Part shown: piece by piece, positions 1 through 64,000 of the stretch
Layout of the letters: each line of letters begins with the position of its first letter
Numbering within the stretch: the stretch's first letter is position 1
Assembly: GCF_000590925.1 (NCBI RefSeq)
Contig: NZ_CP004372.1
Location: 3,491,110-3,555,109, forward strand
Reading direction: 5' to 3'
From: Roseibacterium elongatum DSM 19469
Lineage (GTDB): Bacteria; Pseudomonadota; Alphaproteobacteria; Rhodobacterales; Rhodobacteraceae
DNA length: 64,000 nucleotides
Translations under genes and position numbers: made by a program
The notes under the pieces: model-generated
Seen by the model: the letters and a program-made list of their open reading frames with translations, nothing else
The model's database searches: none
What the model was told of the DNA's origin: nothing

Positions 1-126
1 CATTGGAAACTCCCGTTTTTCGTTGGACGCCCACCAGATTGGCGAGGTGCAGGGATCAAGTAAAGCGGCAAGTTGACGGTCGCGTGACACTTGACGCGAG
101 GACGCGAACGCGCCACTCCCCGCGCC

Positions 127-462
127 ATGCATATCTACAAGATCCTGCGGCCTGCCGAATGGGCCGAGCTAGACGAACAGGGCGAAACCGCCGGCGCGCC
201 GATCGACGTGGCCGATGGGTTCATCCATTTCTCGACAGCCGAGCAGACGCCCGAGACCGCCGCCAGGCATTTCGCCGGTGAAGAGGGCCTCGTGATCGCG
301 GCCTTCGACGCCGAGGCGATGGGCGAGGCGCTGAAATGGGAAGTGTCGCGCGGCGGCGCGCTGTTCCCGCATCTTTACGGTCCGCTGCGCCGGTCCGACG
401 TGATCTGGCATGGCCCGCTGCCGCTGGTCGATGGCGTCCACGTACTTCCAAGGAACATGTAG
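127..462 (+). CDS. DUF952 family protein
   Basis: A 111-residue protein that opens MHIYKILRPAEW and carries the DGFIHFST and HLYGPL segments typical of DUF952, a small cytoplasmic domain of unknown biochemical role. An in-frame start lies 36 bases upstream, but the family motif begins at once after the ATG at 127, so that start is preferred. The stop is three bases before pyrD, so the two are very likely co-transcribed; this pairing is common in Rhodobacteraceae as far as I recall. No enzymatic function can be assigned. Confidence 0.85.
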   Translation: MHIYKILRPAEWAELDEQGETAGAPIDVADGFIHFSTAEQTPETAARHFAGEEGLVIAAFDAEAMGEALKWEVSRGGALFPHLYGPLRRSDVIWHGPLPLVDGVHVLPRNM

Positions 463-465
463 GCG

Positions 466-1518
466 ATGTGGGAACGCTTCGGATTGTCGGTGATGCAACG
501 CATGGACCCCGAGCGTGCCCATGCCCTCGCCATCACCGCGCTGAAAACCGGCTTGCTGCCGCTTGGCGGCCCGGTCACCTCGCCCCGGCTGGCGACGACG
601 CTGGCCGGACTGGCCCTGCCCAACCCCGTTGGTCTTGCCGCAGGCTTTGACAAGAACGCCGAGGCCGTCCCTGCCCTGTCGCGGGCGGGTTTCGGGTTTC
701 TCGAGGTTGGCGCCGCCACCCCGCACGCCCAGCCCGGCAATGAAAAACCGCGTCTGTTCCGCCTGAGCGAGGATGCCGCCGCGATCAATCGCTTCGGGTT
801 CAACAACGAGGGGATGGAGGCGATCTGCGGCCGCCTGGCCGAGGCCCCGCGGCAGGTGCCGGTCGGTCTGAACCTCGGCGCGAACAAGGACAGCGCGGAC
901 CGCGCCGGCGATTTCGCCCGCGTGCTGGCCCATTGCGGCCCTCATCTGGATTTCGCGACGGTCAATGTCTCGTCGCCGAACACCGAACGCCTGCGCGATC
1001 TGCAGGGCCGCGCGGCGCTGGAGGGTCTGCTTTCAGGCGTCATGCAGGCCAATGCCGATCTGGTCCGCCCCCTGCCCGTCTTTCTCAAGATCGCGCCGGA
1101 CCTGTCCGATGACGAGCTTGCCGAGATTGCCGAGGTCGCTTTGGCGCAACGGCTTGCCGGGATCATCGCCACGAATACCACCCTGTCCCGCGACGGGCTG
1201 ACAGGCCCCCACCGGGGCGAGACCGGCGGGTTGTCGGGCCAGCCCCTGTTCGAGAAAAGCACGCGGGTTCTGGCGCGGCTCTACCAGTTGACCGACGGCC
1301 GCCTGCCCCTGATCGGCGTGGGTGGTGTCGGCAGCGTGGATCAGGCTTGGGACAAGCTGCGCGCCGGGGCCAGCGCGGTGCAGCTTTACACGGCGCTTGT
1401 CTATGGCGGTCTTTCGCTGGCATCCCGCATCGCCGAGGGGCTGGACGAGAAACTGAAAAAGGCCGGGGCCAGCTCGGTCACCGAGGTCACCGGCACGGGG
1501 GTGGACGCATGGATTTGA
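466..1518 (+). CDS. pyrD: Quinone-dependent dihydroorotate dehydrogenase (class 2)
   Basis: Oxidises dihydroorotate to orotate in de novo pyrimidine synthesis and passes electrons to membrane quinone. The 350-residue length fits class 2 enzymes, which carry an amphipathic N-terminal helix for membrane association ([13 protein letters not shown]). Visible FMN and substrate motifs are AGFDKNAE near residue 60 and [14 protein letters not shown] near 166-179, with the phosphate-binding GVGGVGS close to the C-terminus. It follows the DUF952 gene by three bases and overlaps the next gene by ten, so the three form one transcription unit. Confidence 0.96.
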
Positions 1519-1850
1519 CCCTTTGGCACAACCCGCGCTGCTCGAAATCACGCGAAGCCGGAAAACTGCTGGCGGACCGGGGCGTGGCCCATGCCATCCG
1601 CCTCTACCTGAAGGAGCCGCCCAGCGCCGAAGAGGTGATGGGGCTGGCAAATCGCATCGGCAGGCCCGTGTCCGAAATCGTGCGGACCAAGGAAAAGGCC
1701 TATCGCGCGCTGGGGCTGGCCGCAGCCGATGACGCGGCGCTGGCCATGGCGATTTCCGAGACCCCCGTCTTGCTGGAACGCCCGATTCTCGATGACGGGA
1801 GACGCGCCGTCATTGGCCGGCCGCCCGAGGATATCCTGACGCTGAACTGA
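1509..1850 (+). CDS. ArsC/Spx-family arsenate reductase-like protein
   Basis: A 113-residue thioredoxin-fold protein of the ArsC family. The N-terminal HNPRCSKSR motif places the redox cysteine at about residue 11, and the [20 protein letters not shown] segment near the C-terminus is the usual substrate and glutathione side of the fold. The ATG at 1509 lies inside the end of pyrD, a translational-coupling arrangement. No arsenic-resistance genes are nearby, so it may be a housekeeping YffB/ArsC-like reductase rather than a dedicated arsenate reductase. Confidence 0.85.
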
Positions 1851-1854
1851 GGCC

Positions 1855-1880
1855 GCATTTTCTTTCACGGAAGAAAATGC
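1855..1880. terminator. Possible bidirectional terminator between convergent genes
   Basis: A perfect 10-bp inverted repeat, GCATTTTCTT and AAGAAAATGC, with a six-base loop. It sits between the stop of the ArsC-like gene and the stop of the convergent MATE gene. The A/T-rich arms supply T runs in both directions. The stem has little GC, so its strength is uncertain. Confidence 0.5.
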
Positions 1881-1889
1881 CACCCCGGC

Positions 1890-3216
1890 TCACCCCGCCG
1901 CACGTTCCAGCGCCGGATAACGCAAGGCCAGCGTCACGCCGCGCAGAACGAACATGCCCAGCATCGCGGCCCATAGACCGTGATTGCCCATCAGCGGCAT
2001 CAGCGCCGCCGCCAGGGCGACATAACCCAGGAAACTGACCACCATCATGTTGCGCATGTCGCGCGTGCGGGTGGCGCCGATGAAAATGCCATCCAGCATC
2101 CACGCCCCGACGCCCAGGATGGGGGCGGCCACCATCCAGGGCAGGAAACGCCGCGCCTCCTGCTGCACCTCGGGCGCGGTGGTCATGGTGTCGATCACCC
2201 ACGGTCCGCCCACCCAAAAGGCCACCGCCATGGCAATGCAGATCGCCAACCCCCAGCCGCTGGTCAGGATCGACGCGCGCCGCACCCGCAGCGCTGCGCG
2301 GGCGCCCATGGCCTGCCCCACGAGGCTTTCGGCGGCAAAGGCGAAGCCGTCCAGCGCATGCGCCGTGACATGCAGGAACTGGATGAGGATCTGGTTGGCG
2401 GCCAGCGTGATGTCGCCGAAATCGGCCCCGAGGAACATGAAGGACGTGAACGCCGCCAACAGCAGTACCGAGCGGATCAGGATGTCGGTGTTCACCAGCG
2501 CCATGTGTTTCAGCTTGACCACGTCCAGCACCCGCGCCCAGTCGCGCCAGGCCGGCACGCGAAACGCCCCGCGACACAGCCACAGGCCCAGGGCAAGGCC
2601 GCTCCATTCCGCGATGAATGTCGCCAGCGCCACCCCCTCGATCCCCATGCCGAGGCCAAGGACAAAAGCCACCGACATGACGATGTTGAACCCGTTCATC
2701 CAAAGCTGGATGGCCAGAACGCCGGCCGTGCGTTCCTGGGCGATCAACCAACCCAGAATGCCGTAGATCGCGATGGCCGCCGGGGCCGAGAAGATGCGGA
2801 TCGACATGTAAAGGCGCGCCAGCTCCTCGACCTCGGCGCTGGCGGGCGAGAGCTGGAACGCGGCCCAGAAGAGAGGGACCTGCACCAGGATCAGCAGCAG
2901 GCCCCGCCCCGCCCCCGATCATCAGCACCCGCGTCAACAGTGCCGCCACCTCGGCATCGTCGCGCGCGCCCACGGCCTGTGCGGCCAGGCCGACCGTGCC
3001 CATGCGCAGAAAGCCGAAGATCCAGTAGATCGATGTCAGGATCACTGCGCCGATGCCGACCGCGCCGATCGGGGCCGGATCGCCCAGTTGCCCTACGACG
3101 CCCGTATCGACCACGCCCAGCAACGGCACCGTCGCATTCGACAGGACCACCGGCACGGCGATCTTGAGCACACGGGCATGCGACAGCGCGGGCGGATCGG
3201 CCACAGCCCCCGACAC
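1890..3216 (-). pseudogene. MATE-family efflux transporter, single-base frameshift
   Basis: A multidrug and toxin extrusion (MATE) antiporter that would be 441 residues if one base were removed. The N-terminal part (reading from 3216) gives LKIAVPVVLSNATVPLLG and a first pair of helices. After the G-rich run at about 2899-2920 that frame turns to nonsense, while the other frame continues as LLLILVQVPLFWAAF and runs to a normal end at 1890. Deleting one G from the run restores a full-length MATE protein. This is either a homopolymer sequencing error or a recent mutation. It neighbours a thioesterase pair on the same strand, four bases upstream. Confidence 0.85.
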
Positions 3217-3220
3217 GGGC

Positions 3221-3736
3221 CTACCCCTCGCGGGGTGGCATCAGGAAATGCCCGGTGGCCTGCGCAAACAGTTTGTCGCGGTTGTCCTGCCAGGCCTCGA
3301 CATGGACCGACGCATAGCGCCGCCCCGAGCGGTTGACGCGCGCCCGCGCATAGGCGTCGCGCGGCAGGCCCGAGCGCAGGTAATCCACCGTGAAGTCGAT
3401 GGTCTTGGGCAGGCGCGGCAGCACCTCGGGTGTCAGCGCCTCGACATCGAGTTGTCCGGTCTCGATATCGTCCCACAGCATCTGGAACGACAACTCGACG
3501 ATCGCCGCCACCTCGAGGAACGAGGCCGTCGCCCCCCCGTGCAGCGCCGGGATGAACGGGTTGCCGATCAGCTTGTCGTCGAAATTCATCACCGCCGTCA
3601 GTTCATCGCCGCGCCGGTCGAAGCCGATACCCATGAACCGGATATAGGGCACGCCATCGACCAGGGCCGACAGCGCCTTGTCGCGGCGCTGCTTGACCAG
3701 ATGGACCGGCTCGGGTGGCTTGCGGGGCGTCGTCAT
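3221..3736 (-). CDS. Hotdog-fold thioesterase, PaaI-like (second of pair)
   Basis: A 171-residue single-hotdog protein of the PaaI/acyl-CoA thioesterase superfamily, expected to hydrolyse an acyl-CoA in the cytoplasm. The ALHGGATASFLE segment is the HGG helix motif where the catalytic acidic residue sits; here it is Glu. The N-terminal ~35 residues (charged, RRDKALSALV) are extra compared with minimal family members. Its ATG overlaps the upstream paralogue's stop by four bases (ATGA). The two proteins may form a heteromer, although this is inference. Confidence 0.82.
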   Translation of the reverse strand: MTTPRKPPEPVHLVKQRRDKALSALVDGVPYIRFMGIGFDRRGDELTAVMNFDDKLIGNPFIPALHGGATASFLEVAAIVELSFQMLWDDIETGQLDVEALTPEVLPRLPKTIDFTVDYLRSGLPRDAYARARVNRSGRRYASVHVEAWQDNRDKLFAQATGHFLMPPREG

Positions 3737-4197
3737 GGTTTGACCTCCGCGCCCTTGCCCTGGGCGATGGTGAAGGCCCCGCTGGCGGCGGCGAGGGGTT
3801 TGGCCTCGTCGACGTCCCAGGCCTTGGCGCGCACAAAGGCGACCGACCGGGTGACGTGATAGCACTCCGCCCTTGCGGTGATGCGGCAGCCGGGCTCGGC
3901 GGCGCGCATGTAATCGATGCGCAGATCGATGGTGGCGGTGCCGGCAGGGGCGTCGGGATAGCTCATGACGGCGGCGCCGCCGCAGGTGTCCATCAGGGCC
4001 GAAACCGCGCCGCCATGCACCACGCCGGTGCGCGGGTCGCCCACCAACGCCTCGGAATAGGGCATCGAGATCTGGGCGACGCCATCGCCGATCTCGTCGA
4101 AATGCATGTTCAAGGCCTTGGAAAAGGGGATCGCCTCGATGAATTGCCGGGCGATGCGGGCCTTCTGCTCGGCATTGGTGTGGCTTTCGTCGGCCAT
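3733..4197 (-). CDS. Hotdog-fold thioesterase, PaaI-like (first of pair)
   Basis: A 154-residue PaaI-type thioesterase. GVVHGGAVSALMDTCGG is the HGG...D signature with the usual Asp. Start at 4197 (MADESHTNAEQK) is chosen because homologues begin near here; an in-frame extension reaches 4275. It overlaps the second thioesterase by four bases, indicating coupled translation. The two differ at the acidic residue of the HGG helix (Asp here, Glu in the partner), which hints at divergent substrate range. Confidence 0.82.
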   Translation of the reverse strand: MADESHTNAEQKARIARQFIEAIPFSKALNMHFDEIGDGVAQISMPYSEALVGDPRTGVVHGGAVSALMDTCGGAAVMSYPDAPAGTATIDLRIDYMRAAEPGCRITARAECYHVTRSVAFVRAKAWDVDEAKPLAAASGAFTIAQGKGAEVKP

Positions 4198-4366
4198 CTG
4201 CTGAACCCATCCTGATCTGCGTTGGTGCCGTTCCGACAAGGTTTCGCCCCGCACGGGCCGGGGCGCAAGGGGCAAAGCCCGTGCCGCTGCGGCCGGGCGC
4301 TTTGCAATCGGGGTGGGCGATGCTACCTAGCTGCCCAAGCGTCACCCACCGGGACGAGACAGGGCG

Positions 4367-4735
4367 ATGTCCGGCGACAAAATGGATCTCAAGGAGATGT
4401 GCGCGCGGTTCGATGTGACACCGCGCACGCTGCGTCACTACGAGTATATCGAACTGCTGATGCCCGAGCGCGACGGGCGCAGGCGGCTTTATGGCCCGCG
4501 CGAGGTTGCGCGCATGACCCTGATCCTGCGCGGGCGGCGCTTCGGGTTTTCGCTGGAAGAGATCCGGCAATGGCTGGAACTGTACGACAAGGACCCCAAG
4601 GGGCAGCTTCAGCGCGACACATGGCTGGACATGGCCGACAAGCAGCTGGCCGAGTTGGACAATCGACGTCGCGAGTTGGACGAGGTCATCGCGGAATTGC
4701 GCGACCTGAGGGATCAGGCCGCAGCGTCACGGTGA
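4367..4735 (+). CDS. MerR-family transcriptional regulator (short, LiuR-like)
   Basis: A 122-residue MerR-type regulator with the winged-helix motif [21 protein letters not shown] at the N-terminus and a C-terminal coiled coil (QLAELDNRRRELDEVIAELR). It has no cysteine cluster, so metal sensing is unlikely. It is a close paralogue of the MerR protein at 6270 (shared FDVTPRTLR and [11 protein letters not shown]), a type tied to acyl-CoA and branched-chain amino-acid degradation genes. Its last nine bases overlap the convergent glycosyltransferase stop. Confidence 0.87.
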   Translation: MSGDKMDLKEMCARFDVTPRTLRHYEYIELLMPERDGRRRLYGPREVARMTLILRGRRFGFSLEEIRQWLELYDKDPKGQLQRDTWLDMADKQLAELDNRRRELDEVIAELRDLRDQAAASR

Positions 4736-5947
4736 GGACCCCGCGCCCATCAGGCGCAGTGCCGCGGCACGCACCGCCTCGACGTCGATGACCCAGCGGT
4801 CGAGGTCCCGCGCCGCGCCCGAAAGCGCCTCGTAGCGCAGGCCACGCCGCGCCGCGACCGCCGCGAAGGCCAGCGTTCCCCTGTCAGGGTGAAACAGTTC
4901 CAGAACGGCCGCGCCCGGCCGCGCCGCAAACAGCGTCGCAAGCGCGCCGCCATGGGGGGCGATGATCACGTCCGCCGCGGCGACGGCGGCCAATTGCCCG
5001 GGGCCTTGAAGATCCTCCATCTCGACCGACACGAAGCCAAGCTGCCTGAGGCCGCCGATCAGATCCCTTTCATTCACCATACGGCGTCGCTGCGCCTTGG
5101 CGCGGCTGATATAAAGCAGCCGCCCGCCCCCCTCGACGCCGGCTGTCACCCCTTCGGCTGCGGCGGCAAACTCCGACAGGATGGCGGGATCGGCGATATG
5201 AAACGGATGGTGCCCGGCCCCCGCCACGACAGCGCTGGTGGGCAGCAGAAGTTCCTCGACCCGGTACAGGCGGTCCGGGATGGCGGATCGAAACCCCGGG
5301 TTTACCGCCCCTTGCAGTGTCCGGTTCACCGGGGCGCCCGTCGCTGGCAGAAATATCTCGGATGGCGCGTAGCCCGCCTTGGCAAGCAGGGCAGCCGTGG
5401 TCAGGTGATCGCCGAGGAAATGCGCGGGGTTGTCGGGCGAATGCCGGTTGCCGCAATAGATCATGCGCGCCACCTGCGCCCCCCGACCGGCCGCGGCATC
5501 CACCAGACAGGCCTGCGACGGGATCGCCGTGGAACGGGTGTCGATCGCCGCCCCCCGAAACACGCAGAAACGATCGCCTCGATGGGCGAAAAAGACATCG
5601 CGCAAGGCGATCAGACGCATGGGGTGCGCCGGCTTGTCCCGTGCGAAGCCGAGGCGGTTGACCCCCGGGCCGACCGCGACGCGCCCCGGATCGAGCTCCG
5701 GCCAATCCGGCACTGGTGCGACCGGGTCGCCGAGGCCGGGCGCGGCCAGATCGGTTTCGAACAGCCCGGCGAGATACCGAAAGCCCTTCACGCCGACCAG
5801 ATCGCCTAGAATGCGCCCGGGCTTGTCTATGGGCATCGGGCTCAGGTCGAGTTGGCGCCGCAGCAGGCTTACGGGCCAGAGATAGGGCGAGCGCCCTGTC
5901 AGCAGGCGTTGCGCCATCCAGCGACCAATCCGGCCCACATGCGGCAC
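4727..5947 (-). CDS. Glycosyltransferase family 61 protein (DUF563)
   Basis: A 406-residue protein with the GT61/DUF563 core: YISRAKAQRRR around residue 280, the alternating LRQLGFVSVEMEDLQ segment, and IIAPHGGALATLFAA near residue 330, where the HGG motif lies. Such enzymes transfer sugars such as xylose or N-acetylglucosamine; in bacteria they are usually linked to surface polysaccharide. No capsule genes flank it here. The start is GTG preceded by a purine-rich stretch. Acceptor and donor cannot be predicted. Confidence 0.82.
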   Translation of the reverse strand: MPHVGRIGRWMAQRLLTGRSPYLWPVSLLRRQLDLSPMPIDKPGRILGDLVGVKGFRYLAGLFETDLAAPGLGDPVAPVPDWPELDPGRVAVGPGVNRLGFARDKPAHPMRLIALRDVFFAHRGDRFCVFRGAAIDTRSTAIPSQACLVDAAAGRGAQVARMIYCGNRHSPDNPAHFLGDHLTTAALLAKAGYAPSEIFLPATGAPVNRTLQGAVNPGFRSAIPDRLYRVEELLLPTSAVVAGAGHHPFHIADPAILSEFAAAAEGVTAGVEGGGRLLYISRAKAQRRRMVNERDLIGGLRQLGFVSVEMEDLQGPGQLAAVAAADVIIAPHGGALATLFAARPGAAVLELFHPDRGTLAFAAVAARRGLRYEALSGAARDLDRWVIDVEAVRAAALRLMGAGSSP

Positions 5948-6148
5948 AGGCGCCCCCCTTTTTCAACGCGCGCACCGCCCACGCGACGCGGCAGACCCAT
6001 CTGGCCCTTGCCTATATCCGCCCACGGACCGGTTGAAAACACCGCGAAACCGCAAGGGCGCGGGCCAAGGGCGCGCCGGGCCATGCACCGCCCTGCCCGC
6101 GCCGGCAGCAAAGCCGCAAGCGCCCTACGCAAAAAGATTGCGCCAGCA

Positions 6149-6219
6149 AAACGTCATCTTTCCTTACGTTTCGTCAGGCGCAAAGTGACGCAACGTCCTG
6201 TTTACGTAAACGTCATCTT
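6149..6219 (+). promoter_or_regulatory. Candidate MerR/LiuR operator region with repeated half-sites
   Basis: The 322-bp gap 5948-6269 lies between divergent genes and holds TTTACGTAAACGTCAT at 6201-6216. This matches the TTTACGT-AACGT form that I recall for LiuR-type MerR operators controlling branched-chain acyl-CoA catabolism. A 12-base direct repeat, AAACGTCATCTT, occurs at 6149-6160 and again at 6208-6219. The site lies about 60 bases before the MerR gene at 6270, so autoregulation and control of the downstream dehydrogenase are likely. Confidence 0.6.
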
Positions 6220-6269
6220 CTCTTGTAGAGTGTGACGGTGACTCGCATGTTCCTGCGCCAGAGACAGCC

Positions 6270-6692
6270 ATGTTCGACCTGACGAAAGACATCATGACCC
6301 AGGAAACCATGACCATCCGCGAAATGTGCGATGCGTTCGACGTGACGCCGCGCACCCTGCGCTTCTACGAGTCCAAGGAGCTTCTTTTTCCGATCCGCGA
6401 AGGACAAAAGCGCCTTTTCACCCGCCGCGACCGCGCGCGCCTCAAGCTGATCCTGCGCGGCAAGCGCTTTGGCTTCAGCCTCGAGGAAATCCGCCAGTTG
6501 CTCGACCTCTACTATGTCGGCGATCAGCAGGCCACGCAGTTGTCGCGCACGCTGGACATCGCGCAGGACCGCTTGTCGGACATGGAGCGCCAGCGCGCCG
6601 AACTGGACGATGCCATCGACGAATTGAAATCGCAGATGGGCCTGGTCAACGGCATGCTGGCCGACCGGATCGCGAGGGACGCCGCCGAGTAA
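6270..6692 (+). CDS. MerR-family regulator upstream of acyl-CoA dehydrogenase
   Basis: A 140-residue MerR regulator: HTH with [16 protein letters not shown], a wing [11 protein letters not shown], then a coiled coil rich in Glu and Arg near the C-terminus. No metal-binding cysteines are present. It precedes the dehydrogenase at 6755 by about 60 bases on the same strand. By analogy with LiuR-type proteins it probably senses an acyl-CoA and controls the downstream beta-oxidation genes. ATG at 6270 is used; ATGs at 6294 and 6309 are alternatives. Confidence 0.87.
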
Positions 6693-6754
6693 TCGACCAA
6701 AGCGCGAACACCACCATACCCCAAGCCCATGACATCCCCGGGAGGTTTTTGAGG

Positions 6755-8530
6755 ATGCCAAGCTACACCGCCCCCACCAAGGACGCACAATTCATCCTGC
6801 ATGACGTGCTGAACATCTCCGGCAAGGAGATCCCCGGTTTTGCAGATCTCGACCGCGACTTCACGGCCGCCATTCTCGAAGAGGCCGGCAAGATCGCGGC
6901 CGAGGTGCTGACGCCGCTGAACGCCGTCGGCGACCAGGAAGGGTGCCGCCTGGAAAACGGCGTGGTCTATACGCCCACCGGGTTCAAGGCCGCCTTCGAC
7001 CAGATGAAGGCGGGCGGCTGGCCCGGCATCGACATGCCCGAGGAATACGGCGGGCAGAACATGCCCTATGTCATCGGCACGGCGGTGGGCGAGTTCTTTT
7101 CCGCCGCCAACCAGGCATTCATGATGTATCAGGGCCTGACCCACGGGGCGGCCTCGGCGATCCTGGCCCACGGGACGGAGGCGCAAAAGCACAAGTGGCT
7201 GCCCAAGATGGTCAGCTGCGACTGGACCGGCACCATGAACCTGACCGAGCCGCATTGCGGCACCGATCTGGGCCTGATGCGCACCAAGGCCGAGCCGCAG
7301 GACGATGGCAGCTACAAGATCACCGGCCAGAAGATCTTCATCTCTGCCGGCGATCACGACATGGCCGAGAACGTGGTGCATCTGGTGCTGGCCAAGATCC
7401 CCGGCGGCCCTGAGGGCATCAAGGGTGTTTCGCTGTTCATCGTGCCCAAGCTCCTCGTCGATGACGATGGCAATCTGGGCGCGCGCAACGGCGTGTCGGT
7501 CGGCAAGATCGAGCACAAGATGGGCATTCACGGCAACGCCACCTGCGTCATGAATTACGACGGGGCAACAGGCTACCTGTTGGGGGACATGCACAAGGGC
7601 ATGCGCGCGATGTTCACCATGATGAACGAGGCGCGTCTGGGCGTCGGCATGCAGGGCCTGGCACAGGCCGAGGTCGCGTTCCAGAACGCCCTGGACTATG
7701 CGAAAGACCGCCTGCAGGGCCGCGACGTGACCGGCCCCAAGAACCCCGATGGCCCGGCCGATCCGTTGATCGTGCACCCCGATATCCGCCGCAACCTGAT
7801 GGAGCAGAAAAGCTTTGCCGAGGGCGCACGCGCCTTCATGCTGTGGGGCGCCACGCTGATCGACCAGGCCCACCGCGCCCAGGACGCGGATGCCGATGGC
7901 CTGATCTCGCTCATGACGCCGGTCATCAAGGGCTTCCTGACCGACAAGGGCTTTGACATGACCATTCAGGCCCAGCAGGTCTATGGCGGGCACGGTTACA
8001 TCGAGGAATGGGGCATGTCGCAATTCGCCCGCGACGCCCGCATCGCCATGATCTACGAAGGCGCCAACGGCGTGCAGGCCCTCGACCTTGTGGGGCGCAA
8101 GCTGGCGCAGGACGGCGGCAAGCATGTCATGGCGTTTTTCGATCTCGTCAAAACCTTCTGCAAGGAGGAAGCCGGGACCGACGGCATGGCCGAATTCGTC
8201 GGCCCGGTGAAAAACGCCTCGAAAGACCTGCAAGCCGCCGCGATGTATTTCATGCAGGAAGGCATGAAGAACCCCAACAACGCGCTGGCAGGGTCCTATG
8301 ACTTCATGCATCTGTTCGGGCATGTCTGCCTGGGCCTGATGTGGGCGAAAATGGCCAAGGCGTCGCTTGACGCGCTGGCGTCGGGGACATCGGATCCCAA
8401 GTTCCACCAGACCAAGCTGGCCACCGCGCGCTTCTACATGAGCCGCCAGCTGCCGATGACCGCGACCCATCTGGCCCGCATCCAGTCGGGGGCCGAGCCG
8501 GTCATGGCGCTGGAGGCCGCCAATTTCTAA
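6755..8530 (+). CDS. Acyl-CoA dehydrogenase, DmdC-like (3-methylmercaptopropionyl-CoA dehydrogenase type)
   Basis: A 591-residue FAD-dependent acyl-CoA dehydrogenase of the long type that includes DmdC, which oxidises methylmercaptopropionyl-CoA in DMSP demethylation. Visible are [20 protein letters not shown] (FAD and substrate region), the [17 protein letters not shown] segment with [18 protein letters not shown], and a C-terminal extension. Start at 6755 follows a purine-rich ribosome site (GGAGGTTTTTGAGG). Roseobacters carry several paralogues, so the substrate may instead be a fatty acyl-CoA; the thiolase and FadJ-type genes downstream favour general beta-oxidation. Confidence 0.9.
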
Positions 8531-8536
8531 GCTCAT

Positions 8537-8567
8537 GCCATGGCCGCCCCCCAAGGGCGGCCATGGC
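8537..8567 (+). terminator. Strong GC hairpin after the dehydrogenase
   Basis: A perfect 13-bp stem (GCCATGGCCGCCC with GGGCGGCCATGGC) and five-base loop begins seven bases after the dehydrogenase stop. There is no T tract, so it is more likely an RNA-stabilising or attenuating hairpin than a full intrinsic terminator. Confidence 0.5.
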
Positions 8568-8587
8568 AGCCGAACACGGAGAACAAC

Positions 8588-8800
8588 ATGCCCAAGCGCT
8601 TGCGCCTGACCCGGCGGCCCAACATCGCGATGAGCGAGGATGCCTATCGCCGGTTGCGCAGCCTGTCGGACGAGGCCGGATTGAACGAGGGCGAGTTCCT
8701 GTCCTTCCTGTTCGAACACTGGTCGAGCTGCATCAACGACGAAAAATTCACCGCCCGGCTGCGCCTGTTCAATTCGGAACTGGACGAGCGAAAACGCTGA
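8588..8800 (+). CDS. Small hypothetical protein, ribbon-helix-helix-like
   Basis: A 70-residue basic protein (MPKRLRLTRRPNIAMSEDAY...) with a short strand followed by two predicted helices, LRSLSDEAG and EGEFLSFLFEHW. This layout suggests a ribbon-helix-helix DNA-binding protein, but no signature proves it. The ATG at 8588 is chosen over an upstream in-frame start because the latter lies within the hairpin at 8537-8567. It lies in the fatty-acid oxidation cluster; a regulatory role is a guess. Confidence 0.55.
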   Translation: MPKRLRLTRRPNIAMSEDAYRRLRSLSDEAGLNEGEFLSFLFEHWSSCINDEKFTARLRLFNSELDERKR

Positions 8801-8829
8801 CGGCGGCGCAAAGAGACGACGGAGGATGT

Positions 8830-9036
8830 GAGTATTTTTGCCAAGAAGAAGGGGTAGGGTCGCGGCCCTGCCGAACCGTCTGCGCATCGGGACCCCGACC
8901 GGGTCAGCACGCATCAGCGGGGGCAGGGCCGCCTTCTCCTTGGGCGGTCATCGGCTCTCCAGCCTGTACCGCACGATGAGCAAAGCACGTTAACCTTAAC
9001 AAAGGGTTACGCGCCTTCTTCTTGGTTGAAATACTC
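8830..9036. repeat. Inverted pair of 23-bp extragenic motifs in a gene-free gap
   Basis: The 308-bp gap 8801-9108 contains GAGTATTTTTGCCAAGAAG... at 8830-8852 and its near-perfect reverse complement at 9014-9036; 20 of 23 positions agree. A GC hairpin (GCGGGGG/CCCCCGC) follows at 9047-9067. I have the impression that GAGTATTT...CCAAGAAGAAG occurs widely in intergenic DNA of this family, but cannot check. No ORF is supported in the gap. Confidence 0.6.
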
Positions 9037-9108
9037 CGACGGGGGTGCGGGGGTGTGAAACCCCCGCCACTTCAGTCACAGATGGTACGGGCTGCACGGG
9101 AGGGCACC

Positions 9109-9744
9109 ATGACCAACATGCTTTATTGCTTCGGCGAAAGCGGGAATGCCTACAAGGCGGCGCTCGCGCTGGAATTGGCGAGTGTCCCGTGGGCGGCCCG
9201 TTTCGTCGATTTCTTCAACGGCGAGGCGCGCAGCCTCGCGTTCCGTGCGATCAACCGGATGGGTGAGGTCCCCGTGCTGGACGCGCATGGCACGATCCTG
9301 ACCCAGTCGGGTGTGATCCAGGATTGGGTCATGGACGAGACCGGCAAACTGTGCGGCGACGGGTCCAAGGCCACGCGGCGCGAGATCCTGCGCTGGACGA
9401 TCTTCGACAATCAGAAGGTCTCGGGACAGGCGGGGCCCTTGCGGTTCCTGATGAACTTCCTGCCCGAGGACAAACGCCCGCAAGAGGTCGTGGCGTTCAT
9501 GGCCGGTCGCCTCAAGGCGGCTTTGCTGGTTCTGGAGGCCGAACTGGCAACCCGTGACTGGCTGGTGGGCGACAGCCTGACCTGCGCCGACCTGAGTTGC
9601 TGTGGATACCTCTACTACGACGAGCCCTTCACCTTCGACCGGGCCGCGTACCCGGCGATTTCCGCCTGGCTGGACCGCATCGCCGCGACGCCGGGATGGA
9701 AACACCCCTATGACCTGATGCAGCGGGCCTACCCGCCTGCCTGA
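9109..9744 (+). CDS. Glutathione S-transferase family protein
   Basis: A 211-residue protein with a thioredoxin-like N-terminal domain (LYCFGESGNAYKAALALEL, then INRMGEVPVLDAHG carrying the cis-Pro and LTQSGVIQDW) and an all-helical C-terminal domain (WLVGDSLTCADLSCCGYLYY). These are GST hallmarks. It presumably conjugates or isomerises an electrophile in the cytoplasm. Start at 9109 has an upstream GGGAGGG ribosome site. Position between a dehydrogenase and a thiolase suggests expression with fatty-acid oxidation, but its substrate is unknown. Confidence 0.9.
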   Translation: MTNMLYCFGESGNAYKAALALELASVPWAARFVDFFNGEARSLAFRAINRMGEVPVLDAHGTILTQSGVIQDWVMDETGKLCGDGSKATRREILRWTIFDNQKVSGQAGPLRFLMNFLPEDKRPQEVVAFMAGRLKAALLVLEAELATRDWLVGDSLTCADLSCCGYLYYDEPFTFDRAAYPAISAWLDRIAATPGWKHPYDLMQRAYPPA

Positions 9745-9794
9745 CCCCCTGCCCCAACCGACCGGGCAAAGACGACACAAACGGAGCGCACATC

Positions 9795-11006
9795 ATGACC
9801 GACGCCTATATCTACGACGCGATCCGCACGCCGCGCGGCAAGGGCCGCAAGGACGGCGCCCTGCACGAGGTGACCTCGGCCCGCCTGTCGGCCTTCACGC
9901 TGAACAGCCTGAAGGAACGCAACAATCTTGACGGGCACGCGGTCGAGGACGTGATCTGGGGCAATGCCACGCAGGTGATGGAACAGGGCGGCTGCCTTGC
10001 GCGCACCGCCGTTCTGGCCTCGGATCTCGACGAGCGGATTCCGGGCCTGTCGATCAACCGCTTCTGCGCCTCGGGGCTGGAGGCGGTGAACCTTGCCGCC
10101 AACCAGGTGCGCGGCGGGGCCGGTGACGGCTATATCGCGGGCGGTGTCGAAATGATGGGCCGCGTCGCCATGGGGTCCGACGGGGCGGCCATCGCCGTCG
10201 ATCCGTCCATCGCGATGAACAGCTATTTCGTGCCGCAAGGCATCAGCGCCGATATCATCGCCACCGAATACGGCATCTCGCGCGACGACGCCGACGCGCT
10301 GGCCGTGGAGTCGCAGAACCGCGCCGCCGCGGCCTGGGCCGATAACCGGTTCGCGAAATCGGTGATGCCGGTGACGGATGTCAACGCCCTGACGATTCTG
10401 GATCGCGACGAATACATGCGCCCGGGCACCGACATGCAGGCGCTCGGCGCGCTGAAACCCTCATTCAAGGATATGGGCGAACAGATGCCCGGCTTCGACG
10501 CCATCGCGCTGATGAAATACCCCCATCTCGAGGCGATCACCCACATCCACCATGCCGGCAATTCCTCGGGCATCGTTGATGGCGCCGCCGCGGTTCTGAT
10601 CGGCAACAAGGCCTTCGGCGAGACATGGGGCCTGACCCCGCGTGCCCGCATCCGCGCCACGGCCAAGATCGGCACCGACCCCACCATCATGCTGACCGGG
10701 CCCGTTCCGGCCACGGAAAAGATCCTTGCCGACAGTGGCATGTCGATTTCCGATATCGACCTGTTCGAGGTGAACGAGGCGTTCTCGTCGGTGGTGTTGC
10801 GCTTCATGCAGGCGTTCGACGTTGACCATTCCAAGGTCAACGTGAACGGCGGCGCCATCGCCATGGGCCATCCACTGGGCGCGACAGGCGCGATTATCCT
10901 TGGTACGCTGCTGGACGAGTTGGAGCGCAGCGGCAAGGGCACCGGCCTTGCCACCTTGTGCGTCGCCTCGGGGATGGGGGCGGCCACAATCATCGAGCGC
11001 GTGTAA
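9795..11006 (+). CDS. Acetyl-CoA C-acyltransferase (thiolase, FadA-type)
   Basis: A 403-residue thiolase that cleaves 3-ketoacyl-CoA with CoA in the last step of beta-oxidation. All three catalytic elements are visible: Cys in NRFCASGLEAVN near residue 91, His in AIAMGHPLGATGA near 358, and Cys in LCVASGMGAA near 388. The usual NEAFSSV motif is also present. It is on the same strand as the FadJ-type gene at 11942, separated by two small NTF2-like genes; together they would form a degradative complex. Confidence 0.94.
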   Translation: MTDAYIYDAIRTPRGKGRKDGALHEVTSARLSAFTLNSLKERNNLDGHAVEDVIWGNATQVMEQGGCLARTAVLASDLDERIPGLSINRFCASGLEAVNLAANQVRGGAGDGYIAGGVEMMGRVAMGSDGAAIAVDPSIAMNSYFVPQGISADIIATEYGISRDDADALAVESQNRAAAAWADNRFAKSVMPVTDVNALTILDRDEYMRPGTDMQALGALKPSFKDMGEQMPGFDAIALMKYPHLEAITHIHHAGNSSGIVDGAAAVLIGNKAFGETWGLTPRARIRATAKIGTDPTIMLTGPVPATEKILADSGMSISDIDLFEVNEAFSSVVLRFMQAFDVDHSKVNVNGGAIAMGHPLGATGAIILGTLLDELERSGKGTGLATLCVASGMGAATIIERV

Positions 11007-11036
11007 CGAGTAGCCGGTGCAACGACATGGTGGAGC

Positions 11037-11468
11037 ATGGCACAAAACGCGGCCCTGGCGATTTATCAGGATTTTCTCGACCTCATGGGGGCGGCCGTCA
11101 TTGCCAGCGATGCCGACACCTTTCTTGCCCATGTTTTCCTGCCGCACCGGATCGTCACCGAGACGGAAACCATCGTGATCGAGACCATGGCCAGTTCGCG
11201 GCGTCATTTCGAGGGGTTCGCAGCCGCCCTTCGCGGGCAAGGGGCCGACAGCTACGCGCGTGTTGCCAAGACGGCCGTGTTTCTTTCCCCCGACCGGATC
11301 GCCGGCACGCACGATGCGTTCATCTCTTCGCGCGGGAAACTTGTGGTGCCGCGCTTTGCCAACGAGATCGAGATCGTGCAACGCGACGGCATCTGGGGGT
11401 CGGTGCGCACGCGCCATTACACGCGGTTCGTCTCGTGGCCCGATATCCTGCCCAGAATGACCGTGTGA
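11037..11468 (+). CDS. SnoaL/NTF2-like hypothetical protein
   Basis: A 143-residue protein without known motif residues. Its layout (helical N-terminus IYQDFLDLMGAAVI, FLPHRIVTETE, then strands ending RDGIWGSVRTRHYTRF) resembles the cone-shaped NTF2/SnoaL fold used for small ligand binding or isomerisation. It has a paralogue directly downstream, so the pair arose by tandem duplication. Both sit between thiolase and hydratase/dehydrogenase genes, which suggests a role around acyl-CoA metabolism, but no function is established. Confidence 0.65.
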   Translation: MAQNAALAIYQDFLDLMGAAVIASDADTFLAHVFLPHRIVTETETIVIETMASSRRHFEGFAAALRGQGADSYARVAKTAVFLSPDRIAGTHDAFISSRGKLVVPRFANEIEIVQRDGIWGSVRTRHYTRFVSWPDILPRMTV

Positions 11469-11470
11469 CC

Positions 11471-11936
11471 ATGGCGCTCGAGACCTATCAATCCTGGCTG
11501 GACCACGGTGGGAGGGCTACTCTGGACCGGCGCCTTCGAGGCCGTGGCCGAGATCATGCACTATCCCCAGCGCGTGGAAACGCGCGATGGCGGCGTGCAT
11601 TACGCCGCCCCGCACCAGATGCGCGAGGCCGCGTCCGAATTCCGCGCGTTTCTCAGCCGCATGGGCGCGACGAGCTATCATCGCATCGCGAAGCACGCGA
11701 CCTTTGCCGATGGTGATCGCACCCGGATCGAGGGCGCGCATACCACGCATATCCTGCGGGGCGGAAACTACGCGGTCGAGCCCTTCACATCGCACCTGAC
11801 GCTCGTCCTGCGTGACGGCGTCTGGCTGGGCGCGGGTCTGCGCTCGGCCATTTCCAACCATACCTGCACGATCCTGCCCCCCGCGCATCTTGCCGCCCAG
11901 CGACAGGCGCAGGCGGGGCAAAGCAAAGAAGGATGA
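11471..11936 (+). pseudogene. NTF2-like paralogue of the preceding gene, apparent frameshift
   Basis: The ATG at 11471 gives MALETYQSWLDHGG, matching the start of the preceding protein. The conserved reading then moves to another frame that runs from the GTG at 11508 to 11936. Removing one G from the run at 11508-11517 joins the two and gives the same spacing as the paralogue across this region (27 residues in each). The stop overlaps the ATG at 11933 that begins the longer reading of the next gene. Either a sequence error or a recent mutation; the GTG-started 142-residue form is the only intact ORF here. Confidence 0.65.
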
Positions 11937-11941
11937 CCACC

Positions 11942-14149
11942 ATGACCGATTTCACCATGCAGATCGACGCCGATGGCGTCGCCATCGTCACCTGGGATGT
12001 ACCGGGCAAGTCGATGAACGTCCTCTCGCGCGAGGCCTTCGCCACCGTCGAGACGCTGATCGACGACGCGCTGGCCGATGACGCGGTCAAGGGTATCGTC
12101 ATCACCAGCGGCAAGGACAGTTTTGCCGGCGGCATGGACCTGAACACGCTGGCCACGATCCGGCAGGAATCGGGCGATGACCCGGCCAAGGGGCTGTTCG
12201 ATTTCACCATGAACGGCCACCGTATCCTGCGCAAACTGGAACGCGCCGGAATGGACCCCAAGACCAACAAGGGCGGCAAGCCCATCGCCTGCGCCATTCC
12301 CGGCACCTGTGCGGGCATCGGGACCGAGATCGCGCTGGCCTGTCATCGCCGCTTCATGGCCGACAACCCCAAGGCCAAGATCGGCCTGCCCGAAATCTTG
12401 GTCGGAATCTTCCCCGGCGGCGGCGGCACCACCCGCTACAGCCGCATGGTCGGCACGATGGCCGCGGCCCCGGTCCTGCTGGAGGGTCGGATGCTGGACC
12501 CGAAAAAGGCCAAGTCGGCGCAATTGGTGGACGAGGTGGTGCCGGCGGACGACCTGCTTTCCAGGGCAAAGGAGTGGGTCCTGTCCGCCAAGGATGCCGA
12601 TATCGTGAAACCCTGGGATCAGAAGGGATGGAAGATGCCCGGCGGCGCGCCCTATCACCCGGCGGGCTTCATGACCTTTGTCGGGGCCTCCGCCATGATC
12701 AACGGCAAGACCAAGGGAGTCTACCCGGCGGCCAAGGCGCTGCTGTCGTCGGTCTACGAGGGCGCGTTGGTCGATTTCGACACGGCCCTGAAGATCGAGG
12801 CGCGGTGGTTCACATCCGTTCTGATGAAACCCTCCTCCTCGGCCATGATCCGGTCGCTGTTCCTGAACAAGGAAGCGCTGGAAAAGGGCGCGAACCGGCC
12901 GGCGGTCGAAGACCAGCGCGTGAAAAAGGTCGGTGTTCTGGGCGCGGGCATGATGGGCGCAGGCATCGCCTATGTCAGCGCCAATGCCGGGATCGAGGTG
13001 GTGCTGATCGACGCCGCGCAGGACGCCGCCGACCGCGGCCGCGCCCATGCCGAGGGGATCCTCGACAAGGGGATGAAGCGCGGCAAGGTCACGCCCGAGA
13101 AGAAAGAGCAGGTCCTCGGCCGGATCACGGCGACCACCGATTATGCTGCGCTCGAGGGCTGCGACCTGATCGTCGAAGCCGTGTTCGAAGACCCCGGCGT
13201 GAAGGCCGAGGTGACCGCCAAGGCCGAGGCGCAGATGTTGGAGACGGGCGTCTTCGCCACCAACACCTCGACCCTGCCCATCACGGAACTGGCCACGGCC
13301 AGCGCGCGGCCCGAGCAATTCATCGGCATCCACTTCTTCAGCCCGGTGGACAAGATGATGCTGGTCGAGATCATCAAGGGCGCGCACACCGGCGACATCG
13401 CCGTGGCCAAGGCGCTGGATTTCGTGCGCCAGATCCGCAAGACGCCCATCGTGGTGAACGACGCGCGGTTCTTCTACGCCAACCGCTGCATCATTCCCTA
13501 TATCAACGAGGGGATCCGCATGGTGGCCGAAGGGGTGGAACCCGCCCTGATCGAAAACGCTGCCAAGCTGGTGGGAATGCCGCTGGGTCCGCTGCAACTG
13601 GTCGACGAGACCTCGATCGATCTGGGCGTCAAGATCGCCAGGGCGACCAAGGCCGCGATGGGCGACGCCTATCCTGATGGTGCGGTGGACGAGGTGCTGT
13701 TCTGGATGGCCGGTGCGGGCCGGTTGGGCCGGAAATCCAACGCGGGCTTCTATGAATATGACGACACCGGCAAGCGCGGAGTGATCTGGCCCGGTTTGCG
13801 CGACAAGCACCCGGTCGCCGACACGCAACCCGATCTGACCGAGGTGCAGCACCGTCTGCTCTTTGCACAGGTGCTGGAGGCCGTGCACGCGTTCGAGGCC
13901 GGCGTTCTGACCGACATCCGCGAGGGCGATGTTGGCGCGATCCTGGGCTGGGGCTTTGCGCCCTGGTCGGGCGGGCCGTTCAGTTGGCTGGATATTCTGG
14001 GCACGCCCTATGCCGCCGAGCGCTGCGACCAGTTGCAGGCGGCCTTCGGTGACCGCTTTGCCTGCCCGGATCTGCTGCGCGAGATGGCCGAGCGCAACCA
14101 GAGCTTCTATGGGCGTTTCGGAACCGGAACGGGCAGCAAGGCCGCCTGA
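11942..14149 (+). CDS. fadJ: Multifunctional enoyl-CoA hydratase / 3-hydroxyacyl-CoA dehydrogenase
   Basis: A 735-residue fusion: N-terminal crotonase domain (ITSGKDSFAGGMDL oxyanion region, IPGTCAGIGTEIALAC, GLPEILVGIFPGGGGT with the catalytic Glu) and C-terminal NAD-dependent dehydrogenase (GVLGAGMMGAG Rossmann motif near residue 335, FSPVDKMMLVEII with the catalytic-helix region). It hydrates enoyl-CoA and oxidises the hydroxyacyl-CoA. ATG 11942 has the AAGAAGG site at good spacing; ATG 11933 would add three residues. Probably works with the thiolase upstream. FadJ or FadB naming is by similarity. Confidence 0.93.
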   Translation: MTDFTMQIDADGVAIVTWDVPGKSMNVLSREAFATVETLIDDALADDAVKGIVITSGKDSFAGGMDLNTLATIRQESGDDPAKGLFDFTMNGHRILRKLERAGMDPKTNKGGKPIACAIPGTCAGIGTEIALACHRRFMADNPKAKIGLPEILVGIFPGGGGTTRYSRMVGTMAAAPVLLEGRMLDPKKAKSAQLVDEVVPADDLLSRAKEWVLSAKDADIVKPWDQKGWKMPGGAPYHPAGFMTFVGASAMINGKTKGVYPAAKALLSSVYEGALVDFDTALKIEARWFTSVLMKPSSSAMIRSLFLNKEALEKGANRPAVEDQRVKKVGVLGAGMMGAGIAYVSANAGIEVVLIDAAQDAADRGRAHAEGILDKGMKRGKVTPEKKEQVLGRITATTDYAALEGCDLIVEAVFEDPGVKAEVTAKAEAQMLETGVFATNTSTLPITELATASARPEQFIGIHFFSPVDKMMLVEIIKGAHTGDIAVAKALDFVRQIRKTPIVVNDARFFYANRCIIPYINEGIRMVAEGVEPALIENAAKLVGMPLGPLQLVDETSIDLGVKIARATKAAMGDAYPDGAVDEVLFWMAGAGRLGRKSNAGFYEYDDTGKRGVIWPGLRDKHPVADTQPDLTEVQHRLLFAQVLEAVHAFEAGVLTDIREGDVGAILGWGFAPWSGGPFSWLDILGTPYAAERCDQLQAAFGDRFACPDLLREMAERNQSFYGRFGTGTGSKAA

Positions 14150-14173
14150 TCCAAAGCCAACGGATCGCGACGG

Positions 14174-14201
14174 AAAAGGGGCCAGCGGCCCCTTTTCTTT
14201 T
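14174..14201 (+). terminator. Rho-independent terminator
   Basis: AAAAGGGGCC and GGCCCCTTTT form a 10-bp stem around AGC, followed by CTTTT. It lies 24 bases past the FadJ-type stop and should end the beta-oxidation operon. Confidence 0.85.
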
Positions 14202-14361
14202 GTATGGCGAACGCGGCGCTCAGGCGGCGCGGCAGACGGTCAAAGCGTCATCGCCCGGCATACCGGCCATAACCCCGACACTCAGGCGTAAGCACGCCCC
14301 CCGCCGGACAGCCGCACCATTGGCATCAGCGGGCAATTCGGTCCATACTGTGACGATGCCG

Positions 14362-14961
14362 TCACCCAAGAACCTCGGTCACCAATTGCCGCGCGTCCGT
14401 TTGGGACAGCACGGGCACGGCATCAAGCGGCCTTTGCGCCAGAATATCGGAACCATGGCTCAGCACGTAGGACCCATCGTCAATGGCCATCAATTGTGGC
14501 AACTCCGTTTCGAGGTGCACGGAGGGTTGCCGCTCCGTTGGATCATCCGAGTGTACACCGGCGAGACCCAACAAAACCCTTACGGGAATGACCGCGAAGG
14601 ATAGCCCTGACCGCCCATCATACTCGAACAGCACGGAGTTGTCCGGCATGACCCGAACCGGGGCGGCATTCCCAAGCACGCCGGCAGGCACAGAAAGCGG
14701 CCAGATATGCATCGGGCAGGTCACGTTGCTGCTGAAGGTGTAGCCCTTTGAGATGCCCAATATCGGAACAAAGCCATCATCAAAGGTCATGACCTCATCG
14801 CCCGCGCGCACCTCGGTTGCGCGGCGCGTACCTCTCGAGGTCAGAACATAGTTGTCGGAAAGCAACCCCGAGGCGGAACAGGCGGCACAGGCCAGGGGGG
14901 TATTTCCCGCTTCGCAGAACGGGCGCATGGATTCTGAGAATTTTCGCTTCAAAACGACCAC
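14362..14961 (-). CDS. Hint-domain protein (Hedgehog/intein-like), degenerate
   Basis: About 190 residues. The region YVLTSRGTRRATEVRAGDEVMTFDDGFVPILGI has the GT-x-T-x-G-x-R-V-L-GD-V-T pattern of Hint_2 domains, which are common at the C-termini of Rhodobacteraceae secreted proteins. The residue where the nucleophilic Cys is expected is Gly/Ser (SASGLLSDNY), so self-splicing or autoprocessing seems lost, and no upstream passenger domain is present. Start is unclear: GTG at 14961, an in-frame TTG better spaced from GGAGGT, or ATG at 14928. Possibly a decayed toxin or adhesin tail. Confidence 0.6.
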   Translation of the reverse strand: MVVLKRKFSESMRPFCEAGNTPLACAACSASGLLSDNYVLTSRGTRRATEVRAGDEVMTFDDGFVPILGISKGYTFSSNVTCPMHIWPLSVPAGVLGNAAPVRVMPDNSVLFEYDGRSGLSFAVIPVRVLLGLAGVHSDDPTERQPSVHLETELPQLMAIDDGSYVLSHGSDILAQRPLDAVPVLSQTDARQLVTEVLG

Positions 14962-15331
14962 ACCTCCCCGTCAAGGGCAGCCGCCCCAACGCCCCACGGG
15001 TCGGGAGGAACCGTGTGCTCCGCATTCGAAACTTGCGATGCGAAAAGGGGACACCACCCTACACCGCGCGTCAATCGTCGGTGCCAAACACCCTGGCGGA
15101 AAACACGACAAGGTCCTGCAAGCGCCACCAATGAACCACCTTTGATCGGGACAGATGCGCACCCCGCGGGGCATGGCAACACAGCTTGCAGGCCCACTGT
15201 AGCGACCTTTCCCGCGCGGGCTCCCGGACCAGCGTGCAGGATCAGGGCCCTTGGTGCGGGCGGGCCTTTTCTTTTCTTGCGCGTTGCGCCATCACTTGGC
15301 TCAGATTATTTCGCCGCAACGGAGGGGTTCC
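14962..15331. other. Gene-free interval
   Basis: 370 bases between the divergent Hint-domain and acyl-CoA synthetase genes. I see no convincing ORF, RNA or repeat in it. A purine-rich ribosome site (GGAGGGG) precedes the synthetase ATG. Confidence 0.5.
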
Positions 15332-16966
15332 ATGGGCTGGATGAAGGACGAGACCGGGCTTGAGAAACGCGCGGCCAATTTCGTGCCGTTGACGCCGCTG
15401 TCGCATCTGCAACGCGCGGCCCAGATCTATCCCAACCGCACCGCCGTGGTCGATCGCGCCTTTCGCACCACCTATGCTGAACATACCGGCCGCGTGACGC
15501 GCCTTGCCTCGGCCCTTGCGCGCCGCGGCGTGCATCCGGGCGATGTGGTCGCCGCCATCATGCCCAACACCTACCCCCATGTCGAAGCGCATTTCGGCGT
15601 GCCCGCCTGTGGCGCCATCCTCAACTCGATCAATATCCGCCTCGATGTGGGCACGATCAGCTACATCCTCGATCACGGCGAGGCCAAGGTGGTGCTGTGC
15701 GACACGCAGTTCCTCGGTACGGTCGAGGCCGCCTTGAAGGAGATGGAGGCCGAAAACCTGCCCCTGATCGTCGAGGTGCCGGACGAGGCGGCCGGCTATC
15801 ACGCAAGCGGCCGTCACGTGACCTACGAGCAGCTCTTGGCCGAAGGCGACCCCGAGTTCGAATGGATCCTGCCCCAGGATGAATGGGAATCCATCGCGCT
15901 GAATTACACTTCGGGCACGACCGGCCGGCCCAAGGGTGTCGTCTATCACCATCGCGGGGCCTACCTGATCTCAATGGGCACGCCGATTTCCTGGCGCATG
16001 ACGCTCTACCCCCACTACCTGACCATCGTGCCGCTTTTTCACTGCAACAACTGGTGTCATGTCTGGACGATGCCCTTGGTCGGCGGCACCACCGTCTGCT
16101 GCCGCGAGATCACGGCCAAGAACATCTACGACGCCATCGCGGACGAGGGTGTGACCCATTTCGGCGGCGCGCCCATCGTGTTGAACATGATCGTCAACGC
16201 CAAACCCGAGGAAAAGCGCGCCTTCGACCACACGGTCGAGGTGTTTACCGCCGGTGCGCCGCCCGCCGCCGCGACGCTTGCGGCGATCGAGACGATGGGC
16301 TTCAACATCACGCAGGTCTACGGGCTGACCGAAACCTATGGTCCGGCGACTGAATGCACCTTCAAGGACGGTGTCTGGGACGTGCTGGAGGGGGCCGACC
16401 GCGCCACCGTCAAGGCCCGTCAGGGCGTGGCCATGCCGCAGATGGACCACATCACCGTCATGGACCCCAAACATATGGAACAAGTGCCGATGGATGGCGC
16501 CGCGCTTGGCGAGATCATGATGCGCGGCAACGCGGTGATGAAAGGGTATTACAAGAACCCCCGCGCCACCAACGAGGCGTTTCGCGGCGGCTATTTCCAC
16601 ACCGGCGATATCGCCATGCAGCACCCCGACAGCTACGTACAGATCGCCGACCGCGCCAAGGACATCATCATCTCGGGCGGCGAGAATGTCAGCTCGGTCG
16701 AGGTCGAGGGCGCGCTGATGCACCACCCCGCCGTGCTGCTATCGGCGGTCGTGGCCAAACCCGACGAGAAATGGGGCGAAGTGCCTTGTGCCTTTGTCGA
16801 GTTGAAGGACAGCGCCGAAGCCAGCGAACAGGAATTGATTGAATTCGTCCGTCAGCGCCTTGCCGGTTTCAAGACGCCCAAACATGTGGTGTTCCGGGAT
16901 CTGCCGAAAACCTCGACCGGAAAGGTCCAGAAGTTCGAGCTGCGCAAGGCCGCCGCGACGTTGTAA
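15332..16966 (+). CDS. Acyl-CoA synthetase (AMP-forming), DmdB-like
   Basis: A 544-residue adenylate-forming ligase. Signatures are the P-loop YTSGTTGRPKGVVYHH near residue 191, QVYGLTETYGPATE, the YFHTGDIAMQHPDSYVQIADRAKDIIISGGEN hinge block split over two lines of motif A7-A8, and the C-terminal lysine motif PKTSTGKVQKFELR. Substrate is activated to acyl-AMP and then transferred to CoA. The sequence resembles medium-chain ligases and DmdB (methylmercaptopropionyl-CoA ligase). A DmdC-like dehydrogenase lies 7 kb upstream, but linkage is loose and short/medium fatty acids are equally plausible. Confidence 0.9.
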   Translation: MGWMKDETGLEKRAANFVPLTPLSHLQRAAQIYPNRTAVVDRAFRTTYAEHTGRVTRLASALARRGVHPGDVVAAIMPNTYPHVEAHFGVPACGAILNSINIRLDVGTISYILDHGEAKVVLCDTQFLGTVEAALKEMEAENLPLIVEVPDEAAGYHASGRHVTYEQLLAEGDPEFEWILPQDEWESIALNYTSGTTGRPKGVVYHHRGAYLISMGTPISWRMTLYPHYLTIVPLFHCNNWCHVWTMPLVGGTTVCCREITAKNIYDAIADEGVTHFGGAPIVLNMIVNAKPEEKRAFDHTVEVFTAGAPPAAATLAAIETMGFNITQVYGLTETYGPATECTFKDGVWDVLEGADRATVKARQGVAMPQMDHITVMDPKHMEQVPMDGAALGEIMMRGNAVMKGYYKNPRATNEAFRGGYFHTGDIAMQHPDSYVQIADRAKDIIISGGENVSSVEVEGALMHHPAVLLSAVVAKPDEKWGEVPCAFVELKDSAEASEQELIEFVRQRLAGFKTPKHVVFRDLPKTSTGKVQKFELRKAAATL

Positions 16967-17048
16967 GCGGGCGGCGGCTTCTCAGATTGAGGGACAGCCC
17001 GCAAGGGGCTAGTCTTGCGCCCAAAGAACGACAGGCAGGACGCCCGCG

Positions 17049-18071
17049 ATGACCGCGCTGCAACAATACCGTCGGCTCGAGGCGCTCGGCCTCTGGCGGG
17101 AAAACGCTGCCGATCAGCGGCGCGAGGTCGTCGTGTCCCTGGGCGATGCAACGCTGGTCGTATCCACCGCGCATGAAACCGCGCTGACGCATTGGTCGCT
17201 GGCCGCCGTCGAACGGTTGAATCCGGGCCGCATTCCCGCGCTCTACAGCCCCGGTGCCGACAGCACCGAGCGGCTGGAAATCGAGGACCCCGACATGATC
17301 GAGGCCCTCGAAAAGGTTCTTGCCGCGATCCGGCGTTCGGGCCCGCATCCGGGGCGTTTGCGGTGGCTTTTGGGGGCCGGGTTCGGGCTGGGTGCCCTGG
17401 CGCTGGCCGTCTTCTGGTTGCCCGAGGCCCTGACACGGCAGACCGTCGCCCTGCTTCCCGAAGCCAAGCGCGCCGAGATCGGGGGGGCCCTGCTCGACGA
17501 GATGACGCGCCTTGCGGGTCAGCCCTGCACGGCACCACGCGGCCTTGGCGCGCTGCGCGATTTGACGGGGCGGGTGTTCCCCGGCCCCAATGCACCCGAG
17601 GTGGTGGTGCTGCCCGCGACCATCCCCGACACGATCGCCCTGCCTGGTAACCTGATCGTCATCTCGGCCGCGCTGGTCGAGGATCACGAGACACCCGAGG
17701 TTCTGGCCGGCTACCTGCTGGCAGAAGAGGCGCGTCGGCGCGCCGTCGACCCGATCCACGCCCTGCTGACCGAGGCAGGGCTGACCGTGACCTTTCGCCT
17801 CCTGACGACGGGCCTGATCGCGACCGAGCCGTTGGCCGAATACGCAATGACATTGCTGAGCCGTCCCGAAGCGCCCGTACCGGCCGCGAAGCTGATCGCC
17901 CTGTTCGACGAGGCGCGGATCTCGACCCAACCCTATGCCTTTGCCCGAGACGTCTCGGGCGAAACTGTCCTGCCCTTGATCGAAGCGGACCCCTTGCGCA
18001 ACGCCGACCGCGCGCCGCTGCTCAGCGATCAAAGCTGGGTCAGCCTGCAAGAGATCTGCACACGGTCCTGA
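17049..18071 (+). CDS. Membrane protein related to M48 peptidases, active site lost
   Basis: A 340-residue protein with one clear membrane helix near residues 104-124 (WLLGAGFGLGALALAVFW) and a periplasmic or membrane-facing C-terminal part. The segment ALPGNLIVISAALVEDHETPEVLAGYLLAEEARR aligns by eye with the M48 pattern LPGG-V-V-GL-DE-L-A-VLAHE-H, but HExxH reads AEEARR near residue 225, so zinc binding and proteolysis are not expected. Conserved-looking yet catalytically dead, it may act as a binding or scaffold protein. The M48 relation is inference from pattern, not a search. Confidence 0.6.
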   Translation: MTALQQYRRLEALGLWRENAADQRREVVVSLGDATLVVSTAHETALTHWSLAAVERLNPGRIPALYSPGADSTERLEIEDPDMIEALEKVLAAIRRSGPHPGRLRWLLGAGFGLGALALAVFWLPEALTRQTVALLPEAKRAEIGGALLDEMTRLAGQPCTAPRGLGALRDLTGRVFPGPNAPEVVVLPATIPDTIALPGNLIVISAALVEDHETPEVLAGYLLAEEARRRAVDPIHALLTEAGLTVTFRLLTTGLIATEPLAEYAMTLLSRPEAPVPAAKLIALFDEARISTQPYAFARDVSGETVLPLIEADPLRNADRAPLLSDQSWVSLQEICTRS

Positions 18072-18099
18072 CGCGGCCCGCCGCGGGTCGCGCCCGCCC

Positions 18100-19020
18100 T
18101 CAGGAGTCGGAGCCGGGAACCGGCGGCATTAGGTTGCGCTCGTCGGACCCTGCGCGCACCACGCGGACACGCGGTTCCGGTTCGGCCGCGACCAGCCGAC
18201 GGGGCACCGTATCGGTCCAGATCATGGCCATCTCGGCCTCGCCCGAAATGTGGCGAATACCGCGCATCGGGTTGATGCGACCATCCTGCCAGACCTGCAC
18301 ATAGCCGTCCGGGATCACCTGGTCGGGCGCGGGCGGCGGCTGAATACGGGCCGCGACATGGCCCGTGGGACTGACGCGTTCGCCGTTATAGGTGACCGGG
18401 TTCAAACGGGCACCCGGCCGGTTCAGGCCACGGGCCGCATCGCCGGGATGCACGGCCTGCGGGCCACAGCGCACACCCGGCCCCGACAGGTATTGCGCGG
18501 TCAGCCCGGTCATTCCGGGACAGGTCGTCTGGTTTCGGGGGGCTGCGGGCACCTCGACCGGCTGTAGGGTCGGACGGGTGGCCGATGGGCCCGGCAGAAC
18601 CCGGATGCCCGGCGTGCTGACCGCGGCCGGCGTTTGCCGGATCACGGTACGCGGCTGCGTGGGCGCCGCGCTGCGCGGCGCCGCAGCCATGGTCGTGGGC
18701 GCCCCACCGATGACGGTCACGCCCGGGCCCGGATTGGCCGGATCGGCCGCCCCCCGCGCCGGACCGGCCCCGGCCACGCGCGTGGGCTGATAACCACAGA
18801 GTTGCCGCCGGTCACGCCCGACACGGGGCACCCATTCGGTGCTGCTGCCGAAGCCGACGCGCACGAACACGCAGCCTTGGCTGTCCACGTATTGATCGGC
18901 CCGAAAACTGCTTGGCGGTGTTTCGGCCGGCACAGCCTGTTGTGCAAACGACGCGCCCCCCGTCGTCAGGGCCGCGACAAGGCCCAAGACGGTGGCGCGG
19001 ATGAATCGAGTGTTCCGCAT
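18100..19020 (-). CDS. Secreted hypothetical protein, Pro/Ala-rich
   Basis: A 306-residue protein with a classical signal peptide (hydrophobic TVLGLVAALTTGGASFAQ, cleavage after AFA-like SFA). A short N-terminal motif, YVDSQGCVFVRVGF followed by TEWVPRV and CGYQP, has two cysteines that could pair. The middle is low-complexity Pro/Ala/Thr, and the C-terminus GYVQVWQDGRINPMRGIRH is more ordered. The overall form resembles SPOR-associated periplasmic proteins of this family. It converges on the M48-like gene 29 bases away. Function unknown. Confidence 0.65.
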   Translation of the reverse strand: MRNTRFIRATVLGLVAALTTGGASFAQQAVPAETPPSSFRADQYVDSQGCVFVRVGFGSSTEWVPRVGRDRRQLCGYQPTRVAGAGPARGAADPANPGPGVTVIGGAPTTMAAAPRSAAPTQPRTVIRQTPAAVSTPGIRVLPGPSATRPTLQPVEVPAAPRNQTTCPGMTGLTAQYLSGPGVRCGPQAVHPGDAARGLNRPGARLNPVTYNGERVSPTGHVAARIQPPPAPDQVIPDGYVQVWQDGRINPMRGIRHISGEAEMAMIWTDTVPRRLVAAEPEPRVRVVRAGSDERNLMPPVPGSDS

Positions 19021-19089
19021 GCAAGCCCCCCAGGATTGCTACCCGTGAGAGTGGCGCAACATTCCATGCAAGTAAAGGTGCAACAACGA

Positions 19090-19722
19090 TTATTTCGTTC
19101 CGTACATCCGGTCTCCGGCATCGCCGAGGCCCGGAACGATATAGCCATGGTCGTTGAGATGATCGTCAAGGGCGGCGGTGACGATGGGCACGTCGGGATG
19201 CGCCTCCTTCATGCGGGCGACGCCCTCGGGGGCGGCCAGCAGGCACAGGAACCGGATATTTTTGGCGCCGGCCTCTTTCAGCATGTCGATCGCCGCGGCC
19301 GAGGAATTGCCCGTCGCCAGCATCGGATCGACCACGATGGTGATGCGATCCTCGAGCGCGTCGGGCACCTTGAAATAGTATTTCACCGGTTGCAGCGTCT
19401 CGGGGTCGCGGTAGAGGCCGACAAAGCCCACCCGCGCGGCCGGCACAAGATCGAGGATCCCGTCGAGCAAGCCGTTGCCCGCCCGCAGGATCGACACCAA
19501 GGCCAGTTTCTTGCCCTCGATCATGGGCGCGTCCATCGGACAGAGCGGCGTCTCGATCCGGTCGGTCGTCATCGGCAGTTCGCGCGTCACCTCGTAGGCC
19601 AGCAGATGCGCGATCTCGCGCAGAAGCTGGCGGAAGGTCTTGGTCGAGGTCGTCTTTTCCCGCATCAGCGTCAGCTTGTGCTGCACGAGCGGATGCTCGA
19701 CCACGGTGAGATGTTCGGTCAT
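19090..19722 (-). CDS. upp: Uracil phosphoribosyltransferase
   Basis: A 210-residue enzyme that makes UMP from uracil and PRPP in pyrimidine salvage. The PRPP loop [16 protein letters not shown] and the C-terminal uracil-binding region [16 protein letters not shown] are intact. Its ATG overlaps the add stop by four bases (ATGA), making it the last gene of the six-gene nucleoside operon. It consumes uracil released by the upstream activities. Confidence 0.96.
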
Positions 19723-20702
19723 GTCCTGTCCCCCAGTTTCTTGCGGATCGTGTCCTTGGTCGCGGCATCGCAAAAGGCCGCGTCGATGGCGGTTGCGTTG
19801 ATTTCGGCGAAGTCCTCTTCGCCCCAACCGAAACTGGCTGCAAGCCTCTCGTACTCGGCCGTCATGGTGGTGTGGAAAAAGGGCGGGTCGTCGGTCGAGA
19901 CCGTCACCTTGACGCCGCGCGCCCGCAGCCGTTGGATCGGATGGGCGGACCAGGTCGGATAAACCCCAAGCGCCACATTCGATCCGGGGCAGCATTCCAG
20001 CACGATCCCCTGCTCGGCCAGGTCATCGACCAGCGCCAGATCGTCGATGGCCTGCACGCCATGGCCGATCCGGTCCGGGCGCAGCGCCGCGAGCGCGTCG
20101 CGCACCGAGGCCGCACCCCCCCATTCGCCCGCATGCACCGTCAGGCGCAGACCCGCCTCGCGCGCGCAGTCGAACGCCCAGATGAAGTCAGAAGGTTGTC
20201 CCTTCATCTCGTCGCCCGCCATGCCGAAGCCCGTCAGCCAGTCGCCTGCCGTCTCGGCGGCGCAGATCGCGATGGGTTTCGCCGCCTCGGGGCCGAAATG
20301 GCGAATGCAGGTGACGATGCCGCGCAGGGTGATCCCGAGATCGCGCTCGGCCCCGTCCGCCGCCTCGCGGATGGCCAAAAGATACTCGCGCCACGCCGCG
20401 ACATCGCCACCGCCGCAGAAATCGGGGCTGAGAAAGGTTTCGGAATAGACCACGCCATGGGCCGCGCTTTCCTCGAGCACGGCACGGGTCAGGCGGGCGT
20501 AATCCTCGGGGCTGGTCAGAACGCTGGTGGCGGCCTCATAGACGCTGAGGAAATGGACGAAATCTCGAAAGGCATAGCTTCCGTCCTCGCGGAAGATGCC
20601 CGACAGGTCCACGCCCTTTTCCCCGGCCAGCCCACGGATGAAGGACGGCGGGGCGGCCCCCTCGTGATGCAGGTGCAATTCGACCTTGGGGATCTGTCTC
20701 AT
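19719..20702 (-). CDS. add: Adenosine deaminase
   Basis: A 327-residue amidohydrolase that deaminates adenosine to inosine. Metal and catalytic residues are visible in ELHLHHEGA near residue 10, the VHAGEWGG motif (catalytic Glu), RIGHGV, and STDDPPFF. The start at 20702 ([12 protein letters not shown]) overlaps the stop of the 52-residue membrane ORF by four bases. It adds a purine branch to the operon's pyrimidine functions. Confidence 0.94.
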
Positions 20703-20857
20703 GCGCCGATGGCCCAGCCGATGAAGGCGATGATGAACCCGAACCAGACCGCGCCGCGCCACGCCGTGCGCGGCCGCCCGATCAGCGGGCCGATATAGCG
20801 CACCGCCAGCGTGACAACGACAAAGGTCATCACGAAATAGATCTGTTCAGAGGTCAT
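20699..20857 (-). CDS. 52-residue membrane protein inside the nucleoside operon
   Basis: A small protein with two hydrophobic segments (YFVMTFVVVTLAV and [17 protein letters not shown]) joined by a basic loop GRPRTAWRG. Its start overlaps the deoB stop, and its stop overlaps the add start, each by ATGA. This strict coupling argues that it is a real translated gene. No family is recognised. A two-helix membrane protein among soluble salvage enzymes might help nucleoside uptake or anchor an enzyme, but that is speculation. Confidence 0.75.
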   Translation of the reverse strand: MTSEQIYFVMTFVVVTLAVRYIGPLIGRPRTAWRGAVWFGFIIAFIGWAIGA

Positions 20858-22071
20858 CGCCCCTCGCAAAAACTCTCACCCGGCCCCTTTGCCGGGATGC
20901 CCAGATGCGCCGCGACCGAGGCCGCGACATCGGCAAAGGCCCGGATGCCGATCTGCCCGGAATAGGGCCCTTTGGCCAGCACCGGCACCCGTTCGCGGGT
21001 GTGATCGGTGCCGCTCCATGTCGGGTCATTGCCATGATCGGCCGTCAGGATCATCAGGTCATCGGGCCGCATCGCGGCAAGAACGGGGCCGATGGCGGCG
21101 TCGAACCATTCGAGATGGCGCGCATAGCCCGACACATCGCGACGGTGGCCGTAAAGACTGTCGAATTCGACGAAATTGGCAAAGGTCAGGCTACCCTCGG
21201 GGGCGGTGGCCACGCAGTCGGCCAGATGCGCCATCAGGGTGCGATCCTCGCCTTTCAGGACCTCGTCCACCCCCTGCCCGGCAAAGATGTCGCGGATCTT
21301 GCCGATGGCGATGGTCTTGCGCCCTGCGCCTTGCGCCCAGTCCAGCAGGGTCGGTGCAGGCGGCGTCATCGCATAATCGTGGCGGTTGCCAGTCCGTGCA
21401 TAGCTGCCCGGTTCGCCGATGAAAGGCCGGGCGATCACGCGGCCCACGCGGCGGTCATGCAGCATCGGCGCAAGGCCCTCGCAAAGCTGCAGCAATCGAT
21501 CAAGCCCGAAACTTTCTTCATGCGCGGCGATCTGGAACACGCTATCCGCCGACGTATAGCAGATCGGCCAGCCGGTTTTCTGGTGCTGGTCGCCCAGGCG
21601 CGCGATGATCTCGGTGCCGCTGGCGTGGCAGTTGCCAAGAATCCCGTCCGCACCCGCAAGGCGCTTGACCTCGTCCACGATGTCGTCGGGGAACGCGGGC
21701 GTCTGATCGGGGAAATAGCTCCAGTCCCAGGGCACCGGCAGACCCGCCAGTTCCCAGTGCCCAGAGGGCGTATCCTTGCCGACGCTGACCTCTTGAGCCG
21801 CCCCCCAGAGCCCAACCGGATCGGCATCAAGCCCCTCGCCCCGCGCGCCGGAGGCAAGACGCAGCGCCGCGCCCAGGCCCAGCGCGTCCAGATGCGGCAG
21901 ATGGAGGGGGCCGCTGCGCCCCTCTTCGGCGGCACCGGTGGCGCAGGCCGCCGCGATATGACCCAGCGTGTTGGCGCCGGTATCCGGCCTGTCGCCATTG
22001 AAGAACCGGTCCGCGTCAGGGGCCCCGCCAATGCCGACACTGTCCATCACCACCAGAAACGCGCGGGGCAT
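20854..22071 (-). CDS. deoB: Phosphopentomutase
   Basis: A 405-residue alkaline-phosphatase-superfamily mutase that interconverts (deoxy)ribose-1-phosphate and -5-phosphate. Metal-binding elements include MDSVGIGGAPDADRF near the N-terminus and LTADHGNDPTWSGTDH near the C-terminus. It overlaps deoA by one base (TGATG) and the small membrane ORF by four. It links nucleoside phosphorolysis to central carbon metabolism. Confidence 0.96.
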   Translation of the reverse strand: MPRAFLVVMDSVGIGGAPDADRFFNGDRPDTGANTLGHIAAACATGAAEEGRSGPLHLPHLDALGLGAALRLASGARGEGLDADPVGLWGAAQEVSVGKDTPSGHWELAGLPVPWDWSYFPDQTPAFPDDIVDEVKRLAGADGILGNCHASGTEIIARLGDQHQKTGWPICYTSADSVFQIAAHEESFGLDRLLQLCEGLAPMLHDRRVGRVIARPFIGEPGSYARTGNRHDYAMTPPAPTLLDWAQGAGRKTIAIGKIRDIFAGQGVDEVLKGEDRTLMAHLADCVATAPEGSLTFANFVEFDSLYGHRRDVSGYARHLEWFDAAIGPVLAAMRPDDLMILTADHGNDPTWSGTDHTRERVPVLAKGPYSGQIGIRAFADVAASVAAHLGIPAKGPGESFCEGR

Positions 22072-23381
22072 CAGCCTATCCTTTCATGTATCAGCGGCGG
22101 CGGGGCCACGGCGGCATCCTCCAGCGTGAAAGCCTTGCGCAGGTCGTCGGCGATGGCGCGGCCCGCCTCTTCGCTGGCTGCATAGATGCGGCACAGCGGC
22201 GTTTGCGGATCGACCTTGTCGCCAAGGCGCACGATGTCGGAGAGGCCGACCGCGGGATCGACCCGGTCGCTCTGCCTCAGGCGACCGCCGCCCAGATGCA
22301 CCACCGCTTCGCCCAGCGCCCGCGTGTCGATGGCCGAGACATGACCGCTCTGGCCCGGGTGCAGATCCAGCATGACGGGGGCCGCCGGCAAGCGGTCGCG
22401 CCACCGCTCGACGAAATCGATCGGCCCCCCAAGGGCTGCCACCATCTCGCCAAAGACCTCGGCGGCTTGCCCATCGGCCAGCGCATGGGCGATGCGCGCC
22501 TCGCCATCCGCCGCGTCAGCGGCCAGACCGCCAAGGGCCAGAACCTCGCCGCCCAGCGCAATTGTGACACGGGCCAGATCGGTGTTCTGATCGCCGCCGG
22601 TCATTGCCTGCATCACCTCGATCACCTCGAGGGCATTGCCCGCGGTGCGCGCCAGCGGCTGGTTCATGTCCGTCACAAGGGCCGAGGTCATGCACCCTGC
22701 CCCCTGTGCGGTGCTGACCAGCGATTGCGCCAGGGCCAGCGCGTCGGCGGGGTCGGCCATGAAGGCGCCCGAGCCGACCTTCACATCGAGGACGAGCGAC
22801 TCGAGCCCGGCCGCCAGTTTCTTGGACAGGATCGAGGCGGTGATCAGGTCGATCGACTCGACCGTGCCGGTCACGTCGCGGATGGCATAGAGGCGCTTGT
22901 CGGCAGGCGCGATATCGGCGCTGGCCCCGACGATGGCGCAGCCGATATCGGCCACGATCTCCTGCAGATCTGCGACCGAGACCTGCGTCTGGTAGCCCGG
23001 TATCGCCTCGAGCTTGTCCAGCGTACCGCCCGTATGGCCCAGACCGCGCCCTGAAATCATCGGCACATAGGCCCCGCAGGCCGCAAGCGCTGGGGCCAGC
23101 AGCAGCGACACCGCATCGCCGACGCCGCCGGTCGAATGCTTGTCGACCACGGGGCCATCGAGATCCCATTTCAGGACATCGCCGGTTTCCCGCATGGCGG
23201 TGGTCAGTTGCACGCGCCCCGCCTCGCCCAGCCCCCTGGCACAGACGGCCATGGCAAAGGCCCCGGCCTGGGCATCGGTGACATCGCCCGAGGCCAATCC
23301 TTCGGCGAACCAGGCCAACTCGGCCTCGGTCGGGCGAGCGCCGTCGCGCAATTTCGCAAGGATGGCGCGGGCGTCGGTCAC
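22071..23381 (-). CDS. deoA: Thymidine phosphorylase
   Basis: A 436-residue pyrimidine nucleoside phosphorylase that releases the base and deoxyribose-1-phosphate. The phosphate loop KHSTGGVGD lies near residue 81, with the SGRGLGHTGGTLDKLEAIPG and DVKVGSGAFM motifs following. Start is the GTG at 23381, which overlaps the cdd stop by four bases (GTGA). A longer in-frame ORF extends over cdd but is not supported. Confidence 0.95.
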   Translation of the reverse strand: MTDARAILAKLRDGARPTEAELAWFAEGLASGDVTDAQAGAFAMAVCARGLGEAGRVQLTTAMRETGDVLKWDLDGPVVDKHSTGGVGDAVSLLLAPALAACGAYVPMISGRGLGHTGGTLDKLEAIPGYQTQVSVADLQEIVADIGCAIVGASADIAPADKRLYAIRDVTGTVESIDLITASILSKKLAAGLESLVLDVKVGSGAFMADPADALALAQSLVSTAQGAGCMTSALVTDMNQPLARTAGNALEVIEVMQAMTGGDQNTDLARVTIALGGEVLALGGLAADAADGEARIAHALADGQAAEVFGEMVAALGGPIDFVERWRDRLPAAPVMLDLHPGQSGHVSAIDTRALGEAVVHLGGGRLRQSDRVDPAVGLSDIVRLGDKVDPQTPLCRIYAASEEAGRAIADDLRKAFTLEDAAVAPPPLIHERIG

Positions 23382-23788
23382 GTTGCGCCCCCCGCGACAT
23401 CCATGTGCCCGGCGTCGAAGCGGCCCGGCAGCAACTGGGCCACGGTCATCGACAGCGTCGCGCCCGAGGTTGTCGCCATGGTCACCACCACATCGCCGGC
23501 GGCGAATTCGGCGATCTTCTGGCGGCACCCGCCACAGGGCGGCACGGGCGCGGATGCATTGGCGATCACGGCGATCTCGGCGATACGCGTGTCCCCCGCG
23601 GCGATCATGGCCGCGATGGCCCCCGCCTCGGCACAGGTGCCTTCGGGATAGGCCACGTTCTCGACATTGCAGCCGACATGGACATGCCCCTCGACCGAGC
23701 GGAGCGCCGCCCCGACCTGAAAATCCGAATACGGCGCATAGGCCCGTGCCCGAACGGCATTCGCCGCGTCGATCAGCTTGTCGGACAT
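23378..23788 (-). CDS. cdd: Cytidine deaminase
   Basis: A 136-residue zinc enzyme that deaminates cytidine and deoxycytidine. The catalytic Glu and zinc Cys lie in TCAEAGAIAAMIAAGD, and two further zinc ligands in PPCGGCRQKIAEF. Length is typical of the small homotetrameric class. First gene of the leftward salvage operon; start ATG at 23788 (MSDKLIDAANAV). Confidence 0.95.
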   Translation of the reverse strand: MSDKLIDAANAVRARAYAPYSDFQVGAALRSVEGHVHVGCNVENVAYPEGTCAEAGAIAAMIAAGDTRIAEIAVIANASAPVPPCGGCRQKIAEFAAGDVVVTMATTSGATLSMTVAQLLPGRFDAGHMDVAGGAT

Positions 23789-23896
23789 GTCCCGCCCTTC
23801 CCCGTCACTACCTTTTCGCGGCAGTTTGGAGAACGGCTTGGGCGAGTGCAAGGACAAGCCCATGCTCCGTCGGGGCACCGGGCCATGAGCGCATGC

Positions 23897-23917
23897 GCCC
23901 CGGCCTGCGACCGGGGC
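23897..23917 (-). terminator. GC hairpin downstream of prpE
   Basis: GCCCCGG and CCGGGGC form a perfect 7-bp stem with a seven-base loop, 16 bases past the prpE stop and upstream of cdd. No T tract follows on either strand, so termination would need Rho or another factor. Confidence 0.35.
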
Positions 23918-23933
23918 ACCCATGGGCGACGAT

Positions 23934-25823
23934 CTACGCGCCGTAGCCCAAGGGCTTCACGGCCTCGGCGATTTCATCGAGGATTGCGGGATCGTCGATC
24001 GTGGCGGGCATCTTGAATTCTTGCCCATCGGCGATCTTGACCATCGTGCCGCGCAGGATCTTGCCCGAGCGGGTCTTGGGCAGACGGTCGACCACCACGG
24101 CCAGCTTGAAGGCCGCGACCGGGCCAATCTGATCCCGCACCATCTTGACGCAGTCCTTGACCACCTGCTCGGGCGCGGTCTCGGCCCCCTTGTTCAGGCA
24201 CAGGAAGCCCATGGGCAACTGCCCCTTGAGGGCATCGGCGACCCCGATGACGGCGCATTCGGCCACATCTGCATGGGCGGCCAGAACCTCCTCCATGGCG
24301 CCGGTCGACAGACGGTGACCGGCCACGTTAATGACGTCATCGGTCCGCGCCATGATGTAGAGGTACCCGTCCTCGTCGATCATGCCGGCATCGCCCGTCT
24401 CGTAATAGCCGGGGAAATGGGTGAGGTAGGACGCGTGAAACCGGTCCTCGGCCTGCCACAGGGTTGGCAGTGTTCCGGGGGGCAGCGGCAGCTTGACCGC
24501 GATGGCACCCAACTCGCCCGTCTTCATCGGGTGGCCGCCCTCGTCCAGGATCTGCACGTCATAGCCCGGCATCGCCACCGAGGGAGAGCCGATCTTGACC
24601 GGCAGCGCCTCGACCCCGAGCGGATTGCCGGCGATGGCCCAGCCCGTTTCCGTCTGCCACCAATGGTCGATCACCGGCACGCCCAGCTTGTCCTGCGCCC
24701 ATTCGATCGTGTCGGGGTCGGCGCGCTCGCCGGCCAGAAACAGCGATTTGAGGCTGGACAGATCATAGTCCCCCACGAGGCTGCCGGTGGGATCGTCGCG
24801 CTTGATCGCGCGAAACGCCGTGGGGGCCGTGAACAGGCATTTCACCTTGTGGTCGCGGATCACGCGCCAGAAGGTGCCGGCATCCGGGGTGCCCACCGGC
24901 TTGCCCTCGAACACCACCGTCGTGCATCCATAGGTCAGCGGCCCGTAGCAGATATAGCTGTGCCCGACGACCCAGCCGACATCCGAAGCGGCCCAGAACA
25001 CCTCGCCCGGGTTCATGTCGTAGAGGTTCTTCATCGTCCAGTTGAGCGCAACCGAATGGCCGCCTGTGTGGCGTACCACGCCCTTGGGCTGGCCAGTCGT
25101 TCCCGACGTGTAAAGAATGTACAGGGGGTGGTTGCCCTCGACCGGGACGCAATCGGCCGGCTCGACCCCGTACTGAAACCCGTGCCAGTTGACGTCACGG
25201 CCCTCTTCGAGATGGGCCACCTCCTGCTCGCGCTGGTAGATGACGCAGAAATCGGGCTGGTGGGTCGCCTGGTCCAGCGCGCCGTCGAGCAGCGGCTTGT
25301 AGTGAACGACGCGCCCCGGCTCGATCCCGCAAGACGCGGCGATGATGCATTTCGGGGTGCAATCGTCGATCCGCACCGCCAACTCGTGCGATGCAAACCC
25401 GCCGAAAACGACCGAGTGGACGGCGCCGAGCCGGGCGCAGGCCAGCATCGCCTCGAGCGCCTCGGGGATCATCGGCATGTAGATGATGACGCGGTCGCCT
25501 TTCCCGACGCCCTTGGCGCGCAGCGCGCCGGCCAGGGTCGCGACACGGTTGCGCAGCTCGACAAAGGTGATCTCGCGCTTGGTATGGGTGACGGGGCTGT
25601 CGTAGATGATGGCGGTGCGGTCGCCATGGCCGGCCTCGACATGGCGGTCAACGGCATTCCAGCAGGCGTTCAGCTTGCCGTCTGCATACCACTCGTAGAG
25701 CGGCGCGTTCTCGTCGAAGAGGGCCTTGGAGGGCTGCACATCCCAATCGATTCCCTTGGCTGCCTCCATCCAGAAGGCGTCGGGGTCGCGCTTGGCGGAT
25801 TCGTAAAGGTCGCCATAGGTCAT
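23934..25823 (-). CDS. prpE: Propionyl-CoA synthetase
   Basis: A 629-residue acetyl/propionyl-CoA synthetase type ligase. It contains the ATP loop LYTSGTTGQPKGVVRH, DHWWQTETGW (carboxylate pocket with Trp), GYYETGDAGMIDEDGYLYIMAR and the acylation-lysine motif KTRSGKILRGTM near the C-terminus. The N-terminus MTYGDLYESAKRDPDAFW matches propionate ligases. A clear GGAGGAG site precedes the ATG at 25823. It feeds propionate (for example from DMSP or odd-chain acids) into propionyl-CoA metabolism. Confidence 0.9.
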   Translation of the reverse strand: MTYGDLYESAKRDPDAFWMEAAKGIDWDVQPSKALFDENAPLYEWYADGKLNACWNAVDRHVEAGHGDRTAIIYDSPVTHTKREITFVELRNRVATLAGALRAKGVGKGDRVIIYMPMIPEALEAMLACARLGAVHSVVFGGFASHELAVRIDDCTPKCIIAASCGIEPGRVVHYKPLLDGALDQATHQPDFCVIYQREQEVAHLEEGRDVNWHGFQYGVEPADCVPVEGNHPLYILYTSGTTGQPKGVVRHTGGHSVALNWTMKNLYDMNPGEVFWAASDVGWVVGHSYICYGPLTYGCTTVVFEGKPVGTPDAGTFWRVIRDHKVKCLFTAPTAFRAIKRDDPTGSLVGDYDLSSLKSLFLAGERADPDTIEWAQDKLGVPVIDHWWQTETGWAIAGNPLGVEALPVKIGSPSVAMPGYDVQILDEGGHPMKTGELGAIAVKLPLPPGTLPTLWQAEDRFHASYLTHFPGYYETGDAGMIDEDGYLYIMARTDDVINVAGHRLSTGAMEEVLAAHADVAECAVIGVADALKGQLPMGFLCLNKGAETAPEQVVKDCVKMVRDQIGPVAAFKLAVVVDRLPKTRSGKILRGTMVKIADGQEFKMPATIDDPAILDEIAEAVKPLGYGA

Positions 25824-26020
25824 GATGCTGTCACTCCTCCTCCGGGATGGTAATTTCCTATCGTTTAATTGGCGGTTTGCGCAATGACGAGACCCCAATC
25901 GGCATTGCGAGCGCTAACGTATACGGCGGGACACCAGCCTTATCGTCGCAGTGCGACACCCCGCCCCTCGCTTTTTGTGTGCGATCGTATACAAAACGCG
26001 GAGTGAACAGGAGATTGACC

Positions 26021-26272
26021 ATGACAACGATGCCCGACGCACCGCAGCAGCGGTGGATCACCCGCCACGTCACCTACCGTCTGCCGATCATCGGCCGCAT
26101 GGCCCGCGAGGTCGTGGACGGCCCCGTCGACAACGCCTTTGCCGCGATCCTCGGGATCGTTGCCGCGGTCGCTTCGGCGGTGTTTCTGTTCGGCTACCCG
26201 GCGCTGATTTTCGTCGGGCTTGCCGCCACGGCGCTGATGTTCATCACGCTGGTTCGGATTACCCTGGGCTGA
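26021..26272 (+). CDS. Small two-helix membrane protein, hypothetical
   Basis: An 83-residue protein. A soluble N-terminal third (MTTMPDAPQQRWITRHVTY) leads to two hydrophobic stretches, FAAILGIVAAVASAVFLFGY and ALIFVGLAATALMFITLV. A ribosome site CAGGAG precedes the ATG. No family recognised. It diverges from prpE and ends before a bidirectional terminator. Confidence 0.65.
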   Translation: MTTMPDAPQQRWITRHVTYRLPIIGRMAREVVDGPVDNAFAAILGIVAAVASAVFLFGYPALIFVGLAATALMFITLVRITLG

Positions 26273-26368
26273 GCGCAAGTCTTGCGCGCGCGACAGCGTG
26301 CGCCCCGAGGCTGAGCGATCTCGGGCTGCCGCGATGGCGGATGGTCCGAACCCTCACCGAGACATGAA

Positions 26369-26400
26369 AAAAGGGGCGCGACCATCGTCGCGCCCCTTTT
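26369..26400. terminator. Bidirectional rho-independent terminator
   Basis: AAAAGGGGCGCGA and TCGCGCCCCTTTT form a perfect 13-bp stem with a six-base loop and T runs on both strands. It separates the convergent small membrane gene and the outer-membrane protein gene. Confidence 0.9.
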
Positions 26401-26424
26401 CTTGTCTGGCTGTTCCAGACCCGC

Positions 26425-27201
26425 TCAGAAGCGGTAGTTGACCACCATGCGCGCGGTCTGGACATCGGTCTCGAACCCGACGTTCAGGCCCGGGGCATCG
26501 ATGAAATCGTAGTCCTCGAAGGCGGTGTAGCGGTACTCGAGGCCCAACGAGATGTTATCGGACAGGCGCGTCTCGATGCCGCCACCAAAGCTCATGCCGG
26601 CCAGATCGAAGCTGTAGTCGCCCGACTCGTTGATGATGGTGGTGCCGCCGGCGTCCCGCACGGTGAGATCAGCCTCGCCGGTGAAGGTCCCGTGGGTGTA
26701 ACCAACCAGGGCATAGACTTGGGTGTCGGGGTTCACGAGATAGCCGCCACGCAGCGTCAAGCTGTACATTTCCGACGGCGACAATTCGTAATCGAAATCG
26801 GCCGATCCGGTGCCGACGAGCTCGCCGGTCACGCTGGTGTCATTCACGATGTTCGAGAAGGTCGCATCCAGCGCGGCCCCCAGAACGAGGCTGCTCATCT
26901 GGTGGCTGTACCCGATATGGATGTCCGCCAGCGCGCCCTGACCGCCAAGGTCGGGCAGGTCGATCGACCCGTTGATGGTCTGCGGAATGTCGATATCCGC
27001 GAAGATGTCGTAGTTGCTGCTGCCCATGCCGAGGGCACCACCGACGTAGAAGCCGGTCCAGAAATCGTCCACGACCGGGGCCGGAACCGGAACGGGGGCA
27101 GGCGCGGGGGCGGGCACCGTGCCGCCTGCGATTGCCTGACCGGCGATGGCGATCGTCGCGATGGCTGTCGCGGCACCGAAGATTTTGCGAGTATAAGTCA
27201 T
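26425..27201 (-). CDS. Outer-membrane beta-barrel protein (OmpA/opacity-like)
   Basis: A 258-residue porin-like protein. The signal peptide KIFGAATAIATIAIAGQAIAG is followed by a Pro/Ala linker (residues about 28-46) and then WTGFYVGGALGMGSSNYD, the usual first strand of small eight-stranded barrels. Alternating strands run to the C-terminal phenylalanine (VVNYRF) needed for Bam insertion. Such proteins are abundant outer-membrane components with structural roles. Its transcription ends at the terminator at 26369. Confidence 0.88.
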   Translation of the reverse strand: MTYTRKIFGAATAIATIAIAGQAIAGGTVPAPAPAPVPVPAPVVDDFWTGFYVGGALGMGSSNYDIFADIDIPQTINGSIDLPDLGGQGALADIHIGYSHQMSSLVLGAALDATFSNIVNDTSVTGELVGTGSADFDYELSPSEMYSLTLRGGYLVNPDTQVYALVGYTHGTFTGEADLTVRDAGGTTIINESGDYSFDLAGMSFGGGIETRLSDNISLGLEYRYTAFEDYDFIDAPGLNVGFETDVQTARMVVNYRF

Positions 27202-27389
27202 GTATGTGTCTCCACCCCAAGGTACGCTGTTGACAGGAGGTCGGAACGCCTTAATTGGTGCCATTTTCCTAGTCACGCACTGGATAAATCCAGCCGACCT
27301 CGAAAGACAGTGCCAACCTCGCGTCGCACAAAAAACTGGCACATATGCGTTGCATTTTTGCACGTCCGGCGCGCCGCCCTGGATGCCCC

Positions 27390-29669
27390 CTAGCCGTAAT
27401 GGGCCACGGGCGTGCCGGCCAGGGCCGAGATATTGAGCAATCCGCGCGCGGTGATCGACGGGGTCACGATATGGGCGCGATTGCCCATCCCCATCAGGAT
27501 CGGGCCAACCTCGAGGCCGCCGGCCTTGGCCTTGAGCGTGTTGCGCGTGGCGCCCGCCGCATCGGTCGAGGCGAAGATGAGCGCGTTGGCCGCCCCCTGC
27601 AGGCGCGAATGCGGAAAGACACGGCCCCTCAGCTCGGGGTCGAGGGCGCTGTCGACATGCATTTCGCCCTCGTACACGAAAGCGCGCGGTTCGGAATCGA
27701 GGATGTCCAACGCCGCGCGCATCCGCCGGCCACTGTCGCTGTCGAGGTTTCCGAACTGGCTGCCCGAGCACAGGGCGATTTGCGGCACGATCCCGAACCG
27801 GTTGATGTGGCGCGCGGTGGCGATCACCGTTTCGGCGATCTGCTCGGGGCTGGGCACCGGATGCACCTGCGTGTCGCCCACGAAGAGAGGACCGTCTTCG
27901 AGGATCATCAAGCTGAGCGCGCCAACCGGCGTCAGCTCAGGGGTTTCAAGCAGTTGCCTGACATAGTTCAGGTGCCACAGATATTGGCCGAAGGTCCCGC
28001 AGATCATCGAGTCGGCCTCGTCGCGATGGACCATGACCGCGCCGATGGCGGTGGTGTTGGTGCGCATGATCGCCCGCGCGAGATCCGGCGTGACACCCCG
28101 GCGCTGCATGACCTCGTGATACGTGCCCCAATAGTCGCGGTATCGGGGGTCGTTTTCCGGGTTCACCAGTTCGAAATCGCCCCCCGGCTTCACGGTCAGG
28201 CCCGCCCGCTCGATGCGCAGGTCGATCGCCTCGGGGCGGCCGATTAGGATCGGCTTGTCGGTGGTTTCCTCCAGCATGGCCTGCGCGGCCCGCAAGACGC
28301 GCTCGTCCTCGCCCTCGGCAAAGACGATGCGGCGCGTGGTGCCCGAGGCGGCCTCGAACACCGGGCGCATGATCAGGGCCGACCGGAAGACCGATTGGTT
28401 CAGCCGGTCGCGATAGGCCGCCAGATCGTCGAGCGGGCGCGTCGCGACACCCGATGCCATGGCGGCCTCGGCCACGGCGCCGGCGACCACGGCGATCAGG
28501 CGCGGATCGAACGGTTTTGGGATCAGGTAATCGGGGCCGAAATTCATCTGCTCGCCCACATAGGCCGCGGCGGCCTCGGCGCTGGTGGTGGCCCGCGCCA
28601 AGGCCGCGATCCCTTTGATGCAGGCGATCTGCATCTCGTCGTTGATCTCGGTCGCGCCGACGTCCAGCGCACCGCGAAAGATGAAGGGGAAGCACAGGAC
28701 ATTGTTCACCTGGTTCGGGAAATCACTGCGCCCGGTGGCGATCACGGCCTCGGGCGCGACCGAGCGTACGGCGTCCGGCAGGATCTCGGGCGTGGGGTTG
28801 GCCAAGGCGAAGATGACGGGGCGATCGGCCATTTTCGCGACCATCTCGGGGGTCAGGACACCCGGCCCCGAAAGCCCGAGGAACATGTCCGCGCCGTCGA
28901 TCACCTCGTCCAGCGTCTTGGGCGCGGTGCCCTGGGCGTATTCCGCCTTTTGCGGCGTCATGCCGACCTCGCGCCCCTGATAGACCAGCCCGTCAATGTC
29001 GCAGAGCCAGACATTCTCGCGCTTCAGGCCCAGCTTGAGCAGCATGTTGAGGCAGGCAATCCCCGCGGCCCCGCCCCCGGTTGAGACCAGCTTGATATCC
29101 TCGAATCTCTTGCCCACGACGCGCAGCGCATTCGTGGCCGCCGCACCGACCACGATGGCGGTGCCATGCTGGTCGTCATGAAAAACGGGAATGTTCATCC
29201 GCTCGCGGCACAACCGTTCAACGGTGAAACAATCGGGCGCCTTGATGTCCTCGAGGTTGATGGCGCCAAAGGTCGGCTCCAGCGCGCAGACGATATCGGC
29301 CAGCTTTTCGGGGTCGCTTTCGTCGATCTCGAGATCGAAACAATCGATATTCGCGAATTTCTTGAAGAGGACGGCCTTGCCCTCCATAACCGGTTTCGAG
29401 CCCAGCGCCCCGATATTGCCAAGGCCCAGCACGGCGCTGCCGTTCGAGACGACGGCGACGAGATTGCCGCGCGATGTGTACCGGGCGGCATTGGCCGGAT
29501 CAGCCTTGATTTCAAGGCTGGCCTCGGCGACGCCGGGGCTGTAGGCGCGGCTCAGGTCGCGCCCGTTCGCCAGCGGTTTCGTGGCCCGCACCTCAAGCTT
29601 TCCGGGGCTTGGATGCTCGTGATAGAACAACGCCGCCGACCGCAGGCTTTCGTGTTTCTCGTCGCTCAT
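27390..29669 (-). CDS. maeB: NADP-dependent malic enzyme with phosphotransacetylase-like C-terminus
   Basis: A 759-residue MaeB-type enzyme that decarboxylates malate to pyruvate. The N-terminal malic domain (about 1-430) has [21 protein letters not shown], the NADP fold [16 protein letters not shown] and [15 protein letters not shown] motifs. The C-terminal region (about 430-759) is a phosphate acetyltransferase-like domain, thought to be regulatory in this family. Rhodobacteraceae use it to supply NADPH and pyruvate. It stands alone on its strand, 70 bases downstream of nadK. Confidence 0.94.
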
Positions 29670-29739
29670 CAGGTCCCTCCCCGTCTGGATAGTTTAGCCC
29701 TAAACTATCTCTGATCGCTGCGCCAGCGGCCCCCGGCGC

Positions 29740-30506
29740 TCAGGCGAATTGCTCGCGGATCAGGCGCTCTTCCAAGCCATGGCCCGGATCGAACAGGATG
29801 CGATGCGCGACCTCGGGTTCGGACCGGATCTCGACCGAGGTGACATTGCTGACCGCCCGGCTGTCGGCATCCGCCATGACCGGGCGCTTGTCGGCGTCCA
29901 GAACCTCGATCCGCACCACCGCACTTTTGGGCAAGAGGGCGCCGCGCCAGCGCCGCGGCCGAAAGGCCGCGACCGCCGTCACCGCCAGCACATCGGACCC
30001 GATGGGCAGGATCGGGCCATGGGCCGAATAGTTGTAGGCGGTCGAGCCGGCGGGCGTGCAGACAATCGCGCCATCGCAGACCAGTTCCTCCATCCGCAAC
30101 CGCCCGTCCACGTAGATCTTGAGCTTGGCCGCCTGCGGACCGGCGCGCAGAAGGCTGACCTCGTTTATGGCCAGCGCTTCGTGTTTGGTGCCGTTCGTCG
30201 CGATGGCGCTCATGTGCAGCGGGTTGATGACCTCTTCCTCTGCCGCCTCGAGCCGGTCGATCAAGGCCTCTTCGCGGTATTCGTTCATCAGGAACCCGAC
30301 CGTGCCGCGGTCATGCCATAGACCGGGGCCTCGATGTTCTGTGTCGCGTGCAGCGTGGCGAGCATGAAACCATCGCCACCCAGCGCCACGATCACGTCGG
30401 CGTCTTCCGGGGGAAAACTGCCGTAGAACGCCTCGAGCCGGCGCTTGGCCTCCTGCGCGAGGGCGGTGTCCGAGGCCAGGAAGGCGATATTGCGGGCCGC
30501 GGGCAT
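29740..30506 (-). pseudogene. nadK: NAD kinase, broken by one missing base
   Basis: Phosphorylates NAD to NADP. The N-terminal part (start 30506, MPAARNIAFLASD) has the catalytic ATP motif DVIVALGGDGFML. It changes frame at 30311-30314, where the expected YGMNRGTVGFLMNEY reads YGMTAARSGS. Adding one A after ATGA on the minus strand restores a 255-residue enzyme with INEVSLLR and TPAGSTAYNYSAHGPI intact. NAD kinase is essential in nearly all bacteria, so a sequencing or assembly error is the simplest account. Reads should be checked. Confidence 0.88.
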
Positions 30507-30757
30507 GGCCACCTCCGGGTTGCGGCCCAGCGGGGCCGGTTTGGCGGCGACCATCGCGCGCGCGCCCCCGAAACTCAATCCCGCATTGGGCCCGCATCGC
30601 AGGCGCGCGCGGCGGTTTGCCCCACGATCTGCCGCCCCCGCGTCATTTATCGCCGCTTTCCACCCTTCCCCGTGCCAGTCCCATGCCCTAAACCAACGGG
30701 CAACCGGTCGTGCCCGCCGGCATGGCTCCGCTGCCACCCCTCGAAAGGAGGACGCCA

Positions 30758-32053
30758 ATGAACGCCTCTCACCGTGACGAAGGCTTTTTCACCGAAAGCC
30801 TCGAAACCCGCGACGCCGAGATCTTCGACGCCATCCGCAAGGAACTGGGCCGCCAGCGTGACGAGATCGAACTGATCGCCAGCGAGAACATCACCTCTGC
30901 CGCCGTCATGGAGGCGCAGGGATCGGTCATGACGAACAAGTATGCCGAGGGGTATCCGGGGCGCCGCTACTATGGCGGGTGCCAATTCGTCGATATTGCC
31001 GAGAACCTCGCCATCGAGCGGGCGAAACATCTGTTCAACTGCGGTTTCGCCAATGTGCAGCCGAACTCGGGGTCGCAGGCCAATCAGGGCGTGTTCACGG
31101 CGCTGCTGCAACCGGGCGATACGATCCTCGGCATGTCGCTCGATGCGGGCGGGCACCTGACCCATGGCGCCAAGCCCAACCAGTCGGGCAAGTGGTTCAA
31201 CGCCATCCAGTACGGTGTGCGCGAAAGCGATCTGGAAATCGACTATGACCAGATCGCGGCCCTTGCGGCCGAGCATCAGCCCAAGATGATCATCGCCGGC
31301 GGCTCGGCCATTCCGCGGATCATCGATTTTGCCCGCATGCGCGAGATTGCCGACTCGGTGGGGGCCTATCTGCTGGTGGACATGGCGCATTTCGCGGGCC
31401 TCGTGGCGTCGGAACACTACCCCTCGCCCTTCCCGCACGCGCATGTCGCCACGACCACGACGCACAAGACGCTGCGCGGGCCGCGTGGCGGCATGATCCT
31501 GACCGATGACGAGACCATCGCGAAAAAGGTCAACTCGGCCATCTTCCCCGGCATTCAGGGCGGGCCGCTGATGCATGTGATCGCGGGCAAGGCCGTGGCC
31601 TTTGGCGAGGCATTGCGCCCCGAGTTCAAGGATTACCAGACGCAGGTCATCAAGAACGCGCAGGCGCTGGCCGATCAGCTGATGCAGGGCGGTCTGGATA
31701 TCGTCACCGGCGGCACCGACACGCATCTGATGCTGGTCGATCTGCGCCCCAAGGGCGTCAAGGGCAACGCCACCGAAAAGGCGTTGGGGCGCGCGCACAT
31801 CACCTGCAACAAGAACGGCATCCCCTTTGACACGGAAAAGCCGATGATCACCAGCGGCATCCGTCTGGGCAGCCCGGCGGGCACCACCCGCGGCTTCACC
31901 GAGGCCGAGTTCCGCCAGATCGGCACCTGGATCACCGAGGTGGTCGACGGCCTGGCCGCGAACGGTGAAGACGGCAATGCCACCGTCGAAGACAAGGTGA
32001 AAGCCGAGGTCCTCGAGCTTTGCGGTCGGTTCCCGATCTACCCCAACCTCTGA
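30758..32053 (+). CDS. glyA: Serine hydroxymethyltransferase
   Basis: A 431-residue PLP enzyme that converts serine and tetrahydrofolate to glycine and methylene-tetrahydrofolate. Landmarks are [33 protein letters not shown], the PLP-lysine motif [16 protein letters not shown] and [12 protein letters not shown]. The ATG at 30758 follows the strong AAAGGAGGA site; upstream in-frame starts are not supported. It diverges from nadK. Confidence 0.97.
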
Positions 32054-32100
32054 TCCCGAGTTGGAGGGCAACGCCCCGGTCGCCCGATTGCGAACGCGCA

Positions 32101-32137
32101 AATCGCCGCCCACGCCGCTGCGTCGGGCGGCGATTTC
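32101..32137 (+). terminator. Possible glyA terminator
   Basis: AAATCGCCGCCC and GGGCGGCGATTT form a perfect 12-bp stem with a 13-base loop, 48 bases past the glyA stop. The tail is TTTCTTG, a weak T tract. Confidence 0.6.
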
Positions 32138-32247
32138 TTGCAGGTGTTACAAAGCCATGGCATTTTCGTCGGACAGGGGTGGGCCCAGGTGAGGGAGGTT
32201 GGGTCCTGCGCCCCGCGATGACCTGATCTTGGACCGAGACCGGACAT

Positions 32248-33294
32248 ATGCACGCTGCTTCGCCCACCCGCCCGCAGATCACGCCCGAGTACCGACAGGA
32301 GGCCGAGCGCGAGATCCGCGCCTTTGTGCGCGACTGGACGGCCCGCGACGACCGTATCGCGAGCCTCAGCTATTTCGGCACTTTCATTGTGTATTTCCTG
32401 ACGCTTTGGGCAGCGGTGGCAGCCTGGCCAAGCTGGTGGCTGGTGGCCGCTTTGGTGGTGGTGAATGCCTTTGCCGGGGTGCGCCTATACGTCCTGCAGC
32501 ATGATTGCGGGCACGGATCGCTCTTCACCTCGACGCGGGCCAACGACCTGGCCGGGCACGTGCTGTCGATCTTCACCCTGACCCCCTATCGGGTGATGAA
32601 GCATAACCACAATCAGCACCATTCCCATCTGGGCAATCTGGATGAACGCGATACGACCGAGATTCTGACGCTGACCCTGCGCGAGTGGCAGGCGGCCGGC
32701 CCGTGGCGGCGGCTTTACTATCGGCTCTACCGCAATCCCTTCATCATGATCCCGATCGGCGGGCTGTTCACCTATGTGCTGGCCTATCGCTGGCCCAAGA
32801 ACGCCGGGCGGATCGATGCGGCGGGCGTGCTGCTGCACAACCTGGGCCTTGTGGGCTGGGTCGGTCTGCTGTGGGGGCTGGGCGGATGGCCCGCGCTGGC
32901 GATCTATGCCGGGACGGTCTTTGTCGCCGGATGCCTCGGGGTGTTCCTGGTGTATTTGCAGCACAATTTCGAGGATACGTGGTGGGATCGCAAACCCGAC
33001 CTCAACCCGGCGCGCGCGGCCTTGCAGGGGTCGTCGGCGCTGGATCTGGGCTGGTGGTTCGACCTGGCGGTCGCCAACATCACCTATCACGACATCCACC
33101 ATTTCAACGCCAACATCCCCAGCTATCGCCTGCGCGCCTGTCACCGCGCACTGCGCCGGAAATACGAGGTACAGACCATCGGCTGGGCCGAGGCGCTGCG
33201 GTCATTCACATTGAAGCTGTGGGACGAGGAACAGCAGCGTCTCGTCCCCTTCCCGCGCGAGAGGCGCCGCGGGGCGGTGCCCGGCGGCGCCTGA
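32248..33294 (+). CDS. Membrane fatty-acid desaturase
   Basis: A 348-residue di-iron desaturase with four or more membrane helices and the three histidine boxes HDCGH (about 85-89), HNHNQHH (about 119-125) and HDIHHFN (about 281-287). The family inserts double bonds into acyl chains at the inner membrane or acts on related lipids such as carotenoids. Arginine-rich C-terminal tail. Neither neighbour gives a more precise substrate. It converges on the NYN-domain gene with a nine-base gap. Confidence 0.92.
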   Translation: MHAASPTRPQITPEYRQEAEREIRAFVRDWTARDDRIASLSYFGTFIVYFLTLWAAVAAWPSWWLVAALVVVNAFAGVRLYVLQHDCGHGSLFTSTRANDLAGHVLSIFTLTPYRVMKHNHNQHHSHLGNLDERDTTEILTLTLREWQAAGPWRRLYYRLYRNPFIMIPIGGLFTYVLAYRWPKNAGRIDAAGVLLHNLGLVGWVGLLWGLGGWPALAIYAGTVFVAGCLGVFLVYLQHNFEDTWWDRKPDLNPARAALQGSSALDLGWWFDLAVANITYHDIHHFNANIPSYRLRACHRALRRKYEVQTIGWAEALRSFTLKLWDEEQQRLVPFPRERRRGAVPGGA

Positions 33295-33303
33295 CGGCCC
33301 GCC

Positions 33304-33912
33304 TCAGGCCCGGCGCTTGCCCCCAGACGCCCCGCCATCGGGCGGGTCGAGATCGAGCCAAAGCTGCCCGCCGGAATAACCGCCCCGCACAAGGAAACCG
33401 GGCTGCCGGATCTGCGGGAACTCTGCGGCCCAATCCCTGTAGCGGTCGTTCGACACGACACGGGCGGTCATGTCCGACGCCGCCCGCAAGATCGTGGGGT
33501 CCGCCGGCGTGCCCTTATCCACCACCATGACCCGATCACGCGGCAGGCCGAGCAGCTTTTCAAACGCGTGGTCATGCTGGTAGCGGCCGGACAGCAGGTA
33601 GCCGGCATTGGCGTCGAAAACGACACCCGGCGTGAAGCCGCGGCGCTCGAGATGACGGACGACCTCTTGCACCGGGTCAAGGCGCGGCGTTCCATCCGCC
33701 CAATGCATGACGTTCGAGCCGTCGATGACGATGTAGCCCGCCTTGCCAGCGCCCCCCGGGCGGCGGCGCACGCCCCAGCCCCGCAGCAACAGGAACAGGC
33801 TTGCCAAGGCAGACGGGCCCGTGATCAGAACAAGGTCGGACAACCCCGGCAAAACGAGCGCGGCGGCGAGGCCAGCCAAGGACAAGACAAGCAAAAACAA
33901 AGGCACAATCAT
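33304..33912 (-). CDS. Membrane-anchored NYN/PIN-type ribonuclease (Zc3h12a-like)
   Basis: A 202-residue protein. Residues 1-45 form two hydrophobic helices. A NYN/PIN nuclease domain follows: YIVIDGSNVMHW with the first catalytic Asp, VVFDANAGYLL, VDKGTPADPTIL and RVVSNDRYRDW with a further Asp. These are the acidic residues expected to hold metal in Zc3h12a-like RNases. The membrane tether would place RNA cleavage near the inner membrane. RNA target unknown. Confidence 0.78.
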   Translation of the reverse strand: MIVPLFLLVLSLAGLAAALVLPGLSDLVLITGPSALASLFLLLRGWGVRRRPGGAGKAGYIVIDGSNVMHWADGTPRLDPVQEVVRHLERRGFTPGVVFDANAGYLLSGRYQHDHAFEKLLGLPRDRVMVVDKGTPADPTILRAASDMTARVVSNDRYRDWAAEFPQIRQPGFLVRGGYSGGQLWLDLDPPDGGASGGKRRA

Positions 33913-33961
33913 GCGTTTGGCGTAGCGAACGGGCGATCATCCGCCAAGCCGCATCATTGTC

Positions 33962-34543
33962 TCAGGCGGCCACCGCCTTGCGCACCATGTCCCAGTAGAT
34001 GCCCGCAACCGCCGCGCGGTCCAGACGGCCGCCCTCGCGATACCAGGTGGTGACACCCGTCAGCATGGCGATCAGCGCCATCGTGGCCAGCTTGGTATCG
34101 GGCACCGCGAAATCCCCGGCCTGTTGACCTGCGCGCAGGATCGCCTCGAGCCGGTCCTCGTAATCCCGGCGCAACCCTTCGATCACCGCGAAATTTTCGG
34201 GCGTGAGATTACGCAATTCCATATAGGCGATGAACACCAACTCGGGGCGGTCGAGGTGAAACCGGATGTGGTGGCGCACGAAATCCTCGAGCTGCGCCAC
34301 CGGGGCGGCATCGGGCGCGCGCCAGTCGGCCAGCAATTCCTCCAGATGGTCGCGCATCAGTTCGAACAGCAGCGCCTGCTTGTCGGGCGTGTACAGATAC
34401 AGCGCCCCCGCCTGCACGCCGACCTCGGCCGCGATCTGGCGCATGGACACGGCCGCGAAGCCGTGGCGTGCAAACAGGCGCAGCGCCGCAGCGCGCACCT
34501 TGGGGCCGGTTATGTCGGCGTGAGAGCCCTGTTTTCGTGCCAT
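33962..34543 (-). CDS. TetR/AcrR-family repressor
   Basis: A 193-residue repressor. The N-terminal HTH (AALRLFARHGFAAVSMRQIAAEVGVQAGALYLY) is typical TetR, followed by a helical ligand-binding domain. Start at 34543 (MARKQGSHADIT). A 14-base inverted repeat lies 16 bases upstream of the start, so autorepression is likely. No obvious structural gene of its own is adjacent; the divergent lipoprotein and hom may share the operator region. Confidence 0.9.
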   Translation of the reverse strand: MARKQGSHADITGPKVRAAALRLFARHGFAAVSMRQIAAEVGVQAGALYLYTPDKQALLFELMRDHLEELLADWRAPDAAPVAQLEDFVRHHIRFHLDRPELVFIAYMELRNLTPENFAVIEGLRRDYEDRLEAILRAGQQAGDFAVPDTKLATMALIAMLTGVTTWYREGGRLDRAAVAGIYWDMVRKAVAA

Positions 34544-34558
34544 GCACCCATGATTATC

Positions 34559-34572
34559 TGAACGCACGTTCA
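34559..34572. promoter_or_regulatory. Candidate TetR operator
   Basis: TGAACGCACGTTCA, with 6-bp arms TGAACG and CGTTCA around two bases. Located between the TetR start and the divergent lipoprotein gene, a normal place for an autoregulatory operator. Confidence 0.6.
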
Positions 34573-34647
34573 ATTCAACCACGCCGACGGGTGCGCCGCG
34601 CCGCTGCGCGCTGGACTTGGCCGGTCGCTTGGGGTTACGTGTGAGCC

Positions 34648-34908
34648 ATGCGCTTGCGTTCGACCCTTGCCCTGATTTCTGCGCTGGCCCTTGCGGCCTG
34701 CTCCAGCGGCATGCCCGATCTCGACCAGCGTATCACGCAGACCTCGCGCGATGCTCCCTACCCCACGCTTGTGCCCCTTGGCCCGCTGCTGGCGCAGGTC
34801 GACGCGCTGCTGCCACGTCGCGCCGCCGCAGAGGGTCAGAGCCTCGAGGCCCGCGCCGCCGATCTGCGCCGCCGCGCCGCGCAATTGCGCCGCATGTCGA
34901 TCTCCTGA
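34648..34908 (+). CDS. Small lipoprotein, hypothetical
   Basis: An 86-residue protein with a lipoprotein signal peptide: basic start MRLRST, hydrophobic core, and lipobox LAAC at about residue 18. The mature part is short, with PYPTLVPLGPLLAQVDALLP and a basic coiled C-terminus (RAADLRRRAAQLRR). Located 86 bases upstream of hom on the same strand. Function unknown. Confidence 0.75.
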   Translation: MRLRSTLALISALALAACSSGMPDLDQRITQTSRDAPYPTLVPLGPLLAQVDALLPRRAAAEGQSLEARAADLRRRAAQLRRMSIS

Positions 34909-34994
34909 TCGGGCGCAACCCGCGCGTTGAACCCCGTCTGCGAAGCGGCTAACAGATGCGGGACCACGCCAAACAGTTTTTCGGAGAGCCCCCA

Positions 34995-36281
34995 ATGACC
35001 GACCCTATCCGCCTTGGCATCGCGGGGCTTGGCACCGTGGGCGCCGGTGTCGTGAAAATCGTCCAGCGTCAGGCCGATCTTCTGGCCGCCCGCTGCGGCC
35101 GCCCGATCAAGGTCACGGCCGTCTCGGCCCGTTCCCGCGACAAGGATCGCGGTGTTTCGTTGAACCCCTATGCCTGGGAAGACGACCCCGTCGCGCTGGC
35201 GCGTCGTGCGGATGTGGATGTGTTCATCGAATTGATGGGCGGGTCCGACGGCCCGGCCAAGGCCGCGACCGAGGCCGCATTGGCCGCCGGCAAGCATGTC
35301 GTGACCGCCAACAAGGCCATGCTGGCCCATCATGGGCAGGCACTGGCCCTCGCCGCCGAGGAGGCCGGCCTGGCCCTGCGCTACGAGGCCGCCGTGGCCG
35401 GCGGCATCCCGGTCATCAAGGCCCTGCACGAGGGGCTTGCAGGCAACGCGATCACCCGCGTGATGGGCGTGATGAACGGCACCTGCAACTACATCCTGAC
35501 CCGGATGGAACTGGCGGGCCTGAGCTATGACGAGGCTTTCGCCGAAGCCGACGGTCTTGGCTATCTCGAGGCCGACCCCGAACTGGACGTGGGCGGCATC
35601 GACGCCGGTCACAAGCTGTCGATCCTGGCCTCGATCGCCTTTGGCACGCAGGTGGCCTTTGACGACATGACGCTCGAGGGGATCGGGCGCATCTCGATCG
35701 ACGATATCCGACAGGCGGGCGATCTGGGCTACAAGATCAAGCTTCTGGGCGTGGCGCAGATGACCGGGCGCGGGTTGGAACAGCGCATGACCCCGTGCCT
35801 CGTCCCCGCAAGCTCGCCCCTGGGTCAGCTTCAGGGCGGCACGAACATGGTCGTGATCGAGGGCGACGCCGTCGAGCAGATCGTCCTGCGCGGCCCCGGC
35901 GCGGGCGAAGGCCCCACGGCCAGTGCCGTAATGGGCGATGTGTGCGATATCGCGCGCGGCATCATCCTGCCCGTCTTTGGCCAGCCGGCCAGCAGCCTGA
36001 AACACGCGCCCGCCGCAATGGCCGAAGCCCCCGAAAGCTATTATCTGCGCATGGAATTGCTGGACAAACCCGGTGCGCTGGCCAAGGTGGCCACGGTCCT
36101 TGGAGACAGCGGCATTTCGATTGACCGGATGCGCCAATACGACCATTCCGGCGAGAATGCCCCGGTCCTGATCGTCACCCACAAGACGACGCGCGGCGAT
36201 CTGGATGCCGCCCTGTCGGCCTTGCCCGGGACGGGCGTGATGGTGGGCGATCCGGTCGCCCTGCGCATCGTGGACCTGTAA
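34995..36281 (+). CDS. hom: Homoserine dehydrogenase
   Basis: A 428-residue enzyme that reduces aspartate semialdehyde to homoserine for threonine and methionine synthesis. It has the NAD(P) motif GIAGLGTVGAGVV at the N-terminus, the catalytic region GVMNGTCNYILTRM and GYLEADPELDVGGIDAGHKL, and a C-terminal ACT domain (LLDKPGALAKVATVLGDSGISIDRM) likely used for threonine feedback. Start at 34995 is preferred over an in-frame codon 39 bases upstream. Confidence 0.96.
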   Translation: MTDPIRLGIAGLGTVGAGVVKIVQRQADLLAARCGRPIKVTAVSARSRDKDRGVSLNPYAWEDDPVALARRADVDVFIELMGGSDGPAKAATEAALAAGKHVVTANKAMLAHHGQALALAAEEAGLALRYEAAVAGGIPVIKALHEGLAGNAITRVMGVMNGTCNYILTRMELAGLSYDEAFAEADGLGYLEADPELDVGGIDAGHKLSILASIAFGTQVAFDDMTLEGIGRISIDDIRQAGDLGYKIKLLGVAQMTGRGLEQRMTPCLVPASSPLGQLQGGTNMVVIEGDAVEQIVLRGPGAGEGPTASAVMGDVCDIARGIILPVFGQPASSLKHAPAAMAEAPESYYLRMELLDKPGALAKVATVLGDSGISIDRMRQYDHSGENAPVLIVTHKTTRGDLDAALSALPGTGVMVGDPVALRIVDL

Positions 36282-36285
36282 CCCG

Positions 36286-36972
36286 ATGGACTGGCTGGCC
36301 CCCGTCGACATCTATTGTGAACGGGTCGGCACAGCCTTTTGGGCCGAGCCCTGGAATGCGTGGTCGAACCTCGCCTTTATCGCCGCCGCGATCTGGGGCG
36401 GCCTGACCGCGCGGCGGTTGGGGGTGACGCATTGGGTGGCCTGGCTGCTGATCGTGCTGGCCGGTTTGATCGGGATCGGATCCTTCCTGTTTCACACCTT
36501 TGCCAACACGTGGTCCGCGCTGGCCGATGTCGTGCCGATCTGGACATTCGTCGCGACCTTCGTTCTGGCCGGGATGCGCTATATCGGCGGCATGACGCCG
36601 GCGCGGGTGGCCGGTGTCTCGCTGGCCGTCGTTGTGGGTGCCGTGCTGATCGCGCGTCTGGCCATGGGCGAGGGCAGCGCCGCGCCTGCGGGACCGGACC
36701 CGTTGAACGGCTCGGCCCAATACGCCCCGGCCCTGCTGGCGCTGGCGACCTTTGCCTTCCTGACATGGCGCTGGACCCATCCGGCAGCGCCGTGGCTGTT
36801 GGCGGCCACGGCGGTGTTTGTCCTGTCGCTCGTGTTGCGCACGATCGATCGCGACCTGTGCGATGCGGTGCCGCTTGGCACGCATTTCCTGTGGCACGCC
36901 CTGAATGGGCTGATGATCGGGCTGCTGTTGCAGATGCTGCTGCGCACCGGTGGTCTGAGGCCGGCGCGTTAG
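36286..36972 (+). CDS. Ceramidase-family membrane protein
   Basis: A 228-residue protein with about six or seven membrane helices and the alkaline-ceramidase pattern: YCERVGTAFWAEPWNAWSNL at the N-terminus, GIGSFLFHTFANTWSALADVVPIW with the conserved His/Asp, and DRDLCDAVPLGTHFLWHALNG with the late His cluster that binds zinc. Bacterial members are thought to hydrolyse amide-linked lipids, but few are tested. Four bases separate it from hom, so they share a transcript. Confidence 0.85.
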   Translation: MDWLAPVDIYCERVGTAFWAEPWNAWSNLAFIAAAIWGGLTARRLGVTHWVAWLLIVLAGLIGIGSFLFHTFANTWSALADVVPIWTFVATFVLAGMRYIGGMTPARVAGVSLAVVVGAVLIARLAMGEGSAAPAGPDPLNGSAQYAPALLALATFAFLTWRWTHPAAPWLLAATAVFVLSLVLRTIDRDLCDAVPLGTHFLWHALNGLMIGLLLQMLLRTGGLRPAR

Positions 36973-37045
36973 CGCACCCATCCTTGCCCCTATGGGCCCC
37001 GGCGGGTAAGTGCGAAGGCAAGCAGTTTTCACGCAAGGAACTCCC

Positions 37046-38011
37046 ATGTCGCATCCCGTAGATTTCACTGACCGCATGCTGTCACTGGGCCTGGCCCGCG
37101 TGTCCGAGGCCGCGGCCATTGCCTCGGCCGACTGGGTCGGACGCGGCGACGAGAAGGCCGCGGACCAGGCCGCCGTGAACGCCATGCGCGAACAGTTGAA
37201 CAAGTTGGAGATCCAGGGGGTCGTCGTGATCGGCGAGGGCGAGCGTGACGAGGCGCCGATGCTCTATATCGGGGAAGAGGTGGGCGAAGGCCGCGGACCC
37301 GCCGTGGATATCGCGCTCGACCCGCTGGAAGGCACGACACTGACCGCCAAGGACATGCCGAACGCCCTGACCGTGATCGCCATGGGGCCGCGCGGCACGA
37401 TGCTGCACGCGCCCGATGTCTACATGGACAAGCTGGCGATCGGCCCCGGTTTTCCCGAAGGCGTGGTCAATCTTGAGATGTCGCCGGGCGAGCGTGTGCG
37501 CGCCCTTGCCGAGGCGCGCAGCTGCGCCCCCTCGGACATCACCGTCTGCGTGCTGGAACGCCCCCGCCATGCCGAGATGATCGCCGAGATCCGGGACACC
37601 GGCGCGGCGATCCGCCTGATCACCGACGGCGACGTGGCCGGCGTGATCCATTGCGCCGAGGCCGAAATCACCGGCATCGACATGTATATGGGCCAGGGCG
37701 GCGCGCCCGAGGGGGTTCTGGCCGCAGCGGCCCTGAAATGCATGGGCGGTCAGATGTGGGGTCGGCTGTTGTTCCGCAACGACGATGAACGCGGCCGCGC
37801 GGCCAAGGCCGGGATCACCGACCTCGACCGCGTCTATGCCCGCGACGACATGGTGACCAGCGATGTGATCTTTGCCGCCACGGGCGTGACCGATGGCTCG
37901 ATCCTGCCCGGCATCCGGCGCGAGCCGACCTATCTGCAGACCGAGACGATCCTGATGCGCTCCAAGACCGGGTCCGTCCGGCGCATGGTGTATCGCAACC
38001 CCAAGCGCTGA
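37046..38011 (+). CDS. glpX: Fructose-1,6-bisphosphatase, class II
   Basis: A 321-residue GlpX enzyme that dephosphorylates fructose-1,6-bisphosphate in gluconeogenesis. The metal-binding segments GEGERDEAPMLYIGEEVG and DIALDPLEGTTLTA are clear, as is ITDGDVAGVI. ATG at 37046 (MSHPVDFTDRM). It precedes recJ; between them is a 209-bp gap with only a doubtful short ORF. Confidence 0.95.
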   Translation: MSHPVDFTDRMLSLGLARVSEAAAIASADWVGRGDEKAADQAAVNAMREQLNKLEIQGVVVIGEGERDEAPMLYIGEEVGEGRGPAVDIALDPLEGTTLTAKDMPNALTVIAMGPRGTMLHAPDVYMDKLAIGPGFPEGVVNLEMSPGERVRALAEARSCAPSDITVCVLERPRHAEMIAEIRDTGAAIRLITDGDVAGVIHCAEAEITGIDMYMGQGGAPEGVLAAAALKCMGGQMWGRLLFRNDDERGRAAKAGITDLDRVYARDDMVTSDVIFAATGVTDGSILPGIRREPTYLQTETILMRSKTGSVRRMVYRNPKR

Positions 38012-38220
38012 GGCATGGCGGCCGCACCGATCGTGATCGACAAGCAAACTGGCTGCGTCAGGCCGGTCAGGGGGCCGAACACCGCGCCACGCGCGGCCAT
38101 ATCTTGCCTGCGCCCGATTGCTACGGATGGCCTTGTCATGGGGCCGCCCATCACACCGCGGCCTGTCGACATCGGGCCCGATGCCCGGCTGATCAACCCT
38201 CTTCTGCCGGACAGCGCCCG

Positions 38221-39963
38221 ATGAGCGCGTTTCTGGGTGTCGAAACCTCGCTGACCGGGCGTCGCTGGGTCGGACCGGGGGTCGAGGCAGAGCGCCTTGC
38301 CGCCGCCTTGACCCAGAGGGCTGGGCTGGAGCCGCCGATTGCCGCCGTTCTGGCGCGGCGCGGCGTCCCCCCCGAGGAGGCCACGGCCTTCCTCGCCCCT
38401 GCCCTGCGGGATCTGTTGCCAGATCCGATGATCCTGAAAGACATGGGCCCAGCGGCCGAGCGGCTGCTGGCCGCGCTGCGCGGACGCGAAAGGATCGCGA
38501 TTTTCGCCGATTACGATGTCGATGGAGGGGCCTCGGCCGCCCTTTTGGTCGGCTGGCTGCGCGAGATGGGGCTGGGCGCGACGCTCTATGTCCCCGACCG
38601 GATCGACGAAGGTTATGGGCCGAATGCACCGGCCATGGCGGCGCTGGCCCGCGATCACGATCTGATCGTCTGCGTGGATTGCGGAACGCTGTCGCACGGG
38701 CCGATCGCCGCCGCCACAGGGGCGGATGTGATCGTGCTGGACCATCATTTGGCTGCGGCCGATCTGCCCGATTGCGTCGCCGTGGTGAACCCCAATCGGC
38801 AGGACGAAACCGGCGATCTGGGGCATCTGTGTGCTGCCGCTGTCGTCTTCCTCGTGCTGGTCGAGTTGAACCGCCGTCTGCGCCAGTCGGGTGTGACAGG
38901 CCCCAACCTGATGGCAATGCTGGATCTCGTGGCGCTGGCCACGGTGGCCGATGTCGCCCCCCTGACCGGCGTGAACCGCGCCTTTGTCCGCCAGGGGCTG
39001 GTGGTCATGGCGCGCCGGGAACGGCCCGGCCTTGTGGCTCTGTCCGATGTCGCCCGGCTGGACCGGCCGCCGACATCCTATCACCTCGGTTTCGTTCTTG
39101 GGCCACGCGTGAATGCCGGCGGCCGGATCGGCCAGGCGGATTTGGGCGCGCGCCTGCTGTCCACAGCCGACCCGACCGAGGCGGCCGCCTTGGCCAAGCG
39201 CCTGGACGACCTCAACAGCGACCGCCGCGAGATCGAAGCGCGCGTGCGCGAGGCCGCGCTGGCCCAGGCCGCGGACCGCGGCCTCGATGCGCCGCTAGTC
39301 TGGGCCGCCGAGGATGGCTGGCACCCCGGCGTGGTCGGCATTGTCGCCAGTCGCCTCAAGGACCACACGCACCGACCGGCCATCGTGATCGGGTTCGAGG
39401 GCGACGCGGGCAAGGGATCGGGCCGGTCGGTGTCCGGTGTGGATCTTGGCGCCTCGATCCAGCGTCTTGCCGCCGAAGGCCTGATCGAAAAGGGCGGCGG
39501 GCACAGGATGGCCGCCGGCCTGTCCCTGACCCGCGCACAGTTGGAGCCGGCGATGGACCGCTTGAGCGCCCTTCTGGACAAGCAAGGCGCCCGGAGGGGC
39601 GGCGCCGGCGATCTGCGCCTCGATGGTGTCATGATGCCCGTCGCCGCATCGCCCGAACTGATCGAGAAGATCGAAACGGCCGGACCGTTCGGCGCAGCCG
39701 CACCTGCGCCCAGATTTGCCTTTCCCGCCATGCGTATCCGCATGACCCGCCCGGTCGGCGAGGGCCATCTCAAGCTCGCCTTCTCGGACGGCGGCCCCGG
39801 CAGCCTCGAGGCGATCTGCTTTGACGCGCATCGCCTGGGCCTTGACGTCTTGCAATCGCACACGGGCCGCGGCGTACACCTGGCGGGTCGCGTCGAACTC
39901 AACCACTGGAACGGACGGGCCCGCGTGCAACTGAGATTGGAAGACGCGGCTTGGGCGGACTGA
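38221..39963 (+). CDS. recJ: Single-stranded-DNA exonuclease RecJ
   Basis: A 580-residue 5'-to-3' single-strand exonuclease of recombination and mismatch repair. The DHH-domain motifs FADYDVDGGASAALL, VDCG, VIVLDHHLAAADLP and LGPRVNAGGRIG are in order, followed by DHHA1 (GKGSGRSVSGVDL, GGGHRMAAGLSL) and a C-terminal OB-type domain. The length is typical. Confidence 0.96.
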   Translation: MSAFLGVETSLTGRRWVGPGVEAERLAAALTQRAGLEPPIAAVLARRGVPPEEATAFLAPALRDLLPDPMILKDMGPAAERLLAALRGRERIAIFADYDVDGGASAALLVGWLREMGLGATLYVPDRIDEGYGPNAPAMAALARDHDLIVCVDCGTLSHGPIAAATGADVIVLDHHLAAADLPDCVAVVNPNRQDETGDLGHLCAAAVVFLVLVELNRRLRQSGVTGPNLMAMLDLVALATVADVAPLTGVNRAFVRQGLVVMARRERPGLVALSDVARLDRPPTSYHLGFVLGPRVNAGGRIGQADLGARLLSTADPTEAAALAKRLDDLNSDRREIEARVREAALAQAADRGLDAPLVWAAEDGWHPGVVGIVASRLKDHTHRPAIVIGFEGDAGKGSGRSVSGVDLGASIQRLAAEGLIEKGGGHRMAAGLSLTRAQLEPAMDRLSALLDKQGARRGGAGDLRLDGVMMPVAASPELIEKIETAGPFGAAAPAPRFAFPAMRIRMTRPVGEGHLKLAFSDGGPGSLEAICFDAHRLGLDVLQSHTGRGVHLAGRVELNHWNGRARVQLRLEDAAWAD

Positions 39964-40056
39964 GCTGAAGACCGACCGAAGAAATCCGTGTCGAGATGCG
40001 AAGAATCCCCTTGCACCCTCGGCACAGTTTTCTTAAACACCGCGCACATCAAGCGT

Positions 40057-40131
40057 GGCCCGTTCGTCTATCGGTTAGGACGCCAGGTTTTCAACCTGGA
40101 AAGAGGGGTTCGATTCCCCTACGGGCTGCCA
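40057..40131 (+). tRNA. tRNA-Glu (TTC anticodon)
   Basis: A 75-base tRNA with encoded CCA. The acceptor stem is GGCCCGT with ACGGGCT, the anticodon arm is CCAGG-TTTTCAA-CCTGG giving anticodon TTC, and the T arm is AGGGGTTCGATTCCCCT. A mobile-element graveyard begins about 190 bases downstream. I found no second copy of the tRNA 3' end in the window, so no attachment site can be drawn. Confidence 0.96.
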
Positions 40132-40287
40132 CCAACTTTCCACAATGCACTGTATTATAAGAAAAACGCTGAGGAAGGTTTCGAGCCAACCCACATTTTG
40201 CCCAACTTCCCGTTTCCGGTGCGACCTTCTGTCCTTGCTTCCCTGGCTCGAAACCTCGGGCCAGTCACATGGCAAATGGAGGAACCC

Positions 40288-40320
40288 ATGCCGCTTGACC
40301 TGCAACATGTCACCGCCCGC
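40288..40320 (+). pseudogene. 5' stub of a gene cut by an IS5-family element
   Basis: An ATG at 40288 with a well-placed TGGAGGA site opens MPLDLQHVTAR, then the IS5-type sequence starts at about 40321. This looks like the first codons of a lost gene. Identity unknown. Confidence 0.4.
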
Positions 40321-40581
40321 CTAGGGTCAGGACCCATTGATTTCCGCGTAAGGACGTGGTTCACGGGTCGAAACCAAGCGGTGAACATGTCTGATCTTTT
40401 CTGGCTTACGGACGCGCAGATGGCGCGCCTCTAACCCTTCTTCCCGAAGTCCCACGGCAAACCACGTGTCGATGACCGGCGCGTGTTGAGCGGCATTATC
40501 TTCATCAATCGCAATGGCTTACGATGGCGGGATGCGCCGGTAGCCTATGGCCCTCACAAGACGCTCTATAACCGTTGGAAG
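40321..40581 (+). mobile_element. IS5-family insertion-sequence fragment with disabled transposase
   Basis: The end-like GGGTCAGGACCCATTGA occurs at 40324-40340, and the transposase starts at 40387 with MSDLFWLTDAQMARL. A TAA at 40432 stops it; the frame continues PFFPKSHGKPRVDD and LRWRDAPVAYGPHKTLYNRW, the N-terminal domain of IS5 transposases. It is cut at 40581 by the IS3 element. The remainder of the element does not resume on the other side, so DNA was lost or rearranged. Confidence 0.8.
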
Positions 40582-41028
40582 TGACCTGCCCCCCGGTGGT
40601 CCCTCGTTCATAACGAGGGTCTGCGGGTTTGATTTTGATAGTCATGGGTTTCGGCTTGGGCAAGCGCGCCGGGCGCGGAGCCCTCAAATTGCTCAAGCGC
40701 TCGGCGCGCTTGCAGTGGCGTCTGGTTTCCGAGCGACGAATGCGGCCTGACGGCGTTGTAGTCATATCGCCATAGCGCCAGCTTTCGCCGGGCATCGTCC
40801 AAGGTGTCAAAGATCTTCTCGTTCAACAGCTCGTCGCGCAGGCTGCCGTTGAACGACTCGATAAAGGCGTTCTGCTGCGGTTTCCCAGGGTCGATGTAAT
40901 GCCACGGCACATCGTTCTGGTCGGCCCATCTCAGGATGGCCCGGCTTGTGAACTCCGTCCCGTTATCACTGACGATGCAACTTGGTTTTCCGTAGACCCG
41001 CACCAGTGCATCCAGCTCGCGGGCGGTC

Positions 41029-41064
41029 GCCATTGATCGCGCCATTGGTCCGAGCGACAATGGC
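41029..41064 (+). repeat. Class B mini-insert, copy 1
   Basis: A 36-base unit beginning GCCATTGATCGCGCC and ending GCGACAATGGC. CCATTG and CAATGG form a hairpin. It interrupts orfB between SGA and RELDAL on the minus strand. The second copy, at 41655, is in the opposite orientation and lacks two bases. Confidence 0.75.
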
Positions 41065-41310
41065 GACGGCTCCCGAGATACTGGTGTCAGCCATCAGGCA
41101 CAGGTTTTCGCGGCAGCAATCGTCGATCACCGCCAGGATGCGGAACTTGCGTGAAGCACCGAAGCTGTCCGACAGAAAGTCCAGCGACCAGCGCGCATTT
41201 GGGCGCGCCGCCCCCGGCATCGGTGTGCGTGTGCCGCGGGCCCGCTTGCGGCCACGTCGTCGCTTCACCGATAGCCCTTCCTCCCGATAGAGCCGATACA
41301 GCTTCTTGTG

Positions 41311-41348
41311 CCCTCTCACACATGCAAGCATGTGTTGCCGGGTGACAG
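41311..41348 (+). repeat. Class A hairpin mini-insert, copy 3
   Basis: CCCTCTC, then hairpin ACACATGC-AA-GCATGTGT, then TGCCGGG. It splits orfB between MIM and HKKLYRLY. Shares its outer bases, but not its hairpin sequence, with the inserts at 41457 and 41547. Confidence 0.75.
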
Positions 41349-41456
41349 TGTCATGATCATGCCCTTGCGTTCGAGCAGGACGCCGATCCGACGATAGCCG
41401 AACCGACGCCGCTTGCCGGCGATCTCCTGCATCTCCTTGCGGACCTCGGGGCAATC

Positions 41457-41495
41457 CCCCTCTCGTGCATTTTCAATGCACTGCCGGTCAGTGGA
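41457..41495 (+). repeat. Class A hairpin mini-insert, copy 2
   Basis: CCCCTCTC, then hairpin GTGCATT-TTC-AATGCAC, then TGCCGG. Inserted in orfB between RRERP and CPEVRK. Its length keeps the frame and adds about 12 residues. Confidence 0.75.
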
Positions 41496-41546
41496 CGGGC
41501 GTTCGCGCCGGACCGTCTTGGGATCGACACCGACAAGCCGGCAGGC

Positions 41547-41589
41547 CCCCTCTCGGCAGAATTGCTACGCAATTCGCCTGCCGGGCAAC
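41547..41589 (+). repeat. Class A hairpin mini-insert, copy 1
   Basis: CCCCTCTC, then a hairpin with GAATTGC-TAC-GCAATTC arms flanked by GGCA/TGCC pairing, then TGCCGGGC. Inserted in orfB between DISQR and CRLVGV with a frame change. Confidence 0.75.
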
Positions 41590-41654
41590 GCAGCGCTGCG
41601 AGATGTCGTGATCCCGCATCGTTCTGAGAGCTGCCTCTCGCCGCTTGGTCGTTC

Positions 41655-41688
41655 GCCATTGTCGCTCGGACCAATGGCGCGCAATGGC
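41655..41688 (-). repeat. Class B mini-insert, copy 2 (inverted)
   Basis: A 34-base reverse-oriented copy of the unit at 41029, identical apart from a two-base deletion. It interrupts orfB between LTVS and TKRREAAL. The two class B copies bracket all three class A inserts. Confidence 0.75.
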
Positions 41689-41694
41689 TCACCG

Positions 41695-41958
41695 TCAGCT
41701 CTTTCCCAGAAGATCTTTCAGGACCACGTTGTCGAGCATAGTATCGGCCAGCAGGCGCTTCAGCTTGGCGTTCTCGTCCTCCAGCGCCTTCAGCCTGGCA
41801 GCCTCGGACACCTCCATGCCGCCATACTTGGACTTCAGCTTGTAGAACGTGGCCGGACTCAGCCCGTGCCGGCGGCATACCTCCGCCGTCGGCATGCCTG
41901 CCTCCTTTTCCTTGATCATCCCGATAATCTGCGCCTCGGTGAAACGGCTCTTTCGCAT
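41695..41958 (-). CDS. IS3-family transposase OrfA (HTH subunit)
   Basis: An 87-residue intact OrfA: MRKSRFTEAQIIGMIKEKE, HTH TAEVCRRHGLSPATFYKLKSKYGG and a leucine-zipper-like end LKALEDENAKLKRLLADTML. In this IS group OrfA is translated alone or fused with OrfB by frameshifting near GGAAAGAGC at its end. With orfB broken, only the DNA-binding subunit, which can act as an inhibitor, would be produced. Confidence 0.92.
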   Translation of the reverse strand: MRKSRFTEAQIIGMIKEKEAGMPTAEVCRRHGLSPATFYKLKSKYGGMEVSEAARLKALEDENAKLKRLLADTMLDNVVLKDLLGKS

Positions 41959-42024
41959 TCGTCTGCTCCTTCAAGGTTGGGCAGACTCTACATCACGGTG
42001 AGGGATTTCGCGGGGGGCAGGTCA

Positions 42025-42365
42025 CTTGCCGGCAGCCTTCTTGTCTCCGGCACCGAGAGCGATGCACTGCCGGTCCACTCTTTTGCGACCGTGGATCCGA
42101 GGCATCAAGCGCACGCAAATCCGCTTGCTCACCTTCGCATCGATCACCGGGTTTTACCCCGGTGCGCGAGGTATCTTGCTATCCCATCGGTTTGCGCAGT
42201 GATGAGCGGGCAATCTTTCGCCGGATCAGCCGCACTCCAACCCTCATGCCGGACAAGACCTTTGCATGATGCACGCGCGGTCAGCTGCGCCCAGCCTTCG
42301 CCCATCTGTTTGCCGCCACGAGCTTCGTTCACGCCGTCACCCAGCCTCGCAACGACCCGCCTTCC
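42025..42365. other. Gene-free mosaic right of the IS3 element
   Basis: 341 bases with no confidently recognised gene. A minus-strand reading at 42144-42332 (start GTG, VNEARGGKQMGEGW) could be a remnant, but no family is identified. The interval starts abruptly at the IS3 end and does not continue the IS5 fragment seen on the left. Confidence 0.45.
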
Positions 42366-42455
42366 CTACCCCGCGTCCCTGTCTTTCCGCGCGGCCTCCA
42401 GCCCCATCTCGATGAGCTTGCGTATGGCTTCGGTCTCGCTGTCGATGCGCTCATG
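42366..42455 (-). pseudogene. 3' remnant of a small gene fused to an IS fragment
   Basis: The last 29 codons of the ORF starting at 42767 read HERIDSETEAIRKLIEMGLEAARKD and do not belong to the transposase before them. The text resembles a helical C-terminus of a ribbon-helix-helix type protein, but it is too short to be sure. Confidence 0.35.
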
Positions 42456-42647
42456 CTCGGTGTAGAGCCGATACGTGCGCTTGTGGTTCATGACCAGGCC
42501 TTCGCGTCGCAACATGGCGTGCAGGCGCAGATAGCCGTAGCGTCGGTTCTCAGACGCCAATTCCTTCATGCGCTTGATCGCCGCCTCATCGTCCTTTGGC
42601 AGTGGTTGGTACTGCTGCACCGACCGCGCCAAGCCGACAAGGCGCAT
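42456..42647 (-). mobile_element. Internal fragment of another IS3-type orfB
   Basis: About 64 codons, RLVGLARSVQQYQPLPKDDE to NHKRTYRLYTE with the RRYGYLRLHAMLRREG motif typical of IS3 orfB N-terminal parts. Different subgroup from the element at 40582. It is joined on one side to a truncated permease and on the other to an unrelated gene tail, so it marks a deletion junction. Confidence 0.75.
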
Positions 42648-42654
42648 CATGCGG

Positions 42655-42946
42655 CAGTAAAAACCCTGCGAGATAGGAGACCGCGATAATCGCCCCGGAC
42701 CCCCAGAGCAGCCAGTCGATGCGGCGCCATGCAGCCGCGCCCGCATCGGACGAGGGGCCGGCAGCAAGACGATGCCGTCGTCGCGGTCGTTCCGCCGCAG
42801 CAGGAGGCGACGGCAGTGTCGCCACCCCTGCAGCAGGAAGCTGCCCGCGCGGAGGCCGGCCGCGGCGGCGGATTGCCCGGCAAAACGAAGCCGTCAGTAT
42901 CGCAGGTCGAGGCCCGGGCGCTTGCCGTCAGGCTGTTGTCGTTCAT
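42655..42946 (-). pseudogene. Heavy-metal permease N-terminus, truncated and frameshifted
   Basis: Starts at 42946 with MNDNSLTASARAST and has repeated Cys pairs (SCCRGG, SCCGG, SSCCRP), a likely metal-binding leader. One extra C near 42769-42773 shifts the frame; the restored reading gives AAAWRRIDWLLWGSGAIIAVSYLAGF, the first helix of a permease, before the IS fragment cuts it. The upstream promoter has MerR-type overspacing. The encoded transporter can no longer be made. Confidence 0.7.
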
Positions 42947-42979
42947 GTCGCCGTCTCCGTTATCTGCCCGGCAGATAGG

Positions 42980-42998
42980 ACCTCCAGCAACTGTAGGT
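42980..42998 (-). promoter_or_regulatory. MerR operator in an overspaced promoter of the truncated permease
   Basis: Dyad ACCTCCAG-CAA-CTGTAGGT at 42980-42998. On the minus strand it lies between TTGAAC (-35) and TATCTG (-10) with a 19-bp spacer. A 19-bp spacer filled by a dyad is the classic arrangement for MerR-family activation. The downstream gene is broken, so the promoter now serves only a remnant. Confidence 0.75.
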
Positions 42999-43051
42999 TC
43001 AAGAGAGCGTTTCGGTTTTTTCGCCAACGACGCGCTATCACAATTGAGACC

Positions 43052-43090
43052 TTGCTGCGGGGTATCCGCAAACCTACAATTGCTGTAGAA
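43052..43090 (+). promoter_or_regulatory. merR promoter with a second operator copy
   Basis: TTGCTG at 43052-43057, 17 bases, then TACAAT at 43075-43080. A second operator, ACCTACAATTGCTGTAGAA at 43072-43090, matches the first in 15 of 19 positions when read from the other strand and covers the -10 box. This suggests autorepression of the regulator at 43106. Confidence 0.65.
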
Positions 43091-43105
43091 CTCAGGGGGG
43101 GCCAC

Positions 43106-43531
43106 ATGCTCGCCATCGGCACGCTCGCCAAGCGCACCGGCACCAAGGTTCAAACCATCCGTTACTACGAGCAGATCGGGCTCATGCCCGATCCGGGGCG
43201 GACCGAAGGCGGGCAGCGGCGCTACGACCAAGCCGAGCTTGACCGGCTCGCCTTCATCCGGCACGCGCGCCAGTTGGGCTTCACGCTCGAAGTTATCCGT
43301 GAACTGCTGGATCTCTCCGACAACCCCTCCCGTTCCTGCGCCGAGGTGGATGTCATCGCGCATCGCCATCTCAAGGAGGTCGAGGCTCGGATCGCCCGGC
43401 TGGAGGCGCTACGCAAGGAACTGAAGCGCATGCTGCGGGAGTGCCGCCGGGACACCGTCTCCGATTGCCGGGTTCTCGAAGTCCTGCGCGACCATGGCGC
43501 CTGCCTCGCCAACCACGACACGGGCGCCTGA
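43106..43531 (+). CDS. Heavy-metal-responsive MerR-family regulator
   Basis: A 141-residue regulator: HTH LAKRTGTKVQTIRYYEQIGLMPDPGRTEGGQRRYD, long dimerisation helix, and a C-terminal metal site with Cys residues in SRSCAEVD, LRECRRDTVSDCRVL and HGACLANH. The arrangement is closest to the ZntR/PbrR/CadR branch. Start ATG at 43106. It probably still binds its two operators at 42980 and 43072, but both neighbouring target genes (permease and YnfA) are truncated. Confidence 0.9.
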   Translation: MLAIGTLAKRTGTKVQTIRYYEQIGLMPDPGRTEGGQRRYDQAELDRLAFIRHARQLGFTLEVIRELLDLSDNPSRSCAEVDVIAHRHLKEVEARIARLEALRKELKRMLRECRRDTVSDCRVLEVLRDHGACLANHDTGA

Positions 43532-43532
43532 C

Positions 43533-43595
43533 ATGTCGGCCGCCGTGATCTACCCGCTGGCCGCGCTGGCCGAGATTGCAGGCTGGTTCGCCGTG
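43533..43595 (+). pseudogene. YnfA/UPF0060-family membrane protein, first 21 codons only
   Basis: MSAAVIYPLAALAEIAGWFAV matches the conserved first helix of the UPF0060 family, a small four-helix membrane protein often found with metal or drug resistance. After codon 21 the sequence becomes unrelated. It starts one base after the MerR stop, so it belonged to that operon. Confidence 0.65.
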
Positions 43596-43998
43596 TGTCG
43601 CTGCACGACCCTCGAAAATTCTGCGCGGTGCATGGACGTCCGCTTTGGTGAAGCTGCGATGCGGCAACGAACACGTACGCGAGCGGCAGGTCTGGGTCGC
43701 AATGCGCCACGGCGGTGACATCGAGAGGGGCCGTAAGGTGCCAGAGCCTTGACCGGGAGAGCGAGGGCAGAAGAGCGGTCGTTCGCTGCGCTAGCCATAA
43801 AGCATGATCAATTTGCGCGAGGCTGCCATCCACAAAAGAAAACCGTGGCACCGTCATTTTATCTCGCGACGCGTTCGTTCCTCAGTTTGGCCCGATCGAG
43901 ACATGTCCTCAGGACCTGCCCCCATTCGCCCCAAAAGTGTGCGAAGTACGCTTCTGCTTTGAAATCAGAGAGACCTCCAATTCAAGGATTGCTCTCGA
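43596..43998. other. Unassigned DNA between the metal-resistance scar and the catabolic locus
   Basis: 403 bases with no supported gene. The open frame from the YnfA stub runs to 43718 but looks like junk sequence. Base composition falls and A/T runs increase near 43840-43990, before the E2 stop. Confidence 0.45.
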
Positions 43999-44874
43999 TC
44001 AAACCAGCAGCAACCGCGGATCGGCGATGAAACCGGCGTATCGCGAAAGGAATTTCGCGGCATCGGCGCCATTGATCACGCGATGATCGTAGGACAGGTC
44101 GAGGGGGACCATTGGCACAGGACGCGGCCCATCTTCCTCCCAAACCGTCACCGTCTCGGTGCGTGTGATGCCGAGGATGGCCACCTCGGGCGGATTGACG
44201 ATAGGTGTAAAGGCCGTTCCCCCGATGCCGCCGAGGTTCGATATCGTCATCGATGCGCCGCCCATTTCGTCCGGGCCGATCTTTCGCGATTGCGCACGCG
44301 CGGCCAAATCCGCGATTTCGGTCGAGATCTGCCACAGACCCTTGCGATCGGCATCGCGGATCACCGGGACCATCAGGCCGTGCGGCGTGTCCACGGCGAT
44401 GCCGATGTGAACGTAGTCCTTCAGGATCAGCCTTTCACCATCTGCCGACAGCGACGCGTTGAACCTCGGAAATTCCCGAAGCGTGCGCGCCAAGGCGGCA
44501 ACGTGGAATGCCAGAGCCGTCAGTTTCACCGACCGAGCGCGTGCCTCGGCTTTCCACGCGCTGCGCAGATCCTCGATAGCCGAAACATCGGCGCGGTCGT
44601 GATGGGTCACCGCCGGGATGAGCGTTTGCGCCGCTGCGAGATTGCGCGCCGCCACCTGCGCAAAGCGGCTCATCGGCTCTTCGGTCACGGGTCCGTATTG
44701 GGCGTGATCGACATCCCAATAGGACGTGTCTCCGGACACTGAAGGGGCCGGCGCGCCGTCAAGGTCCTCTGGTCCGATGGTCGTGCGGCCGAGCTTGCGC
44801 GCATGTGCTTCGAGGTCGACACCCTTTTGCAGGGCAAGCTTGCGGGTCGATGGGCTGGCGGAGATGTCGCTCAT
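43999..44874 (-). CDS. 2-oxoacid/acetoin dehydrogenase E2 core without lipoyl domain
   Basis: A 291-residue dihydrolipoamide acyltransferase. Residues about 6-40 form a peripheral subunit-binding domain (STRKLALQKGVDLEAHARKLG), then a linker, then the catalytic domain with SNLGGIGGTAFTPIVNPPEVAILGI and the active-site SYDHRVINGADAAKF (His about 264, Asn about 268; Asn in place of Asp is known in some E2p). It has no lipoyl domain at all. Last gene of the leftward operon, ten bases after the aldehyde dehydrogenase. It must take lipoyl groups from another protein, most likely the one at 46327. Confidence 0.88.
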   Translation of the reverse strand: MSDISASPSTRKLALQKGVDLEAHARKLGRTTIGPEDLDGAPAPSVSGDTSYWDVDHAQYGPVTEEPMSRFAQVAARNLAAAQTLIPAVTHHDRADVSAIEDLRSAWKAEARARSVKLTALAFHVAALARTLREFPRFNASLSADGERLILKDYVHIGIAVDTPHGLMVPVIRDADRKGLWQISTEIADLAARAQSRKIGPDEMGGASMTISNLGGIGGTAFTPIVNPPEVAILGITRTETVTVWEEDGPRPVPMVPLDLSYDHRVINGADAAKFLSRYAGFIADPRLLLV

Positions 44875-44884
44875 GCGATCGGCC

Positions 44885-46309
44885 TCACCATTCTGCCGAG
44901 ATGTACTGGGTCTCCATGAACTCCAGCATGCCTTCATGGCCACCTTCGCGCCCAAGGCCCGATTGCTTGGTGCCCCCGAACGGTGCGGCCGGGTCGCTGA
45001 CCAGCCCACGGTTCAGACCCACCATGCCATAGTCCAGTTTCTCGCAGACCTGCATGGCGCGTTTGAAGTCGTCGCTGAAGACATAGGCGACAAGCCCGTA
45101 TTCGGTGTTATTGGCGCGGCGGATCGCATCCTCTTCATCGGCAAAGGTCTGAATCGCCGCGACCGGGCCAAAGATCTCGTCCTGGACGCAATCGGCGGTC
45201 TCCGGCACGTTCGAGAGGACGGTCGGCGGGTAGAAGTAGCCCGGCCCGTTCGGCACCGTGCCGCCGCATTCCAGCTTGGCCCCTTTCGCCAGCGCATCCG
45301 AGACGAACTCGGCCACCTTGTCGCGCGTATCGGCATTGACCAAGGGGCCGACATCGACCGAGGGATCGGTGCCATCGCCCACCTTGAGCGCCGACATGCG
45401 TTGGGACAGTTTGGCGGTGAAGGCCTCGGCCAGATCCTCATGAACGTAGATGCGGTTCGCGGCGGTGCAGGCTTCGCCCAGATTGCGCATCTTGGCCAGC
45501 ATGGTGCCGTCGATGGCTGTGTTCATGTCAGCGTCTTTCAGCACCAGAACGGGCGCGTTGCCGCCCAGCTCCATCGCCGGTTTCAGCACCTGATCGGCTG
45601 CGGATTTCAGCAGTTTGCGTCCCACCCCGGTCGAGCCGGTGAAGCTGACCACGCGGACCCGTGGGTCGTGAAGCATGTGGTCGACAAGCGCGCCGGTCTT
45701 TTTCGAGGGCAGGACGTTGACGAGGCCCTTGGGCACGCCGGCCTCTTCCAGCAGGGGCATCAGCGCCAGCATGGTCAGCGGCGTTTCCGAGGCTGGCTTG
45801 ATGATGACGCCGCAGCCTGCGGCCAAGGCCGGGGCGGTTTTCCGCGTTCCCATCGCGGCGGGGTAGTTCCACGGGGTGACCAGCACGGCCAATCCGGCGG
45901 GCTTGTGCTGCACGACAATGCGCGCGCCCGAGGCGGGGGCATGGGTGATCATTCCATCGGCGCGCACGGCCTCTTCCGCGAACCAGCGGAAGAATTCGGC
46001 GGCATAGGTCGCCTCGCCCTTGGCATCCGCGCCGGCCTTGCCGTTTTCCAGCGTGATGAGATGGGCGAAATGATCCAGCCGTTCGGTCATCAACTCCCAC
46101 GCGCGGCGCAACACCTCGGAACGTTCGCGGGGTTTGCGTGCGGCCCAGTCGGCCATGGCGCGTTCGGCCGCATCGAGGGCCGCATCCGCATCGGCGATAT
46201 CGGCCGAGGCGACCGAGGCCAGCACTTCTTCGGTGGCTGGGTTGATCACGTCGAACCGCTCGGCGCCCTTGCGCCATTCGCCGTCGATATAGAGATCGGT
46301 GTAGTCCAT
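44885..46309 (-). CDS. NAD(P)-dependent aldehyde dehydrogenase
   Basis: A 474-residue ALDH of the succinate-semialdehyde dehydrogenase-like group. It has LVTPWNYPAAMGTRKTAPALA, FTGSTGVGRKLL, the catalytic Glu in MELGGNAPVLV and the catalytic Cys in NLGEACTAANRIYVH. In an acetoin-type pathway it would oxidise the aldehyde released by the TPP enzyme. Start at 46309 (MDYTDLYIDGEW). Spacings of 17 and 10 bases to neighbours show one operon. Confidence 0.92.
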   Translation of the reverse strand: MDYTDLYIDGEWRKGAERFDVINPATEEVLASVASADIADADAALDAAERAMADWAARKPRERSEVLRRAWELMTERLDHFAHLITLENGKAGADAKGEATYAAEFFRWFAEEAVRADGMITHAPASGARIVVQHKPAGLAVLVTPWNYPAAMGTRKTAPALAAGCGVIIKPASETPLTMLALMPLLEEAGVPKGLVNVLPSKKTGALVDHMLHDPRVRVVSFTGSTGVGRKLLKSAADQVLKPAMELGGNAPVLVLKDADMNTAIDGTMLAKMRNLGEACTAANRIYVHEDLAEAFTAKLSQRMSALKVGDGTDPSVDVGPLVNADTRDKVAEFVSDALAKGAKLECGGTVPNGPGYFYPPTVLSNVPETADCVQDEIFGPVAAIQTFADEEDAIRRANNTEYGLVAYVFSDDFKRAMQVCEKLDYGMVGLNRGLVSDPAAPFGGTKQSGLGREGGHEGMLEFMETQYISAEW

Positions 46310-46326
46310 GCGTGGCACTCCGTCTG

Positions 46327-47634
46327 TCAGAGCAGGTGGCGGAGCGGCTGCTCCATCCGGCCTGCGAATTCGGTGATAAGCTGGATCGCGTCTGACGCGT
46401 CGAGCTGTGCGGCTGCGCATTCCAGCGTGATGGCCAGGCCGGCCCTGTCATCGGTGAGCGACAAGACCGGTGTGGTCTCGGCCCCCATGTTCAGTGAGGC
46501 CAGCGATGTTCCCCGCAGGTCACGCACGATCAGCGCCGGGTCGTCATCGGTTTCCGAAACCCCGCTCAGGCTGCGACCGACCGGCACGTGGTAGGTTTGC
46601 CGGTTGCCAAATCGCTCGATGGCCACGCAAACCGCGTCGGCCCTTCCAAAGCTGGTTCCGGCAAAGCCCGCCAGAACCGCATCCGGGTTGAGCGCCCGTG
46701 TCTCCCCGGCCCAGAGAGAAAAGGCCGACAGGCGATCGGCCGAACACACCGCAGTCAGCCGGCGCGGGGCCTCGGAAGGGGGGGCAACGGGTGCCGCCGT
46801 GGCGCGCGGCATGTTGCGCAACACCTCCAGATCGGCCACGTGGAAGGGCTGTGGATGGCCAGCCTCGGCCAGGCTGGCGAGGTCCAGCCCCTGTTCAATC
46901 GCGAGACGCCGCGCCTTGGGCGAGGCCAGGATGCGCCCGCCAGGGTTTGGCGACGCTGCCGCTAGGGCGACGGTTTCGGTGGGTTGCCCGGCGGGGGATT
47001 TGTGGACTGATGGCGGCGGGGCCGATGTTTCGGCAGGCTTGGCTTCGGTGTCCTTCACCGAACGCGCGACCGGCGCGTCAGGTTTGTTGCCCGAAACGAT
47101 CGCCACCGGATCGCCCACCGGCACCTCTTCCCCGGCCTCGGCCAGCGTCGCAGCAAGCCAGCCGTCGCGGCCCGCCTCAACCTCCATGGTACTCTTGTCG
47201 GTTTCGACCTCGAACAGGATGTCATCGGCCGAGACCTGATCACCCGGCGCTTTCAGCCAACTGACCAACAGGCCGGTATCCTGCGCCATGCCAAGCTGCG
47301 GCATGGTCACGGGGTGACCCTCCGGGATCGTGTCATCTGCGGCGACTGGAGGGGCAGGGGCGGCCTGTGATGGGGCGGGGGCCGGGTCATCTTCGGCGCT
47401 GTCCGAGATGCGCGCGATCACATTGCCGACCGGCACATCATCGCCTTCGCCATAGGACACGCCCGTCAGAAATCCGTCGGCCGGTGCCTCGACCTCCATC
47501 ACCGCCTTGTCGGTTTCGACCTCGAACAGGGCATCGCCCTTGGACACCGGATCGCCCGGCGCCTTGAGCCAGGACACGATCTTGCCCGCGTCCTGCGCCA
47601 TGCCGAGCTGAGGCATGGTCACGTCATGCGGCAT
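46327..47634 (-). CDS. Double-lipoyl scaffold protein with inactive E2-like domain
   Basis: A 435-residue protein: lipoyl domain 1 (residues 1-80, Lys43 in VETDKAVMEVE), lipoyl domain 2 (107-183, Lys147 in VETDKSTMEVE), Pro/Ala linkers, subunit-binding domain (about 233-272, ASPKARRLAIEQGLDLASLA) and a C-terminal region (about 291-435) that aligns with the end of E2 cores. The active-site stretch DHRVING of the partner E2 reads AAAQLDA here, so the catalytic His is Ala. It resembles eukaryotic E3-binding protein in design. It overlaps E1 beta by 11 bases. It probably supplies swinging arms to the separate E2 core at 43999. Confidence 0.82.
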   Translation of the reverse strand: MPHDVTMPQLGMAQDAGKIVSWLKAPGDPVSKGDALFEVETDKAVMEVEAPADGFLTGVSYGEGDDVPVGNVIARISDSAEDDPAPAPSQAAPAPPVAADDTIPEGHPVTMPQLGMAQDTGLLVSWLKAPGDQVSADDILFEVETDKSTMEVEAGRDGWLAATLAEAGEEVPVGDPVAIVSGNKPDAPVARSVKDTEAKPAETSAPPPSVHKSPAGQPTETVALAAASPNPGGRILASPKARRLAIEQGLDLASLAEAGHPQPFHVADLEVLRNMPRATAAPVAPPSEAPRRLTAVCSADRLSAFSLWAGETRALNPDAVLAGFAGTSFGRADAVCVAIERFGNRQTYHVPVGRSLSGVSETDDDPALIVRDLRGTSLASLNMGAETTPVLSLTDDRAGLAITLECAAAQLDASDAIQLITEFAGRMEQPLRHLL

Positions 47635-48619
47635 GGATCATCTCCCCCGCGCAGAGCTTGCGCGCGTTTTCGACCACACCTTCGGGCGTGGGAACGGTCA
47701 GATCCTCCAGCGCCGGGGAAAACGGCACCGGCACATCCATCGCCCCCATGCGCAGGACGGGTGCATCGAGGTGGTAGAACGCCTTTTCGTTCAGGCGACT
47801 GGCGATCTCGGCGGTGACGCCATAGCTCTGGTGGCCTTCGTCGATGACGATGGCGCGGCTTGTCTTCTTGACGCTGTCCAGCAGCGTCGCCTCGTCCAGC
47901 GGCACGATGGTGCGCGGGTCGATCACCTCGGCGTCGATCCCGTCGCCGGCCAGCATCTCGGCGGCCTTTTCGGCGACCTGCACCATGGAGGACGTGGCGA
48001 TCAGGGTGATATCCGACCCCTCGCGCTTGGTATGCGCCTCGCCGAAGGGGATCAGGTATTCCTCTTCCGGGACAGGGGCCTTGTCCTGATACATCAGCTT
48101 GTCTTCGAAGATGACGACCGGGTTGTTGTCGCGGATCGCCGTCTTCATCAGGCCCTTTGCCTCGTAGGCCGAGGAGGGCAGGGCGACCTTGAGGCCGGGA
48201 ATATGCGCGACAAGCGCCTGCAAAGACTGGCTGTGTTGCGCGGCCGAACGGCGCGTGGCACCGAGGTTGGTGCGCAGGACCATCGGCACGGTCAGCTTGC
48301 CGCCCGACATGTAATGCTGCTTGGCCGCTTGGTTACACAGCTGGTCCATCACGAGATAGATGAAATCGCCGAACATCAGGTCGACAACGGGCCGCGCGCC
48401 GGTCATCGCGGCGCCCACGGCCATTCCGACAAACCCGGGTTCCGAGATCGGCGTGTCGATAACGCGGTCGGTGCCGAATTCTTCGACAAGACCGGACAGC
48501 ACCTTGAAGGGCGTTCCGGCCTCGGCGACATCTTCGCCAAGGATGAAGACGCTCGGGTCGCGGCGCATCTCTTCGGCAAGCGCCTCGTTCACGGCTTGGG
48601 ACAGGGTGATTTCTCGCAT
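47624..48619 (-). CDS. TPP-dependent dehydrogenase E1 beta subunit (AcoB-like)
   Basis: A 331-residue E1 beta subunit: EALAEEMRRDPSVFILGEDVAEAGTPFK, TPISEPGFVGMAVGAAMTGARPVVD and the C-terminal transketolase domain (VIDPRTIVPLDEATLLDSVKKTSRAIVIDEG). It forms an alpha2beta2 enzyme with the neighbouring alpha subunit and decarboxylates a 2-oxo acid or cleaves an acyloin, handing the acyl group to lipoamide. The stop lies inside the scaffold gene start. Confidence 0.92.
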   Translation of the reverse strand: MREITLSQAVNEALAEEMRRDPSVFILGEDVAEAGTPFKVLSGLVEEFGTDRVIDTPISEPGFVGMAVGAAMTGARPVVDLMFGDFIYLVMDQLCNQAAKQHYMSGGKLTVPMVLRTNLGATRRSAAQHSQSLQALVAHIPGLKVALPSSAYEAKGLMKTAIRDNNPVVIFEDKLMYQDKAPVPEEEYLIPFGEAHTKREGSDITLIATSSMVQVAEKAAEMLAGDGIDAEVIDPRTIVPLDEATLLDSVKKTSRAIVIDEGHQSYGVTAEIASRLNEKAFYHLDAPVLRMGAMDVPVPFSPALEDLTVPTPEGVVENARKLCAGEMIHAA

Positions 48620-48629
48620 CGGTCTCTCC

Positions 48630-49607
48630 TCAGTCCGCGTAAACGTGCATGTCGACCTCGTTGGCCGGCGGGTAGGGGGCCTGTTCGGCATAGGCCACGG
48701 CCTCGGTCGCGTTTTTCTCGATCTCGGCATTCATCGCCTCGATTTCTGCCTCGGTGGCGATCCCTTCGCTGACAAGGAAAGCGCGGAAGCGGATGATCGG
48801 GTCGCGATTGTCCTTCCAGTCCTTCTCCTCGTCCTTCGAGCGGTAGTATTCACGGTTGATGTCGCCGACATGGTGCCCGTGGTAGCGATAGGTCATCAGT
48901 TCCATGAAGAACGGGCCCTCGCCCTTGCGGGCCCGCGCCACCAGCTTTTGCGTCAATTCGTTGACCGCCAGCACATCCTGCCCGTCGACCGTATGCGCCT
49001 CGATGCCGAACGCCTCGGCGCGGGCCGTGATCGAACCTGCGGCGATTTCCTCGGTCTTGGTGTATTCCGAATAGCCGTTGTTCTCGCAGGCGTAGATCAC
49101 CGGCAGGTTCCACAGCGCGGCCATGTTCATGACCTCGTACATCAGCCCCTGCGCCGTCGCGCCATCACCGAAGAAACAGACCGTGACATCATCCTTTCCC
49201 ATCAGCTTGGCGCGCAGGGCCGAGCCTGTGGCGATCCCCATGGACCCGCCGACGATGGCGTTCGCGCCAAGGTTCCCGTGGCTTTGATCGGCGATATGCA
49301 TCGACCCGCCCTTGCCCCGGCAATAGCCCTCGGCCTTGCCGAGCAACTCGCAGAACATTTCCTTGAACTCCGCCCCCTTGGCGACGCAATGCCCGTGGCC
49401 GCGATGGGTCGAGGTGATGCGGTCGTCGTCGGTCAGCGCCTCGCAGATGCCCACGGCGACGGCTTCCTCGCCGGAATACATGTGGGTCAGCCCCGGCATT
49501 TTGGCCGACAGGTAGAGCTGGTTGGCATTGTCTTCGAAAGTGCGGATGCGAACCATCTGGCGATACATGCGCAGGTAGTCCTCGGTATTCGTCTTGGCTT
49601 TGGCCAT
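48630..49607 (-). CDS. TPP-dependent dehydrogenase E1 alpha subunit (AcoA-like)
   Basis: A 325-residue E1 alpha subunit with the thiamine diphosphate motif FFGDGATAQGLMYEVMNMAALWNLPVIYACENN separated over two short stretches, GHGHCVAKGAEFKEM and GGSMHIADQSHGNLGANAIVGG. The match to acetoin:DCPIP oxidoreductase is closer, by recall, than to pyruvate dehydrogenase; this fits the acetoin-reductase-like SDRs in the locus. ATG at 49607 with a GGGAGG site. Confidence 0.9.
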   Translation of the reverse strand: MAKAKTNTEDYLRMYRQMVRIRTFEDNANQLYLSAKMPGLTHMYSGEEAVAVGICEALTDDDRITSTHRGHGHCVAKGAEFKEMFCELLGKAEGYCRGKGGSMHIADQSHGNLGANAIVGGSMGIATGSALRAKLMGKDDVTVCFFGDGATAQGLMYEVMNMAALWNLPVIYACENNGYSEYTKTEEIAAGSITARAEAFGIEAHTVDGQDVLAVNELTQKLVARARKGEGPFFMELMTYRYHGHHVGDINREYYRSKDEEKDWKDNRDPIIRFRAFLVSEGIATEAEIEAMNAEIEKNATEAVAYAEQAPYPPANEVDMHVYAD

Positions 49608-49633
49608 GTGATCCTCCCGGGGTGGGCGGGGGC

Positions 49634-49689
49634 GGCGGGGTGAACCCCGCCCTACGCGCGTTGCACCGTAGGGCGGGATTTATCCCGCC
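49634..49689. repeat. REP-like extragenic palindrome
   Basis: Two 23-base arms, GGCGGGGTGAACCCCGCCC... at 49634-49656 and CGTAGGGCGGGATTTATCCC... at 49667-49689, are inverted copies with four mismatches and a 10-base centre. Each arm contains its own small dyad (GGCGGG/CCCGCC). It sits between the M24 and E1 alpha genes and could form a strong mRNA hairpin. Confidence 0.7.
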
Positions 49690-49694
49690 GCGCC

Positions 49695-50993
49695 TCAGTA
49701 GCGGTTCGCGATGGGCAGCTCTTCAGCCGGGAAGAGGCTGATCACTTCGCAGCCGGTTTCCGTGACCACGACCTCTTCCTCGATCCGGGCGGCGGAATAG
49801 CCGTCGCTGGCTGGACAGTAGGTTTCCAGCGCAAAGACCATGCCGGTCTGGATCTCCATCGGGTGATCCAGCGACACGGCGCGGCTGATGATCGGGCGCT
49901 CGTGCAGCGCCAACCCCAGGCCGTGACCGAATTGCAGGCCAAAGGCCGCGTCCTCGTTCGGGAAACCCAGGCTTTCGGCGGTCGGCCAGACCTCGGCCAC
50001 CTTGTCGGTGGTCACGCCGGGCCGGATCATCGCGATGGAGGCATCGATCCACTCGCGCGCCCGGATGTAGGCGTCGGTCTGCGACGGTGTCGCGCGGCCG
50101 ATGTTGAAGGTCCGATAGTAGCAGGTGCGATAGCCCTGATAGCTTTGCAGGATGTCGAAGAACGCCTGGTCACCGGGGCGGAACAGCCGGTCGGTGAAGT
50201 TGTGCGGATGCGGGTTGCACCGCTCGCCCGAAATGGCGTTGATCGCCTCGACATCGTCCGACCCCATCTCGTAGAGAAGCTTGTTGGACAGCGCGACGAT
50301 GTCGTTTTCGCGGACGCCTGGTTTCAGCTCTTCGTAGATCATGTGGTAGACGCCATCGACCATGCTGGCCGCTTGGGTCAAAAGCTGGATTTCGTCCCAG
50401 TTCTTGATCTCGCGCGCCGACAGCATGATTTGCTGGCCGTCGACCACCTTGATCCCTTCTTCCTGTAAGGCGTGGAACATCGCGGTTTCGGCATAGTCGA
50501 CGCCGACCGGCATGTCGGCCATCCCGGCCTCCTTGATCAGGCGCGCGATTTCCTTGGCGTATTTCTTCATCAACCCGAACTCGGGCGGGATGGTGCCGCG
50601 CATGCCGACCACACCGGCGAGGCAGTGGTCAGGCTCCAGCCAATCGGAGTACCGCTGGTGATGCACGGCGGCCGAGCCGAAATCCCAGACATAGGGGCTG
50701 TCATCGCCGGTCAGCAGGCAGAACCGGCACATCTTGTCCCGTTCCCACTCGCCGATCTTGGTGGCCGAGACGTAGCGGATATTGTTGACGTCGAACAAAA
50801 GCAGCGTGCCTGCCTCGGACGCCTGGAGCGCCTGCCGCGTGCGGGCAAGGCGGTAACGGCGCAGGCGGTCATGGTCGATGCGGCGTTCGAAATCGACCGA
50901 GGTATGGCCCCAGGCCGGCAGGCGTTCCCGCCATTCCCAATTGGGTTCCAGATCTTGCGGGGTCAGAAGGTTCGGCATCAATGCGCGAGACAT
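49695..50993 (-). CDS. M24-family (creatinase/aminopeptidase P-like) protein, one metal ligand missing
   Basis: A 432-residue pita-bread-fold protein with an N-terminal creatinase domain and C-terminal M24 domain. Of five usual metal ligands, Asp280 (FFDILQ), His357 (FGHGLG), Glu390 (ALETYC) and Glu405/406 (ARIEEE) are present. The second Asp of DxGxxxxGYxxD is Cys291 (GYRTCYYRTF). Metal-free hydrolysis as in creatinase is possible, and DddP-type DMSP lyase was considered but its pattern is not matched. It is co-transcribed with the TPP dehydrogenase genes, so it likely acts on the same substrate. Start ATG 50993 has better ribosome-site spacing than 50996. Confidence 0.8.
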   Translation of the reverse strand: MSRALMPNLLTPQDLEPNWEWRERLPAWGHTSVDFERRIDHDRLRRYRLARTRQALQASEAGTLLLFDVNNIRYVSATKIGEWERDKMCRFCLLTGDDSPYVWDFGSAAVHHQRYSDWLEPDHCLAGVVGMRGTIPPEFGLMKKYAKEIARLIKEAGMADMPVGVDYAETAMFHALQEEGIKVVDGQQIMLSAREIKNWDEIQLLTQAASMVDGVYHMIYEELKPGVRENDIVALSNKLLYEMGSDDVEAINAISGERCNPHPHNFTDRLFRPGDQAFFDILQSYQGYRTCYYRTFNIGRATPSQTDAYIRAREWIDASIAMIRPGVTTDKVAEVWPTAESLGFPNEDAAFGLQFGHGLGLALHERPIISRAVSLDHPMEIQTGMVFALETYCPASDGYSAARIEEEVVVTETGCEVISLFPAEELPIANRY

Positions 50994-51058
50994 CATAAGC
51001 TCCTTTCGGGTGCGTTCTCGCGCACCCACTGAGGTCGGAAAATCAGGGTGTCGGCGAT

Positions 51059-51865
51059 CTACTTCGTGACCCAGCCGCCATCGATGGAGATCATCTGGCC
51101 GGTCATGTAGTCGCTGTCGTCGGAAGCGAGGAACGAGGCGGTTCCGATGATGTCCTTTGGATAGGACACGCGCTTGATGACAAGGTTGTTCTCGACGATG
51201 TCGTCGTAGGCTTGACCTTCGCGTTCCTTGAAGCCGATTTCGACGAGATCCTTATCAAGCTGCTCCCAGAGCGGCGTCACGACGACGCCGGGCGCGTATC
51301 CGTTGACGGTGATGTTGTGCTCGGCAAGGCCGAGTGCGCCGCATTCGGTCAGGGCAAGGCAGCCGTATTTCGAGGTGCAATAAACGGTGACGTCCACCAA
51401 GGGCTTGCGCGATGCGATAGAACCCACGTTGATCAGCTTGTAGGGCTTTTCCTGCGGGCCCTGGGCGATCATCTGGCGGGCGGTTTCCTGCATGCCAAGC
51501 CACATCGCCTTGGTGTTGACGTTCATGATCATGTCCCAGTTGTCTTCATCGATATCCATGAAGAACCGGGGCTTGTTCAGGCCGGCATTGAAAAGGCCGA
51601 CATTGATGCTGCCAAAGGCATCCACCGTGGCGTCGACCGCGTTGCGATTGTCCTCGCGCTTGGTCACGTCCATCTTGACGGCGATCGCCTTGCCGTTGCC
51701 GGCTGCATTGATCTTGTCCGCCATCGCCTGCGCTTCATCCCCGTCGAGATCGCCGAGGCAGACATTCGCGCCTTGGGCGGCAAACGCTTCGGCATTGGCG
51801 GCACCCATGCCGCGTGCGGCACCAGTGATAAGGATGTGCTTTCCCTTCAGGCGATTGGGGTCCAT
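51059..51865 (-). CDS. Short-chain dehydrogenase/reductase
   Basis: A 268-residue classical SDR: ILITGAARGMGAANAEAF nucleotide motif, FNAGLNKPRF, the catalytic Ser in VGSIASRKP and Tyr-Lys in VYCTSKYG. The LWEQLDKDLVEIG segment recalls acetoin reductase/2,3-butanediol dehydrogenase. Likely NAD-dependent oxidation of a secondary alcohol of the imported compound. Paralogue of the SDR at 54933 in the opposite operon. Start at 51865 with a GGGAGG site. Confidence 0.9.
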   Translation of the reverse strand: MDPNRLKGKHILITGAARGMGAANAEAFAAQGANVCLGDLDGDEAQAMADKINAAGNGKAIAVKMDVTKREDNRNAVDATVDAFGSINVGLFNAGLNKPRFFMDIDEDNWDMIMNVNTKAMWLGMQETARQMIAQGPQEKPYKLINVGSIASRKPLVDVTVYCTSKYGCLALTECGALGLAEHNITVNGYAPGVVVTPLWEQLDKDLVEIGFKEREGQAYDDIVENNLVIKRVSYPKDIIGTASFLASDDSDYMTGQMISIDGGWVTK

Positions 51866-51875
51866 GGTTTCCTCC

Positions 51876-53693
51876 CTATTGGACTGATCTTTCAAGGATT
51901 TCCTCTGCCTGCGCCTGCAGGCGAAGAAGCGCCTCCTCCGGCGCCACGATGCCGCGCAGCATGTCGTGCAATTCCATGCCGCAGAGGTTGATGATGTCGG
52001 AAATCTGCGCGATCGGCGGGCGCGGCCAGAATTGCAGTTCGTCGCGCCACGACATCTGGTCCACCAGTTCGAAAATCGGCGACAGGCGTCGCACTTCGGG
52101 GTCGGCGCCAACGGAGTAACGCGGCGCTGTTCGGCTGCCATTCTGGATGTAGAGTTTCTGCGCCGATGGCGACGTGAAGGCGACAAGCGCCTCGACCGCA
52201 TCATCGACACGTTCCTCGCTCAGGTTTGCCGGGATGCACAGCGCATAGCCGCCCACAGGTGCAATCGGGGCGCCGTCGGGTCCGTGCGGGTGTGGCAGGT
52301 ATCCTGTGTTGCCAAATGCCGGACAGGTTTCGTCCAGTTCGAAATACGGGGCCAGCAGCGTGTACCCGTAAGCCATCGCGACCTTGCCCCCGGCGAAGGG
52401 GCGCACGCGTTCGTACCACGACATCGACAGGATGTCGGGTGGAGAGAACTGCATCAGGTCCATCAAGTATTCAGCCGCGTCGCGGGTGCGCGGCGAATCT
52501 ATCCGTGCCCTGTAATGGCCGCCAGCAAGGTCGCTTGCGTCGAACCCGCCTGCGACTTCCGGCAATTCGATGATGGGCTGCCCAAAGGCCGCGCTTGTCA
52601 TCATGAAAGTGTGCCCGAGCGCTGTGCCGCGTGCAGCATTCCAGGCGACCCCATACCGACCATTGCGCGGATCGTGGAAATGGCGCGCGGCGGCGATCAC
52701 GTCGTCATGAGTGGCTGGCGGCGCCAGACCTTCGCGCGCGAACCAGTCCTTTCGATAGAACATCAATTCTGGTGTGGTCTGGCTTGGCACACCATAAGGT
52801 ACGCCCCCCCAATGGGTTGCACGCCATCCCGCCGTGTGGAAATCGCTTGGGTCCAGCCGATCGACATCCATGATCTCGGGAAGCGGCCGGAGAACACCCT
52901 TGGACACAAACTCCCCGATCCAAGGCAGGTCGACCGCGATCAGGTCATAAGCACTTTTCTTTCGTTCGGCATTGCGCAGGGTTTCCTCGCGCAAACGGTC
53001 AATGGAGAAGGCGCGTTGATGAATGTCGGTTCCGACAATCTGTTCGAACTGGCGCTTGAGTGTATCCATGACCATGAAGGTCGGATCGCCATGAACGAGG
53101 ATCCGAAGACCCCCAGCCAGCTTGAGGGGCGACAACAGCGCGCTGGGCGGCGCGATTGCCGCTTGGCCTGGCACGTAAGAACCGCCGTAGAAATAGTCAC
53201 CGGCATGATCCTCGGCATCGAAGGCCTCGCGAGCGAGACGCCCGACGCGGCTTGCCAGCTGACTGAAGTGGTCAAGAAGGTCTGCACTGGGGTGAAGGGA
53301 AAAACTGCGACCAGTTTTCGTTCTGGCTCTTTGTTCGACATAGCCAGCAGACTGGATCTCGGCCAGCTTCCGCATCGCGGTTGCATAGGGAACTCCGGAC
53401 GCGGACGCCATCGACGACGCGGATACCAACCGCCCTTCTACATGCCCTCGCAAAAGGTGCAGCAGCATGTTCAAATGCGGGTTCGGCGTTGTAGGGTCGA
53501 GCGATGTGTCCAGTTCAACGGTCAGGTCCGTCAAGAACCCGATGAGCCGCGCGAGTTCGGCATCGGCCACGCCATTGGACGAAAGGGATCGGCTCGAGGC
53601 CGCACCTTGTCCATTTTGAATGGCGTTGGCAGCTTGACTGAGCATGGTCCCCTTGGCGCCTGACGGTGCGGTGCATATCGGTGGGCGTTTCAC
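51876..53693 (-). CDS. Cytoplasmic regulator: winged helix fused to an ABC solute-binding-protein domain
   Basis: About 605 residues without a signal peptide or membrane helix. Residues about 73-140 form a winged-helix-like unit (NMLLHLLRGHVEGRLVSASS, SGVPYATAMRKLAEIQSAGYVEQR). Residues about 195-590 form a family 1-type extracellular solute-binding domain (DLIAVDLPWIGEFVSKG, GVPYGVPSQTTPELMFYRKDWF, VGGYALCIPANLSEE). The binding domain must therefore sense its ligand in the cytoplasm. First gene of the catabolic operon, divergent from the importer. GTG 53693 follows AGGGGG; ATG 53645 is an alternative start. A one-component sensor with a MalE-like domain is unusual. Confidence 0.8.
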   Translation of the reverse strand: MKRPPICTAPSGAKGTMLSQAANAIQNGQGAASSRSLSSNGVADAELARLIGFLTDLTVELDTSLDPTTPNPHLNMLLHLLRGHVEGRLVSASSMASASGVPYATAMRKLAEIQSAGYVEQRARTKTGRSFSLHPSADLLDHFSQLASRVGRLAREAFDAEDHAGDYFYGGSYVPGQAAIAPPSALLSPLKLAGGLRILVHGDPTFMVMDTLKRQFEQIVGTDIHQRAFSIDRLREETLRNAERKKSAYDLIAVDLPWIGEFVSKGVLRPLPEIMDVDRLDPSDFHTAGWRATHWGGVPYGVPSQTTPELMFYRKDWFAREGLAPPATHDDVIAAARHFHDPRNGRYGVAWNAARGTALGHTFMMTSAAFGQPIIELPEVAGGFDASDLAGGHYRARIDSPRTRDAAEYLMDLMQFSPPDILSMSWYERVRPFAGGKVAMAYGYTLLAPYFELDETCPAFGNTGYLPHPHGPDGAPIAPVGGYALCIPANLSEERVDDAVEALVAFTSPSAQKLYIQNGSRTAPRYSVGADPEVRRLSPIFELVDQMSWRDELQFWPRPPIAQISDIINLCGMELHDMLRGIVAPEEALLRLQAQAEEILERSVQ

Positions 53694-53745
53694 TGGATGT
53701 CCCCCTGAATTGTTCAAATTGAGAGTAGCTGCGGCCCTCCGAAGA

Positions 53746-53782
53746 TATCCAATTCGGATAAAAAATCACCCAAAATGGATAT
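53746..53782. promoter_or_regulatory. Candidate operator half-sites in the divergent control region
   Basis: TATCC-AATTC-GGATA at 53746-53760 is an inverted repeat, and TATCCA at 53746 pairs with TGGATA at 53776. The A/T-rich block sits between the regulator (leftward) and the binding-protein gene (rightward), the expected site for control of both operons. Confidence 0.5.
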
Positions 53783-53895
53783 AAATGGGTCGTTTGATTG
53801 CGACTGAAAACACGCTCGATACAACGCAGATTGCACCGGGCGATTCCCGGGCTGGGAGGACAGCGGCAATCCGTTAGAAAACTGGGAGGAAGAAT

Positions 53896-54855
53896 ATGAT
53901 CCGAATGACCAAGCTATCGCTTGCGTGTTCCACTGCACTCGTCGCCATGGGGGGCGCAGCAGCAGCACAGACCATCACAATCGGCATCACGCAGAACAAC
54001 GTGGGCGTCGACAGCTACCAGACGACCTATGAGCAGGCCTTCATCGCCGCAGCCGAGGCCAATCCCGATGTCGAGGTTGTCGTGCTGGACGCCGGCGGCG
54101 ACGTGGCGCGCCAGATCGCGCAGATCCAGGACCTGATCCAGCAAGAAGTCGACGCCATGATCATTTGGCCGACCAATGGTCAGGCTGTCATTCCCGCTGT
54201 GCGCGAGGCCTACCAGGCGGGCATCCCCGTCATCATCACCAACTCGAATATCGCCGAAGATGGGTTCGACTTCGTGCGGTCCTTCTCGGGGCCGGATAAC
54301 ATCACGCAGGGTGCCCGCGCCGCGGAGATCATGTGCGAACGCTTCACCGATATGGGCATCCAGGACGAAGCGCAGATCGTACAGATCACCGGCCAGCCGG
54401 GTTATACCACCGCGATCGAGCGCGCCGAGGGGTTCGAACAGCGTCTGCCCGAGGTCTGCCCGAACGTCACGCTGATGGAAAGCCAGCCCGGCAACTGGAA
54501 CCGGGAAGACGCGCAGCGCGTGATGGAAGCGTTCCTCGTCCAGTACGACGACATCGACGGTGTCTATTCGGGTGATGACAACATGGGCGTTGGTGCCTTG
54601 AACGCTGCTTTGGCGGCAGGTCGAGCCGAAGACATCACCTTCGTCGGTGCCACGAATTTCGCGGTTGGCTATGATGCCATGGAGCGCGGCGAATACTGGG
54701 GCTCGATCTACCAGTCGCCGGTAGATGACGCCCAGGCGGCGCTGCAGACCGCGCTGGATATTCTTGCAGGCGAAGACGTGCCGTTCCTGAACTATTTCGA
54801 CACGCCGAAGATCACGCAAGAGAACATGGGCGAATTCGATCGTCCGGTTTTCTAA
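53896..54855 (+). CDS. Periplasmic binding protein, ribose-class ABC importer
   Basis: A 319-residue periplasmic binding protein of the RbsB/peripla_BP_4 type. The signal peptide (LACSTALVAMGGAAAAQ) is cleaved near residue 24. The fold then starts TITIGITQNNVGVDSYQTTYEQAF, with VDAMIIWPTNGQAVIPAV and the hinge-side GVYSGDDNMGVGALNAAL. It should deliver a sugar, polyol or related small carbohydrate to the permeases at 55818 and 56811. First gene of the rightward operon, followed by an intrinsic hairpin. Confidence 0.92.
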   Translation: MIRMTKLSLACSTALVAMGGAAAAQTITIGITQNNVGVDSYQTTYEQAFIAAAEANPDVEVVVLDAGGDVARQIAQIQDLIQQEVDAMIIWPTNGQAVIPAVREAYQAGIPVIITNSNIAEDGFDFVRSFSGPDNITQGARAAEIMCERFTDMGIQDEAQIVQITGQPGYTTAIERAEGFEQRLPEVCPNVTLMESQPGNWNREDAQRVMEAFLVQYDDIDGVYSGDDNMGVGALNAALAAGRAEDITFVGATNFAVGYDAMERGEYWGSIYQSPVDDAQAALQTALDILAGEDVPFLNYFDTPKITQENMGEFDRPVF

Positions 54856-54866
54856 GATCCTCCCTG

Positions 54867-54902
54867 TGCGGGGGTGGCCAGCCTGGTCGCCCCCGCATTT
54901 TT
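54867..54902 (+). terminator. Partial intrinsic terminator after the binding-protein gene
   Basis: A long stem (TGCGGGGG-GGCCAG with CTGGTCGCCCCCGCA, two wobble pairs) ends in TTTTT. As in many importer operons, this would raise binding-protein levels over the downstream genes by partial read-through. Confidence 0.75.
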
Positions 54903-54932
54903 CAAGAACAGTCAAGTTTCAGGGGGCGCACC

Positions 54933-55739
54933 GTGGTCGAACCTCGTGGTGTCGAAGGTCGTGTATGCATTGTCACCGGCGCAGCCAGGGGCATCGGTCG
55001 CGCCATCGGTGAGGCACTGCTCGCGGACGGGGGCAAGGTCTGTTTCGCCGATCTCAACGCCGGTCTGGCGGCCGAAGTGGCCGAAACGAACAAGGCAAGC
55101 GCAGGCGTAGACGACGGCTCGGTGATGTCGGCGGGTGTCGATGTCCGGGACCGGGCGCAATTCCGTGCCATGGTGGAGGCAACCGTGGCAAGCTTTGGCA
55201 GGTTGGACGTCATGTTCAACAATGCCGGCGTGAACAAACCGATGAATTTCCTCGATGTCACCGAGGACAATTGGCATCTCATCATGGACGTGAATGGCCT
55301 TGGGTGTCTGATCGGTATCCAGGAGGCTGCTCGGCAGATGATCGCCCAAGGGGGTGGGGGAAAGATTGTGAACACCGCCTCGATCGCGTCTCGTCAGGGC
55401 TTTGACAATGTCGCGCCCTATTGTGCATCGAAATGGGCCGTGGTCAGTCTGACGCAATCGGCGGCACGCGATCTGGCCAAGCATGATATCACGGTCACCG
55501 GATTTGCCCCGGGCGTTGTCGCGACCGAGATGTGGGAGCAGGTCGATCAGGATCTGATGGCCATCGGTGCGGCGGAGCGCCCCGGTCAGGCCATGGAGGA
55601 ATTCTCGGCAGATATCCTGAAAGGGCGTGTCGCGCGGCCTGAAGACATCACCGGAACCACTACGTTCCTTGCGTCGCGCGCAAGCGACTACATGACCGGG
55701 CAAATCGTGATGATCGACGGAGGCATGACCTTGGTCTGA
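54933..55739 (+). CDS. Short-chain dehydrogenase/reductase, acetoin-reductase-like
   Basis: A 268-residue SDR starting at GTG 54933 after AGGGGG. It has CIVTGAARGIGRAIGEAL, MFNNAGVNKPM, TASIASRQGF and the catalytic YCASKWAVV. The GVVATEMWEQVDQDL segment is typical of acetoin/diacetyl reductases and butanediol dehydrogenases. It sits between the binding protein and the permeases, so its substrate is likely the imported compound or its first product. Paralogous to the SDR at 51059. Confidence 0.9.
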   Translation: MVEPRGVEGRVCIVTGAARGIGRAIGEALLADGGKVCFADLNAGLAAEVAETNKASAGVDDGSVMSAGVDVRDRAQFRAMVEATVASFGRLDVMFNNAGVNKPMNFLDVTEDNWHLIMDVNGLGCLIGIQEAARQMIAQGGGGKIVNTASIASRQGFDNVAPYCASKWAVVSLTQSAARDLAKHDITVTGFAPGVVATEMWEQVDQDLMAIGAAERPGQAMEEFSADILKGRVARPEDITGTTTFLASRASDYMTGQIVMIDGGMTLV

Positions 55740-55817
55740 TATCAATCCCCCGCCGTGGGAAGGGCGAGGGATCTAGTGGGAGGGGTGCGCAATTCGCGGC
55801 CCAAAGGGAGGATCTAA

Positions 55818-56798
55818 ATGGCCGATCAGGCTATGAAATCGCTTGGCAGTGTGTTGGCGCGACAGGGCATTCTCGTCGCCTTTATTCTGTTCATGGTGAG
55901 CTTCACGCTCTGGAATCCGCGCTTTATCGATGTGGATAATGTGTTTGGTGTGATCCGGTCTTCGGCAATCCTCGGGATCATGGCCCTGGGGGTCACCTTT
56001 GTCGTGATCGGCGGCAATCTCGACCTTTCGGTTGGGTCCATGCTGTCCTTTTCGGCCATCGTGGTGCTGGACCTGCACGAAAACCCCGCTTTCGGGCCGG
56101 CCCTTGCCATCCCTGCGATGTTTGCGATGACCCTTTGCCTTGGGGCGATCAATGGGTTCCTGATCGGGTATCTCAGGTTGAATTCTTTGATCGTGACGCT
56201 GGGGATGCTCTCGGCCATCCATGGCCTGACGCTGACCTACTCGGGCGGTCAGAACATGGATATCGCCAACCAGAATGAAACCTGGTTCGATGTCTTTGGC
56301 CGGGGAGAAGCCCTGGGCATCCCCATTCCGGTGCTCATTTTCCTTTTGCTTGCGGCGTTCCTCGGCATCGTGCTGGCCAAGACCCCGTTCGGTCGCAAGG
56401 TCTATGCGGTCGGGGGCAACGGGACGGCGGCGACGTTTTCAGGCATACCGCGCGCCCGCGTGGTTTTCATGACTTACCTTATCTCAGCCTTTTGCGTGGC
56501 GACGGCCGGCCTGATCCAGGCCAGTCGCACCATGGGGGCCCAGAACACCGTTGGCCAAGGCATGGAGTTGGAGGTTCTGGCCGCCGTCATTCTTGGAGGG
56601 GCGTCGTTGCTGGGCGGATCGGGCACGATCTTCAAGACGGTGATCGGGGTGCTCATCCTCGGATTTATCCAAAATGGACTCCTGCTGGCCGGGCTCGAGT
56701 TTTACGTCCAGTTCGTCGTCACCTGGATCATCATCATCCTGGCCGTCTGGCTCGATATCGCCACCAAGCGCGGCAAGCTTTGGTCGCCGATCGCCTGA
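55818..56798 (+). CDS. ABC importer permease 1, RbsC-type
   Basis: A 326-residue membrane permease of the branched/ribose class with about eight to ten helices. The conserved cytoplasmic contact GNGTAATFSGIPRARVVFMTYL and GQGMELEVLAAVILGGASLLGGSGT are present. It has 39% or so visible pattern sharing with the second permease in these two regions by eye only. It should form a heterodimeric channel with the protein at 56811. Confidence 0.9.
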   Translation: MADQAMKSLGSVLARQGILVAFILFMVSFTLWNPRFIDVDNVFGVIRSSAILGIMALGVTFVVIGGNLDLSVGSMLSFSAIVVLDLHENPAFGPALAIPAMFAMTLCLGAINGFLIGYLRLNSLIVTLGMLSAIHGLTLTYSGGQNMDIANQNETWFDVFGRGEALGIPIPVLIFLLLAAFLGIVLAKTPFGRKVYAVGGNGTAATFSGIPRARVVFMTYLISAFCVATAGLIQASRTMGAQNTVGQGMELEVLAAVILGGASLLGGSGTIFKTVIGVLILGFIQNGLLLAGLEFYVQFVVTWIIIILAVWLDIATKRGKLWSPIA

Positions 56799-56810
56799 GG
56801 AGGGCAGAAC

Positions 56811-57812
56811 ATGCAGAACGAGACCCTCAAGCGGTTGATCAAGAACGGTGCGATCTGGGCCTTTATCATCATCCAGCTGGTTTTTTTCGAGGTAGCCGGT
56901 CGCTGGTGGTCGCTCAGTGACAGCGCCTTCATGGACCTCGACAACATGCTGTTGTTGCTCAAGCAGTCGGCCCCGATCGGCATTATTGCCATCGGCATGA
57001 CGGTGGTCATGATCAACGGAAATATCGACCTCTCCGTGGGCGCGACTTATGCGCTGGCCGGGATTGTCATGCTCGACTCGATGAATTGGCCGTTCATGGA
57101 GGCAATGGGCGACGCCGCGATCCCGCTCGCGTGGCTGTTCGCGTTGTTCACAGGGGCAATTCTGGGGCTGATCAACGGCGTGATCGTTTGGAAGACCGGC
57201 GTCGATGCCTTCATCGTCACGCTTGGCGCAATGTTGGGCTATCGCGGCCTCGTCTTCATGTATAACGGCGAGAACCCGACCTATCACCTGAACTGGACGA
57301 TGGTCGATTTCGCCGAGGCGGATATTCTTGGCCTGCAAACGCCTGCCTTGGTTTTCATCGCCGTTGTCCTGATCGTCTGGCTGCTAATGACCCGCACGGT
57401 GCATGGGCGCAATGCCTATGCCATTGGCGACAACCGCGAGGCCGCCGTGAATGCCGGTATCCGCGTCGGGCCGCATATCGTCGTGAACTTCGTTTTGATC
57501 GGGTTCCTCGCCGCCCTGTCGGCCGTGGCGTTCTACTCGGGCAGCGGGTCGGTCAATCCAAATGACGGAATGCTGTTCGAACTGTGGGCCATCACCGCCG
57601 TCGTCTTGGGCGGCACCAAGCTGGCCGGGGGGCGCGGGTCTATCATCGGCACGCTTGGCGGTGTGATCGCCATCCAACTTTTGCGCAAGGGCCTTGGCCA
57701 TATCGGCGCGGACACCGAGACCGTGAACCTTGTCATCGGCACCATCCTGATCGCGGTCCTGTTTCTGGATCGGCAGCTCAATCGCAAGGGCGCAGAGGAG
57801 TTGAAAGTATGA
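56811..57812 (+). CDS. ABC importer permease 2, RbsC-type
   Basis: A 333-residue RbsC-type permease with the characteristic MTVVMINGNIDLSVGATYAL, GDNREAAVNAGIRVGPHI cytoplasmic loop and ITAVVLGGTKLAGGRGSI motifs. Two permease genes, not one, indicate a heterodimer as in some xylose- or polyol-type importers. It overlaps the ATPase start by four bases (ATGA). Confidence 0.9.
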   Translation: MQNETLKRLIKNGAIWAFIIIQLVFFEVAGRWWSLSDSAFMDLDNMLLLLKQSAPIGIIAIGMTVVMINGNIDLSVGATYALAGIVMLDSMNWPFMEAMGDAAIPLAWLFALFTGAILGLINGVIVWKTGVDAFIVTLGAMLGYRGLVFMYNGENPTYHLNWTMVDFAEADILGLQTPALVFIAVVLIVWLLMTRTVHGRNAYAIGDNREAAVNAGIRVGPHIVVNFVLIGFLAALSAVAFYSGSGSVNPNDGMLFELWAITAVVLGGTKLAGGRGSIIGTLGGVIAIQLLRKGLGHIGADTETVNLVIGTILIAVLFLDRQLNRKGAEELKV

Positions 57813-59317
57813 CCGATCATACACCGGCACTTCGTCTCAAAGGTATCGTGAAGACGTTTCCCGGCGTCCGTGCCCTCGACGGCGTCAGCTTCTCGGTCCT
57901 TCCGGGCGAGGTTCACGCCCTCATGGGGGAAAACGGCGCTGGCAAGTCCACTTTGATGAAGGTTCTGGGCGGGATCTATCAGCCTGACGCCGGAAAGATC
58001 TTCATCGAGGAACGCGAAACCGAGATGCGCGGGCCGCTCGAGGCCAAGGCCAATGGGGTAATGTTCATTCACCAGGAACTCAGCCTTGCAGAGGAATTGT
58101 CGGTCGCCGAGAATATCTATCTCGGGGAGTTGCCCCGCAAAAGCTTCGGTCGCGTTGACTGGGCGACGCTTTATTCCCGAACCGACGCAATCCTCGAAAA
58201 GCTCAAGGTGGGCTTCAATGCCCGGACCTTGGTTGGAGACCTTTCCATTGCGAACCAGCAGATGGTCGAGATCGCCCGCGCCCTCACCGTGGACGCGAAG
58301 GCGGTGATCTTCGACGAGCCCACGGCATCGCTGACCGATGCCGAGAAGGTTGTTTTGTTCGACGTTATCGAGGGTCTGAAGGCACAGGGCGTGGGGATCA
58401 TCTACATCTCCCATCGCATGGAAGAAATCTTCAAGATGACGGACCGCATCTCGGTTCTGCGAGATGGGGAGTATCGCGGCACACTCAACACCGCTGAAAC
58501 GAATGAGGACGAGATCACGCAGATGATGATCGGGCGGTCTCTCGATATCAGCCGCAATGTCGAGCAGGTGGAGCTTGGACCGGTCGCCCTGCGGGTCGAG
58601 AACCTGTCTTGCGGGCATCTTTTTGAGGACGCCACTTTCGAGGTCCGCGAGGGCGAAGTGCTGGGATTCTACGGCCTGGTCGGGGCAGGCCGCACCGAGA
58701 TTGCCGAAACCCTGTTCGGCTTGCGCAAACCGACCTCGGGGCAGATCTATCTGAAGGGGGAGGCGGTCAAGATTACCTCGCCGATCGATGCGATAGCGAA
58801 GGGCATTTCCCTGGTCCCGGAAAGCCGGAAGGAGCAAGGCCTCGTCCTTGGCATGAATTGCCGGGACAACATGACCTTGCCGCAGGTTGCCGACCTGACG
58901 GCGGGACCGTTCGTCTCCGACGGCGCGGAAATCTCGATCTACGATCAGTATCGTGATCGCCTGTCCATCAAAAGTCCAAGCTGGAAAACGGCCGTTGGCA
59001 ACCTGTCGGGCGGAAACCAGCAAAAGATCGTGATTGGCAAATGGTTGTCGATGCAGCCGGAGGTGCTGATCGTGGACGAGCCAACGCGCGGTATCGATGT
59101 CGGGTCGAAATCTGAAATCCACAATCTGCTGCGCGGCTTGGCGAAACAGGGTTACGCCGTGATCGTGATATCGTCGGAAATGCCCGAGGTGCTTCATGTC
59201 TCCGACCGGATCGTCGCCATGTACCATGGCCGAATTATGCGCGAGTTCTGCGCAACGGAGGTGACGGAGGACAGCCTTATCCAGGCGATCTCGGGCATCG
59301 AAGGGACGGCCGCATGA
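57809..59317 (+). CDS. ABC importer ATPase with two nucleotide-binding domains (RbsA-type)
   Basis: A 502-residue duplicated ATPase. Domain 1 has Walker A MGENGAGKSTLMKVL, Q-loop FIHQELSL and Walker B VIFDEPTASLT. Domain 2 has the degenerate Walker A GLVGAGRTEIAETL, signature LSGGNQQKIVIGKWL and Walker B LIVDEPTRGID, as is normal for RbsA, where only one site is fully active. Completes the importer; last gene of the rightward operon. Confidence 0.95.
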   Translation: MTDHTPALRLKGIVKTFPGVRALDGVSFSVLPGEVHALMGENGAGKSTLMKVLGGIYQPDAGKIFIEERETEMRGPLEAKANGVMFIHQELSLAEELSVAENIYLGELPRKSFGRVDWATLYSRTDAILEKLKVGFNARTLVGDLSIANQQMVEIARALTVDAKAVIFDEPTASLTDAEKVVLFDVIEGLKAQGVGIIYISHRMEEIFKMTDRISVLRDGEYRGTLNTAETNEDEITQMMIGRSLDISRNVEQVELGPVALRVENLSCGHLFEDATFEVREGEVLGFYGLVGAGRTEIAETLFGLRKPTSGQIYLKGEAVKITSPIDAIAKGISLVPESRKEQGLVLGMNCRDNMTLPQVADLTAGPFVSDGAEISIYDQYRDRLSIKSPSWKTAVGNLSGGNQQKIVIGKWLSMQPEVLIVDEPTRGIDVGSKSEIHNLLRGLAKQGYAVIVISSEMPEVLHVSDRIVAMYHGRIMREFCATEVTEDSLIQAISGIEGTAA

Positions 59318-59501
59318 GGTAACACGCAGCCCCACGAGGACGGCTGCTGACCTGTTGACGAGTGGTTGGCAAGAGCGCGCTGATCTAGGCTCGCCGACGG
59401 CGTTAGAAGCACGAGGGGCCAGCTTGGCCTCGAGCGCTTTCAGTGACCGCGATGCAGATGGCGGATAGGTCTGAGTACGGCGCGCAAGTCCGGGCGATCT
59501 C

Positions 59502-60512
59502 TCAGTGTTCCGGCAGCGGCGATCCGGTCAGTGTGGCAAGAAAGGACCTGATCGCGGCAAGCGTGGCCTCGGGGCGGTCCCAGGTGGTGTCGTGGCCGGC
59601 CCCCTCGATCACTTCCATCCGCGCCTCCGCGAACATCCGAACGTGCCGGGCCTGAAGCGGCGCGCCGGTCCAGTCGTTGCAACCTCCTGCCAGGATCAGG
59701 ACAGGGCCGCCGAAGGCGAGACCGGGGGCCATGGCGCCGAGCGCGGCAGCCGGGGCTTTCCAGAAAGCGTCGCTTGCGCGGCTGCCGAAACGCCAGGCGG
59801 GGGCGTCGTAGGCTTGTCCGGGGCAGTGGTAGGGGTTCGCCGGATGATTGGCGAAGGCATGCACGACGGCGCCGACGATGCTGTCCGCCGCTGCGTCCGC
59901 ATCCCCTGTGACGCCGCGCGCGCGGAAACCGGCCAAAAGGCCGACCCAAAGAACGCGCGGCGTGCGAGACAGCGCGGTGCGCCGGGCCTCGAATGTGGCG
60001 AGGCCCTCGGCGTCGAGGAAGCCGGGCTCGATCAGCACGGCGTGGGAAACCGCCTCGGGACGATGGCCAAGATAGGCCGTTGCCAGCATTGCGCCCCAGG
60101 AATGACCGATGAGGGCGACAGGCCCGCCGCCATGGGCCGCGATCACCGCATCCAGGTCGGCGAGGTGATCGGCCATACCCAACCGCTCGGGCGTCACCCG
60201 CTCGGACAGACCGGCCCCGCGCTGGTCGTAGAAAAGGACACGGTGAGTCCGGGTCAGCCCCTCAAGCGCCAACAAGGATCGGTGATCCCCCCCTGGGCCG
60301 CCGTGCAGAACCACGGCGAGCGGGGCGCCCTCCAGTCCGGCGACGCGGCCATGCAGCACCACACCATGTCCTGCCAACCTTGGCAGCGCGGGATCGTCCG
60401 TCACGGTGGCCGGAACCCGCAACGGCACCCGCGTGATCCAGAAAAGCCCGGCAAAGGCCAGGGCACAAAGAACGAGAAAACCGACAATCGTGCTAAGCAT
60501 GGGATGCAGCAT
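59502..60512 (-). CDS. Alpha/beta hydrolase, proline-iminopeptidase-like, membrane-anchored
   Basis: A 336-residue hydrolase with an N-terminal hydrophobic anchor (IVGFLVLCALAFAGLFWI), the oxyanion loop VLHGGPGGDH, RVLFYDQRGAGLSE, the nucleophile elbow GHSWGAML and the catalytic His in EGAGHDTTWD. These fit S33-type peptidase/epoxide-hydrolase-like enzymes, in the periplasm if the anchor is N-in. Substrate unknown. It is divergent from the AraC regulator at 60610, a likely regulator. Confidence 0.88.
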   Translation of the reverse strand: MLHPMLSTIVGFLVLCALAFAGLFWITRVPLRVPATVTDDPALPRLAGHGVVLHGRVAGLEGAPLAVVLHGGPGGDHRSLLALEGLTRTHRVLFYDQRGAGLSERVTPERLGMADHLADLDAVIAAHGGGPVALIGHSWGAMLATAYLGHRPEAVSHAVLIEPGFLDAEGLATFEARRTALSRTPRVLWVGLLAGFRARGVTGDADAAADSIVGAVVHAFANHPANPYHCPGQAYDAPAWRFGSRASDAFWKAPAAALGAMAPGLAFGGPVLILAGGCNDWTGAPLQARHVRMFAEARMEVIEGAGHDTTWDRPEATLAAIRSFLATLTGSPLPEH

Positions 60513-60609
60513 AGGGTTGTCCTTGTGTCGTGTCCCGGCACATTCTGCCCGCGCGCGCCAGGGCGGTATGACCCGGCGCATCATCCTATTGACCGCAGGA
60601 GACTGCCGG

Positions 60610-61623
60610 ATGTCCGATCAGACCATGGCCGCCGGTTTTGCGACGGCGTTCCTTGACTATGCGGTGGCCGAAGGCGCGCCGCGGGACGGGTTGCTTGCAG
60701 CCTCGGGGCTGACGGAAGCCGACCTGGCCGATCAGGACACGCGCATCCCGGTCGCCGCCTACCAGAGCCTCATCGCCTCCGGGATCGAAGCGACGGGCGA
60801 CACCTCGCTACTTCTTCGTCACGTCTTGGAGACACGGCTGGACACGATGTCGATCGTCGGCCAGATCGTGCATACCTCCGCGTCCTTCCCGCACAGCCTG
60901 AGCCAGTTGAACCGCTATGCGCGGCTGATGGCGGACGTCGCGATCCCTGGCGGGCGCGACCGGTTCGAGCTTGAACGCAAAGGAGACACGGTGTGGCTGG
61001 TCGACAACCGTCCTTGCGACGGCAACTGGATGGCGACCGAGGCCAGCTTTGCGCGGTTCATCTCGGAATTCCGCCGGTCCGCTCCCGAACATCCCTTCGA
61101 ACAGGCGCTGGAGGTGACCTACGCGCCGCCACCGCATGCCAACCGCTACCCCGAGTTCTTCCGGGTGCCGATCACCTTTCGCGCGGTGCGCAACGCGCTG
61201 CGTATCAATCCGGTCTGGCTGGACGAGGCGTTCGAAGGCGGCAAGGAGTATGTGTTCGGCGTCTTCACGCGCCACGCGGACGCGCTTTTGGCGGAACTGG
61301 CCACCAATGACACCGTGCGCGCCGCCGTCGAGACGCGGATGCTTTCGGACCTGCACGAGGGCACCCTGTCGATGGACCGGATTGCACGCGACCTCGGCAT
61401 GAGCCGGCAAACGCTCTATCGCCGGCTCAAGGACGAAGGCGTCACCTTTGCGCAGGTCCATGACGATCTGCGCCGCCGGATGGCGATGGACTATTTGAGC
61501 GCGCGAAAGGTCTCGGTCGGCGAAACGGCCTACCTTCTCGGGTTTTCCGAGGCATCGGCCTTCGTGCGCGCGTTCCGGCGGTGGACCGGGTCAAGCCCGA
61601 CCGGCTGGCTGGCCGAGCGCTGA
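60610..61623 (+). CDS. AraC-family regulator
   Basis: A 337-residue regulator. The N-terminal arabinose-binding-like domain (OruR type) occupies about 1-230, and the double HTH at the C-terminus contains RIARDLGMSRQTLYRRLKDEGVTF and VGETAYLLGFSEASAFVRAFRRWTGSSP. Divergent from the alpha/beta hydrolase, which may be its target. Start ATG 60610 (MSDQTMAAGF). Confidence 0.92.
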   Translation: MSDQTMAAGFATAFLDYAVAEGAPRDGLLAASGLTEADLADQDTRIPVAAYQSLIASGIEATGDTSLLLRHVLETRLDTMSIVGQIVHTSASFPHSLSQLNRYARLMADVAIPGGRDRFELERKGDTVWLVDNRPCDGNWMATEASFARFISEFRRSAPEHPFEQALEVTYAPPPHANRYPEFFRVPITFRAVRNALRINPVWLDEAFEGGKEYVFGVFTRHADALLAELATNDTVRAAVETRMLSDLHEGTLSMDRIARDLGMSRQTLYRRLKDEGVTFAQVHDDLRRRMAMDYLSARKVSVGETAYLLGFSEASAFVRAFRRWTGSSPTGWLAER

Positions 61624-61729
61624 GCGATTGGCATCGTAGGTCAAACGGCTGATCTCTGCGGTCATGCCGCCGCCCGGTCGCGACGGGTAGATCCCCCTTC
61701 GACACCATTGAACGTCGAAGGAGATACGA

Positions 61730-62095
61730 ATGAAACCGATGCTGATCACCCCCCTTGCCCTGTCGATCCTGTTGGGGGCCTGCGCCGATCTGGGTACGAA
61801 TGTGGACCCGATCCTCGATGGCGAACCGAACGCACAGTTCCAAAGTGACCTTGCCGCGTGTCGCACCCTTGCCCGCAATCAATCGCAGCTTGACCGCGAA
61901 ACGATGGCGTCTGCCGCGATCGGCGCCGGAATTGGCGGAGTCTTGGGCGAGGTAGACGACGATGGCGACGCGCTTGGCGGGGCCCTCGCCGGGGCGCTTG
62001 CCGGTGCTGTTGCGGGCGGGGCAGAGGCCAGCGAACGCCGCGAGGCCATCGTTCTGAACTGTCTGCGGGGCCGCGGCCACGCGGTCGTGGGATGA
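61730..62095 (+). CDS. Small lipoprotein with glycine-zipper segment
   Basis: A 121-residue protein with lipoprotein signal (PLALSILLGAC, lipid Cys at about 18). The centre GAGIGGVLGEVDDDGDALGGALAGALAGAVAGG is a glycine-zipper hairpin typical of small outer-membrane-associated lipoproteins. Two cysteines in the mature part (AACRTL and LNCLRG) could pair. It has an AAGGAGA ribosome site. Role unknown; structural or stress-related in most relatives. Confidence 0.75.
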   Translation: MKPMLITPLALSILLGACADLGTNVDPILDGEPNAQFQSDLAACRTLARNQSQLDRETMASAAIGAGIGGVLGEVDDDGDALGGALAGALAGAVAGGAEASERREAIVLNCLRGRGHAVVG

Positions 62096-62109
62096 AGGGG
62101 GGGGAACAC

Positions 62110-62262
62110 ATGCAACAAGCCATCCGCACCCGAATGGGCCGCCTGCATCGCCTGCTGACCGGAGGTGACAAGCAGGTGAGACCGCTTTGTGAATACCCGC
62201 CCCGACATCTTTGGGGCGATCTGGGCCTGCCCGAACGGCAGTCGCGCGCGCTGCGCCCATGA
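62110..62262 (+). CDS. 50-residue DUF1127-like protein
   Basis: MQQAIRTRMGRLHRLL at the N-terminus, basic and helical, then PRHLWGDLGLPERQSR, which resembles the L-x-D-I/L-G-L-x-R core of DUF1127 small proteins. In alphaproteobacteria these bind RNA or affect phosphate and stress responses, but this member is unverified. Its stop overlaps the next ATG by four bases (ATGA), which supports translation. Confidence 0.6.
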   Translation: MQQAIRTRMGRLHRLLTGGDKQVRPLCEYPPRHLWGDLGLPERQSRALRP

Positions 62263-62627
62263 CCCAGATCCTTGCCTATGCCTATGCCGGGTTGGCCGCG
62301 CTGCCCGTGACGATGCATCTGGCGGTCAGTGCGGGCGCTCCGCTGGGGCGCCTGACGGTGGGCGGCCGCTTTCCCGGCCGTCTGCCACCCGTTTGGCGGG
62401 GCCTTGCCTTGGTGCAGGCTGCGCTGCTTGTGGCAATGGCCGGGGCCGTGCTGGCGCGGGCCGGGGTGGGCTGGCCGCGACTTGCCGCGCTGTTCTGGCC
62501 TGCGGTCGGAATCACATTGCTGACGCTTGTCGCCAATGCAGCAAGCCCCTCGCGCCCGGAGCGGCGGCTCTGGACTCCCGTCATCGCCCTTATGTCCGCA
62601 GCCGCGCTTGCCATAGGCTTCGCCTGA
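62259..62627 (+). CDS. Small integral membrane protein, hypothetical
   Basis: A 122-residue protein with four hydrophobic helices (LAYAYAGLAALPVTMHLAV, GLALVQAALLVAMAGAVLA, AALFWPAVGITLLTLVANA, PVIALMSAAALAIGFA) and the loop GGRFPGRLPPVWRG. It resembles DUF3995-like or DoxX-related small membrane proteins. Coupled to the DUF1127-like gene by ATGA overlap and followed by the NmrA-like gene 16 bases later. Confidence 0.7.
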   Translation: MTQILAYAYAGLAALPVTMHLAVSAGAPLGRLTVGGRFPGRLPPVWRGLALVQAALLVAMAGAVLARAGVGWPRLAALFWPAVGITLLTLVANAASPSRPERRLWTPVIALMSAAALAIGFA

Positions 62628-62643
62628 CCCGAGGAGAAACCCA

Positions 62644-63510
62644 ATGCACGTTCTCATCGCCGGCGCGACCGGCTATCTGGGGCGCTTTCTCTGCGCCGAA
62701 TATGCAAGACGCGGACATCACGTCACTGCGCTTGTCCGCAACACTGCGCGCGCCGAGGGCTTGGCAGACCTGCTGCTCAAGGCCGAAGCGACACGGCCAG
62801 ATACGCTGTGCGGCGTCATGGATGGCGTGGACCTCGTCGTGTCATCCTTGGGCATCACGCGGCAGGCGGACGGGGTCGGATACTGGGATGTCGACTATCA
62901 GGCAAACCTGAACCTGATGCGCGAGGCCGAAGCCGCCGGTGTAAAACGCTTTGCATATGTGCATGTCCTACAGGCCGAGGCGATGGCGGGCGTGCCGCTG
63001 GTCGACGCCAAGGCCGCTTTCGTGACCGCTCTGCAAGCCTCTGACATGCCTGCGACGGTGATCGCGCCAAGCGGCTACTTCTCGGATATGAGCGAGATCC
63101 TGTCGATGGCGCGGGCGGGGCGCGTCTGGCTGTTCGGGGACGGAACGCAGCACCTGAACCCCATCCACGGGGCCGATCTGGCGGCGGCTATCGCCGATGC
63201 GACCGACGCGGGGCGGGGCTGGGTGGAAATCGGCGGCCCAGACGTGATGACTCAGAACCAGATCGCGCGCGCGGCCTTCGCCGCCCTCGGCAAGCAGCCA
63301 CGCATCACGTACCTGCCGGACGCCCTGCGCAGAACCGCGCTCGCCGTTCTGCCGATCCTGCCGCGGCGCGCAAGCGGGCCCGCACGGTTCTTCTTGACGG
63401 CGCTGGGTATGGACATGGTCGCACCCCGGTTCGGCACACGGCGCCTTGCCGATCACTTTGCAGGCCTCGCCGCCGAAGCCCCACGCCAAGAAAAAGGATC
63501 CCGCACATGA
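62644..63510 (+). CDS. NAD(P)-binding NmrA/SDR-like protein
   Basis: A 288-residue Rossmann protein starting MHVLIAGATGYLGRFLCAEYARRGHHV (GxTGxxG). It shares the atypical SDR/NmrA layout (VSSLGITRQ, AGVKRFAYVHVL, GYFSDMSEIL) without the YxxxK pair in normal position. Members act as redox sensors, epimerase-like enzymes or isoflavone-reductase relatives. Its stop overlaps the next start (ATGA). Function not predictable. Confidence 0.82.
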   Translation: MHVLIAGATGYLGRFLCAEYARRGHHVTALVRNTARAEGLADLLLKAEATRPDTLCGVMDGVDLVVSSLGITRQADGVGYWDVDYQANLNLMREAEAAGVKRFAYVHVLQAEAMAGVPLVDAKAAFVTALQASDMPATVIAPSGYFSDMSEILSMARAGRVWLFGDGTQHLNPIHGADLAAAIADATDAGRGWVEIGGPDVMTQNQIARAAFAALGKQPRITYLPDALRRTALAVLPILPRRASGPARFFLTALGMDMVAPRFGTRRLADHFAGLAAEAPRQEKGSRT

Positions 63511-63950
63511 CACTTCGCACAGCCGGCGGCCTTGCCGCCCTGATCTGCGCCGCAACCTACCTGGTGGGGTTCGCTCTGCTTGTCACCGTGCTGGCCCCGC
63601 TGGGCTTTGGAGCTGACGAGGTCGACGCCACGGCGGTCGCCAATTTCATCGCCGAGCGCCCGGGCGTGATGATCGCCTAGAACACAACGATCTACATCGT
63701 GAGTGCTCTGGCATTCGTTGTCCTGGTCGTTGCGCTGCAGCGCCAAATCTCTCCAGTCATGCCTGACGCGGCCGCCCTGACCGGGGCGATCGGCCTAATC
63801 TGGGCCACCCTCGTCCTTGGTGCCGGAATGATCGCCAATGTCGCGGTCGAGCGCACCCTCGCAGTCGCCGCCGACCCAGAGGCGGCGGCCGCCCTATGGC
63901 AGACGCTCCACGCGGTTGAACTCGGCCTTGGCGGCGGCAACGTGACCTGA
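63507..63950 (+). pseudogene. Membrane protein with in-frame amber codon (DUF4386-like)
   Basis: Starts MTLRTAGGLAALICAATYLVGFALL and continues hydrophobically, but a TAG at 63678-63680 interrupts it. A Trp codon (TGG) would fit there, since MIA-x-NTTIYIVSALAFVVLVV reads on in frame. The frame ends at 63950 after LGGGNVT, shorter than I would expect for the family, so a second lesion is possible. Window end, with a GAAGGAGA site at the last bases for another gene. Confidence 0.65.
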
Positions 63951-64000
63951 GACCCGTTTCCTCATCCATTTTGAGGTAGAGTCCGTCCCAACGAAGGAGA

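Follow-up and report, generated by a model that had tools for sequence, protein, structure and literature searches.

A predicted transcription factor that joins a winged helix to a family-1 solute-binding domain, encoded between a ribose-class importer and a catabolic operon

Why should a solute-binding domain of the MalE/TMBP type follow a winged helix, in a protein that carries no detected export signal and whose gene is divergent from an importer equipped with a binding protein of another class? The question is raised by the gene at 51876..53693 on the minus strand of the window, the stretch of 64,000 nucleotides from Roseibacterium elongatum DSM 19469 that was analysed here. An earlier note, made from the letters alone, proposed that a solute-binding domain is used in this protein to sense an intracellular ligand and to drive the DNA-binding helix. 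Sequence comparison and fold prediction make it very probable that the product regulates transcription locally and carries its solute-binding sensor in the cytoplasm.

The predicted regulator, a winged helix joined to a family-1 solute-binding domain, comprises 605 aa and begins at a GTG codon at 53693. The longest start for the frame that ends at 51876 is a TTG at 53717, but the GTG is preceded by GGGGGA and is matched in the near relative L003 by an ATG at the equivalent position, and for these reasons the start and length that the earlier note had assumed are very likely right. Relatives of the regulator are 598-622 aa long when their starts are assigned by a simple Shine-Dalgarno rule; the start of L009 was set by hand to give 605 aa, where the rule had given 589. 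An in-frame stop lies 16 codons 5' of the longest possible start (an open frame of 629 aa compared with 613), which excludes a hidden long N-terminus in the window. An N-terminal extension bearing a signal peptide or a membrane helix, named in the earlier note as the finding that would speak against a regulator, was not found by hydropathy.

Export signals and membrane helices were sought by Kyte-Doolittle hydropathy together with a lipobox scan, and by these measures neither a signal peptide nor a membrane helix was found in the window protein and 80 relatives, as the earlier note had anticipated. Over 19 residues the window protein peaks at a mean of 1.13 and none of the 81 proteins exceeds 1.51, against 2.88 for the importer permease that served as a positive control. 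Within the first 60 residues the highest 12-residue mean is 1.24 in the window protein and at most 1.78 among the 81, against 1.93 for the other control, the importer binding protein, which exceeds the top value of the set by a small margin. A lipobox-like match is likewise missing from the first 60 residues of all 81 proteins. The N-terminus is of the cytoplasmic type, and the signal peptide or lipobox that belongs to family-1 ABC solute-binding proteins is not detected by hydropathy and lipobox scan.

The AlphaFold2 model, which rests on 52 aligned sequences, has a mean pLDDT of 87.2 and a pTM of 0.71; an earlier model from 39 close relatives only had reached a pLDDT of 63, which rose to 87 once homologues and seven stand-alone binding proteins were added. 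A pLDDT below 50 is confined to residues 1-42 and 159-177. The winged-helix DNA-binding domain with its flanking helices spans residues 41-158 (53220..53573, minus strand), and its core at residues 72-135 follows the order helix-helix-helix-strand-wing-strand with pLDDT block means of 81-95, the recognition helix lying at about 103-115, the wing at 119-135 and the flanking helices at 41-64 and 137-158. The DNA-binding fold expected within residues 1-150 is thus present in a confident model. The statement that the protein begins with a winged helix is right as to its N-terminal place and wrong in its letter, as about 40 disordered residues come first. Residues 159-177 form a flexible linker to the family-1 solute-binding domain of the MalE/TMBP type (residues 186-603; 51885..53138, minus strand), in which a complete two-lobed fold is predicted with high confidence at residues 196-601. 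Hydropathy and structure model together describe an HTH domain joined to a solute-binding domain without an export signal.

For the model Foldseek ranks 5iai first (E 1.9e-27, TMt 0.90, rmsd 2.5, 411 columns), followed by TMBP and MalE3; the best 50 matches listed are all solute-binding or MBP-fusion chains and speak to the solute-binding half, not to the winged helix. SBP_bac_1 (6.8e-26) and SBP_bac_8 (1.2e-18) are the only Pfam families above cut-off in the whole protein, and both match in 39/39 relatives. A profile of the domain alignment A5 finds 5iai at 6.1e-59, and the closest solved PDB relatives are named as sugar, trehalose/maltose or sorbitol binding proteins. In fold and in sequence the domain is therefore that of a family-1 ABC solute-binding protein, and the C-terminal domain of some 400 residues described from the letters alone is borne out. 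The winged helix is matched far more weakly. In the whole protein HTH_IclR (0.043) and MarR_2 (0.05) remain sub-threshold, and the MarR and IclR models give 14.2 and 14.0 bits against cut-offs of 27 and 22. The isolated domain raises these to 18.3 and 19.3 bits, which is still under the cut-offs, as is HTH_IclR at 9.4e-4 in the window protein, so that the domain is not placed in either family by the curated cut-offs. At E<=0.01 the isolated domain is matched by MarR_2 in 22 of 45 members (best 5.6e-6) and by HTH_IclR in 13 of 45. A PDB profile search with residues 41-158 returned nine chains at E<=1, all of them weak matches; chains of TubR, MarR and IclR head the list at E 0.001-0.05, and the last ones are chance-like. 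The recognition region is conserved where the rest drops to about 30% identity, and T65, R68 and P95 of the domain are invariant in 45/45 members. Of the two halves of the fusion the solute-binding domain has diverged less, with 69-84% identity to the window (10 main-family rows of alignment A5) compared with 42-76% for the winged-helix part (20 main-family rows of alignment A4).

The fusion is not peculiar to this genome. A scan of genome contigs confirmed 159 stretches, from which 80 loci with 60-99% identity were kept; in 80/80 of these the two halves form one ORF, and all have a divergent importer. Across 244 Rhodobacterales genomes a full-length homologue occurs in 41, the own genome included (40 at >=60% identity, one at 35%). 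The remaining matches in the list begin no earlier than residue 163 and lack the winged helix, and the tally of 179 for these genomes includes such matches. A profile search of the same order found the fusion in 80 of 390 genomes and in 50 of 139 genera, with partial or split genes in G688 and G739 and one internal stop in five of the matches listed. Among 385 genomes of the class ten have a match at E<=1e-20, eight of which span both halves, and among 398 genomes of the phylum there are 14 matches at E<=1e-30, of which six span both halves and two are in new places (G996 and G889); scoring in the order, class and phylum searches covered a few top candidates in each genome. Homologues reach down to about 30% identity in other Alphaproteobacteria and are sporadic elsewhere. 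Plasmid records hold 33 more, among them 12 from Phaeobacter, seven from Rhizobium and one from Paraburkholderia. In a tree, 25 fusion sensors are split by one branch from 10 stand-alone binding proteins (support 91/94), a small sample in which long branches are present, and this sequence-based picture is compatible with one old fusion event. A local origin of the sensor, as a copy of the neighbouring importer's binding protein, was considered for L100, L161 and L165, whose regulators have family-1 binding proteins beside them, and was rejected, as these neighbours are far from any fusion sensor: their best scores against fusion sensors are 45-59 bits at 22-29% identity, compared with 80-156 bits for the best of other stand-alone proteins.

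The regulator opens an operon and is divergent from an importer of the RbsB class, as the earlier note had it. Directly downstream on the minus strand lies an SDR oxidoreductase (51059..51865), which adjoins the regulator in 79/80 loci at a median gap of 15 bases. It is followed on the same strand by an M24-family protein (49695..51029), DddP/DoeA-like yet far under the NCBIfam cut-offs, the E1 alpha (48630..49607) and E1 beta (47624..48730) of a TPP-dependent dehydrogenase, a protein with two lipoyl domains (E2-like; 46327..47634), an aldehyde dehydrogenase (ALDH; 44885..46420) and a 2-oxoacid dehydrogenase E2 catalytic domain (43999..45009), the last recognised at 44002-44874 by homology to a Phaeobacter gene. 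The coordinates of E1 beta and ALDH are those of the longest ORF, the true start probably lying inside the former and downstream in the latter. The M24, E1 alpha, E1 beta, lipoyl and ALDH genes were all found in 59/80 loci; nine of the remaining 21 end within 2.8 kb of the regulator, and 12 are without some of the genes despite at least 4.9 kb of following sequence. An annotated Phaeobacter record has the same gene order together with a separate E2 catalytic subunit and lpdA; in the window the E2 catalytic gene is present, and no lpdA match was found at 1e-10. As side observations, the nearest models to the M24 protein are DddP (118.7 bits, cut-off 600) and DoeA (64.7 bits, cut-off 613), and the E2 functions look split between the lipoyl protein, which shows no acyltransferase domain at E<=1e-5, and the acyltransferase-domain protein encoded after the ALDH gene.

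On the plus strand the divergent importer begins with its own ribose-class binding protein (53896..54855; Peripla_BP_4, 7.4e-51), as had been read from the letters, and an RbsB-class protein lies divergent within 400 bases in 80/80 loci. A second SDR oxidoreductase (54933..55739), ABC permease 1 (55818..56798), ABC permease 2 (56811..57812; named by its place and its conservation beside permease 1) and an RbsA-class ABC ATPase (57584..59317 as the longest ORF, the true start probably near residue 76) follow. The adjoining importer is thus of the RbsB/RbsA class and is not a family-1 importer cognate to the sensor.

The divergent promoter region contains ATCCANNNTGGAT palindromes, typically two, which stand 21 bp apart. 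In the window these are represented by a predicted operator nearer the regulator gene, ATCCAATTCGGAT (53747..53759), and another nearer the importer, ACCCAAAATGGAT (53768..53780), each with one mismatch and the two 21 bp apart. A third conserved half-site of the TGAACA/TGGACA type lies at 53711..53721 on the minus strand, just upstream of the ribosome-binding site of the regulator. ATCCANNNTGGAT is present without mismatch in 32 of 81 intergenic regions compared with 0.05 in shuffles, and with up to one, two and three mismatches in 62, 76 and 81 regions compared with 1.4, 14.25 and 55.9, the pattern having been read off the same 81 regions in which it was counted. A pair spaced by exactly 21 bp occurs in 27 of the 81 regions if each site may have one mismatch, in 52 if it may have two and in 68 if it may have three. 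The TGRACA half-site is found no more than 50 nt before the start in 49 regions, the window included, compared with 2.0 in shuffles. Single palindromes with up to one mismatch are not enriched across the 64-kb window (three compared with 1.63 in shuffles), so it is the position of the sites, their pairing and their conservation that carry the signal. In its own genome the tandem is the best match with one mismatch and the next has two; this search used a slightly relaxed pattern with up to three mismatches and gave six matches compared with one for the reversed control.

A -10-like ATAC between operator and half-site is found in 33 of 81 regions compared with 10.0 in shuffles, and none in the window; the promoter is therefore not located there and the sign of control is weakly based. 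No Rfam match pointing to a riboswitch was found in the divergent region 53600-54000 at E<=1. As a separate observation, the importer mRNA leader (53829-53871, plus strand), which has no Rfam match, is predicted to fold into an outer stem GATTGC/GCAATC, a hairpin CCGGG/CCCGG and a GCTG-GGAGGA-CAGC hairpin with the Shine-Dalgarno-like GGAGGA in its loop. The outer stem recurs by pattern in 22/81 leaders, and the folding energy is mildly low against simple shuffles (mean z -0.81, 40/81 below -1).

Because the pattern had come from the regions in which it was counted, a 17-bp matrix was built from 141 sites and applied outside its training set. Under leave-one-out scoring the intergenic region contains the top-scoring site of the entire locus in 64 of 80 cases and one of the three top-scoring positions in 79 of 80. 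The matrix was also applied to the upstream regions of 28 homologues that had no part in training; some of these are closely similar, and they are not mutually independent. Of the 28 regions, 17 pass at p<0.05. Eight of the 17 sites are within the longest possible reading frame: seven precede the aligned conserved part, and the site of L154 lies inside the regulator coding sequence. No site stands directly upstream in the other 11 (L102, L103, L105, L150, L156, L157 and L161-L165), partly because regulators lie inside operons. A whole-locus scan with 60 resamples for each locus places the best site at p<=0.05 in 17 of 24 loci. It failed at this level in L101, L104 and L155 (p 0.07-0.12) and in L102, L103, L156 and L164, and in these last four a site was found neither upstream nor elsewhere in the locus. 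In L105, where the regulator lies within an operon, strong sites separate the SDR from the importer genes (2459/2479) and precede the M24 gene (14000). The sites at p<=0.02 in L161 (10729), L162 (7835), L163 (252, 7843 and 11947) and L165 (11668) all lie between annotated genes (6/6, in a gene table known to be incomplete). In L147 and L150 the best site falls within the reading frame of the regulator itself, which was counted against the operator reading. By computation, then, the protein combines a DNA-binding fold with conserved candidate sites, as expected of a transcription factor, some homologues being without a site.

On this evidence the protein is probably a cytoplasmic one-component transcription factor, with a winged helix that acts on the palindromes and a solute-binding sensor through which the importer and the operon are controlled. 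Dimers would bind the ATCCANNNTGGAT palindromes of the divergent promoter region via the winged helix, and would do so side by side, since the two sites stand two helical turns apart. The solute-binding domain, made without a signal peptide, would close on a sugar-, polyol- or cyclitol-like compound, which may be the imported substrate or an early product, and this closure would change the hold of the winged helix on the DNA. The regulator would repress its own operon, and with ligand it would allow or activate transcription of the importer and of the SDR-M24-E1/E2-ALDH operon. Autorepression fits sites so close to the regulator start, and activation or shared repression of the importer is suggested by the other operator, which faces the importer. 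A scheme of repression followed by release with ligand is a best guess as to the sign of regulation and is weakly based. The ligand is most likely sugar-, polyol- or cyclitol-like by analogy, because the PDB relatives are sugar or sorbitol binders and the clusters of homologues hold SDRs, Gfo/Idh proteins, isomerases and sugar importers; these neighbourhoods vary, and it is therefore named as a class alone.

Other readings of the locus differ in which half of this proposal they deny. Database labels favour an ordinary periplasmic protein or lipoprotein that binds solute for an ABC importer and merely has an odd N-terminus: of the 33 plasmid records 26 say 'extracellular solute-binding protein' and one 'ABC-type sugar transport system, periplasmic component' (one more says 'hypothetical', three have no feature and two no annotation), in keeping with SBP_bac_1 and SBP_bac_8 as the sole Pfam families above cut-off. 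Such a protein would not be expected to lack a signal-peptide-like or membrane segment and a lipobox-like match in all 81 sequences, to keep its winged helix down to about 30% identity, or to be encoded behind conserved palindromes and opposite an importer that already has an RbsB-class binding protein of its own, and this reading is highly improbable.

If transcriptional control is accepted, the solute-binding domain might still serve as an oligomerisation scaffold or a dock for another protein and sense no small molecule. The adjoining importer uses an unrelated class of binding protein, so that nothing ties the sensor domain to the same substrate, and for DsvR of Vibrio cholerae too the inducing signal is reported not to be known (PMC13060122). 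The stronger conservation of the solute-binding domain and its complete two-lobed fold at high confidence favour a sensor, and the scaffold or dock appears unlikely. The palindromes could also be those of another regulator, the protein being a DNA-binding factor with different targets; the link between protein and site is indirect, and some homologues have no detectable site. Yet sites of this type are found with homologues whose identity ranges from about 30 to 80% and whose gene sets differ. It recurs as TATTCAAATTGAATA in 1.4-Mb genomes (where the upstream test was passed and the whole-locus p is 0.08), and the distant genome L158 has two tandem sites 21 bp apart, so that ownership by another regulator seems rather improbable.

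The closest precedent is the SgrR design. DsvR (Vca0578), the SgrR homologue of V. cholerae, joins an N-terminal HTH to a C-terminal SBP_bac_5 domain, and negative autoregulation is reported for SgrR of E. coli (PMC13060122). The regulator described here is likewise a predicted transcription factor with an N-terminal HTH and a C-terminal solute-binding domain, but its sensor is SBP_bac_1/SBP_bac_8 and it is predicted to act locally, on the genes for import and catabolism. Neither SBP_bac_5 nor SgrR_N (PF12793), the Pfam model of the SgrR N-terminus (PMC7017128), matches the window protein at E<=1 or 39 relatives at E<=0.1, so by sequence it is of SgrR-type design yet not a member of the SgrR family. 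From family-1 periplasmic binding proteins (5iai Arad_9887, 1eu8 TMBP, 4rya), with which it shares the fold and sequence of residues 186-603, it differs in having no detected export signal and in being joined to a winged helix. LacI-family regulators combine a ribose-binding-class sensor with a LacI HTH and thus also join a solute-binding-protein-like sensor to a DNA-binding domain, whereas here the sensor is of the MalE/TMBP class and the winged helix MarR/IclR/TubR-like. LysR-type regulators share the plan of a winged helix and a two-lobed sensor of the binding-protein type, but that sensor is smaller, and no LysR model matches the window protein at E<=1. The earlier suggestion that the fusion is not a textbook class holds in part: among the matches listed in openly licensed PMC literature none describes a family-1 binding domain fused to a winged helix, an absence of little weight, whereas the HTH and solute-binding design has precedent in SgrR and DsvR (PMC13060122). 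The family-1 form may be what is new.

Many marine bacteria carry such a gene. With somewhat less assurance than for the single protein, it is likely that these genes make up a widespread unnamed regulator family, in which a cytosolic MalE/TMBP-class sugar receptor acts as the sensor of a MarR/IclR-like winged helix. The family, from one apparent old fusion, would control an importer and sugar- or cyclitol-type clusters in Rhodobacterales, Rhizobiales, small alphaproteobacterial genomes and beyond, and is counted by databases among ABC binding proteins. If this is true, proteins counted as transporter parts are regulators, which would change transporter counts and regulon predictions in marine Rhodobacterales. 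A second solute-binding class would be added to the SgrR design, usable for sugar biosensors, and there would be a route to unknown substrates, since the ligand of the sensor would name the cluster. The predicted operator and neighbour regulon are open to immediate testing.

The clusters around distant homologues vary and include Gfo/Idh proteins, sugar isomerases, SDRs, sugar importers and intradiol dioxygenase/maleylacetate reductase pairs. The Rhizobiales homologues L162, L163 and L165 cluster with intradiol dioxygenase and maleylacetate reductase, and with Gfo/Idh in L162 and L163, which suggests from gene content that sugar-like compounds may be linked there to a hydroxyquinol-type breakdown. 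In L104 (G272, a genome of 1.4 Mb) a distant homologue is accompanied by TIM-barrel, Gfo/Idh, HpcH/HpaI, SDR and importer genes and by SDR and M24 homologues (57% and 66%), with palindromes ahead of the importer (8038) and of the SDR-M24 pair (12836), whose whole-locus p is 0.08-0.10. Two different regulator homologues face each other about 6 kb apart in L099 (7663-9420 and 15297-17132), with importer ATPase and permease genes between them, and the same paired arrangement recurs in L151 (7918-9672 and 15542-17374).
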